This document shows positions 1 to 40,585 of a stretch of DNA of 40,585 nucleotides, one piece after another (the first letter of the stretch is position 1; every line of letters begins with the position of its first letter). The DNA comes from Bacillota bacterium. Lineage in GTDB: Bacteria; Bacillota; Limnochordia; Darwinibacteriales; Darwinibacteriaceae. Location: positions 1-40,585 of the forward strand of contig JAAYMI010000096.1 of assembly GCA_012521465.1 (NCBI GenBank). The letters run 5' to 3'. The position numbers and the translations under genes were made by a program. The notes beneath the pieces were generated by a model. The model was not told where the DNA came from. It was given only the letters and a program-made list of their open reading frames with translations, and ran no database searches.

Positions 1-20
1 AGGATCAAACTCTCCATTGA
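1..20 (-). rRNA. rrs: 16S ribosomal RNA, 5' end only
   Basis: The reverse complement of the first bases reads GGAGAGTTTGATCCT, the universal 16S 5' sequence (primer 27F site). The gene reads leftward off the window. Counting from the E. coli mature end puts nucleotide 1 near position 20, but the exact 5' end is inferred. It follows lysS in the same direction with its own promoter. A break inside 16S is typical of short-read contigs at repeated rRNA operons. Confidence 0.93.
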
Positions 21-136
21 TATCTCAACTTTGAGCTAATCTCTAGCTATTTGCCTCTGTCTATGACATTGGCGCACAAACTTACTTGGCTGTGATTGAT
101 TCTGTTGTTTAGTTTTCAAGGTTCAAGGCCCAAATA

Positions 137-177
137 TGTCCCATGAGAAGCCCGTTTTCAGCACCCCTCGTGGGACA
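137..177 (-). promoter_or_regulatory. rRNA leader hairpin (7-bp arms)
   Basis: TGTCCCA (137-143) and TGGGACA (171-177) are perfect inverted arms between the rRNA promoter and the 16S gene. Further downstream in the leader is CCTTGAAAACTAAACAACA, similar to leader sequence commonly seen before Firmicute rRNA genes. A role in rRNA processing or antitermination is inferred. The rest of 20-330 holds no credible gene. Confidence 0.45.
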
Positions 178-183
178 ATGTTA

Positions 184-212
184 ACTATACCACGCCTTTT
201 GACTGAAATCAA
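184..212 (-). promoter_or_regulatory. Sigma-A promoter of the rRNA operon
   Basis: On the minus strand a -35 TTGATT (207-212) and -10 TATAGT (184-189) are separated by exactly 17 bp. They lie about 165 bases upstream of the 16S 5' end and downstream of the lysS terminator, so rRNA transcription need not depend on lysS. Confidence 0.7.
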
Positions 213-330
213 GAGCCGAATTTTGACAAGTACAGGCGGCCTGAGGTCAAGACGGCGGATATCTTGATTTTATCTCTCATTTCCTCTGAATATCTCGTCT
301 ATACATCCGAAAGAATCCGATCCCGCATAG

Positions 331-367
331 AAAAAGCCCGCCTGCGGCGGACATGGCCAAGGCGGGC
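331..367 (-). terminator. Rho-independent terminator after lysS
   Basis: An 8-bp GC-rich stem (GCCCGCCT 336-343 with AGGCGGGC 360-367) is followed on the minus strand by a T5 run (331-335). It begins about 10 bases past the lysS stop and separates lysS from the rRNA promoter. Confidence 0.8.
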
Positions 368-376
368 GGTGTATCC

Positions 377-1879
377 TTAGCGAGGACGCATATGTGGGAA
401 CAAGAGCACGTCTCGAATCGACGGCGAGTCTGTCAGGAGCATCACCAGACGATCAATGCCGATCCCCAGGCCACCTGCGGGCGGCATACCGTACTCCAGA
501 GCCCTGATGAAATCAGAGTCCATCATGTGGGCTTCCTCATCACCTTTGTCTCGCTGCTCCATCTGCTTGCGGAAGCGCTCCTCTTGATCGATGGGATCAT
601 TGAGTTCAGTGAACCCATTCGCAACTTCCCAGGTGACGATAAAGGGCTCAAATCGATCTGTTAGGTTAGGGTTGTCCTTCTTGCGTTTAGCCAAGGGGCT
701 AACCTCTACAGTATGATCAGTAATGAAGATGGGCTGAATGAGCCGCGGCTCTACGAACTCGTCAAAGAACTCCTCCACGATCTGCCCATAAGTGGCGTTC
801 TCCGGCACTGCCAACCGCTTTTCTTTAGCTAACTGGCGGGCCTGCTCGTCGGTAAGCCCAGTTAGGTCCACGCCGGCATACTCCCGAATGGCCTCCAGCA
901 TAGGCTTGCGCGGCCACGGAGGCGTCAAGTCGATCTCCTGGCCTTGAAAGACTATCTTAGTAGAACCCACCACCTCTTGGGCTATGTGGGCAAAGATCTC
1001 TTCTGTGAGCTTCATCATGTCGTTGGCATCGCCGTACGCTTGATAAATCTCACACGAGGTGTATTCAGGGTTATGCTTCGTTGAGATACCCTCATTCCGG
1101 AAGTTCTTGCCAATCTCGTAGACTTTGTCAAAGCCACCGACCAGCAGCCGTTTGAGGTACAGCTCGGGGGCAATCCGCATGTAGAGGTCCATGTCCAGCG
1201 CATTGTGGTGAGTGACAAACGGCCGGGCATTTGCGCCACCGGCTATCGTGTTGAGCATAGGTGTTTCGACTTCGATGAAACCCCGTTCGTTGAGGAACTC
1301 ACGCAGGCACTGGATGATCTTGCTGCGCTTGCGAAAGACTTCCCGGACTTCCGGATTCACAATCAGGTCCACGTACCGCTGCCGGTAACGGAGATCAACA
1401 TCCTTAAGGCCGTGCCACTTGTCAGGCAGAGGCCGTAGCGATTTGGCGAGAAGCTTGAGCGTCTCTACCTCAACACTGATCTGCCCCCGTTTGGTACGGA
1501 AAATGGTGCCTGAGACGCCTACTATGTCGCCAATGTCCAACTCGGTAGCGAACCTATAGGCCTCCTCACCCATGGTGTCTATACGCAAATACAGCTGGAT
1601 CCGGCCCGATGAGTCCATGAGGTCGGAGAAACTCGCCTTCCCATGGGTGCGAAATGACATCAGGCGTCCAGCGATGACCGTTTTTTGCCCTTCCAAGGAA
1701 TCAAAATTGTCGATAATATCTTGGGCATAATGAGTGCGCTCAAACTTCTCACCAAAGGGATCGATCCCTGCTTCGTACAGCGCCTGCAGCTTGCTGCGGC
1801 GGATTGCGAGAAGTTCATTCAGTTCCTCTCGTTGTTCCTCCAGCTGTTCCTCCATCAGCTCATCGTGGTGATCCTTCAC
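377..1879 (-). CDS. lysS: Lysyl-tRNA synthetase, class II
   Basis: Charges tRNA-Lys with lysine in the cytoplasm. The 500-residue length fits the family. A charged N-terminal helix (about 1-35) precedes the OB-fold anticodon domain, then the class II catalytic core: motif 2 around FRNEGIS with HNPEYTSCE, and motif 3 GIGIDRL in the last 32 residues. I chose the GTG at 1879, seven bases after GGGAGG; an ATG five codons upstream would contain that ribosome site. It lies 28 bases downstream of greA, as in many Firmicutes, probably co-transcribed from the greA promoter, and ends at a clear terminator before the rRNA operon. Confidence 0.97.
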
Positions 1880-1907
1880 TGCATTACCTCCCATGTCACT
1901 GGGCTGC

Positions 1908-2387
1908 TTACCTAGATACCTTCACAATCTCGTACTGGAGCACGCCATCGAGCACCTCTACCTGTACGACATCTCCTGGTCGCTTGCCCATTATTGCCTT
2001 CCCTACGGGGGACTCATTGCTGATTTTAGCCTCAATGGGATCCGCTTCTGCAGAACCGACGATCTGGTATTCATATTCTTCGGAAGTCTGTAAATCCCGC
2101 AGTACGACTTTCCTTCCTAAAGTAATAACGCCATCTTCTTGCCCATCATCTTGTACGATTATCTTGGCGTTGCGCAGCATCTTCTCCAGCGTTATGATCC
2201 GGCCTTCGATAAATGCTTGCTCGTTCTTGGCGTCATCATACTCCGAATTCTCGGTAATATCCCCAAACTCAAGTGCTTCTTTGATCCGCTGCGCCACCTC
2301 ACGGCGCTTGACCGTTTTGAGAAGTTCTAGTTCCCCTTCAAGCTTCTTGAGTCCTTCGGGCGTAAGCAAGACTTCCTTACCATTCAT
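1908..2387 (-). CDS. greA: Transcription elongation factor GreA
   Basis: Rescues backtracked RNA polymerase by stimulating transcript cleavage. The 159-residue product has the usual N-terminus ([18 protein letters not shown]), the coiled-coil arm with acidic residues at its tip (about 40-50, [12 protein letters not shown]), and the C-terminal FKBP-like domain ending in [14 protein letters not shown]. The ATG at 2387 was preferred over one 24 bases upstream because AAAGGAG sits 11 bases before it and family proteins begin there. First gene of a greA-lysS operon behind a near-consensus promoter, with a roughly 127-base leader. Confidence 0.96.
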
Positions 2388-2520
2388 ACGGCTCCTGTCT
2401 CCTTTTCCCATTAGTAACAGGCAGACTACTTACTCCGTGGCTTCGTGAGCATCAACGTTAATATGGCTGTGACCATCCAAAAATATGCTCGTGAAAACCA
2501 TCCCCAATGTTGCTTAATCT

Positions 2521-2549
2521 ATTATAAGGAACTAGATCAGGGGTGTCAA
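2521..2549 (-). promoter_or_regulatory. Consensus sigma-A promoter of greA-lysS
   Basis: A perfect TTGACA (-35, 2544-2549), 17-bp spacer and perfect TATAAT (-10, 2521-2526) lie on the minus strand. Predicted start near 2514 gives a leader of about 127 bases before greA, longer than needed for a ribosome site. Confidence 0.88.
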
Positions 2550-2568
2550 GAACTCCCAAGGCTTGGCC

Positions 2569-3480
2569 CTAGGCCCGAAGATCTTCAATGCGCGGCTTGA
2601 AACCGACCTTGTCGAGCATGCCGAGATAATCTGCTGGTGTGATAGCTGAAAGTGGTTTATCCAACAGCGCCACCAGAAGCGCTTCCATTACGTTCGTGCC
2701 AAAGGAGCGCCCGTTGATATTAGGCGTAGTGGTGACCAGTTTAGCTACGCCCCGTTCCCGCAGGAAGCTGACGTCGTCTTTCGTAACAGTATTTGTGATT
2801 ATCTTCTTCCCATCAAGGCGCTCCGGCATATACTTGCGAATTAGATGGAAGTCGCCGGCTATCACATCGGCCCACTGGTAGTACTTGGCGAATTTCTCCT
2901 TATTGGGCTGCTCCTCTTGCTTCTCCCCAATAGGGTACAGCATCTTGAACGGCAGCTGCACCACCAACGGTGCGGCAACCCTTACCACCCGGTCCAGGGC
3001 CTTCATGCTGTATATAGGGAAAGGCAGGCCGAGGATGAACATGAGATCGCCGTACAACACCTCTGCGCCTGTGTGCTGCAGTGCTTCAGCCATACCAAAC
3101 CGGTCTACAGCGCAGGTTAGGAGAACGCGCTTGCCAGGGAAGAACTCTGGGTCCGTTTCGGCCAAATACTCAATGGTGCGCCTCTCCAGCGTGTTCTTGA
3201 GACCAGACCCATCAACGATGGGCGACTTCTGCGCTGCCCGGGCGATTTTCTTACCTTCCCGCAAGATATAGCGGCGGTTCCCTCCAACCAAGTAGAGGTC
3301 GATCCCGCCCATACCGAAGGCTGCTACCTTGCCGTCAAGATCGCGGATCAAATCGATAGCTCTGCCGATATCCCCGTCGGTCCCGATCCGCTCGATGGAA
3401 AACTCTTCGCCGCAGAGCTGCACAACAGCCTGATTGTCCCTTTTCGACGATCCAATGCTGACACTGACTACTCTTCTCAT
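2569..3480 (-). CDS. Rossmann-type dehydrogenase-like protein (quinate dehydrogenase-like)
   Basis: 303 residues, cytoplasmic, with no membrane segment. It begins with a beta strand (RRVVSVSIGSS), has a glycine-rich stretch (AAFGMGGIDLYLVGG, about 52-66) and a second nucleotide-binding-like strand and turn (KRVLLTCAVDRFGMAEAL, about 117-134). From memory, relatives in Peptococcaceae carry the name quinate 5-dehydrogenase, but nothing nearby belongs to quinate or shikimate metabolism, so the substrate is open. Its ATG overlaps the stop of the upstream HTH gene (ATGA) and has AAGGGG before it, so the two are translationally coupled. I regard the fold as likely and the function as unknown. Confidence 0.6.
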   Translation of the reverse strand: MRRVVSVSIGSSKRDNQAVVQLCGEEFSIERIGTDGDIGRAIDLIRDLDGKVAAFGMGGIDLYLVGGNRRYILREGKKIARAAQKSPIVDGSGLKNTLERRTIEYLAETDPEFFPGKRVLLTCAVDRFGMAEALQHTGAEVLYGDLMFILGLPFPIYSMKALDRVVRVAAPLVVQLPFKMLYPIGEKQEEQPNKEKFAKYYQWADVIAGDFHLIRKYMPERLDGKKIITNTVTKDDVSFLRERGVAKLVTTTPNINGRSFGTNVMEALLVALLDKPLSAITPADYLGMLDKVGFKPRIEDLRA

Positions 3481-4010
3481 CGTACGACCCCTTTGATCGT
3501 AGTAATCAAATCTTCGAGCTGCTTGGGCTGAATGTATACGTCCTGGGTGATGGGCGACTCACCGATCTCAAAGCCGATTACCTTATCGCCCAAGATAGCT
3601 TCTGCTAGCTTGATGCGCATATCGGAACCGATCATCACAACGTTGTCAAAAGCGCGCATTTCCGACATGAGCTCCATCAGCCAATTCAGGAGATCATATC
3701 CACTCATGCTTTCGATAAACTTCCAGCGCTCAGCGTCGGTCAGGAGAAAGGTATACTCCACGCCCATGTTCGCGCACACATCGTTCAGTTCCTCCGTGTT
3801 AGCGATGGGGAAGCCGATTACGGCCAAGGAACCGCCTTTGCGGACCTCAGCCATGGTTTCCAGCCGCGACACAAAAGTGCGGTCACAGCCTACCCGGTTG
3901 GCTACTTCCTGCTGCGAGAGACCGGAAGCTCGCAGGGTGAAGATCCGCTCCAGCACACGCACTGCTTTCTCTTGACTGATGAGCTTGTCGCCTATGCGAT
4001 AGAACTCCAT
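3477..4010 (-). CDS. Helix-turn-helix regulator with a C-terminal unknown domain
   Basis: 177 residues. Residues about 18-55 form a helix-turn-helix of the Xre/Cro kind (LRASGLSQQEVANRVGCDRTFVSRLE). The rest (about 58-177) alternates strands and helices (GGSLAVIGFPIA, NVVMIGSDMRIKLAEAILGD) and looks like a sensor domain; no ligand motif is recognisable. The ATG at 4010 has a GCGGTGA-type site. It has its own promoter at 4051-4079 and is followed by the dehydrogenase-like gene with a 4-base overlap. Regulation of its own two-gene operon in response to a metabolite handled by the partner is inferred. Confidence 0.7.
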   Translation of the reverse strand: MEFYRIGDKLISQEKAVRVLERIFTLRASGLSQQEVANRVGCDRTFVSRLETMAEVRKGGSLAVIGFPIANTEELNDVCANMGVEYTFLLTDAERWKFIESMSGYDLLNWLMELMSEMRAFDNVVMIGSDMRIKLAEAILGDKVIGFEIGESPITQDVYIQPKQLEDLITTIKGVVR

Positions 4011-4050
4011 CCAGCATCACCGCCGTCATGTGCACACTTTGTTCACGTCA

Positions 4051-4079
4051 ATTGTAGCAAATTGGTGTAAAGGGTACAA
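4051..4079 (-). promoter_or_regulatory. Sigma-A promoter of the HTH/dehydrogenase-like pair
   Basis: Minus-strand TTGTAC (-35, 4074-4079), 17-bp spacer, TACAAT (-10, 4051-4056) preceded by TGC, an extended -10. It lies about 40 bases upstream of the HTH start, beyond the end of dusB. Confidence 0.7.
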
Positions 4080-4102
4080 TAGCCATTTTGTCCACAAACG
4101 GG

Positions 4103-5041
4103 CTATTTTTCCGGGAGAAGCTTCACAAGCAGTCCCCGCACCTCTTCCATGGAGGCGGCTGTATTCAGCTGCCTCCGGATCTCAGCGGAATGCGGAATTC
4201 CTTTGAGATACCATGCGAGGTGGGGACGCATCTCCTTAATCGCACGCTGTACCCCATCGTAACTAGCTTTCAATTCTAAGTGACGCCAGGCAACTCCGAT
4301 CCGTTCTGCAATTGTGGGGGGCGGCGGTATCACCTCGCCCCGCAGAGCCGCCTGCACATCGCGAAAGATCCATGGATTGCCTTGGGCACCGCGGCCAATT
4401 GCAACATGGGAGCATCCTGTCTCCTCCAGCATCCGCAGAGCGTCTGCCGCACTGAAAACATCGCCGTTGCCCACCACCGGGACTGAGCAGGCCTGCACAA
4501 CACGCCTAATCCAAGTCCAATCGGCCTTACCCGCGTAAAACTGGTCCCGCGTGCGGGCATGTATTGTAATCCAGTGGGCTCCTGCGTCTGCTGCCCGCTG
4601 CGCGACCTCCACACAGTTGATAGAGTGCTTGTCCCAGCCCAATCTGATCTTAGCGGTCACAGGAACGGTTGAGACCCTGACCACTGCTGCTACAATTTCT
4701 TCCAGCAGCTTGGGTTCTCGCATGAGGGCGGCGCCATCTCCGTTCTTTACGATCTTAGGTGTCGGACAGCCGAAGTTGAGATCAAGCATCTCCGGCTGGC
4801 AGTGTTCCAGAACAATCTGAGCGGCCTCTGCCATTACCTCGGGCTTGTGCCCGAACAGCTGTATGGCCACGGGCCGTTCTGCCTCTTCTGTGGTCAGCAT
4901 CTGCACAGTGCGCTTGTTGCCGAAGACAAGTGCTTGCGCGGAAATCATTTCGCTCACGACCAAGTCCGCGCCATACTCTCTGGCAATAAGGCGGAATGCC
5001 AGGTCAGTGACGCCTGCCATGGGCGCTAGGAAGACTCCCAA
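4103..5041 (-). CDS. dusB: tRNA-dihydrouridine synthase, DusB type
   Basis: Reduces uridines in the tRNA D-loop using FMN and NADPH. The 312-residue protein starts with the FMN-barrel signature LAPMAGVTD (about 5-13) and contains NFGCPTPKIVKNGDGAAL with the catalytic cysteine near residue 92, then HARTRDQFYAGKADW and the phosphate-binding VVGNGDV and AIGRGAQGNPW motifs. The TTG at 5041 is chosen because GGAAGGAGG ends seven bases before it; a longer TTG start would contain that site. It stands alone between the rpmE terminator and the HTH gene, and probably depends on read-through or a promoter I could not identify. Confidence 0.93.
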   Translation of the reverse strand: MGVFLAPMAGVTDLAFRLIAREYGADLVVSEMISAQALVFGNKRTVQMLTTEEAERPVAIQLFGHKPEVMAEAAQIVLEHCQPEMLDLNFGCPTPKIVKNGDGAALMREPKLLEEIVAAVVRVSTVPVTAKIRLGWDKHSINCVEVAQRAADAGAHWITIHARTRDQFYAGKADWTWIRRVVQACSVPVVGNGDVFSAADALRMLEETGCSHVAIGRGAQGNPWIFRDVQAALRGEVIPPPPTIAERIGVAWRHLELKASYDGVQRAIKEMRPHLAWYLKGIPHSAEIRRQLNTAASMEEVRGLLVKLLPEK

Positions 5042-5061
5042 CGCTGATCCTCCTTCCAAAT

Positions 5062-5085
5062 AAAAAAAGCAGGGTACACCCCTGC
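5062..5085 (-). terminator. Rho-independent terminator after rpmE
   Basis: Stem GCAGGG (5069-5074) and CCCTGC (5080-5085) with a 5-base loop is followed on the minus strand by T7 (5062-5068). It lies 20 bases past the rpmE stop and just before the dusB ribosome site. Confidence 0.9.
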
Positions 5086-5104
5086 ATGTATCAAAATATA
5101 GAGC

Positions 5105-5311
5105 TTACTTCTTCAAATTGTACTTCTCCAGGAACCGCTCGACGCGTCCACCGGTCTGGGTGACAGTCTGCCGCTGACCAGTATAGAATGGGTGACATTC
5201 TGAACAGACTTCTACTCTGATCTGGGGCTTAGTAGAACGTGTCTCGAACGTGGCTCCGCAAGCGCAAGTTACTACACTCTTACCGTACTTAGGATGGATA
5301 TTGGCCTGCAT
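5105..5311 (-). CDS. rpmE: Ribosomal protein L31, zinc-binding form
   Basis: 68-residue large-subunit protein. It begins [10 protein letters not shown] and carries the zinc-binding cysteines CACG (about 16-18) and [10 protein letters not shown] (about 36-39), so it is the zinc-containing paralogue rather than the C-minus form. The ATG at 5311 is taken instead of a GTG three codons earlier because GAGGTG precedes it at normal spacing. It has its own promoter inside a striking inverted repeat and its own terminator, so it is a single-gene unit, placed downstream of rho and a peptidase gene as in many Firmicutes. Confidence 0.96.
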
Positions 5312-5334
5312 TCTCTTCACCTCACTCTCATTGC

Positions 5335-5373
5335 GGACTGACCAAGGGCCATTATATCACAAGTGGTCAGTCC
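5335..5373. repeat. 10-bp perfect inverted repeat framing the rpmE -10 box
   Basis: GGACTGACCA (5335-5344) and TGGTCAGTCC (5364-5373) are perfect 10-bp arms 19 bases apart. In the rpmE direction one arm fills the spacer just after the -35 hexamer and the other covers the predicted transcription start, with TATAAT between them. This suits a two-site operator. In read-through RNA it would also form a hairpin, but no T-run follows, so it is not a terminator. Confidence 0.75.
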
Positions 5374-5379
5374 AGGCAA
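5351..5379 (-). promoter_or_regulatory. Sigma-A promoter of rpmE
   Basis: TTGCCT (-35, 5374-5379), 17-bp spacer and perfect TATAAT (-10, 5351-5356) with an extended TGA. Predicted start near 5344, about 33 bases before the rpmE ATG. Confidence 0.8.
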
Positions 5380-5385
5380 CGGAAA

Positions 5386-6495
5386 CTATTTCAGATACAA
5401 CTGCGGATTCACGGGGTTATTTCTATATCTAATCTCGAAATGGACGTGCGGTCCAGTTGAGTTACCAGTATTGCCGCTGTACGCTACAATCTGGCCGCGG
5501 GATACTTGCTGCCCTACCTTCACGTTCACCCTGGAGTTGTGGGCATAACGGGTTTCCACGCCATTACCGTGGTCAATGATGACCAGAATGCCATAGCCGC
5601 CGTTCCACCCAGCATAGGTGACACGCCCATCAGCTGCTGCCCGCACCGGGGTCCCGGTATTCACCGCAATATCCAGCCCGTTGTGCATTCTTCCCCAACG
5701 AGGTCCAAACTTCGACGAGATCCGCCCACTGACGGGCCAGTCAAAACTCTTCTGCAGCTGCCCGTTTACAACCAGAGCGTCGCTCCGCAGCACCCTAGTA
5801 GCGCCAGGAATGATCAGCTTTGTCTTGGGTTGAATGCGGGACGGATCAGCGATGGAATTGACAGCGACGATCTCATCTACAGACACTTTATAGCGCTGCG
5901 CGATCTCCCACAGGCTTTCCCCGGATGCTACTTCGTGCAGAACGCCCTTCACAGTAAGGATCTCAAGCTTCTGACCCACTTTCAGCCGATTGGGATTGCT
6001 CAAATCATTGGCAGAGACAATACTGTCAACGGTGATGCCATAGGCCTGGGCAATATCCCACAGGGTTTCGCCAGCTTGAACCGTATGCACTAATACAGTT
6101 GGCTTTTTCTGGGCTTCTGCGGGCTGCGGCTTGGGCGGCTCGGCTGCAGGTGGTTCCACTGTAGTCTGCTGCGCCGCCTGCTGCGGTTCAGTCTGTGATT
6201 GAGCGGAGGCGGTGCGGTCAGCAGGGTCCTCAGAGCGCTGTGAATCGATCACGGCCGCCGGTTCAGAGGCATACCCCGTAAGACCATCAATGGAAATAGC
6301 ATAGATGGCTGATTCATCGATCTCTTCCGGCTCAAACCGCAGATCATCTATGTAGACAAACATAAAGCTTTCCATATCCCAATCGCTGCCGCCAATGTGC
6401 AGGCGCGTATCCATGCGGCCTAGAACCCCGAAGCTCAATAACGCCACCAAGGCTAGGAGTATGAAAAATCTATTGCGTGCTTGGCGCCGGTGCAT
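5386..6495 (-). CDS. Membrane-anchored LysM/M23 cell-wall endopeptidase
   Basis: 369 residues. A basic N-terminus and one membrane segment (about 9-26) are followed by an unrecognised extracellular stretch, a proline/glutamine-rich linker (about 95-132), two LysM peptidoglycan-binding repeats (about 136-180 and 186-229), and a C-terminal peptidase M23 domain (about 255-369). Zinc ligands are visible as HNGLD (H271, D275) and HVH (H350, H352), with H319 in YAHN. It probably cuts peptide cross-links outside the membrane. GGAGGA precedes the ATG. It lies 62 bases downstream of rho and is probably the last gene of that transcript. A SpoIIQ-like sporulation role is possible but unproven. Confidence 0.9.
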   Translation of the reverse strand: MHRRQARNRFFILLALVALLSFGVLGRMDTRLHIGGSDWDMESFMFVYIDDLRFEPEEIDESAIYAISIDGLTGYASEPAAVIDSQRSEDPADRTASAQSQTEPQQAAQQTTVEPPAAEPPKPQPAEAQKKPTVLVHTVQAGETLWDIAQAYGITVDSIVSANDLSNPNRLKVGQKLEILTVKGVLHEVASGESLWEIAQRYKVSVDEIVAVNSIADPSRIQPKTKLIIPGATRVLRSDALVVNGQLQKSFDWPVSGRISSKFGPRWGRMHNGLDIAVNTGTPVRAAADGRVTYAGWNGGYGILVIIDHGNGVETRYAHNSRVNVKVGQQVSRGQIVAYSGNTGNSTGPHVHFEIRYRNNPVNPQLYLK

Positions 6496-6557
6496 TGTAG
6501 TTCCTCCTCAGCACATACCTACAACAGACATCCTTCGACAAGGATTGCCAATTTCCT

Positions 6558-7829
6558 TTACCTGTTTCGTACATTTTCGGCGAAAGAGGATGTCCGGATT
6601 AACTCGACCAATTCCGCATTGGTCTTAGTTTTGCTCAACCGCTCAAGTAATAATTCCAAAGTTTCTACGGGTCCAAGGGACGCCATTGCTTTTCGCAGCA
6701 GCCACGATGCATCGAGCTCGGCGCTGGTCATAAGCAGCTCCTCTTTCCGCGTTCCGGACTTTTCCACGTCAATTGCCGGGAAAAGCCGGCGTTCAGCAAG
6801 TTTGCGGTCGAGATGCAGCTCCATGTTACCCGTTCCTTTAAATTCTTCGTAGATAACATCGTCCATCCGACTGCCGGTTTCGATCAACGCCGTAGCCAGA
6901 ATTGTCAGACTGCCCTGCTCCTCCAGCTTGCGGGCGGCACCAAAGAAGCGTTTGGGACGGTGGAGCGCGGCAGGATCCACTCCGCCAGAAAGCGTCCGAC
7001 CACTTGGGGGAACTACTAGATTGTGAGCCCGTGCCAACCTGGTAATGCTGTCTAGTAAGATAACGACATCCTTCCCCGATTCTACCAGCCGCTTTGCCCT
7101 GTTGAGAACAATATCCGCGACGCGCACGTGATTCTCAGGCGGAAGATCAAAGGTAGAGCTGATTACCTCACCGTCGACGGAACGCTCCATATCTGTAACT
7201 TCTTCAGGCCGTTCGTCAATTAACAGCACAATGATCTCGATCTCGGGGTAATTTTCACTAATGGCATTAGCAATCTTCTTCAAAACGGTTGTCTTGCCGG
7301 CTTTAGGCGGTGCCACGATTAAACCGCGCTGCCCCATGCCAAGAGGAGCCAAGAGGTCAATCAGGCGAGTGGTATAGTCGTGTGATGTTGTCTCGAGATA
7401 GACTCGCTGTTTGGGGTAAATCGGGGTAAGGTCATCGAAACACGGTCGTTTGGGAGCTAGTTCTGGGTCGAGCAGATTAATGGCAAGAACCTTGAGCAGT
7501 GCGTAGTAGCGTTCGCCTTCCTTGGGGGGTCTTACCTGGCCGAGGATTTCATCGCCTGTCCGCATGGAGAAGCGGCGGATTTGCGAAGGAGATACGTACA
7601 CGTCGTCTTGCCCTGGAGTGTAATTGTCAAGTCGCAGAAAGCCGAAACCGTCGGGCATTATTTCCAGAATCCCACTGATGAAAAGCAGTCCTTCACGTTC
7701 AGTTTCTGCTTTGAGAATCTGGATGATCAAGTCCTTCTTCCGCAGTTTGGTGAACCCGGTGAGGCCCATCTCCCGTGCAATATCCTGCAGCTCAGAACCT
7801 GTCTTAGATTCTAATTGTGCAATGTTCAA
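6558..7829 (-). CDS. rho: Transcription termination factor Rho
   Basis: Hexameric RNA helicase that ends transcription. 423 residues: N-terminal Rho-N helix bundle (about 1-45), cold-shock-like RNA-binding domain (about 48-125, with GFGFLR), then the RecA-type ATPase with Walker [10 protein letters not shown] (about 173-181), Walker [12 protein letters not shown], the Q-loop around [15 protein letters not shown] and the R-loop around [10 protein letters not shown] place the start at TTG 7829, seven bases after AAGGTGG; longer versions would run back into fba. It sits between fba and the M23 peptidase gene, a common Firmicute arrangement. Confidence 0.96.
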
Positions 7830-7878
7830 AAGTTCACCACCTTTAGGCTGGGGGAGGGATAGTCCCTCCCCATATATC

Positions 7879-8727
7879 TTATGCTTTTCCAGCAGAACCA
7901 AACAGTCTCATTTTGGCTCGAACAACGTCTTTCATGGCTGCCTTAGCGGGACCTAGGATCTTGCGGGGATCGATCTCGTTCGGATGCTCCTTCAAGAAGT
8001 CCGCGATAGCCTTCGCAAATGCAACCCGCAGCTCGGTATCGATGTTAATCTTCGACACATACTGCCGGGCCACGGCGATGGCCTCATCAGGCACACCCGA
8101 TGCACCATGGAGCACCAAGGGGACATCCGTCTTGCGCCTAATCTCTCTCAAGCGATCAAAATCCAGCTTGGGCTCGCCCTTGTACAGGCCGTGAGCGGTA
8201 CCAATTGCGACGGCCAGGGCATCACACTGTGTGCGCTCGACAAATTCTGCTGCCTCATCGGGATCAGTAAAGGCAGCGTCTCGCTCAGAAACCACGATGT
8301 CATCTTCCACGCCGCCGATCTTGCCCAGTTCGGCCTCTACCGATACATTGTTGGGGTGAGCAACTTCGACAACTTTCTGGACAACGGCAATGTTCTCTTC
8401 AAAAGGCAGCTGCGACCCATCGATCATAACTGCTGTGAAACCATTGCGGATGCACTGCACTACTTGGGAAAAGCTCGTGCCGTGATCAAGGTTCAGCGCC
8501 ACAGGAACCGATACTCTCTCGGCGGCTATCTTGGCCAAACCAGCTATGTACTCTATACCCGCGTACTTGATGGCCCCCTGACTTGCCTGGATAATCACAG
8601 GGGAACGCTCTTCCTCAGCGGCCTCAATAATCGCCTGGACAATCTCCATATTGTTCAAGTTAAAAGCTCCTACGGCGTAGCCGCCTTGCCGGGCAGCTTG
8701 CAGTATCTCTCGGCCAGAAACTAACAA
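7879..8727 (-). CDS. fba: Class II fructose-1,6-bisphosphate aldolase
   Basis: Zinc-dependent cleavage of fructose-1,6-bisphosphate into two triose phosphates in glycolysis, and the reverse in gluconeogenesis. The 282-residue length fits the family. Visible metal and catalytic residues: D81 and H82 in NLDHG, the acidic pair in VEAELG (E131, E133), H179 in GTAHGLYKG and H207 in VLHGASG. The start is TTG at 8727, eight bases after AAGGAGGT. It lies in a run of closely spaced genes (unknown zinc-ribbon protein, fba, rho) and is probably co-transcribed with them. Confidence 0.97.
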
Positions 8728-8756
8728 TAAAGTCTACCTCCTTCAAATAAGAAAAG

Positions 8757-9398
8757 CTAGATTAAGGGTTTGAGGCGCTCGCTCAGGTAAGCGTAAGACG
8801 ATGGTTCCATCACGATCTCGCTTAAGTGGGCTACCCGCTCTTGGTGGTAAGGTGCCGATGCCCCAATCACAACAGCGCTGCCGCAGAAAGAACACACCAG
8901 TTCAACCTTTTCTGGATAGATATCTATGCCCACTGAAGGATGATCACACCTGCACGTGATCTTCCCCTCACCGGCCAGCTGCTGCAGCCGCGCCAAAACA
9001 GCGTACATCACATCAGGATTCTCGAAATCTTCCACATCTAAGGCGTCCCCGCTGCTCTGCGAGAGAGCATCTGAATTGGCTACCGCCTCCTGCACATCGC
9101 GGCCCCTCCCCAAGAAACCAATGTTATCACCAAAAGTTGGTTCGATCAAGACCACAAGCGGAGCGCGCAAAAACTCCTTTGCGGGAAAGGCCAAGCACAC
9201 ATGCTCTCCGGTGAGACTAAAAGCATTGATGGTATATCGGCTGCCTGTCCGCTGGACTTGGCCGTGCGCAAAACCGCACCTGCACTGCAAAGGATAGGGT
9301 TTATGGCCGATGCCAAATATGGAAAACTCATGGAACTGCGTCCCCTGGCAGGCAGGGCACAACAGTGCTAGTGTCCTTTCAGTTTCAACAATCACCAA
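8757..9398 (-). CDS. Unrecognised protein with two cysteine knuckle pairs
   Basis: About 213 residues, soluble, unknown function. It has a cysteine pair near the N-terminus (CPAC, about 14-17), a CRC pair (about 39-41), a second CRC (about 149-151) and CSFC (about 168-171), consistent with two zinc ribbons, each made of one CxxC and one CxC. The middle is acidic and mostly helical. The start is TTG 9398 or GTG 9395, both just after AGGAGG. It precedes fba by 29 bases. Zinc binding is inferred. Confidence 0.6.
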   Translation of the reverse strand: MVIVETERTLALLCPACQGTQFHEFSIFGIGHKPYPLQCRCGFAHGQVQRTGSRYTINAFSLTGEHVCLAFPAKEFLRAPLVVLIEPTFGDNIGFLGRGRDVQEAVANSDALSQSSGDALDVEDFENPDVMYAVLARLQQLAGEGKITCRCDHPSVGIDIYPEKVELVCSFCGSAVVIGASAPYHQERVAHLSEIVMEPSSYAYLSERLKPLI

Positions 9399-9457
9399 GG
9401 ACTCCTCCTATCTACCGCGCTATCTAATATTCGCCAGGAAGGAGGAATTCCCTTTCA

Positions 9458-9850
9458 TCACGGCAGCGGTTCCATCATCTTGATTTCTCCAAAGATATCG
9501 TATGACACAAGAAAACCAGCTTGTTCACGGATCGAATAATTGGCCAGGATCTCTACCACTCGCCCTTCGGAGTTCAGCATAAACAGGCCGTCTTGGTACC
9601 ACCCTGGATACACCGGGCGCAGCGCTGTGCAGCTGATCTCCTGGAGGCCACGCATGATGCGGCACCCCGCATCTAGCTCCAAGATCAGCATGCCGTGCCC
9701 AGTTAGGACCCGCACCTTGCCCGCTTGCGGGTGAACATCGAGGATGTCACCGTGGACCACTGCAGGATGACACCCGGCGTCAGTTGGGTTTGTGAACCCG
9801 GCGATGCAAATGCACAGCAGCAATAAGAGCACTCTTTTATTATGTAACAT
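9458..9850 (-). CDS. Small secreted protein of unknown function
   Basis: 130 residues. A basic start and hydrophobic core (about 7-19, VLLLLLCICIAGF) followed by a small-residue region form a signal peptide; the mature part has two or three cysteines and looks beta-rich (VRVLTGHGMLILELDAG). No family was recognised. The ATG at 9850 has an AGAGGGGGG ribosome site 8 bases upstream, and that site lies inside a hairpin (9851-9884), which could limit translation. It sits between the bifunctional-nuclease-family gene and the zinc-ribbon gene on the same strand. Confidence 0.6.
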   Translation of the reverse strand: MLHNKRVLLLLLCICIAGFTNPTDAGCHPAVVHGDILDVHPQAGKVRVLTGHGMLILELDAGCRIMRGLQEISCTALRPVYPGWYQDGLFMLNSEGRVVEILANYSIREQAGFLVSYDIFGEIKMMEPLP

Positions 9851-9884
9851 GGCACATACCCCCCTCTAACGGAGAGTATGTGCC
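9851..9884 (-). promoter_or_regulatory. Hairpin enclosing the ribosome site of the small secreted protein gene
   Basis: GGCACATAC (9851-9859) and GTATGTGCC (9876-9884) are perfect 9-bp arms, with inner CTCT/AGAG pairing. The 3' arm ends one base before the ATG at 9850, and the purine-rich ribosome site lies in the loop side. No T-run follows on either strand, so a translational control element fits better than a terminator. Confidence 0.5.
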
Positions 9885-9935
9885 CTGCATTATTCAGCTA
9901 TGCAGAAATAGTCAGCAAATCACTTCAATCAATGG

Positions 9936-10406
9936 TCATTTCCGAAAATCGTCAGGCGACAAGTCTTTCAAGAACGCGCGGAACTCTTCTAGTTCAGGAT
10001 CCTCAACTTGCTTGATCATGGCAGATTGCGTCACAATTTGCTCAGAAACAAAGATGGGCACTCCGGCCCGGAGAGCCAATGCAATGGAATCACTGGGTCG
10101 AGCATCTAGTTCCAGTACCTGCCCATTTCGCTTCAACGAAATCCGGGCGTAGAACACATCATCCTTCAGTTCAGTGATGGCTACCCGTTCGACCGATGCA
10201 CCCAGTTCCCGAATTGTGTTCAGGAGCAGATCATGAGTGAGGGGTCGAGGGGCCGTTAACCCTTCCAGCACTACGGCGATGGCATTAGCCTCGCCAGGGC
10301 CGATCACCACAGGAAGGTAGTAGCGTTCGTCAGCGTCGGTCAAGATAACCACAGGCACCATACTTGATTGGTCCAACCCAACTACTTTCACGCTCATCTG
10401 CAGCAA
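9936..10406 (-). CDS. Bifunctional nuclease (BFN, DUF151) family protein
   Basis: 156 residues carrying the BFN/DUF151 domain over nearly all its length: VVILTDADERYYLPVVIGPGEANAIAVVLEG (about 18-48) and LDARPSDSIALALRAGVPIFVSE (about 100-122) are the conserved blocks. Plant members are reported to have DNase and RNase activity; in bacteria the role is unclear. The start is probably TTG 10406, seven bases after GGAGGT; an ATG three codons further in is possible. It follows pyrG by 19 bases and is probably in that operon. The acidic C-terminus (about 135-156) is typical. Confidence 0.88.
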   Translation of the reverse strand: MLQMSVKVVGLDQSSMVPVVILTDADERYYLPVVIGPGEANAIAVVLEGLTAPRPLTHDLLLNTIRELGASVERVAITELKDDVFYARISLKRNGQVLELDARPSDSIALALRAGVPIFVSEQIVTQSAMIKQVEDPELEEFRAFLKDLSPDDFRK

Positions 10407-10425
10407 ATCCATCACCTCCGCAATC

Positions 10426-12039
<1,614 letters not shown>

Positions 12040-12060
12040 TTACCCTCCTTACTCTCTTTC

Positions 12061-12768
12061 TTACGCGTTGACTTCCGCTTCGACTTCTTGATCTGCCTCT
12101 TCATATTTGAGCATGAGCTGATTGTAGGCGTAGTTCTGGAGCAATGCCAACAGACAGGTGACAAAGAGCAGGATTGGCGCGGCCAAGACAATGCAGAGAA
12201 CCAGCACTACCAGCGAAATAACTATCATAAAGACACTGCCCAAGAGGTTATCGATGACAAGCAGCGCAGACCGCTTCAGCACTTTGCGAATACCGATATC
12301 CTGCTGGACCAAGAACGGAAACACGAACTGCTGCACAGCATACCAGAAAACCAACGCCCAGATCCAGATTCCGCTCATGAACTGAACAATGCGGTTGGAA
12401 TGAGTCAGGCTGAAGCTGAGATCGACAAAGAGAACGACCGCCCCTAATACGGCGATGACAGCTAAGGCAGCACCACGCCAGAAAAACTTCGCCAGGCCTA
12501 CCTTAAAATCTTTGACCTCAACATCTTCTCCATTAATGATCCGCACCATCACATAATTCACTGCTGCAGCGGCCCCACCGAGCGTGAGCACTGTTACCAA
12601 CATCCCCACGTACGTGAATATAGGGGGCAGTGGTACATACATCACGATTAATAAGGGGCCAAAACCGATGGCAAACCATAGGAGATTGGTCAGCATGACC
12701 AAGCCTATACGGTCATAGGCGGCCTTAAATGTCCGCACAATCACCTGCCAGCACTGGGATAAGTTCAT
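12061..12768 (-). CDS. YesL-like (DUF624) integral membrane protein
   Basis: 235 residues with about five or six hydrophobic segments (near 25-45, 50-70, 95-118, 130-152, 165-200) and an acidic cytoplasmic-type C-terminus. The opening FKAAYDRIGLVMLTNLLWF and the membrane layout resemble the DUF624/YesL family, whose function is unknown. The ATG at 12768 has GGGGAGA before it. It is packed between argS (16 bases) and pyrG (24 bases), so likely co-expressed with them, though no functional link is apparent. Confidence 0.7.
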   Translation of the reverse strand: MNLSQCWQVIVRTFKAAYDRIGLVMLTNLLWFAIGFGPLLIVMYVPLPPIFTYVGMLVTVLTLGGAAAAVNYVMVRIINGEDVEVKDFKVGLAKFFWRGAALAVIAVLGAVVLFVDLSFSLTHSNRIVQFMSGIWIWALVFWYAVQQFVFPFLVQQDIGIRKVLKRSALLVIDNLLGSVFMIVISLVVLVLCIVLAAPILLFVTCLLALLQNYAYNQLMLKYEEADQEVEAEVNA

Positions 12769-12784
12769 CGTATTCTCCCCTTTA

Positions 12785-14461
12785 TTACATCTGTTCCGGG
12801 GCTGAAATCCCCAGAAGTTCTAGACTGCGCCGGAGCACAGTTTGCACGCATTTCACCAACACGAGCCGAGCATCACGCAAGGGAGCCTCTTCGCCAAGGA
12901 CATGGCAGTGAGTATAGAACGAGTGGAAGATACCTGCTAAGTCTAGAGCATAGCGCGCGATGCGGTGGGGCTCACGCAAAGTAGCTGCGAGCAAGATCTC
13001 TTCAGGCAGCTCGCCCATTTTCTTGATGAGGTTGATCTCCGCTTCCTCAGTGAGAAGGCTTAAGTCAACCTCCGCTGTAGTGGGCACACCAATGCCTGCC
13101 TCCTCCGCCTGCCGGAGGATGCTGCAGATCCGGGCATGGGCATACTGCACATAGAAGACTGGGTTTTCACTACTCTGCTCAACAGCCAGATCCAAGTCAA
13201 AATCGAGGTGGCTCTCTAGACTGCGCATCAAGAAGAAGAAGCGCGCCGCATCGCGACCGACTTCATCTACCAGTTCGCGCATGGTAACAAACTCGCCTGC
13301 GCGTTTTGACATCTTCACCGGCTTACCATCCCGGAGTAGAGCAACGTACTGCAGGATGAGCACTTCCAGTGTGTCTTCACCATAACCTAAAGCTTGCACA
13401 GCTGCTTTCATCCGACCAATATAACCGTGATGGTCGGGTCCGAGAATATCGATCAGCTTAGTATATCCCCGTTTAAGCTTGTCATGGTGGTAAGCGATAT
13501 CCGCGGTCACATACGTATAGGCGCCATCGCTCTTGATCAGCACCCGATCTTTGTCATCGCCAAAAGTGGTCGATCTAAACCATAACGCGCCGTCTTCTTC
13601 ATAGAGATGACCCTTGTCCCGGAAAAACTCGATGAGCTCCTCCAGCCGCCCTTGGGCGTGCAGATCTCGCTCACGGAACCAGAGGTCAAATTCTACACCG
13701 TAGCCCCGCAGATCTGCAGCTTGGCCCGCGACCATTTGATCTGTCCCCCAGCGTTTGCAGAAAGCCAACTGCTCCTCCTCAGGCAGTTCCAAGACTTCTG
13801 GCTTTTCCACCAACAGGCGTTTAGCCAGATCAATTACGTAATCTCCTGGATATCCTTCTTCAGGGAATGGGTAATCGGGATCGATCAGCTGACGGCAGCG
13901 AGCAATTAACGACCTGGCAAACACATCCGCTTGGTTACCTGCGTCATTCACGTAAAACTCTGTGCCCACCCCATAGCCACAAGCCCGCAGCAATCGAGCA
14001 AGGGTATCACCTACAGCAGCCGCTCTGGCATTGACCACATTTAGGGGCCCCACAGGATTAGCGCTGACGAACTCCAGCAAGACTCTTTCGCCCTGTCCAT
14101 AGTTTGAGGCACCATAGTTTTCTCCTTGAAGTTCCACGGCTCGAAGAATATCGCCCAGCCACTCTTGGCTTAAGAAGAAATTAATGAACCCGGGTCCAGC
14201 CACCTCTACCTTGGTAATAAACCCACCCACTGGGATATATTTCACGAGAATGCTGGCAACTTCCAGTGGCGACTTGCGCGCTGCCTTTGCCGAGACCAGG
14301 GCTACGTTGGAGGCAAAGTCACCGTGGTTTGGATCCTTCGGTGTCTCGAGGACAAATTCGGGAATCTCAGTGAAGGTCAATTCTCCAGATGCTGCCGCCT
14401 TGTCCACCGCCTCCCGGATGAGCCTATGCAGCTTTTCCCTTTGTGCAGAAGCGATATCCAT
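12785..14461 (-). CDS. argS: Arginyl-tRNA synthetase
   Basis: Charges tRNA-Arg. 558 residues: N-terminal Add-1 domain (about 1-100), class I Rossmann core starting at EFVSANPVGPLNVVNARAA, KMSKR at the end of the catalytic domain, and the helical DALR anticodon domain at the C-terminus (HARICSIL to the end). The HIGH signature is replaced by NVVN within that otherwise conserved block. The ATG at 14461 follows GGGAGG by 7 bases; an ORF extension upstream covers the leader and is not used. First gene of its operon, behind a promoter at 14552-14580 and a palindromic leader element. Confidence 0.95.
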   Translation of the reverse strand: MDIASAQREKLHRLIREAVDKAAASGELTFTEIPEFVLETPKDPNHGDFASNVALVSAKAARKSPLEVASILVKYIPVGGFITKVEVAGPGFINFFLSQEWLGDILRAVELQGENYGASNYGQGERVLLEFVSANPVGPLNVVNARAAAVGDTLARLLRACGYGVGTEFYVNDAGNQADVFARSLIARCRQLIDPDYPFPEEGYPGDYVIDLAKRLLVEKPEVLELPEEEQLAFCKRWGTDQMVAGQAADLRGYGVEFDLWFRERDLHAQGRLEELIEFFRDKGHLYEEDGALWFRSTTFGDDKDRVLIKSDGAYTYVTADIAYHHDKLKRGYTKLIDILGPDHHGYIGRMKAAVQALGYGEDTLEVLILQYVALLRDGKPVKMSKRAGEFVTMRELVDEVGRDAARFFFLMRSLESHLDFDLDLAVEQSSENPVFYVQYAHARICSILRQAEEAGIGVPTTAEVDLSLLTEEAEINLIKKMGELPEEILLAATLREPHRIARYALDLAGIFHSFYTHCHVLGEEAPLRDARLVLVKCVQTVLRRSLELLGISAPEQM

Positions 14462-14488
14462 CCTACTACCTCCCAGAATAAACGAACT

Positions 14489-14511
14489 CCCCCGTAGGAA
14501 TCCTACAGGGG
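14489..14511 (-). promoter_or_regulatory. Near-perfect 23-bp palindrome in the argS leader
   Basis: GTAGGAATCCTAC (14494-14506) flanked by five C on one side and four G on the other makes a palindrome about 40 bases after the predicted argS start. In RNA it would form a stable hairpin about 30 bases before the argS ATG. It is preceded, not followed, by T6 in the argS direction, so it is not an ordinary terminator. An operator or an RNA control hairpin are both possible. Confidence 0.5.
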
Positions 14512-14551
14512 AAAAAATCGGCTGCGCTGTTGTTCGCACGAACCACTGAAT

Positions 14552-14580
14552 AGTATATCATTTGGCTGCGAATTGTACAA
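14552..14580 (-). promoter_or_regulatory. Sigma-A promoter of argS
   Basis: TTGTAC (-35, 14575-14580), 17-bp spacer and TATACT (-10, 14552-14557) with an extended TGA on the minus strand. It lies in the short gap between the end of fhs and argS; no fhs terminator is visible. Confidence 0.75.
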
Positions 14581-14597
14581 CAGCAAATCACTCAGTT

Positions 14598-16268
14598 TTA
14601 GAACAGACCGGTGATGCGCCCATCTGCGTCAATGTCCACCATTTCCGCAGCCGGCTTAGCCGGCAGGCCAGGCATGGTCATAATATCTCCCGCCAGGCAG
14701 ACCACAAATCCTGCGCCCAAGGATGGACGGACATCTGTGATCGTGAGAGTCCAGCCCTTAGGCACACCTTTGCGATTTGGGTTGTCCGAGATGGAGTGCT
14801 GGGTCTTCGCTACGCACACAGGCAGGTTGCCGTAACCCAACTTGGTAATACTGCGGATAGCGCGCTCTGCCTTGTCAGTATACACAACGCCATCGGCGCC
14901 GTAGATCTCGGTAGCTAAGATGTGCAGTTTGTCTTTGATCGGCAGCGACCAGTCGTACAGCGGCCTGAAGTTCGCCTGTTCCTCCTCCAGCACATCTAAA
15001 ACAACCTTGGCAAACTCTTCTCCGCCTGCGCCGCCCTCTGCTACCACCCGGGAGAGCGCCCACCGCACGCCCAAGTTCTCGCAGTGCTCCTTCACCACCT
15101 CAAGCTCTTCCGGCGAATCAGTGGGGAACTGGTTGATGGCAACCACCAACGGCAGCCCGAACTTCTTGATGTTCTCCACATGCTTATCTAGGTTAGCCAG
15201 ACCTTTGCGGAGAGCCTCTAAATTGGTCTCTTTTACTTGATCCTTCGGTACACCGCCGTGCATGTTCAGGGCCCGAACGGAAGCCACGATCACCGCCACA
15301 TCAGGCTTCAAACCCGAATACCCGTGGACGATATCAAAGAACTTCTCTGCCCCGAGATCGGCAGCAAAACCACCCTCTGTCACTACGTAATCGGCAAGTT
15401 TAAGGGCCATTTGGGTGGCAATGATGCTGTTGTTTCCGTGGGCAATATTGGCAAACGGCCCACCGTGCACAAACACTGGCTGCCCCTCTAAAGTCTGGAC
15501 CAGATTGGGCTTGATGGCATCCTTCATGATCACCGCAATCGCGCCTTCGGCTTTCAGATCCCGGGCAAATACGGGCTTGCGATCGTAGGTATAACCGACC
15601 AGAATATTGCCAACGCGCCGCTTCAGATCCATCAGGTCGCTTGCCAGGCACAAAATGGCCATGATCTCCGAGGCCACGCTGATGTCAAAACCATCTTCCC
15701 GCACAACACCATTCCCGACTCCGCCCAGACCAATGACGATATTCCGGAGCTGGCGGTCATTCATATCCATGACGCGGCGAAACACAATTCGCTTCGGGTC
15801 GATGTTGAGAGCATTGCCCTGAGCGATGTGGTTGTCCAGGAGAGCAGCGAGGAGGTTGTGGGCGGTAGTAACCGCGTGGATGTCCCCAGTAAAGTGCAGG
15901 TTAATGTCCTCCATGGGCACAACCTGAGCGTAACCACCTCCGGCAGCCCCTCCTTTGATCCCCATGGTGGGCCCAAGGGATGGTTCTCTCAGGCAGGCCA
16001 TGACCTTCTTCCCCAAGCGGCCGAGGGCCTGCGTCAGGCCGATGGTGGTACATGTCTTCCCTTCCCCAGCAGGGGTTGCCGTAATCGCAGTCGTGTAGAT
16101 CAGCTTTCCATTTGGCCGGTCCGCAACCCGCTTAAACACATCGAGACTGACTTTTGCCTTATACTTCCCATACGGCTCAAGGTCGTCTTCTGTCAAGCCT
16201 ATCTTGGCAGCGATCTGTTGGATGGGCTCTAGCTTCGCCTGTTGAGCAATTTCGATATCGCTAAGCAC
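14598..16268 (-). CDS. fhs: Formate-tetrahydrofolate ligase
   Basis: ATP-dependent formation of 10-formyl-tetrahydrofolate from formate, a methyl-branch step of the Wood-Ljungdahl pathway that also serves purine synthesis. The 556-residue product has the P-loop [14 protein letters not shown] (about 64-77), the conserved [22 protein letters not shown]-type block (about 93-114, partly quoted), and [10 protein letters not shown]. The GTG at 16268 follows GGAGGC. It is 24 bases downstream of lpdA in a rex-lpdA-fhs order; folD, the next enzyme, lies elsewhere in the window. Acetogenesis cannot be concluded from fhs alone. Confidence 0.97.
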
Positions 16269-16292
16269 TATAACGCCTCCTCGTCAAGTTAG

Positions 16293-17663
16293 TTAAACAG
16301 AATGCAGTCCCCTACCTAAAGCGGCCAGGACCGCTTCCCGCACCGATTCCGCAACTGTGGGATGGGGATGGATTGTCTCTGCCCAATCATGCAGAGCGAT
16401 GTGGTGTTCCAATACCGTAGTGGCTCCCGCAATAATCTCTGTCGCCTGGGGGCCGATCATATGTACGCCGAGGACACGCCCGCTGCGGTCTGCAATTATC
16501 TTGCAGAAACCCGAGTCTAGGCCGCTGATCACCGCTCTGCCGTTCCCCTTCAACGTGTACTGCCCGATCTGCAGCTCATCCCCATACACTGCCCTGGCTT
16601 GCTCTTCCGTCATCCCCACGGCTGCGATCTCAGGTTGGGTGTAAACGCAGCGCGGCACTTCCCATTTTGATTTAGGACTGCCTCCGAAAGCAAATTCAAT
16701 CGCGGCCATACCCTCTTCAAAGGCGAGATGCGCGAGCTGAACGCCTCCGATAACATCACCGGCGGCATAGATCTCAGGCACTGAAGTCTGGAAACGCGTA
16801 TTGACTGTGATATAACCCCGCTTATCCACGTCGCCAGGAAAACCTTTGGGAAGGACTGGTTTGCGCCCGACAGACACCAGCACGCAGTCGGCGGCGAGCT
16901 CCTCCACTCTACCTTTGTACTCCACCTTAACGATCCCAGTACCGTCAGCCTGGGGCTCCACTCCCCGCACTTGAGCTGAAGTAAGCACTTTGACCTTGTT
17001 TTTCCGGAATTCCCGCATGAGGGTTTTACTGAGGTCCTTATCTTCCATTGGAAGGATAGTGTCGGCTATCTCCACAATTGTTACCTGTACTCCATACGCA
17101 GAAAACACGGTGGCAAACTCACAGCCAATCACGCCTCCACCGACGATAACCAGAGTCCTGGGCATCCTTGCCAAGTCCAGCATCTGGTCGCTGTTCAGGA
17201 TCAGCTTCCCGTCGCATACTAAGTTCGGAAGGTCCGCGGGCGCCGTACCGGTCGCTACGAGAATCCGCTCCGGCTCATAGACCTCATCCCCGATCCTCAC
17301 TGTGGACGGGGACAAAAACTCCGCTTCGCTCGGGAGAACTTCTACCCCTTTTTGCTTTAACAGATAGGCCAGCCCCTGGACGAGGCGCTGTACCACTCCG
17401 TTTTTTCTGGACACAACTTGGCTGAGGTCCGGTGCTGAGTATGACACCTCGACCCCATGTTCCGCCATGCGGCTGAGATTGTCGTAGAGATGAGCGCTTT
17501 CCAACAGCGCCTTTGTTGGAATACAGCCTCGATTTAGACAGGTACCCCCCACAGCATCCCGTTCGGCAAGTACCACGCTCTTACCTAACTGGCGAGCGCG
17601 AATTGCGCCGCAGTAACCTGCAGGGCCGCCTCCAATCACTAACAAATCGACTTGTTTCGGCAT
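16293..17663 (-). CDS. lpdA: Dihydrolipoyl dehydrogenase
   Basis: FAD- and NAD-dependent oxidation of dihydrolipoyl groups in 2-oxoacid dehydrogenase or glycine-cleavage complexes. 456 residues: FAD-binding GGGPAG (about 11-16), redox-active disulfide in GGTCLNRGCIPTK (C42, C47), NAD-binding GGGVIGCEFA (about 175-184), second FAD motif YAAGDV, and the dimer-domain catalytic HPHPTVAE near the C-terminus. The ATG at 17663 follows AGGAGGA; longer starts overlap rex. No E1, E2 or glycine-cleavage genes are adjacent, so its partner complex is encoded elsewhere. Position directly after rex suggests redox-linked control. Confidence 0.95.
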   Translation of the reverse strand: MPKQVDLLVIGGGPAGYCGAIRARQLGKSVVLAERDAVGGTCLNRGCIPTKALLESAHLYDNLSRMAEHGVEVSYSAPDLSQVVSRKNGVVQRLVQGLAYLLKQKGVEVLPSEAEFLSPSTVRIGDEVYEPERILVATGTAPADLPNLVCDGKLILNSDQMLDLARMPRTLVIVGGGVIGCEFATVFSAYGVQVTIVEIADTILPMEDKDLSKTLMREFRKNKVKVLTSAQVRGVEPQADGTGIVKVEYKGRVEELAADCVLVSVGRKPVLPKGFPGDVDKRGYITVNTRFQTSVPEIYAAGDVIGGVQLAHLAFEEGMAAIEFAFGGSPKSKWEVPRCVYTQPEIAAVGMTEEQARAVYGDELQIGQYTLKGNGRAVISGLDSGFCKIIADRSGRVLGVHMIGPQATEIIAGATTVLEHHIALHDWAETIHPHPTVAESVREAVLAALGRGLHSV

Positions 17664-17680
17664 GGGTCTCCTCCTGTCGG

Positions 17681-18322
17681 CTAGTCCCTGAGGTAATACG
17701 CCAAGCACTGCAGCTCAAGGGACAGGTCCGCACTGGCTAAGTGAACCCCTTCTGGCACGTTGATCTTCACAGGTGCAAAATTGAGAATCGCTTTCACGCC
17801 TGCCGCAACGAGACGATCAGCAGTGGTCTGGGCCTGTTCGGATGGAACTGCGATGATTGCCATGTGTATCTGAAGCTCTCTTACCCTCTCCTGCATCTCG
17901 TTGGCCGAGTATACCGGTATACCGTCGATCTCGGTGCCGACTTTCCCTGGGTCGTTATCAAAGAGTGCAACTACATTGAGATTGAAACTGCTGTCATCGG
18001 CATAGCGCTTGTGGGCATAGCGCGCAAACGCGGCACCCAGACTTCCTGCACCCACGATCGCGATCTTAATCTCAGAATCCAGATTAAGGATGCGGCGCAG
18101 CTCATCGCGGAGGAACTTCACTTCATAGCCTACTCCCTGTTTGCCAAACTCGCCAAACCAGGCCAGATCCTTCCGCACTAAGGCTGGACCCACACCTGCC
18201 CGCACCCCCAGATCTTGGGAGGAAATCAGCTGTGTATTAGGGTCGTTTGCCAATTCATCCAAAACTCGAAGATACAACGGGAGTCTTCGGATGACTGCAT
18301 CTGATATCTTCTTCCACCGCAC
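17681..18322 (-). CDS. rex: Redox-sensing transcriptional repressor Rex
   Basis: Senses the NADH/NAD ratio and represses fermentation and respiration genes when NADH is low. 213 residues: winged-helix domain (about 1-78, with ISSQDLGVRAGVGPALVRKD), Rossmann domain with GAGSLGAAFA (about 91-100), and a C-terminal swapped helix ending LSLELQCLAYYL. The GTG at 18322 has GGAGGTGA before it. It lies 64 bases after rlmH and 17 bases before lpdA. I searched the neighbouring intergenic stretches for a TTGTGA-N6-TCACAA-type operator and found none, so autoregulation is not shown. Confidence 0.96.
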   Translation of the reverse strand: MRWKKISDAVIRRLPLYLRVLDELANDPNTQLISSQDLGVRAGVGPALVRKDLAWFGEFGKQGVGYEVKFLRDELRRILNLDSEIKIAIVGAGSLGAAFARYAHKRYADDSSFNLNVVALFDNDPGKVGTEIDGIPVYSANEMQERVRELQIHMAIIAVPSEQAQTTADRLVAAGVKAILNFAPVKINVPEGVHLASADLSLELQCLAYYLRD

Positions 18323-18386
18323 TTTCCGTCACCTCCAATGGATTGGTCTGGTCACTTTTTCTGCACTTTCCCAGAGTATTCCTGCT

Positions 18387-18866
18387 TTATTTGTGGTAGT
18401 GCTCACCACGGATAATAGTCATAGCTCGGTAAAGCTGCTCAGCCAGGATGAGCCGCATCAGCTGATGGGGAAAGGTAAACTCAGAAAAGGACAAAACAAA
18501 ATCGGCCCGCTCAATCACAGCCTGGCTCAAGCCCAAAGCCCCGCCGATCACAAACTCCACGAGGCTGATGCCCTGCACAGCCATACTCATGAGCTGCTCA
18601 GCGAAGGCCTCCGAGGACAGGGAACGGCCCCGAGGATCGAGGACAAAAACAAAAGAACGGTTCCCCAACTGCGCCAAGATGCGTTCACCTTCCTTGGTCA
18701 CAATCTGCAACCGTTCTTTTGCCGATAATGGTTCCCTGAATGATTCTTCGCGAAGTTCCACGATCTCCAAGCGACCGTAAGCTGCCAGCCGTTTACTGTA
18801 TTCTGCAATTCCGTCTTGGATAAACTTCTCCCTGATTTTCCCAATAGCAATTATCCGCAAATTCAC
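18387..18866 (-). CDS. rlmH: 23S rRNA (pseudouridine1915-N3)-methyltransferase RlmH
   Basis: Methylates pseudouridine 1915 of helix 69 using S-adenosylmethionine. The 159-residue length matches the family exactly when the GTG at 18866 (after GAGGT) is used. The SPOUT knot is visible in FVFVLDPRGRSLSSEAFA, FVIGGALGLSQAV and the C-terminal LSFSEFTFPHQLMRLILAEQLYRA block with the terminal RGEHYHK. It lies next to a CxxH/CxxC protein gene and htrA, the same neighbours as in Bacillus species. Confidence 0.96.
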   Translation of the reverse strand: MNLRIIAIGKIREKFIQDGIAEYSKRLAAYGRLEIVELREESFREPLSAKERLQIVTKEGERILAQLGNRSFVFVLDPRGRSLSSEAFAEQLMSMAVQGISLVEFVIGGALGLSQAVIERADFVLSFSEFTFPHQLMRLILAEQLYRAMTIIRGEHYHK

Positions 18867-18895
18867 TCCGGCAAACCTCACGCTTTCCCAATTTC

Positions 18896-19063
18896 TTATA
18901 CAACAAGATACTTCGGCGGCTTACTGCAAAACGTGCAGCAGCTGGGAGCAGCCCAATCTGTAGTACTGACCGACTCTAACTCATACAGATCAGGTGGCAT
19001 TTCATAGATCTCTACAAACTCATCGAGCGCCCTCTCGAGATGCTCTTCGCAGACAACATACAC
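18896..19063 (-). CDS. CxxH/CxxC family mini-protein
   Basis: About 55 residues. The pattern VYVVCEEHLERALDEFVE, then an acidic middle and CCTFCSKPPKYLVV, fits the small CxxH/CxxC family found next to rlmH in Bacillus; metal binding is likely but the role is unknown. I chose the GTG at 19063, nine bases after GAGGGGG, because the family begins there; an ATG at 19108 lacks a ribosome site. It lies between the htrA terminator and rlmH, so probably opens the transcript carrying rlmH. Confidence 0.75.
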   Translation of the reverse strand: MYVVCEEHLERALDEFVEIYEMPPDLYELESVSTTDWAAPSCCTFCSKPPKYLVV

Positions 19064-19125
19064 CTTGGCTGGCCCCCTCACTGCTGCGGCGTCTACCAAG
19101 TGTATCATAACACAAAGCCCGCTGG

Positions 19126-19146
19126 AAAAAAAGGGCTCTAGAGCCC
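19126..19146 (-). terminator. Rho-independent terminator after htrA
   Basis: The 14-base palindrome GGGCTCTAGAGCCC (19133-19146) starts just after the htrA stop and is followed on the minus strand by T7 (19126-19132). The stem is short (about 5-6 bp) but the T-run is strong. Confidence 0.7.
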
Positions 19147-19147
19147 A

Positions 19148-20212
19148 CTACAGCGTGACCTCTGCTTGACGCTGATCCCCGCCGCGATAATACGTCAACG
19201 CCAGCTTGCCGCCAAACCCTGCGGCCTGCACTGCATCCCGCAGTTCCCGCATTCCCGCGATTTCTTCGCCGTTTACGGCGGTAATCACATCGCCTTGGGT
19301 CAGACCTGCCGCTGCCGCCGGAGAGTCAGGCAGGACGCGAGTTATGAACGCCCCCCGCTCAACGGCGAGCTCCACTCCGGCTTGTTCCCGGATAGAAGCC
19401 GCCAATGCAGGAGTAAGGGACCCACCCAGCACACCGAGGCGCAGGGGACGGCCATGTTCGATAATCTGGTCGGCTATGTTCCGAGCTGTGGAAATAGGGA
19501 TGGCAAAACCAATTCCCTGGGCCTGCTGGATGATGGCGGTATTAATACCGATCACCTCTCCGCTTTGGTTAAGCAGAGGACCACCAGAGTTGCCGGGATT
19601 AATGGCTGCATCGGTTTGGATCATCCCTTCCAGGAAGAGGTTGTCCTCAGGATCCACCAACAGATCGCGGTTCAGCGCGCTGATCACGCCAGTGGTAACG
19701 GTTTGATCCTGGCCTAAGGGATTGCCGATCGCGATCACACTCTGCCCCACCCGCAGGGCAGTTGAGTCTCCGATAGTTGCTGCTGGTAAGCCTTTCGCGT
19801 CAACCTTCAAGACTGCTAAGTCAGACAGAGCATCCCGGCCGACCACCTCACCGCGGTAGCTTTGGCCACTGGGCAGGCGCACCACTATCTCGTTGGCATC
19901 CTGCACCACATGGTTGTTAGTCAAGATGTACCCATCTTCGCGGTAGATTACCCCTGAACCTACCCCTTTTTGCTGCTGAACTTGGTAGAAGAAAAACTGA
20001 TCCACCAACACGTCCCGAACAGTCTCAATTTTGACTGTCACGGGACCCATGCGCTCGACAACCTGCACGACCGGTTCGTTCCAATTGCCCGTCTCTTGGC
20101 TTTCCGCCATCTCTTCATCAGTGCCCACATCAGTGCCAGGGTTAAAAACAAACCACGCGGTGATGAGCACCAAGAAGGCCAACACGCCCACAAGGATACT
20201 GCTTCTGCGCAC
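19148..20212 (-). CDS. htrA: HtrA/DegP-type serine protease, membrane-anchored
   Basis: Extracytoplasmic quality-control protease. 354 residues: N-terminal membrane anchor (about 6-24), acidic linker, trypsin-like domain with the triad H101 (LTNNHVV), D131 (LSDLAVL) and S209 (NPGNSGGPLL), and one PDZ domain (about 265-350). The GTG at 20212 is chosen because GGGGGG precedes it by 7 bases and the protein then starts MRRSSILVG, right before the anchor; an upstream GTG lacks a ribosome site. It lies beside the CxxH/CxxC gene and rlmH, as in Bacillus, and ends at its own terminator. Confidence 0.94.
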   Translation of the reverse strand: MRRSSILVGVLAFLVLITAWFVFNPGTDVGTDEEMAESQETGNWNEPVVQVVERMGPVTVKIETVRDVLVDQFFFYQVQQQKGVGSGVIYREDGYILTNNHVVQDANEIVVRLPSGQSYRGEVVGRDALSDLAVLKVDAKGLPAATIGDSTALRVGQSVIAIGNPLGQDQTVTTGVISALNRDLLVDPEDNLFLEGMIQTDAAINPGNSGGPLLNQSGEVIGINTAIIQQAQGIGFAIPISTARNIADQIIEHGRPLRLGVLGGSLTPALAASIREQAGVELAVERGAFITRVLPDSPAAAAGLTQGDVITAVNGEEIAGMRELRDAVQAAGFGGKLALTYYRGGDQRQAEVTL

Positions 20213-20264
20213 AGCAAAACCCCCCAAACTCTTGGCTAGATTCACCAGTAGTATAACCACGTGT

Positions 20265-21038
20265 TTAGGGGGCTATGACGGGCCTACCCGTCACAGGGTG
20301 GCGGATGTCCGGGATATGAACGTGATAAACCTCTTGTACCAACTCCGGAGTCAGGACACCGCCGGGCGCGCCGTGGGCAACCAAACGGCCAAGGTCCAGC
20401 ACCAGCACTTCGTGGCAGTATGACGCCACCAGGTTGAGGTCGTGCAGTACGGCAACGCAGGTCATCCCTGCGTTCGCCTTGGCCTGGAGCAGGCGGCAGA
20501 TATGCAGTTGATGCTCGATGTCCAAGTGGTTCGTAGGCTCATCCAGCAAGAGAATTGGCGTTTTCTGCGCCAGAGCCCTTGCCACTGTTACCCGCTGCCG
20601 TTCTCCACCGCTCAGCTGGTCCACGGGGCGATCGGCAAACTCCACCACACCCGCTTCCCGCATTGCTTCCTCCACAATTTCTGCATCCCGAGGCGACACC
20701 GACCCATAGCCGCTTCGATACGGCGATCTCCCCAAGGTCACCAGCTCCCTCACTGTAAAGGGGAAATACTCTGGTTCCTGGGGAACGAAGGCTATAAGTC
20801 TCGCCAGCTCTTTCAAGGAATACTCGGAAACGCTTCGCCCCGCGATCCGCACTTCTCCCTTGCTGGGAGCCAGTAAGCGGTTCATGAGCTTGAGTACAGT
20901 TGACTTACCGGCACCGTTTGGGCCTACTATCCCTACAAACTGCCCTGGATAAAGCCCAAAGGCGAGATCCTCGAGAACAGGCTCACTGCTGTATGCAAAG
21001 CTCACTCTATCAAACTCGATCAGGCGGCCTTCGTGCAT
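20265..21038 (-). CDS. btuD: Cobalamin-type ABC importer, ATP-binding subunit
   Basis: 257 residues. Walker A GPNGAGKST (39-47), Q-loop FVPQEPE, signature LSGGERQRV (142-150) and Walker B ILLLDEP (162-168) are all intact. It belongs to the FecE/BtuD group of iron-chelate and B12 importers. It is the last gene of a binding protein-permease-ATPase operon controlled by a cobalamin riboswitch, which is the reason for the B12 assignment. The ATG follows AAGGAG. A 7-bp hairpin (TGACGGG with CCCGTCA, 20276-20293) covers the last codons but lacks a T-run. Confidence 0.9.
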   Translation of the reverse strand: MHEGRLIEFDRVSFAYSSEPVLEDLAFGLYPGQFVGIVGPNGAGKSTVLKLMNRLLAPSKGEVRIAGRSVSEYSLKELARLIAFVPQEPEYFPFTVRELVTLGRSPYRSGYGSVSPRDAEIVEEAMREAGVVEFADRPVDQLSGGERQRVTVARALAQKTPILLLDEPTNHLDIEHQLHICRLLQAKANAGMTCVAVLHDLNLVASYCHEVLVLDLGRLVAHGAPGGVLTPELVQEVYHVHIPDIRHPVTGRPVIAP

Positions 21039-21041
21039 TGG

Positions 21042-22061
21042 TCAGCTCCTTCTCATCAAATAGATGAAGAACGGCCCGCCGGTCATGGCCGTGACAATTC
21101 CCACAGGCAGTTCGATGGGAGAAAACACTGTCCGTGCTAGAGTATCGGCCACAACAAGAAAGATCGCTCCTGCCAAAAAAGCGTACACCGTCAGCCGAGT
21201 GTGCTTCGGGCCAATCCAGATCCGGACAGCATGGGGTACCATAAGTCCCACAAATCCGATCACCCCCGACACGGCCACACAGGCCGCGGCAATCAGAGCA
21301 CCGATGGCCAGTACCTGCTTCTGCAGCCGCTGCACATCAATCCCTAAGCTGTGGGCCGTTTCCTCACCGAGAAGGTAAACATCAAGCTTGGGGGCAAACA
21401 GGACAGCCACGGCAGAACCAGCCAGCACATAGGGGGCAGCAGCACCGAGCTGCCGCCAGCCCCGCCCCGAAAGGCTTCCCATGAGCCACATATAGACGTC
21501 CTGGAGGTTTTGGATCTTGAACACCATCATGAACGAGACCATGGCCGTAAACAGCGCGCCCACGGCCACTCCAGCCAGGATCAGGTTCGTGGGGTGCAGC
21601 CTTCCATGCATCAGACCAACGCGATACACAATAAAGGTTGCACCAACGGCTCCCGCGAAGGCATAAAGGGGTAACGTCCCATACCAGCCCAGTCCAGCAG
21701 GGATAAAGAACAGCAGCGCAGCGGCAGCTCCCAAAGACGCCCCTGAGGATACTCCAATAATATACGGGTCTGCTAATGGGTTGCGGAGAATTCCCTGAAA
21801 CAGTACTCCTGCAGCACTCAATCCCCCGCCGATCACGGCAGCCAGCAGTACCCGCGGCAGTCGGACCTGCATGACAATCAGTTCCTCCGCTGCAGTCCAG
21901 GTGCGTTCAATGGAATCAAAACCAAGAATGCGGCTGAGCAGCATCCTGCCCACATTTACCGGAGAAATGGCTACTGAACCCACCGCCGCGGCCACAAGGA
22001 TGCTTACGAGGAGGAAAGCGAGGAGTACCACTCCCCGCAGTACTCCGCTCCTGGTTCTCAT
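21042..22061 (-). CDS. btuC: Cobalamin-type ABC importer, permease subunit
   Basis: 339 residues with about ten hydrophobic segments, the FecCD/BtuC layout. Family marks are RLPRVLLAAVIGGGLSAAG (about 72-90), NPLADPYIIGVSSGASLGA (about 97-115) and GVIGFVGLMVPHAVR (about 270-284), the last contacting the ATPase. The ATG at 22061 overlaps the binding-protein stop (ATGA), so the two are translationally coupled. Substrate assignment rests on the riboswitch. Confidence 0.92.
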   Translation of the reverse strand: MRTRSGVLRGVVLLAFLLVSILVAAAVGSVAISPVNVGRMLLSRILGFDSIERTWTAAEELIVMQVRLPRVLLAAVIGGGLSAAGVLFQGILRNPLADPYIIGVSSGASLGAAAALLFFIPAGLGWYGTLPLYAFAGAVGATFIVYRVGLMHGRLHPTNLILAGVAVGALFTAMVSFMMVFKIQNLQDVYMWLMGSLSGRGWRQLGAAAPYVLAGSAVAVLFAPKLDVYLLGEETAHSLGIDVQRLQKQVLAIGALIAAACVAVSGVIGFVGLMVPHAVRIWIGPKHTRLTVYAFLAGAIFLVVADTLARTVFSPIELPVGIVTAMTGGPFFIYLMRRS

Positions 22062-22894
22062 AGTTCTAGCCCGTGGATCAAGTGAATGAGCTCAGCCAGC
22101 CCATCCAACAGCCTGGGCGTGCCGCGCACATACAAGTCAGGATTTACCTCATACACAGCTCCAGTCTGATACGCGGTGAGCCCCTGCCATGCTGGGCGCT
22201 GCAGAGCTTCTTCCATATTGAAGTTTGTCAGGATAACGACCTCCGGATCCCTCGCCAAGACCTGCTCCTCACTGAGCTGGGGCCACGCTTGGCCGGTGTC
22301 CGCGGCAATATTCTCACCGCCAGCTAGATTGATCAGCTCGTCCAGGAAGCTCCCTGGCCCCGCTGTCATAACCGGTTCATACCAGATTTCCACGAAGACT
22401 CTTTTGGAGGATCCGGCCGGAACCTTGGCGGTAAGCTCTGCCAACCTGGCTCTCATCTGCGCTGCAAGGGCTCTGCCTGCCTCGCCTGCCCCAACCAAAT
22501 CACCCAAGGTGACCATGCTCTCAATCACTTCTTCCACCGTCGTGGGGTCGGTAGAAGCCACCTCAATGCCCAAACTCTGCAGCTGTTCGATATGGCCGGC
22601 CACTAGGTTGGAGTCGCCGATCACGATGTCCGGCTGCAGGCTGAGCAGCACCTCCATATTCAAGCTGAAAGCATCGCCAATCACAGTGCGCTCTGTCGCT
22701 TCGGGAGGATAGGTGCACCAGCTGGTAACGCCCACAACGCGATCTCCAACTCCTAAAGCAAACAGATTCTCCGTGATATTTGGTGTCACTGACACGATCC
22801 TCTGCGGCACCTTTCCTTCAGCGAAAACAGTCCCTGAAGACAGCATCATCAGTACCAATAAAGCAAGTACAGCATGGCTCAACTTCACGTGCAT
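22058..22894 (-). CDS. btuF: Cobalamin-type ABC importer, substrate-binding protein
   Basis: 278 residues. An N-terminal signal sequence (about 1-25, ending TVFAEG) precedes a class III helical-backbone binding fold: RIVSVTPNITENLFALGVGDRVVGVTSWC and LLSLQPDIVIGD are typical BtuF/FecB blocks. There is no lipobox cysteine, which is unusual for a monoderm Gram-positive binding protein. The ATG follows AGAGGAGA, directly after the riboswitch terminator. It probably captures B12 or a related corrinoid for BtuCD. Confidence 0.9.
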   Translation of the reverse strand: MHVKLSHAVLALLVLMMLSSGTVFAEGKVPQRIVSVTPNITENLFALGVGDRVVGVTSWCTYPPEATERTVIGDAFSLNMEVLLSLQPDIVIGDSNLVAGHIEQLQSLGIEVASTDPTTVEEVIESMVTLGDLVGAGEAGRALAAQMRARLAELTAKVPAGSSKRVFVEIWYEPVMTAGPGSFLDELINLAGGENIAADTGQAWPQLSEEQVLARDPEVVILTNFNMEEALQRPAWQGLTAYQTGAVYEVNPDLYVRGTPRLLDGLAELIHLIHGLEL

Positions 22895-22908
22895 CGTACT
22901 CTCCTCTC

Positions 22909-22934
22909 AAAAAATAAGCCCCAGGCATCTGGGG
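22909..22934 (-). terminator. Riboswitch-linked terminator before btuF
   Basis: CCCCAG (22919-22924) and CTGGGG (22929-22934) with a GCAT loop form a stem followed on the minus strand by CTTATTTTTT. It stands between the cobalamin aptamer and the btuF ribosome site, so it is the likely expression platform: B12 binding would favour termination. Confidence 0.85.
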
Positions 22935-22992
22935 ATAAGTAGTTTCGAAATGAAAAAATCACCACTCCTTTTCCGCGCAAGATGGTTGATGA

Positions 22993-23175
22993 AATGCAGC
23001 TTGGCAGGTCTCCTGGCTCCCAACTCATCATGCTCTCATACCTTCCCCACAACCGTGAGTGGCATACCATGAGGCACTCATTGGATACAGTGGCGGGACC
23101 GCGTGGTTTCTCTGTTTCCAGAGCCCAACTTCCCTATTATCTGCTGGCTGTTCAGCAGCACCAAGCCGAGTATTG
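22993..23175 (-). promoter_or_regulatory. Cobalamin riboswitch (aptamer)
   Basis: On the minus strand the conserved order of a B12 aptamer is present: AATAGGGAA near 23130-23138, GGTCCCGCCACTG near 23090-23102, and the B12 box GCCAGGAGACCTGCC at 23004-23018. It lies upstream of the btuFCD operon with a terminator in between. Boundaries are approximate. I could not find a convincing promoter above it. Confidence 0.9.
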
Positions 23176-23264
23176 AGTTGTCATGTGATTCTTCGCCGCC
23201 AACCTGCAATTTCCTTCCGTGTTTTGGTGATAATAAACCGACACCAATAACAGGGGCGACTTGT

Positions 23265-23915
23265 GTGAGCTACCGCGATTACCTTGACGAACAGCGCAAA
23301 CTCATCAGAACCAAGAAAGAAGCACGAGAAGCTAAGAACGAACGGCCGCGCAACCCCCGCCCACCTCGCCTTGACCCTCCTCCTGCCCGAGATAGCCTGC
23401 TGCTGCCCATTATCATCGGCCTCTGCTTAATGCTGATAGCGGCCTGGAGCATATTATGGTTTGCCGTACCCGCTGTGCACGGGCCACTGGAGGCAAGCCC
23501 CACAATCATCATTCAGGGAACACCAGCAGAAGCGGAGGCTATCCGAGCCTGGCTTGCACCCGAGATCGCTGCCAGCAATCTCAACTGGGAAATCATCGCT
23601 GTTGGGTCCCGCCGCGAGCTGGCCGAACACCTCAACTCAGGCGGGAGGATGGATGTGCTCATAATTGATCAGGACTTAGCCGCTGAGCTCTACGAAGCAG
23701 GACTCCTGGCACCGCTCCTTCCTAAAGCGGAAGTCCCCAGTTTCAGCGGGGCGTTCTCCCCGCTGTGGCACGCGGAACCATTCACTAAAACCTTGGGCTG
23801 GGCGATTCCGGCTGCAGGAGATGTGGATTATGCCCGCCATCTCTATACGCTCTTTCAGCAGTTCGTCGATCCATTTCAACGCCCACAAACGGCGGCTGCG
23901 CCTCCCAGAACGTAG
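23265..23915 (+). CDS. Single-pass membrane protein with a partial binding-protein-like domain
   Basis: 216 residues; no family recognised. A charged N-terminus (about 1-30, rich in Arg, Lys and Glu) and a proline/arginine patch (about 30-42) lead to one membrane segment (about 46-70, LLLPIIIGLCLMLIAAWSILWF), then an external domain. That domain starts PTIIIQGTPAEAEAIRAWLAPEI and includes MDVLIIDQDLAAELYEAGLLAPL, which recalls part of a type 2 periplasmic-binding fold, and it seems too short for a whole one. The GTG at 23265 has a weak AGGGGC site; open reading continues upstream through the riboswitch but I do not count it. It diverges from btuF and converges with folD. Confidence 0.6.
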   Translation: MSYRDYLDEQRKLIRTKKEAREAKNERPRNPRPPRLDPPPARDSLLLPIIIGLCLMLIAAWSILWFAVPAVHGPLEASPTIIIQGTPAEAEAIRAWLAPEIAASNLNWEIIAVGSRRELAEHLNSGGRMDVLIIDQDLAAELYEAGLLAPLLPKAEVPSFSGAFSPLWHAEPFTKTLGWAIPAAGDVDYARHLYTLFQQFVDPFQRPQTAAAPPRT

Positions 23916-23924
23916 AGGCGCAGC
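23895..23924. terminator. 10-bp hairpin between convergent genes
   Basis: GCTGCGCCTC (23895-23904) and GAGGCGCAGC (23915-23924) are perfect arms with a 10-base loop, overlapping the stop of the membrane protein gene and lying 12 bases before the folD stop. Neither side has a real T-run, so intrinsic termination is uncertain; it may block 3' decay instead. Confidence 0.5.
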
Positions 23925-23936
23925 TAAACTTGGTTA

Positions 23937-24779
23937 TCAGTTCTCAGCAGCGGAACTGACTGTATTTTTCATGAGCATGGCGATGGTCATGGGGCCAACG
24001 CCGCCCGGTACGGGCGTGATGGCACTGGCCACTTCTTGTACTTCCTCAAAATCCACATCGCCCACTATCTTGCCGTCAACGCGGTTGATGCCCACATCGA
24101 TAACTACCGCTCCCGGCTTGACCCAGTACTTCTTCACCAGTTTCGGACGGCCTACTGCCACAACTAGAATATCGGCTTGAGCACATTCTTGCTGGACATT
24201 GACTGTACGGGAGTGGCAGACTGTGACGGTGGCGTTCTCCCGCAGAAACAGCATGGCTGCCGGTTTACCCACGATGTTACTGCGTCCCAGCACAACCACT
24301 TTCTTACCGGCAATAGCTACGCCTGTCCGCTTCACCAGCTCCAGTACGCCCGCTGGTGTGCAGGGCACATATGCTGGCAGTCCAATGCTGAGTCTACCCA
24401 CATTTGTGGGGTGGAAGCCGTCCACATCCTTCTTGGGATTGATCCGGTTGATCACTTCTTCTTCATCTAACCCATCAGGGAGAGGAAGCTGCACTAAGAT
24501 GCCGTGGATCTTTGGATCGGCGTTCAAACGGTCGATGAGCGCCAGCAGCTCCCCTTGAGTGATGGTCCCCGGCAGTTTGTGTTCCTCCGAGTAGATGCCG
24601 ATTTCGTGGCAGGCTTTTTTCTTCTGGCGAACATACACCGCGGAAGCCGGATTATCCCCTACAAGGACCACAGCCAGTCCAGGTCTGCGACCTTGGGCGG
24701 CCATACGCTCCACTTGCTCTTTTAGTTCCGACCGAATTTGGGCGGCAATCTGTTTGCCGTTAATGATTTCAGCTGCCAT
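23937..24779 (-). CDS. folD: Bifunctional methylene-THF dehydrogenase/cyclohydrolase FolD
   Basis: Interconverts 5,10-methylene- and 10-formyl-tetrahydrofolate with NADP, linking to fhs in this window. 280 residues: substrate-site YVRQKKKAC (about 49-57, with the catalytic lysine), [26 protein letters not shown] and the cofactor loop GRSNIVGKP (about 165-173), ending [12 protein letters not shown]. The ATG at 24779 is used (AGAGGG before it). It follows the isomerase gene by 11 bases and so shares its promoter. Confidence 0.96.
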
Positions 24780-24790
24780 GGCTGACCCTC

Positions 24791-25762
24791 TTAGATCCAC
24801 CATGCCTTAGGCATGGGTTGATCCAAAATGACCTCTTTCAGGAATGATACTGCCTTACCAAATCCTTCATCGGTGGAGGCTAGAGCATCTTCATGCTCAA
24901 TGCTGAGGACGTAGTCATAGCCGGCAATCCGCAGTTCACTGACAATGTCCTTCCAATACTTGTAGTCATTGCCGTAGCCTACGGATCTAAACAGCCATGA
25001 CCGTTCGGGCAGGCGGTCATAAGGCTTGGTATCCAGCACACCGTTGACTGCGGTGTTGTAAGGATCCACATGAGTGTCTTTAGCATGGACATGGAAAATA
25101 GCCTTTTCTTTGCCCAATGCGCGGATAGCAGCCGTTGGACTGCATCCCTGCCAGATGAGATGCGAAGGATCGAAGTTGGCTCCGATACTCGGGCCTACAG
25201 CTTTGCGCAGTCGGAGCAGTGTATCGACGTTATACACCACAAAGCCGGGATGCATCTCGAAGGCGATTTTCGTGACACCGTGGTCAGCAGCAAACTTCGC
25301 TTCTTCGGTCCAGTAAGGAATAACTTTCTCGTTCCACTGCCACTCTAGGATATCGGCAAAATCATTAGGCCAAGCACAGGTTACCCAGTTAGGATACTTG
25401 GAATTCTCGCTGTCGCCCGGGCAGCCAGAAAAAGTACAGATGATCTCGATCCCGAGCTTCTCCGCCAACCGCACAGCGTTGCGCCAGTCTTCATGAAACC
25501 CTTTGGCAATCTCCTTATCGGGGTGGAGCGCATTTCCGTGCACGCTCAGCGCGCTGATCTGCACGCCTTCATCAGCAAAAGCTTGCTTGAAGTCAGCAAG
25601 TTTCTGGGGATTGGCCAAGAGTTCTACAGGGTCACAATGAGCTTTGCCAGGATATCCACCACAGCCGATTTCTACGGTGGAAAGGCCGAAGCTCTTCACC
25701 TTTTTTAGCATTTCCCGTAAGGGGAGTTGGCCGTACAGTACGGCAAATACACCGATTCTCAT
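24791..25762 (-). CDS. Sugar phosphate isomerase/epimerase (xylose-isomerase-like TIM barrel)
   Basis: 323 residues, AP-endonuclease-2/xylose-isomerase-like fold. Metal-site blocks are visible: [17 protein letters not shown] (about 186-194), [11 protein letters not shown] (about 216-226), FHVHAKDTH and VLSIEHED near the end. Such proteins act in inositol and sugar-acid catabolism; the substrate here cannot be told. The ATG at 25762 follows GGGAGG by 7 bases. It heads a two-gene operon with folD behind a promoter carrying two inverted repeats. The pairing with a folate enzyme has no obvious pathway logic. Confidence 0.85.
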
Positions 25763-25790
25763 ATGTAATCCTCCCTTGCATGATATTGCC

Positions 25791-25819
25791 ATCATATAAT
25801 CTAGTTGGCTAGTTGCCAA
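25791..25819 (-). promoter_or_regulatory. Sigma-A promoter of the isomerase-folD operon with inverted repeats
   Basis: TTGGCA (-35, 25814-25819), 17-bp spacer, TATGAT (-10, 25791-25796). TTGGC and GCCAA form an inverted repeat across the -35 (25805-25819), and ATGAT/ATCAT form another just over and after the -10, a layout that suggests repressor control. Confidence 0.7.
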
Positions 25820-25832
25820 AAAACTCCTTCAG

Positions 25833-25873
25833 AAAAGCAAAACCGAACTTCGATCCCCACCAGGAAAGTTCGG
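25833..25873 (-). terminator. Terminator after tRNA-Arg
   Basis: CCGAACTT (25843-25850) and AAGTTCGG (25866-25873) pair perfectly and are followed on the minus strand by TTTTGCTTTT. It lies 16 bases past the tRNA-Arg 3' end. Confidence 0.85.
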
Positions 25874-25888
25874 CGTGAAAATAAAAAA

Positions 25889-25963
25889 TGGTGCGCCTAG
25901 CAGGACTCGAACCTGCGCTCCTGGCTCCGGAGGCCAGTGCTCTATCCTCTGAGCTATAGGCGC
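25889..25963 (-). tRNA. tRNA-Arg (anticodon CCG)
   Basis: Full cloverleaf of 75 bases with encoded CCA: acceptor GCGCCTA/TAGGCGC, anticodon stem CTGGC/GCCAG with loop CTCCGGA, and T arm GCAGG-TTCGAGT-CCTGC. It reads CGG codons. It is a single-gene unit with its own promoter and terminator. Confidence 0.96.
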
Positions 25964-25981
25964 ACCTTTGGTACATCCGTT

Positions 25982-26010
25982 ATTATAGCAGTTGGACCCA
26001 GAAAATGCAA
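25982..26010 (-). promoter_or_regulatory. Sigma-A promoter of tRNA-Arg
   Basis: TTGCAT (-35, 26005-26010), 17-bp spacer, TATAAT (-10, 25982-25987) on the minus strand. It stands back to back with the copZ promoter, whose -35 begins 8 bases further right. Confidence 0.82.
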
Positions 26011-26017
26011 CAGTCGT

Positions 26018-26046
26018 TTGACAAACCGCGGTCGTTCAACTAGAAT
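26018..26046 (+). promoter_or_regulatory. Sigma-A promoter of copZ-csoR
   Basis: Perfect TTGACA (26018-26023), 17-bp spacer, TAGAAT (26041-26046). Predicted start near 26053, immediately upstream of the CsoR-type operator. Confidence 0.83.
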
Positions 26047-26056
26047 AGAATTAACG

Positions 26057-26075
26057 ACACCCCACCGGGGGTATA
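26057..26075 (+). promoter_or_regulatory. Probable CsoR operator
   Basis: A C-run/G-run pseudo-palindrome (ACCCCACCGGGGGTA core) lies at about +5 to +23 of the copZ transcript. GC-tract dyads ending in TA are typical of copper-sensing CsoR repressors, and csoR is the second gene of this transcript, so copper-relieved autoregulation is inferred. Confidence 0.7.
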
Positions 26076-26090
26076 GTGAGGAGATTGCAG

Positions 26091-26306
26091 ATGAAAAAAA
26101 TCATGCATTTGCAGGGACTGAGCTGCGGTCACTGCCAGAGGCGTGTAGAACAAGCCCTGAACGCCATTCCCGGTGTTACTGCCCGAGCAGATCTTACCAA
26201 CCAACAAGCTGCGGTTACCATGAGTGCAGCAGTAGATGATCAAACCCTTCGTTCAGCCGTTGAAGAAGCGGGCTACCAAGTGATCTCTATTGAGGAGATC
26301 GGCTAG
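26091..26306 (+). CDS. copZ: Copper chaperone CopZ (heavy-metal-associated domain)
   Basis: 71 residues, a single HMA ferredoxin-like domain with the metal site GLSCGHC (C12, C15) and the usual AGYQV near the C-terminus. It binds Cu(I) and passes it to a P-type ATPase or regulator. The ATG at 26091 has GAGGAGA 6 bases before it. It is the first gene of a copper-responsive two-gene operon with csoR (one base between stop and start). No copA gene lies in this window, so the exporter must be elsewhere if present. Confidence 0.93.
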   Translation: MKKIMHLQGLSCGHCQRRVEQALNAIPGVTARADLTNQQAAVTMSAAVDDQTLRSAVEEAGYQVISIEEIG

Positions 26307-26307
26307 C

Positions 26308-26571
26308 GTGAAGGCAGATAAGACAAAGGTCATGCGCCTCCTCAAAACGGCGCGGGGTCAAATCGACGGCCTGATCCGTATGGTGGAAGAGGATCGCTAC
26401 TGCATTGACATTTCCAACCAACTCTTGGCCACACAAGCCATCCTCCGCAGCATTAACCGGGAGATTCTCCACGATCATCTCAACAGCTGCGTCAAGGCAG
26501 CCTTCCAGTCGCCTGAAGGCCAGAATAAGATCGAGGAGATCATGGAGATCATTGACAAAATCACGAAGTAG
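26308..26571 (+). CDS. csoR: Copper-sensing repressor CsoR
   Basis: 87-residue all-helical repressor. The Cu(I) ligands fit the CsoR pattern: C32 (RYCIDI), then H57 and C61 in HDHLNSC. These separate it from FrmR- and RcnR-type relatives. The GTG at 26308 is preferred (GAGGAG ten bases upstream, within the end of copZ). It follows copZ directly and the operator lies just before copZ, which predicts copper derepression of both genes. Confidence 0.93.
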   Translation: MKADKTKVMRLLKTARGQIDGLIRMVEEDRYCIDISNQLLATQAILRSINREILHDHLNSCVKAAFQSPEGQNKIEEIMEIIDKITK

Positions 26572-26583
26572 TCTGATCCCATC

Positions 26584-26612
26584 TTGATCTCCGCGCGTTT
26601 TCGCTCTATAAT
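26584..26612 (+). promoter_or_regulatory. Sigma-A promoter of the tRNA-Gly/tRNA-Thr pair
   Basis: TTGATC (26584-26589), 17-bp spacer and perfect TATAAT (26607-26612), ending 12 bases before tRNA-Gly. Confidence 0.82.
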
Positions 26613-26624
26613 TAGATCAGCCAA

Positions 26625-26700
26625 GCGGATGTAGCTCAGCTGGTAGAGCATCGGCTTCCCAAGCCGAGGGCCGCGAGTTCGAATCTCGTCATCCGCTCCA
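26625..26700 (+). tRNA. tRNA-Gly (anticodon CCC)
   Basis: 76 bases with encoded CCA. Acceptor GCGGATG/CATCCGC, anticodon stem TCGGC/GCCGA with loop TTCCCAA, T arm GCGAG-TTCGAAT-CTCGT. It reads GGG. First of a two-tRNA transcript. Confidence 0.96.
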
Positions 26701-26709
26701 TTTTTTTGT

Positions 26710-26784
26710 GCTGGCGTGGCTCAGTGGTAGAGCAGTCGATTCGTAATCGACAGGTCGAGGGTTCAAATCCCTCCGCCAGCTCCA
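26710..26784 (+). tRNA. tRNA-Thr (anticodon CGT)
   Basis: 75 bases with encoded CCA. Acceptor GCTGGCG/CGCCAGC, anticodon stem GTCGA/TCGAC with loop TTCGTAA, T arm GAGGG-TTCAAAT-CCCTC. It reads ACG. Nine bases after tRNA-Gly. Confidence 0.96.
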
Positions 26785-26799
26785 TTTAGGAAGAAAGAA

Positions 26800-26838
26800 G
26801 GTGTTAGGCCGCCACGGCTAACACCTTTTCGTTTTTTT
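26800..26838 (+). terminator. Terminator after tRNA-Thr
   Basis: GGTGTTAG (26800-26807) pairs with CTAACACC (26818-26825), extended by inner CC/GG pairing, and is followed by TTTTCGTTTTTTT. Confidence 0.92.
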
Positions 26839-26849
26839 CACTGCCTACC

Positions 26850-27242
26850 TCACTGCTCAGCTTTTTCCAAGGCAGCTGCTGCCGCTTCTTTGAACTTGTT
26901 CCACGTGGATGTGGCGCCACTCACATTATCTACCGCTTCTGGATCCTGGGTTTCGATCAGCCTTTCCTCGAGAGTAGACTGAGCCTCCACGGCCAGCTGA
27001 TAGGGATAGCTTTCCCCCTTCGGATTTCCCTGGCTGTCGTATTCCTCGTAATCCACCTGCGTAATCTTGCCGTCCTTAATCATGAGCTCGACTTTGCCGT
27101 ATTGGTTGTTGTCATCCCGCTGGGATTCGCCGGTAAACGTTCCGTCATTCCATGTGGGTCCCATCTTTCTCTGGGCATTCATATACAGGGCCAGCCCCAA
27201 GACTGCCAAGACGACGATCACGATCCCGATTGTTCTGTTCAC
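26850..27242 (-). CDS. Membrane-anchored FMN-binding domain protein
   Basis: 130 residues. One N-terminal membrane segment (about 4-21) and an external FMN-binding domain: DGTFTGESQRD, VELMIKDGKITQVDYEEYDSQG and the flavin-attachment-type motif SGATST (108-113). Related domains in RnfG and NqrC carry covalent FMN on the threonine, so an electron-transfer role outside the membrane is possible. The GTG at 27242 follows GAGGAGG; longer readings run into tRNA genes and are false. It converges with the tRNA-Gly/Thr transcript and stands alone. Confidence 0.88.
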   Translation of the reverse strand: MNRTIGIVIVVLAVLGLALYMNAQRKMGPTWNDGTFTGESQRDDNNQYGKVELMIKDGKITQVDYEEYDSQGNPKGESYPYQLAVEAQSTLEERLIETQDPEAVDNVSGATSTWNKFKEAAAAALEKAEQ

Positions 27243-27304
27243 CCTATCCCTCCTCGTACACAGCTTGGTACTGATACTATGGGTAAAACAGGGCGAACTT
27301 ATGC

Positions 27305-27331
27305 AAAAAAGCCCCAAGCAGCACTTGAGGC
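27305..27331 (-). terminator. Terminator after tRNA-Glu
   Basis: GCCCCAAG (27311-27318) and CTTGAGGC (27324-27331) form an 8-bp stem with one wobble pair, followed on the minus strand by T6 (27305-27310). It ends the tRNA-Lys/tRNA-Glu transcript before the FMN-binding gene. Confidence 0.88.
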
Positions 27332-27344
27332 TTTCATCAGCAAA

Positions 27345-27420
27345 TGGTACCCCCAACCGGATTTGAACCGGTGCCTTCGCCGTGAAAGGGCGGTGTCCTA
27401 GGCCGCTAGACGATGGGGGC
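27345..27420 (-). tRNA. tRNA-Glu (anticodon TTC)
   Basis: 76 bases with encoded CCA. Loop CTTTCAC carries anticodon TTC, and the T arm is ACCGG-TTCAAAT-CCGGT. The anticodon stem is CCGCC/GGCGA, leaving a C-A mismatch at its base where most tRNA-Glu have a pair. The first acceptor pair is G-T. Confidence 0.94.
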
Positions 27421-27421
27421 A

Positions 27422-27497
27422 TGGTGAGCCATCCGCGATTCGAACGCGGGACACCCGGATTAAAAGTCCGGTGCTCTACCGACTGAGCTAATGGCTC
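27422..27497 (-). tRNA. tRNA-Lys (anticodon TTT)
   Basis: 76 bases with encoded CCA. Acceptor GAGCCAT/ATGGCTC, anticodon stem CCGGA/TCCGG with loop CTTTTAA, T arm CGCG-TTCGAAT-CGCG core. First gene of the tRNA-Lys/tRNA-Glu transcript, one base from tRNA-Glu. Confidence 0.96.
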
Positions 27498-27537
27498 TAG
27501 TATGAGCTGCTGCTCATGCCAGTGGGCCACAACCTGT

Positions 27538-27566
27538 ATAATAGCCAAGAACTAAGCTGATGTCAA
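27538..27566 (-). promoter_or_regulatory. Sigma-A promoter of tRNA-Lys/tRNA-Glu
   Basis: Perfect TTGACA (-35, 27561-27566), 17-bp spacer, TATTAT (-10, 27538-27543). A 6-bp hairpin (ATGAGC/GCTCAT, 27502-27517) lies in the leader before tRNA-Lys. Confidence 0.82.
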
Positions 27567-27567
27567 T

Positions 27568-29625
<2,058 letters not shown>

Positions 29626-29626
29626 C

Positions 29627-31591
29627 CTATTTCACCCTGCTTCCAGCTGGCATGTTTGCTGATACACTCACTAGCTCCAGCTTACCGTCAGGCGTGCTCG
29701 CGGCCAGAAGCATTCCCTGGGAGAGTTCGCCCCGCAGCTTGGCAGGTTTGAGGTTTTTCACCACAATGATGCGGCGCCCCACCAACTCTTCCGGTTTATA
29801 GTGTTTCGCGATACCAGCCACGATCTGGCGGCGCCCATCACCCACATCAATTTGGAGCTTTAAGAGGCGGTCAGCGCCTTTGACTGGTTCTGCCTCCAAA
29901 ACTTCTGCCACCACCAGCTCACACTTAAAGAAGTCATCAATTGTGATCAGCCCGTCCTCCGATTGCGCTTCAGCCGCGGGAGCTGCGGGCGCCTGCGAAA
30001 CCGCCGTTTTCTTGGCTTCTGCCGCAGGCTGCGCTTCCTCTCCTTCTGGCTCGTCGACCTTGAGTTCAATTCGGGGGAAGATGGGGTCGCCCTTCTTGGT
30101 AACGGTTGCTGGCTTCAGCCTACCAAACTCTGTATCGGCCAGCGTCTGTTCGGTTAGTGATTCCGAAATGCCGAGCTGAGCCCATATTTTGGCGCCAGTC
30201 TCAGGCAAAAATGGAGTCACGAGCAGTGCCACGATCCGTAGGGTTTCCACCAGATTGTACATTACAGTAGCCAGCTCGCCCTGAGAGGCTTCGTCTTTGG
30301 CCAATGCCCAGGGTGCCCGCTGGTCAATATACTTATTGGCTCGGCCGATCAGCTGCCAAATCTTCGCTAACGCCTCATTCAAGTGGAGATCTTTAAGGAG
30401 GCTGTCAAGCTCTGCTCCCAACCCTCCTACAGACTGGACGAACTCCCGATCGAGATCTGTTGCGTCCTTGGGCTCTGGCACCACACCGTTGAAGTACTTA
30501 TTCAACATGGCCAGACTGCGATTGAGGAGATTGCCCAGATCGTTCGCTAGGTCGGCATTGGTCCGCTCGATGAGGGCCCTCCGAGAGAAGTTCCCATCCT
30601 GCCCAAAGGATACCTCTCTCATGAGAAAATACCGGATCGGGTCCACCCCAAACTCATCGATCAGCAGATTAGGATCAACCACATTACCCTTAGATTTGGA
30701 CATCTTGTCATTGTCAAACAGCAGCCACCCGTGGCCAAAGACCGTTTTCGGTAGGGGCAGGTCCAAGGCCATTAAGATGATCGGCCAGATAATAGTGTGG
30801 AAGCGCATAATCTCTTTGCCCACTAGATGCACATCGGCGGGCCACCACTCGGCGAGCCTAGCGTGATCATCAGGATAACCCGCGGCGGTGAGGTAGTTGG
30901 TGAGGGCATCAAACCACACGTAGATCACGTGCCGTTCGTCTATGGGCACTGGAATTCCCCAGTCAAAAGTGGTCCGGGAAACGCAGAGATCTTCCAAGCC
31001 GCTCTTGACGAAACTCACCATCTCATTCCGGCGTGATTCGGGCCGGATAAAATCAGGGTTCTCCTCAATGTGCTTCAGGAGCCGATCAGCATACTTGCTG
31101 ATCTTAAAGAAGTAGCTTTCTTCTTCCACCAGCTCCACAGGGCGGCCGCAGTCAGGGCAGTTCCCATCCTGCAGTTTAGTTTCAACCCAGAAAGTCTCAC
31201 AGGGCGTGCAGTACCAGCCCTTATACGTACTCTTGTAGATATCTCCCTTTTCATAGATCTTCTGGAAGACAGTCTGCACCGCCTTGTGGTGGCGGGGCTC
31301 AGTTGTGCGGACAAAGTCGTCGTACTCCACGTTGAGCCGTTTCCAAAGCTGCTTAAAGGTGCTCACAATCGCGTCTACATATTCCTGAGGCTGTACTCCC
31401 TTGGCTTTGGCAATGCGCTCAATTTTCTGACCATGTTCATCCGAACCAGTGACAAACAATACCTTCCGACCGGCAAACTTGTGCCACCTGGCCAAAGAGT
31501 CGGCCACGACAGTGGTATAAGCATGCCCGATGTGCAGGCGATCACTGGGGTAATAAATTGGTGTGGAAATGTAAAACCTCTCAGTATTCAT
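29627..31591 (-). CDS. metG: Methionyl-tRNA synthetase
   Basis: Charges both elongator and initiator tRNA-Met. 654 residues: HIGH at 20-23 (RLHIGHAYT), a zinc knuckle CTPC with CPDC (about 126-146), KMSKS in DNDKMSKSKGNVV (about 300), anticodon-binding helices, an alanine/glutamate linker (about 525-550), and a C-terminal Trbp111-like tRNA-binding domain (about 552-654). The ATG at 31591 follows GAGGAGG; the longer reading crosses the T-box and is false. It is under T-box control and leads into tatD and purA. Confidence 0.97.
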   Translation of the reverse strand: MNTERFYISTPIYYPSDRLHIGHAYTTVVADSLARWHKFAGRKVLFVTGSDEHGQKIERIAKAKGVQPQEYVDAIVSTFKQLWKRLNVEYDDFVRTTEPRHHKAVQTVFQKIYEKGDIYKSTYKGWYCTPCETFWVETKLQDGNCPDCGRPVELVEEESYFFKISKYADRLLKHIEENPDFIRPESRRNEMVSFVKSGLEDLCVSRTTFDWGIPVPIDERHVIYVWFDALTNYLTAAGYPDDHARLAEWWPADVHLVGKEIMRFHTIIWPIILMALDLPLPKTVFGHGWLLFDNDKMSKSKGNVVDPNLLIDEFGVDPIRYFLMREVSFGQDGNFSRRALIERTNADLANDLGNLLNRSLAMLNKYFNGVVPEPKDATDLDREFVQSVGGLGAELDSLLKDLHLNEALAKIWQLIGRANKYIDQRAPWALAKDEASQGELATVMYNLVETLRIVALLVTPFLPETGAKIWAQLGISESLTEQTLADTEFGRLKPATVTKKGDPIFPRIELKVDEPEGEEAQPAAEAKKTAVSQAPAAPAAEAQSEDGLITIDDFFKCELVVAEVLEAEPVKGADRLLKLQIDVGDGRRQIVAGIAKHYKPEELVGRRIIVVKNLKPAKLRGELSQGMLLAASTPDGKLELVSVSANMPAGSRVK

Positions 31592-31610
31592 GTGCAATTC
31601 CCTCCTCGTA

Positions 31611-31880
31611 AAACAAAAAACCCTCACCCCTATCGGGACGAGAGTCTTACTCACGCGGTACCACCCAACTTTGCCGTGCACGCACGGCCGCCTCCAGGTA
31701 CAGACAGCTATACCCTCGCACTGTAACGGGTGCTCCCCGGCAGGGCCTACTGCTAGTTCAGCCCGCAGCTCCTGGGCCATGTTCAGTAATGAGCATTTCG
31801 TCAGCTTTCACCTTACCTGACTCTCTGTTGGAAACGCCGTATTACCTACTCTTCCCACTCATCGCTTGTGCTTTTCTGAT
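31611..31880 (-). promoter_or_regulatory. Methionine T-box riboswitch of metG
   Basis: The antiterminator T-box GGGTGGTACCGCG is at 31654-31666. After it comes a terminator (CTCTCGTCCC/GGGGTGAGGG with GATA loop, 31621-31644) and a T-rich run (31611-31620). The Stem I region near 31780-31875 includes AGGTGAAAGCTGACG and a likely ATG specifier at 31794-31796 within GAAATGCTC. Uncharged tRNA-Met would promote read-through into metG. Stem boundaries are approximate. Confidence 0.9.
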
Positions 31881-31886
31881 ACTGAG

Positions 31887-31915
31887 ATTTTAGCCGTAAT
31901 CCCATGGTTTGTCAA
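31887..31915 (-). promoter_or_regulatory. Sigma-A promoter of the metG T-box leader
   Basis: Perfect TTGACA (-35, 31910-31915), 17-bp spacer, TAAAAT (-10, 31887-31892) on the minus strand, starting transcription close to 31880. It lies back to back with the MFS transporter gene. Confidence 0.82.
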
Positions 31916-31953
31916 GTGTACGGCCTGCCGAGGGCTCAAATACTAAATAGCAG

Positions 31954-33180
31954 ATGGCAGCAACCAAAAAGAGGCGATCGGTCTTGGAAAAAAGGACGGC
32001 TGTGCAGTTTGCGGTACTCTGCGGCGTGCCTTTTGTCATGGTCTTGGGCAATTCCATGCTCATCCCAGTCTTCCCCCAAATGCAAAAAGCGATGGGACTC
32101 ACCCAGTTCCAGGTGGGACTAATTGTGACATTCTTCTCAGTCCCTGCTGGCCTGCTCATCCCTTTCGCCGGTTTTCTTTCCGATCAGTACGGCCGCAAAC
32201 CAATCATGGTTCCGGCCCTGTTTATCTACGGCGTGGGCGGCCTGATCAGCGGACTAGCGGCCGTTACGCTGGACAACCCCTATCCGCTGCTGCTGGCAGG
32301 CCGCGTAGTTCAGGGCTTAGGTGCTGGAGGAACTTACCAGCTGGCCATGGCCCTCACAGGCGATATCTTCCAAAGCAGTGAGCGGACAAAGGCCCTGGGC
32401 CTTTTGGAAGCATTTAACGGCTTAGGCAAGGTGGTAAGCCCCATCTTAGGTTCGTTGATTGCTTTGATCAGCTGGTATGCGCCCTTTTTTGCCTACAGTA
32501 TCGTCACCTTTCCCATCGCGGTAGGTGTCTGGCTGTTGGTGAAAGAAAAGACCGAGGAGCTTAAGGGGCAGTCGTTTGGAGAATACTGGCGCAACCTCAA
32601 GGGAGTCTTCGCGGAAAAAGCCAGCCTGCTCCTATCGTGCTACCTGGTGGGCATGACGGCCCTTTTTATCCTGTTTGGCGTGCTCAGCTACATCTCAGAC
32701 GTGTTGGAATCAAGCTACCACCTGTATGGTCTGAAAAGGGGATTTGTGATTGCCATCCCGGTGTTCTCTATGGCGGCTACATCTTACCTAAGCGGTGCTT
32801 TGCTCTCGGAGCGCAAAGCCCTGTGGAAGTGGGTCGTTGTGGGAGGCATGACCCTGAGTGCTGCCGCCTTAACCCTTCTTCCCCTGTTCGCTGCCCTTGT
32901 ACCTACCATGGCCGTCCTCTTTGTCTTGGGAATAAGCATCGGTCTTGTTCTCCCCCCCATTAACACCCTCATCACCGGCGCCACGAGCGCTAAGCGCCGA
33001 GGGATCGTCACCTGTCTCTACGGCACGGTGCGGTTTTTTGGGGTGGCGATCGGGCCGCCAACCTTTGGTCTAGTTATCCAGTATGGCCGCTGGGTGACTT
33101 TCTTGGGAGCAGCCGCGGTGAGCGCCTTGGCTGTGGTCGCAGCTTGTCTGTTTATCACCCCTCCTGAGAACGAGGAATAG
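31954..33180 (+). CDS. Major facilitator superfamily transporter
   Basis: 408 residues, 12 hydrophobic segments in two halves, with the cytoplasmic loop 2-3 motif GFLSDQYGRKPIM (about 73-85) and motif-C-like GLGKVVSPILGSL (about 155-167) typical of drug-type exporters. Substrate unknown. No ribosome site precedes the ATG at 31954; a TTG at 31984 with AGAGG upstream is an alternative that would trim ten residues. It stands 41 bases before the comA-like gene on the same strand, so the two are probably one transcript and it may export a related product. These two genes are absent from this place in B. subtilis. Confidence 0.88.
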   Translation: MAATKKRRSVLEKRTAVQFAVLCGVPFVMVLGNSMLIPVFPQMQKAMGLTQFQVGLIVTFFSVPAGLLIPFAGFLSDQYGRKPIMVPALFIYGVGGLISGLAAVTLDNPYPLLLAGRVVQGLGAGGTYQLAMALTGDIFQSSERTKALGLLEAFNGLGKVVSPILGSLIALISWYAPFFAYSIVTFPIAVGVWLLVKEKTEELKGQSFGEYWRNLKGVFAEKASLLLSCYLVGMTALFILFGVLSYISDVLESSYHLYGLKRGFVIAIPVFSMAATSYLSGALLSERKALWKWVVVGGMTLSAAALTLLPLFAALVPTMAVLFVLGISIGLVLPPINTLITGATSAKRRGIVTCLYGTVRFFGVAIGPPTFGLVIQYGRWVTFLGAAAVSALAVVAACLFITPPENEE

Positions 33181-33221
33181 TATAGCCTAGCACTAGTACG
33201 GAAGAACCAGGAGGGAAATAG

Positions 33222-34049
33222 ATGAACAGGATTCAACCGGTCAGCGCCTGGGACGCGGTGGTGGCGCTGCCCGAAACCAAGCGCTTCCCCAAACCCCGCA
33301 CAGAGGGAATTACAATGGTGATCGACAAAGGCCTTGGTCTCACAGAAACGCGAGAGCTGCTGGAGATGGCAGCAGATCACATGGATTTCCTCAAGATCGC
33401 TTTCGGGAGTTCGGCCCTCTATCCGACACGCCTGATGAAAGAAAAGCTTGCTCTGGTCAAGAGCTACGGCGTACACGTGTACCCCGGGGGCACACTATTT
33501 GAGATCGCATTCTACCAAGGCATGCTGAAGGAGTTTCTTACCCGCGCCCAAGAACTGGGCTTCACTTATGTGGAAATCTCGGAAGGCACCATCGATCTGC
33601 CCAGGCACCGCCGGGCTGAGTGCATCAAGATGGCCCGTGATTGGGGCTTTGGGGTTGTGTCGGAAATCGGGAAGAAGGACAAGTCGGTGAAAATCCAGCC
33701 CGCAGCAGCGGTAGAACAGATCCTCACAGATCTAGAAAACGGTTCAGAAAAGGTGATCATTGAGGGCCGTGACTCAGGTAAAGGAGTGGGAATCTACGAC
33801 GACCAGGGGGCGGTGAATGACAGTCTGCTCGATGAAATCCTAGCTGGTATTAAGTCAGCCAGCAAAATACTGATCGAGGCACCCCAAACAAGCCAGCAGA
33901 ACCACTTGCTGCTTAAGCTTGGGCCCAACGTCAATCTGGGGAATGTTCAGCCCCATGATGTGCTTACCCTAGAATCCACCCGTGTCGGACTGAGGGGTGA
34001 CACCCTCCGAGAGTTACTCAAAAACGCGCCGCGCTCGTATAGGTCGTAA
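33222..34049 (+). CDS. comA: Phosphosulfolactate synthase (ComA) family protein
   Basis: 275 residues. ComA condenses sulfite with phosphoenolpyruvate to phosphosulfolactate, the first step to coenzyme M in methanogens and to sulfolactate in some bacteria. Family blocks are clear: GITMVIDKGLGLTETRELLE (about 29-48), DFLKIAFGSSALYP (about 54-67), VYPGGTLFEIA (about 85-95), VEISEGTIDLP (about 115-125), VVSEIGKKD (about 145-153) and EGRDSGKGVGIYD. AGGAGGG precedes the ATG. No ComB phosphatase or ComC dehydrogenase is present nearby. The symbol reflects family membership; the substrate is inferred. Confidence 0.85.
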   Translation: MNRIQPVSAWDAVVALPETKRFPKPRTEGITMVIDKGLGLTETRELLEMAADHMDFLKIAFGSSALYPTRLMKEKLALVKSYGVHVYPGGTLFEIAFYQGMLKEFLTRAQELGFTYVEISEGTIDLPRHRRAECIKMARDWGFGVVSEIGKKDKSVKIQPAAAVEQILTDLENGSEKVIIEGRDSGKGVGIYDDQGAVNDSLLDEILAGIKSASKILIEAPQTSQQNHLLLKLGPNVNLGNVQPHDVLTLESTRVGLRGDTLRELLKNAPRSYRS

Positions 34050-34094
34050 TTCCTAGCGCCTTTAGGACCATTCTCCTTTTTTTCCCAAGGATAA

Positions 34095-34123
34095 TTGACG
34101 TTTCCTGGAAATCATTATATAAT
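34095..34123 (+). promoter_or_regulatory. Sigma-A promoter of abrB with palindromic spacer and -10
   Basis: TTGACG (34095-34100), 17-bp spacer, perfect TATAAT (34118-34123). The spacer starts with TTTCCTGGAAA and the -10 lies inside the perfect 14-base palindrome TCATTATATAATGA (34112-34125). Autoregulation by AbrB is a reasonable guess. Confidence 0.85.
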
Positions 34124-34173
34124 GACTTAAGCAAATGTCGATTAATCTCGAACTATCAAGGAGGAGGGTATAA

Positions 34174-34419
34174 GTGAAGGCTACTGGAATCGTACGCAAG
34201 GTCGACGACTTAGGCCGTGTCGTATTACCCATAGAGCTCCGGCGCAGTCTGGGCATTCAAGAAAAGGATCCCCTGGAGATTTTTGTCGAAGGCGATCATA
34301 TCGTCTTGCGCAAACCATCGCGCCTCTGCATCTTCTGCGGCAGCGGAGAAAGCATTGAAGAATTCAGAGGCAAAGGCGTGTGCCCAACCTGCCGCAGCGC
34401 GTTAGGTGATGCACGCTAG
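34174..34419 (+). CDS. abrB: AbrB/SpoVT-type transition-state regulator with zinc-ribbon tail
   Basis: 81 residues. The N-terminal swapped-hairpin DNA-binding domain is nearly that of B. subtilis AbrB (KATGIVRKVDDLGRVVLPIELRRSLGI, partly quoted). The C-terminal half differs: it carries CIFC (C52, C55) and CPTC (C70, C73), a likely zinc ribbon in place of the usual multimerisation domain. GTG start after GGAGGAGGG. It has its own promoter and is convergent with rsmI; their stop codons overlap in a CTAG. The rsmI-abrB-metG order matches B. subtilis, but orientation differs. Confidence 0.92.
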   Translation: MKATGIVRKVDDLGRVVLPIELRRSLGIQEKDPLEIFVEGDHIVLRKPSRLCIFCGSGESIEEFRGKGVCPTCRSALGDAR

Positions 34420-35243
34420 TCCAAGTCCAAAGCCAGTTTGTAGATGCGGTTCTTAGGAAGGCGGTATCGGCTTGCCACTTCTTGGACAGCGGCTTTCTTA
34501 GTGAAGCCCCTGTCCAACAATTCTTGTAGAGCAAGCTTGATATCGCCTTCTGTGATCTCTGCCTCGGCCCCTTCGCTGCCCGTGGATCCGGCAACGGTAA
34601 TCACAAATTCGCCCCGCGGCTGCTGAACCGCAAAGTAGTCCAACAGCTCCGCGAGGCTGCCGCGCATCGTCTCTTCGAATTTCTTAGTCAACTCTCGGGA
34701 TACACTTGCCCGGCGATTGCCGAGACAGCGGTGAAGATCGCTCAGGGTTTCCACTAATCGGTGAGGCGCTTCGTACAGCACGATGGGATAGGGGATTTGA
34801 GCCAGCCGCACTAGTTCTGCCTGGCGCTCACTCCCCCTGCGGGGCAGAAATCCATAGAATAGAAATTGGTCACTTAAGATACCGCTCTGCACGTAGGCTG
34901 TAACGGCCGCCGTTGCACCAGGCAGTACAGTGCAGGGAATTCCTGCCTCAATCACCGCGTTAATCAGCAGGCGGCCTGGGTCAGAGATACCGGGCATGCC
35001 GGCATCAGAAACCAAGGCAATCTGCTTGCCAGCCCGCAGCTGTTCTAGCAGAAAATCAACACGAGCTGCTTCATTGTGCTCGTGCAGGCTGATGAGTGGT
35101 GTCTTGATCTCGTAATGGTTCAAGAGTTTAACGGTTCTGCGGGTATCTTCGGCGGCAATTAGGTCAACCTCCTTGAGGGTCCTGAGGACCCTCAAGGTAA
35201 TATCTTCTAAGTTTCCAATGGGGGTAGGGCATACGTAAAGCAT
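34416..35243 (-). CDS. rsmI: 16S rRNA (cytidine1402-2'-O)-methyltransferase RsmI
   Basis: 275 residues. Methylates the ribose of C1402 in the decoding centre with S-adenosylmethionine. Tetrapyrrole-methylase fold with VCPTPIGNLEDITLR (about 4-18), AAEDTRRTVKLLNHY (about 30-44), LVSDAGMPGISDPG (about 77-90) and the C-terminal helical part. The ATG follows GAGGGG. Last gene of the gin-tmk-darA-holB-ricT operon, 12 bases after ricT. Its stop overlaps that of abrB on the other strand. Confidence 0.96.
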   Translation of the reverse strand: MLYVCPTPIGNLEDITLRVLRTLKEVDLIAAEDTRRTVKLLNHYEIKTPLISLHEHNEAARVDFLLEQLRAGKQIALVSDAGMPGISDPGRLLINAVIEAGIPCTVLPGATAAVTAYVQSGILSDQFLFYGFLPRRGSERQAELVRLAQIPYPIVLYEAPHRLVETLSDLHRCLGNRRASVSRELTKKFEETMRGSLAELLDYFAVQQPRGEFVITVAGSTGSEGAEAEITEGDIKLALQELLDRGFTKKAAVQEVASRYRLPKNRIYKLALDLD

Positions 35244-35255
35244 TCTCTAATCCCC

Positions 35256-36359
35256 TCAGCTTTGCGGGGCCTCGGAACGTTCTCCACTTGGTTTCCGGCG
35301 CTTCCGCCGCGGCCGCCGCGATTTTGGTTCTGGCTTGGGCTTTTCTTGCTCTTGCTCTGCCGCAGAGGCTTTCTGCGGCTGCTGCGGCTTTTCGCCCTCA
35401 GGAGCTTTGCGCCGCTTGGCACTTTTCTTGCGTTTGCTGCTGCCTTTACGGGCAGGCTTTGGCTGCTCGTGGCTAGTCTCCGAATCAGCCTTTTCTCCTT
35501 CAGGCGCAGCTGCTTCATCGCTGGGATCACGGCTGATCAGCGGACGTTCCTCTACCTCTGCCGCCTCCCGCATTATCTCGTAATCAACCGCTTGGATGGT
35601 ATCTTCCTTTAGGAGGTCACTGTAAAACTCTTCCTCGTCTTCCACTTCATTGAAAAACTCATCTGCCAGTGCCAAAGTCTGGCAGCCCGGACATCCATCT
35701 CCATAGAGAGATTTATGGGTTTTGTACACATCTGCTTCATACCGCAAACAGCACATCAGCCGACCGCAGATCCCGGAAATCTTGGAAGGATTGAGGGATA
35801 AGTTTTGCTCCTTGGCCATCTTAATGGATACAGGCGCAAAATCACCCAAGAAGGTGGCGCAGCACAAAGGCCTGCCGCATGAGCCCAGCCCACCGATCAT
35901 CTTCGCTTCGTCCCGCACACCGATTTGGCGAAGCTCGATGCGGATGCGGAAAATAGCCGCCAAGTCCTTCACCAGCTCACGGAAATCCACTCGCCCATCG
36001 GCTGTGAAGTAGAACAGCAGCTTGCTGTCGTCGAAGGTGTATTCTGCATCTACGAGCTTCATCGGGAGGCCGTGCTCGGCGATTTTTTTCAGGGCAATCT
36101 CGAAGGCCTCCTTGGCCCTGCGCGCCAAGCGAGCTGTGTGCTCCTTGTCCTCGTCAGTCGCGACTCGGATCACTTGTTTGAGAGGCTGAACCACTTCATT
36201 GTCTGGCACCTGTTTCGGCGCAACCACTACCTCACCGAACTCAATCCCACGTGACGTCTCCACTATACAGTGGTCTCCCACGGCGATCTTCAGATCACCT
36301 GGCTGAAAGTAATATATCTTACCGGCTTTCTTAAACCGGACACCCACTACAGTTTGCAT
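35256..36359 (-). CDS. ricT: RicT (YaaT), PSP1-domain regulator with a long basic tail
   Basis: 367 residues. In B. subtilis RicT forms a complex with RicA and RicF that carries [4Fe-4S] clusters, affects RNase Y-dependent mRNA processing, and is needed for sporulation, biofilm and competence. The PSP1 core (about 1-260) has the expected cysteines: C161, C166, C167 and C198, C203, C204, plus CPGC at about 223-226. A tail (about 270-367) of Glu/Pro then Lys/Arg-rich sequence (RKGSSKRKKSAKRRK, SRRPRRKRRK) is absent from the 275-residue B. subtilis protein. The ATG directly follows the holB stop. Confidence 0.94.
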   Translation of the reverse strand: MQTVVGVRFKKAGKIYYFQPGDLKIAVGDHCIVETSRGIEFGEVVVAPKQVPDNEVVQPLKQVIRVATDEDKEHTARLARRAKEAFEIALKKIAEHGLPMKLVDAEYTFDDSKLLFYFTADGRVDFRELVKDLAAIFRIRIELRQIGVRDEAKMIGGLGSCGRPLCCATFLGDFAPVSIKMAKEQNLSLNPSKISGICGRLMCCLRYEADVYKTHKSLYGDGCPGCQTLALADEFFNEVEDEEEFYSDLLKEDTIQAVDYEIMREAAEVEERPLISRDPSDEAAAPEGEKADSETSHEQPKPARKGSSKRKKSAKRRKAPEGEKPQQPQKASAAEQEQEKPKPEPKSRRPRRKRRKPSGERSEAPQS

Positions 36360-37265
36360 TTAGGAATGCGCTCCTTTTTTCATGGACAGAAACAGGCGGC
36401 CCAGGACGAAGCGTGGACGGGCATTCCCCGCTATGGCAGCCTGCATCTTTGATATTTCATGCATGATTTCACACAGGGCTCGATACGAATAAACCTGGCT
36501 GATTTCCTGTAGTTTACCCGCGTAGTCAGGATTGTAGAGACTGACAGTACTGCCGGACTTCACGGCAGCCAAATCTCGATACCAGCCCAGCATAAGCTGC
36601 AGATCTTCTATGACTTGAACCCGCTCTTCTTCCCACCTCTGACTGAAGCCCAGGACCTCGGGGTATGAAGAGGCGGGAATCCGGATGAGGGTTTCAAGCA
36701 CCTGCTGGCGCCGCTCCAGAAGGGGGCCTTCCCAATACTCCAGTGCCCGTCCGATCGAACCTCTTGCCATGCGGGCAATCAAGCGGACCTTGGGATCGTC
36801 TGACGCCTGGGAGTACTTCTGCGCAAGATACTTCTGAATCATCTCCTCGGGTATTGCCCGAAAGGGCACCACTTGACAGCGGGAAACGATGGTAGGCAGG
36901 ATCCGATGAATGTTAGTGGTTGTGAGAAAGAAATAAACCCCTGGACTAGGTTCTTCCAACACCTTTAAGAAAGCATTGGCCGCCTCCACAGTCATATTGT
37001 CTGCGTCTTTGATCAGCCAAACCGACGAACCCGACTGGATGTATGAACTCTGCTGGCGCAGCATGCGGATTTGTTCGATCTTGATCGCCGGGGATCCCTC
37101 AATCACGTGCAGATGCGACCCGGCCGCTAAAATCCGCACAGCTGTCTCTTTACCCACACCCTCATCACCATAAAACAAGTAGGCATGGGCAAGCCGCCCC
37201 TGGGCCCGGCTGTTCTCCAAAATGGTTACTGCTACCGGCTGTCCCAAGACTTCCAAAAGAGTCAT
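36360..37265 (-). CDS. holB: DNA polymerase III delta' subunit, lacking the zinc module
   Basis: 301 residues. Clamp-loader subunit of the replisome. It opens LLEVLGQPVAVTILENS, with a P-loop-like YGDEGVGKETA (about 32-42), then EAANAFLKVLEEP (about 95-107), TNIHRILPTIVSRCQ (about 116-130, sensor and SRC motif) and a C-terminal collar domain. Between the P-loop helix and IKIEQIRMLRQQ the usual stretch with four zinc-binding cysteines is missing; the chain passes straight through ILAAGSHLHVIEGSPA. The ATG follows GAGGTG. It lies between yaaR and ricT as in B. subtilis. Confidence 0.93.
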   Translation of the reverse strand: MTLLEVLGQPVAVTILENSRAQGRLAHAYLFYGDEGVGKETAVRILAAGSHLHVIEGSPAIKIEQIRMLRQQSSYIQSGSSVWLIKDADNMTVEAANAFLKVLEEPSPGVYFFLTTTNIHRILPTIVSRCQVVPFRAIPEEMIQKYLAQKYSQASDDPKVRLIARMARGSIGRALEYWEGPLLERRQQVLETLIRIPASSYPEVLGFSQRWEEERVQVIEDLQLMLGWYRDLAAVKSGSTVSLYNPDYAGKLQEISQVYSYRALCEIMHEISKMQAAIAGNARPRFVLGRLFLSMKKGAHS

Positions 37266-37274
37266 GGAGTCACC

Positions 37275-37715
37275 TCACAAATACAGATCCAGCAGCAGCC
37301 CGCGGATTTCGTCCAAACGGGCTACTAACTCCAAGCCGCTGAGCTGCTGGCGAAGGAAGAGCCGGGTCAATTCCTCAAGTTTGTCATCAACTGTGCGAAC
37401 CAGCATAAACAACCGCCTGCGGCCGCGATAATCATGGAAGCTGTGTTCATCCACCATAAAGGACTTCTCGATCAGTGCCCGCAGCACTGCCCGAACAATC
37501 TCCTTGTATTTCACCAGGTTGTAATAGATGGGACTCTCCCTAAAACGGCGCGCATATTCGTCCACCTGTTCTAGAGCTGCGACAAAGCGGACTTCGTCCA
37601 GCTCGCCCATTTCCAGCAGCTCAAAGAAGGTGGACTGCCGCGCCGCTCGCACAGTCTTGTCGCGGCTGTGGGCGTAGTCACCTATCCGAGGCCTATCCTG
37701 ACGGCGGACCCTCAA
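37275..37715 (-). CDS. yaaR: YaaR-family (DUF327) protein
   Basis: 146 residues, mainly helical and charged, with FFELLEMGELDEVRFVAALEQVDEYARRF (about 29-57, partly helical repeat) and the conserved FHDYRGRRRLFMLVRTVDDKLEEL region (about 93-116). Function unknown in the whole family. The TTG at 37715 overlaps the darA stop (TTGA), with GAGG about ten bases before, so translation is coupled. Its fixed place between darA and holB in Firmicutes supports the call. Confidence 0.88.
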   Translation of the reverse strand: MRVRRQDRPRIGDYAHSRDKTVRAARQSTFFELLEMGELDEVRFVAALEQVDEYARRFRESPIYYNLVKYKEIVRAVLRALIEKSFMVDEHSFHDYRGRRRLFMLVRTVDDKLEELTRLFLRQQLSGLELVARLDEIRGLLLDLYL

Positions 37716-38035
37716 ATCTTCTCAAACCTCTCCACATCTACCACAAAGACGATGGCACCACCTACGGTTACCTTGTCCATCTTCGGCATGATAGTACTTC
37801 CCAGAGTGGTCAGGGGATCAAGCTGATACTGCTCCCGCTTGCTGCTGACCCGCCCGATCAGCTCCAGTGCACTTTCCACCTTCTCATCATCGACACCAAT
37901 CAGCAAAGTGGTGTTGCCCGTGCGCAGGAATCCCCCTGTACTGGCAAGCTTTGTGGCGCTGAAGCCTTCCTTCATTAGAGTATCCAATAAGACAGGCACA
38001 TCCTGATCCTGAACTATTGTCACCAAGAGCTTCAC
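37712..38035 (-). CDS. darA: Cyclic di-AMP receptor DarA (YaaQ, PII-like)
   Basis: 107 residues. PII-like trimeric fold: KLLVTIVQDQDVPVLLDTL, FSATKLASTGGFLRTGNTTLLIGV (about 25-48) and the C-terminal VTVGGAIVFVVDVERF are the hallmarks of the c-di-AMP-binding YaaQ/DarA/PstA family. The GTG at 38035 follows GGGGAGG and overlaps the tmk stop (TAGTG); the longer frame lies inside tmk. c-di-AMP binding is inferred from family membership. Its downstream target is unknown also in model species. Confidence 0.93.
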   Translation of the reverse strand: MKLLVTIVQDQDVPVLLDTLMKEGFSATKLASTGGFLRTGNTTLLIGVDDEKVESALELIGRVSSKREQYQLDPLTTLGSTIMPKMDKVTVGGAIVFVVDVERFEKI

Positions 38036-38646
38036 TAGGCTAACCTCCCCGCCAATGACCTTTGTACCCGTTGGCTCACTTCCCACTCGGTTCCTTCAGC
38101 CGAAACCACAACAACACGCTGGGGATTCTGAGCAGCAATACTGAGAAATGCTGATCTGACCCGTTCGTGGTAGGCGAGATCCCGCTGTTCAATGCGATCT
38201 CCCCCTACCCGAGCCAAGACAGTCTGCGGCTCCGCATCAAGGCAGATTGTGAGATCAGGCTCTAGTCCCGCAGTGGCCAGCTTGTTTACGGCCACGATCA
38301 TGTCCACGGATAGATCCAAACCATAGCCTTGATACGCCACGGATGAATCAATATACCGCTCACACACCACAACCTTGCCCTCGGCCAGCGCCGGCCGAAT
38401 GACTTCCGCAACATGCTGGGCACGATCAGCGGCATACAGCAGTATCTCAGTCACAGGCTCAAGCTGGTGGTTTTCTGGGTCAAGGAGCAGCTTGCGAATC
38501 GCCTGACCTAGGCTGGTGCCGCCTGGCTCAAAGGTGTGCACAACATCATAACCCTGCTGTAGTAAGTATTCCACAAGAAGACGAGCTTGCGTTGTTTTGC
38601 CAACACCGTCAATTCCTTCTAGGGTTATGAACAGCCCATCTCCCAT
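38035..38646 (-). CDS. tmk: Thymidylate kinase
   Basis: 203 residues. Phosphorylates dTMP to dTDP. P-loop GIDGVGKTT (11-19), EPGGT (about 41-45, with Phe instead of the usual preceding Arg), CERYIDSSVAYQG (about 94-106) and a LID-type segment near GGDRIEQRDLAYHERVR. The ATG follows AAGGAG. It sits between the decarboxylase gene and darA and is coupled to darA by overlapping stop/start. Confidence 0.96.
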   Translation of the reverse strand: MGDGLFITLEGIDGVGKTTQARLLVEYLLQQGYDVVHTFEPGGTSLGQAIRKLLLDPENHQLEPVTEILLYAADRAQHVAEVIRPALAEGKVVVCERYIDSSVAYQGYGLDLSVDMIVAVNKLATAGLEPDLTICLDAEPQTVLARVGGDRIEQRDLAYHERVRSAFLSIAAQNPQRVVVVSAEGTEWEVSQRVQRSLAGRLA

Positions 38647-38677
38647 GACCAGAATACTCCTTCTCTAGTTTTCTTCA

Positions 38678-40105
38678 TCAAAGCGCATTGTCCTTTATTA
38701 CATATAATGCCACGCCTTCCATCCCGCGAATGGGCCAGCCCAGCCTAAGGCACCATTCGAGGTAGGCTGCTGTATCGCGGCTTACCACCTCACCAGGAAC
38801 CAATATGGGCACTCCGGGCGGGTAGGGTGTCACAAACTCGGCAGAGACGCGGCCGACTGCCTGCCTGAGAGACACCGCCTCCCAGGAACGGCGCACCGCC
38901 TTCCCCATGGGAAGAGCCTGATCTGGCAGGGGTGGATAGGACAAATCCGGCAGTCTCAGCTTCCGTCCGCCAAGGTGCCCTGCCCGCTCTACGACCCCCT
39001 CCACGGCGCGGCACAGCTGCTCGATGGTTTCTGGAGTATCGCCCAGCGTAACCAGGGCAATGACGTTGAAATAATCGCTCAACTCTACTTGTATATTATA
39101 ATCTCTGCGCAGTATTCCCTCAAGCTGGATGCCTGTTAAGCCCAACTCGCGTAAGGAAAAGACTATCTTCGTAGGATCATGCCTAAGCTGGCTGGGCAGA
39201 ACCTGCACGCCCGGAATTCTCTCCAACCTGGCACTGCAGCAGTGGGCGAGCTCCACTGCGCGTCCCACCAGTTCCGATCCCCTCTCATGCAGGCTGCGGC
39301 GCACTTCATCGATGACGGCAAGAAAAACCAGGGATGGGCTGGTGGTCTCCAGAATGCGCCGCGCGCGCCGCACTAGGTGATGCAGTTCATCAGACTGAAC
39401 GTGCAGCATGGAAGTCTGCGTTAAGGAGCCGAGGGTCTTGTGAGTGCTCTGCACTACCCCGTCGGCACCCGCTGCGAGGCCCGGATCAGGCAGGACGGGC
39501 GAAAAGCGAAAATGGCCGCCGTGTGCCTCATCTATAACGGCCAGAGCCCCCAACTGGTGAGTCTTGACTACAAGCTCCTCCAGCTCGGCACAAGTTCCGT
39601 AATATGTAGGGTGGGTAAACACCACAGCCGCAGGGCTGTGATCGGCTGCCGCTCGCTCTAACTCTGCGGCAGTGGGAGGCAGCGGAATCTGCCACTCTGG
39701 ATCAAACCTCACAGGTAGATATATGCACTCATTCCCAGCGAGCAGGGCCCCAGTGTACACTGCTTGGTGGGAAAAGCGGGGAATGACAAGCTTACCAGAC
39801 ACGGAGTAGAGCAGATAGTGCAGCCCCGAGGTTGTCCCGTTTACAAGAAACAAAGTATGGGCGGCACCAAATAACTGGGCCGCCAGCTGCTGGGCGGCCT
39901 CCAAAGCACGTTCAAAATCATGGTCCAATGCCAAGTCTTCTATTTCATCAGAAGGATCGAGTTGAAATATGCCCGACCCCAAATGTGCCTGCAGCCGAGG
40001 AAAAATCTCACCCCTCAGCTTGTGCCCAGGGGTGTGAAAAGGGATAACACCTCTCTGCCTATAGGCGCACAGTGCTTCCCACAAGGGCGCATTATCCTGA
40101 ATCAA
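38678..40105 (-). CDS. PLP-dependent Orn/Lys/Arg decarboxylase family protein (YaaO-like)
   Basis: 475 residues, fold type I PLP enzyme. Family marks: FHTPGHK (about 23-29), FLVNGTTSGLH (about 86-96), VIDEAHGGHFRFSP (about 190-203) and the PLP lysine in STHKTLGSLTQTSML (K at about 223). The C-terminal domain includes LLSYPPG-like TPYPPGVPILVPGE. B. subtilis has YaaO at the same place before tmk; whether this enzyme uses arginine, lysine or ornithine cannot be told. Start chosen at TTG 40105 (AGGTGG five bases before); GTG 40120 is possible. It overlaps the end of the gin gene. Confidence 0.9.
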   Translation of the reverse strand: MIQDNAPLWEALCAYRQRGVIPFHTPGHKLRGEIFPRLQAHLGSGIFQLDPSDEIEDLALDHDFERALEAAQQLAAQLFGAAHTLFLVNGTTSGLHYLLYSVSGKLVIPRFSHQAVYTGALLAGNECIYLPVRFDPEWQIPLPPTAAELERAAADHSPAAVVFTHPTYYGTCAELEELVVKTHQLGALAVIDEAHGGHFRFSPVLPDPGLAAGADGVVQSTHKTLGSLTQTSMLHVQSDELHHLVRRARRILETTSPSLVFLAVIDEVRRSLHERGSELVGRAVELAHCCSARLERIPGVQVLPSQLRHDPTKIVFSLRELGLTGIQLEGILRRDYNIQVELSDYFNVIALVTLGDTPETIEQLCRAVEGVVERAGHLGGRKLRLPDLSYPPLPDQALPMGKAVRRSWEAVSLRQAVGRVSAEFVTPYPPGVPILVPGEVVSRDTAAYLEWCLRLGWPIRGMEGVALYVIKDNAL

Positions 40106-40325
40106 GGCAACCACCTGCACTGCTGTCCATAATCAACTCGTCCCAAGGCCTGTCTCCTCGATAAGCTGCCCAGCAAGCACTGAGAGCATCGACGACTGCA
40201 TCGTAATCCTGGTGCTGGGGTTGGACCGAGACGATCAAGCGCTCACAATCGTGACAAAGCAAACATCCCAAAAGCGAGACAGCCTGTGCATCCGGCTGTG
40301 CTTGGCCGCAGACTAAGCACTTCAT
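40092..40325 (-). CDS. csfB: Sigma-G inhibitor Gin (CsfB) homologue
   Basis: 77 residues. KCLVCG (C3, C6) and CLLCHDCERLI (C21, C24, C27), followed by HQDYDAVVDALSACW, match the pattern of Gin, the zinc-binding anti-sigma factor that holds sigma-G inactive in the B. subtilis forespore. The place, upstream of the decarboxylase and tmk, is also that of csfB in B. subtilis. The ATG at 40325 follows GAGGTGAGGG. The C-terminal 25 residues are longer than in Bacillus. I saw no convincing forespore (sigma-F) promoter in the 70 bases upstream. Confidence 0.78.
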   Translation of the reverse strand: MKCLVCGQAQPDAQAVSLLGCLLCHDCERLIVSVQPQHQDYDAVVDALSACWAAYRGDRPWDELIMDSSAGGCLDSG

Positions 40326-40392
40326 ACCCTCACCTCGCTCCAGGATATTCTGATCACCCTTTCCACGTGTAGGTCCACAATTCCTGCACAGC

Positions 40393-40417
40393 AAAAACCA
40401 CCCCCAATCAGAGGTGG
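40393..40417 (-). terminator. Terminator after the ABC permease fragment
   Basis: CCACC (40398-40402) and GGTGG (40413-40417) form a stem followed on the minus strand by T5 (40393-40397). It lies 18 bases past the permease stop and before the gin gene. Confidence 0.65.
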
Positions 40418-40435
40418 CCTGCTGAAACAACGGGG

Positions 40436-40510
40436 CTAACCTTTCACTCCTGAGCTGAGCATCCCTTCCACGAAGTACCTCTGCATGAGGATGTAGACAG
40501 CGATCATCTG
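40436..40510 (-). pseudogene. Sugar ABC transporter permease, C-terminal end only
   Basis: Read on the minus strand, codons from 40507 to the stop at 40436-40438 give MIAVYILMQRYFVEG followed by MLSSGVKG, the standard end of MalG-type carbohydrate ABC permeases (last membrane helix, then a conserved tail ending VKG). Upstream of 40510 the frame no longer looks like a permease. The expected preceding part of such a protein is found on the opposite strand at 40511-40585. So the gene is broken here, either by a real inversion or by an assembly or amplification artefact. Confidence 0.75.
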
Positions 40511-40585
40511 TGGACAGCCACAATGGGTTTGATGCAGTTCAAGGGGAACTACGGCACCCAGTGGCACCTGCTCTTGACCGGCTCG
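40511..40585 (+). pseudogene. Sugar ABC transporter permease, internal fragment in inverted orientation
   Basis: The plus strand from 40511 to the window end reads WTATMGLMQFKGNYG then TQWHLLLTGS, the periplasmic loop and start of the last helix of MalG-type permeases. In an intact protein this would run directly into the helix and tail found on the minus strand at 40436-40510. The join is at a small inverted repeat, TGTGG-ACAG-CCACA (40509-40522). The frame is open to the end of the window. Confidence 0.65.

Follow-up and report, generated by a model that had tools for sequence, protein, structure and literature searches.

The right-hand end of the stretch of DNA analyzed here carries two pieces of one sugar permease gene on opposite strands, raising the question of whether the gene has been rearranged in the organism or whether the join is an error in the data. 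This stretch, the window, comprises 40,585 bases and is the whole of contig C122 (1-40585) from a genome of 2,520,831 bases in 213 contigs, which is 98.6% complete and 4.0% contaminated. Our analysis indicates that the oddity at the contig end is most likely a data error and not biology.

Both pieces were identified by comparison with the congener, the sole one among the relatives listed, of which contig L053 was used. As the original prediction had proposed, the minus strand carries the C-terminus of a MalG-type permease: positions 40436-40507 (-) agree with the C-terminus of the congener permease at 20 of 24 positions, the stop included. The authentic 3' end of the gene occupies 40436-40495 (-), with its stop at 40436-40438, and matches the C-terminus of L053:9336-10169. 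The further proposal that the plus strand carries the segment which should precede this end is likewise borne out, with 40496-40585 (+) encoding 30 residues, 29 of them identical to the congener. When the genome itself was searched with 40200-40585 as the query, two places were recovered, namely the window and C197:4-93 (-), the latter with 99% identity over 90 bases. Window 40496-40585 (+) and C197:4-93 in reverse orientation agree at 89 of 90 bases (E 1.3e-39), a match far beyond chance; the sole mismatch, at 40579, keeps the same amino acid, and base-by-base comparison shows that the agreement between the two contigs stops below 40496. The misplaced, inverted permease piece spans 40508-40585 (+), equals C197:4-81 (-) except for the one base at 40579, and measures 78 bases, or 90 with the arm shared by both pieces.

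The second contig, C197, is 6,741 bases long and, read on its minus strand, encodes a ROK-type regulator, a phosphodiester-glycosidase-like protein, a sugar-binding protein, permease 1 and permease 2, with a family-5 binding protein on the other strand at its opposite end. The frame of permease 2 is open to the contig end, and this open end is the very segment found at the window's end; on C197 it lies in normal order, with 250 codons read through. Permease 2 contains the PF00528 domain, and the NCBIfam models that fit it best, UgpE, GlcU and MalG, all score below their curated cut-offs. The congener's intact permease likewise falls short of the NCBIfam equivalog cut-offs (MalG, 105.7 bits against 261; UgpE, 134.8 against 297). 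Given that all equivalog matches lie below the cut-off, the name should go no further than UgpE/MalG-type; a family-1 binding protein and a partner permease adjoin the gene. With the permease as the query, the genome yields 55 matches at E values no higher than 0.001. For 2.5 Mb this is a large complement of related ABC permeases; the window's own end is one of the matches, and the remainder may include fragments or partner permeases.

The congener encodes an intact permease of 277 amino acids (L053:9336-10169, -) beside the same run of gin, decarboxylase and tmk genes that is found in the window. Window 38000-40391 aligns with L053:6938-9329, as far as the permease stop, and C197:17-5739 aligns with the congener from within the permease onwards. 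The intact congener permease beside this run thus implies that C197 and C122 are chromosomal neighbors, and the true order on the chromosome is sugar-binding protein, permease 1 and permease 2 (C197), followed by gin and the decarboxylase-tmk run (C122). Comparison with the congener shows about 5 codons between C197 and C122 that are absent from both contigs; the expectation that the two pieces would together make one continuous permease therefore does not hold, as these codons are missing between them. Of 21 further genomes in the family, 7 match part of 40420-40585, and none crosses the junction described below into both parts.

The gene for Gin, the sigma-G inhibitor (40092-40325, -; Pfam Gin PF10764, E 5.8e-9, 36.2 bits against a cut-off of 27), stands at the same place in the congener and is the true downstream neighbor of the permease. 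The open frame 38678-40132 (-) is an Orn/Lys/Arg decarboxylase-type gene (PF01276, E 4.3e-47) that lies within the collinear run, which continues with genes for thymidylate kinase, a cyclic-di-AMP receptor, a DUF327 protein, DNA polymerase III delta', PSP1 and a tetrapyrrole-methylase-type protein. The order of the genes on this side resembles that in Bacillus subtilis. A terminator scan of 40300-40585, allowing loops of 3-8 bases, returned nothing; by eye, a terminator-like element can be made out at 40398-40417 (-), just after the permease stop, with a 5-pair stem and a ten-base loop followed by five T. Elsewhere the window contains a T-box leader (31631-31871, -) and a cobalamin riboswitch (22986-23180, -), both well over the gathering score, as well as a ComA-type gene (phosphosulfolactate synthase, PF02679, E 1.1e-86) at 33222-34049, in a genome that otherwise looks like that of a spore-forming Bacillota.

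The switch from one piece to the other takes place in a zone of 12 bases, GACAGCGATCAT, at 40496-40507, which is an inverted match common to both pieces. In the sense of C197 this zone codes for Asp-Ser-Asp-His and on the minus strand of the window for Met-Ile-Ala-Val; the homologous residues in the congener are DSEH on one side and LIAV on the other (Leu-Ile-Ala-Val against Met-Ile-Ala-Val here). Since the zone fits permease coding in both senses, the join lies at a 12-base inverted match. The left arm of this match is present as a whole on C197, and on the C-terminal side at least 9 of the 12 arm bases, those coding for Ile-Ala-Val, are backed by homology. The authentic flank on that side is in neither contig, and we infer the exact bases of this arm in the real gene; the partner arm would lie about 96 bases away if the spacing of the congener holds. 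The original prediction had instead placed the join at the short inverted repeat TGTGG-ACAG-CCACA (40509-40522, +). This location is rejected: the repeat starts one base past the shared zone and lies wholly inside one piece, its 14 bases run unbroken within ordinary permease sequence on C197, and the window departs from C197 at 40496. The window has 45 repeats of this shape, with 5-base arms around a 4-base loop. Counted over 441,634 bases, inverted repeats whose arms reach at least 12 bases and whose spacers measure 40-160 bases number 4, or about 23 per genome; one lying within a gene is hence to be expected, and its presence in the permease needs no special cause.

These observations are best accounted for by a fold-back chimera, i.e. 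an inverted chimera that arose in amplification, library making or assembly, and we regard this origin of the contig end as very probable. Two segments of one locus are joined in opposite orientation, a short complementary match of 12 bases lies at the join, and both C197 and the congener show the normal order. The laboratory or assembly step behind the join would have run as follows. Permease 2 would contain two 12-base stretches, about 96 bases apart, which are reverse complements of each other; during amplification, end repair or assembly, a 3' end finishing at one arm could pair with the other arm and then be extended along the wrong strand. The expected product, consisting of the gene end, the arm and the loop segment in the opposite sense, is what C122 shows. 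Counting against a chimera are the fact that the join is known from the contig alone, with the inverted join having a weight in the data that is not negligible, since the assembler chose it, the isolated character of the case within this assembly, and the silent mismatch, which is of a kind that a real strain variant might give.

The other contig ends were surveyed for comparable cases. From 60 contigs 117 ends were sampled, of which 4 (on C34 and C39) are all N, leaving 113 readable ends of 58 contigs. Among these, tips sharing sequence in the same sense form two pairs, C122/C197 and C116/C4, and overlaps in the dovetail sense form five; of 72 tips (4 all N), not one shows a fold-back onto the contig it belongs to. 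Two further matches were set aside, one a direct repeat within the C17 end, the other a similarity away from the tips that links the starts of C122 and C28. The latter is a 50-base stretch, 94% alike, near both contig starts (window 75-124 and C28:20-67), and has no Rfam match at window 75-124. The pair formed by C116 (L113; 9145-9269) and C4 (L149; 1-126) shares 125 identical bases that lie past the stop codons of the flanking genes. The best congener matches of these genes are on different contigs (congener C2 and C1), which makes a dispersed repeat likelier than a fold-back, and we rejected the pair as a second example. The shared stretch has a hairpin-like core, as judged by eye, though only these two copies of it were found in the genome. 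The only clear fold-back among the 113 readable ends of the 58 contigs is therefore C122/C197, which suggests an isolated accident and not a recurrent trait of the assembly, and a systematic tendency to fold back is rejected. That the fold-back stands alone speaks mildly against heavy amplification of the sample.

The original prediction had left the choice between a real local inversion and a chimera. The window taken alone would allow a fixed inversion in this organism, yet such an inversion predicts inverted joins at both edges, whereas on C197 the left edge and the loop follow the normal arrangement. Both states cannot come from a single inverted molecule, and the uninverted edge on C197 contradicts a fixed inversion unless that contig comes from another strain; we consider it extremely improbable. 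Given this edge and the intact gene of the congener, the chimera is the better supported side of that choice. A real inverted duplication within the gene, arranged as loop, short spacer, reversed loop and gene end, with the assembly having broken at the palindrome between C197 and C122, would explain why both contigs end at most 3 bases apart in the shared segment and why the copies differ by one base. That single difference is silent, though, as expected of a coding sequence under selection; the congener lacks a duplication of this kind, and here it would disrupt the permease in an operon that is otherwise intact. All of this makes it a very unlikely history.

Intragenic segments that invert have also been considered, intragenic invertons having reportedly been described by Chanin et al. 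in 2024. Under such an explanation, the population would carry the loop of about 96 bases in either orientation between its 12-base arms, with the assembler having taken one orientation at each edge; both contigs indeed end within the loop, as a mixed population would give, and each loop edge is seen in one state only, on C122 and C197 respectively. The arms fall within the range of 10-40 bases given for inverton repeats in the account of PMC11892184, from which it also follows that repeat length alone is not decisive. In the congener the arms are spaced by a multiple of three, and no stop interrupts the 26 codons known for the inverted loop, so the reading frame would survive a flip; we roughly estimate the chance of such a coincidence at about 1 in ten. 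An inverton of this kind, in frame, would recode the stretch before the last helix of the permease with no frame shift and, if real, give two transporter variants in one population. Against this, the protein stretch that a flip would replace is well conserved among relatives. In the congener, the one genome compared, the arms at the corresponding codons match at 6 of 12 bases and are not complementary. Moreover, 15 bases at the arm, searched for genome-wide with at most one mismatch, occur at the window's end and on C197 and nowhere else, and thus give no sign of a shared recombinase site; a scan of 17 neighboring proteins encoded by C122 and C197 found no recombinase family. We therefore consider a real intragenic inverton very unlikely, and slightly less likely still in the form of a recoding, in-frame switch.

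With the fold-back chimera as the preferred reading, the locus is a sugar-transport operon of ordinary type that a contig break interrupts, and the window closes with a 12-base shared arm and a 78-base chimera. Annotation should skip bases 40508-40585, from which a spurious gene fragment on the plus strand and a spurious minus-strand frame of 49 amino acids would result, the latter with a weak match to the wrong family (Cys_rich_VLP, E 0.012, below the cut-off). The earlier suspicion of a fold-back artefact was sound; the stretch to distrust, given there as the last ~75 bases, needs correction to the 78 bases of 40508-40585, preceded by an ambiguous zone at 40496-40507. The significance of the case is limited to annotation; as a by-product, C197 and C122 can be ordered as neighbors.

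Several known systems offer points of comparison. Invertons, as described in the account of PMC11892184, would share with this locus short inverted repeats around a small intragenic segment and two edges in different states; unlike them, the repeat here is not kept in the congener and no recombinase family was found nearby, and the case is known from contigs alone. Other parallels come from artefacts of DNA handling. Star et al. (2014, PMC3946424) describe how extension of a single-strand hairpin during library making gives rise to interrupted palindromes; these were seen in reads of historic and ancient DNA, whereas ours is an assembled contig, but the form is alike, namely an interrupted palindrome from a single-strand hairpin in which the strand end is extended on itself. 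Among 475 chimeras obtained when a single E. coli cell was subjected to multiple displacement amplification (MDA), 406 were inverted and the junctions of most matched over 2-21 bases, so that inverted joins at short matches appear, in the account of Lasken and Stockwell (2007, PMC1855051), as the predominant form of chimera in amplified DNA. The chimeras of that account (PMC1855051) were reads of DNA known to have been amplified, while the present join is known from the contig alone; nevertheless, the join at the window's end has the same build as the inverted chimeras reported there, with nearby segments of one locus joined in inverted orientation at a short complementary match of the kind that in those chimeras ranges from a few to 21 bases.
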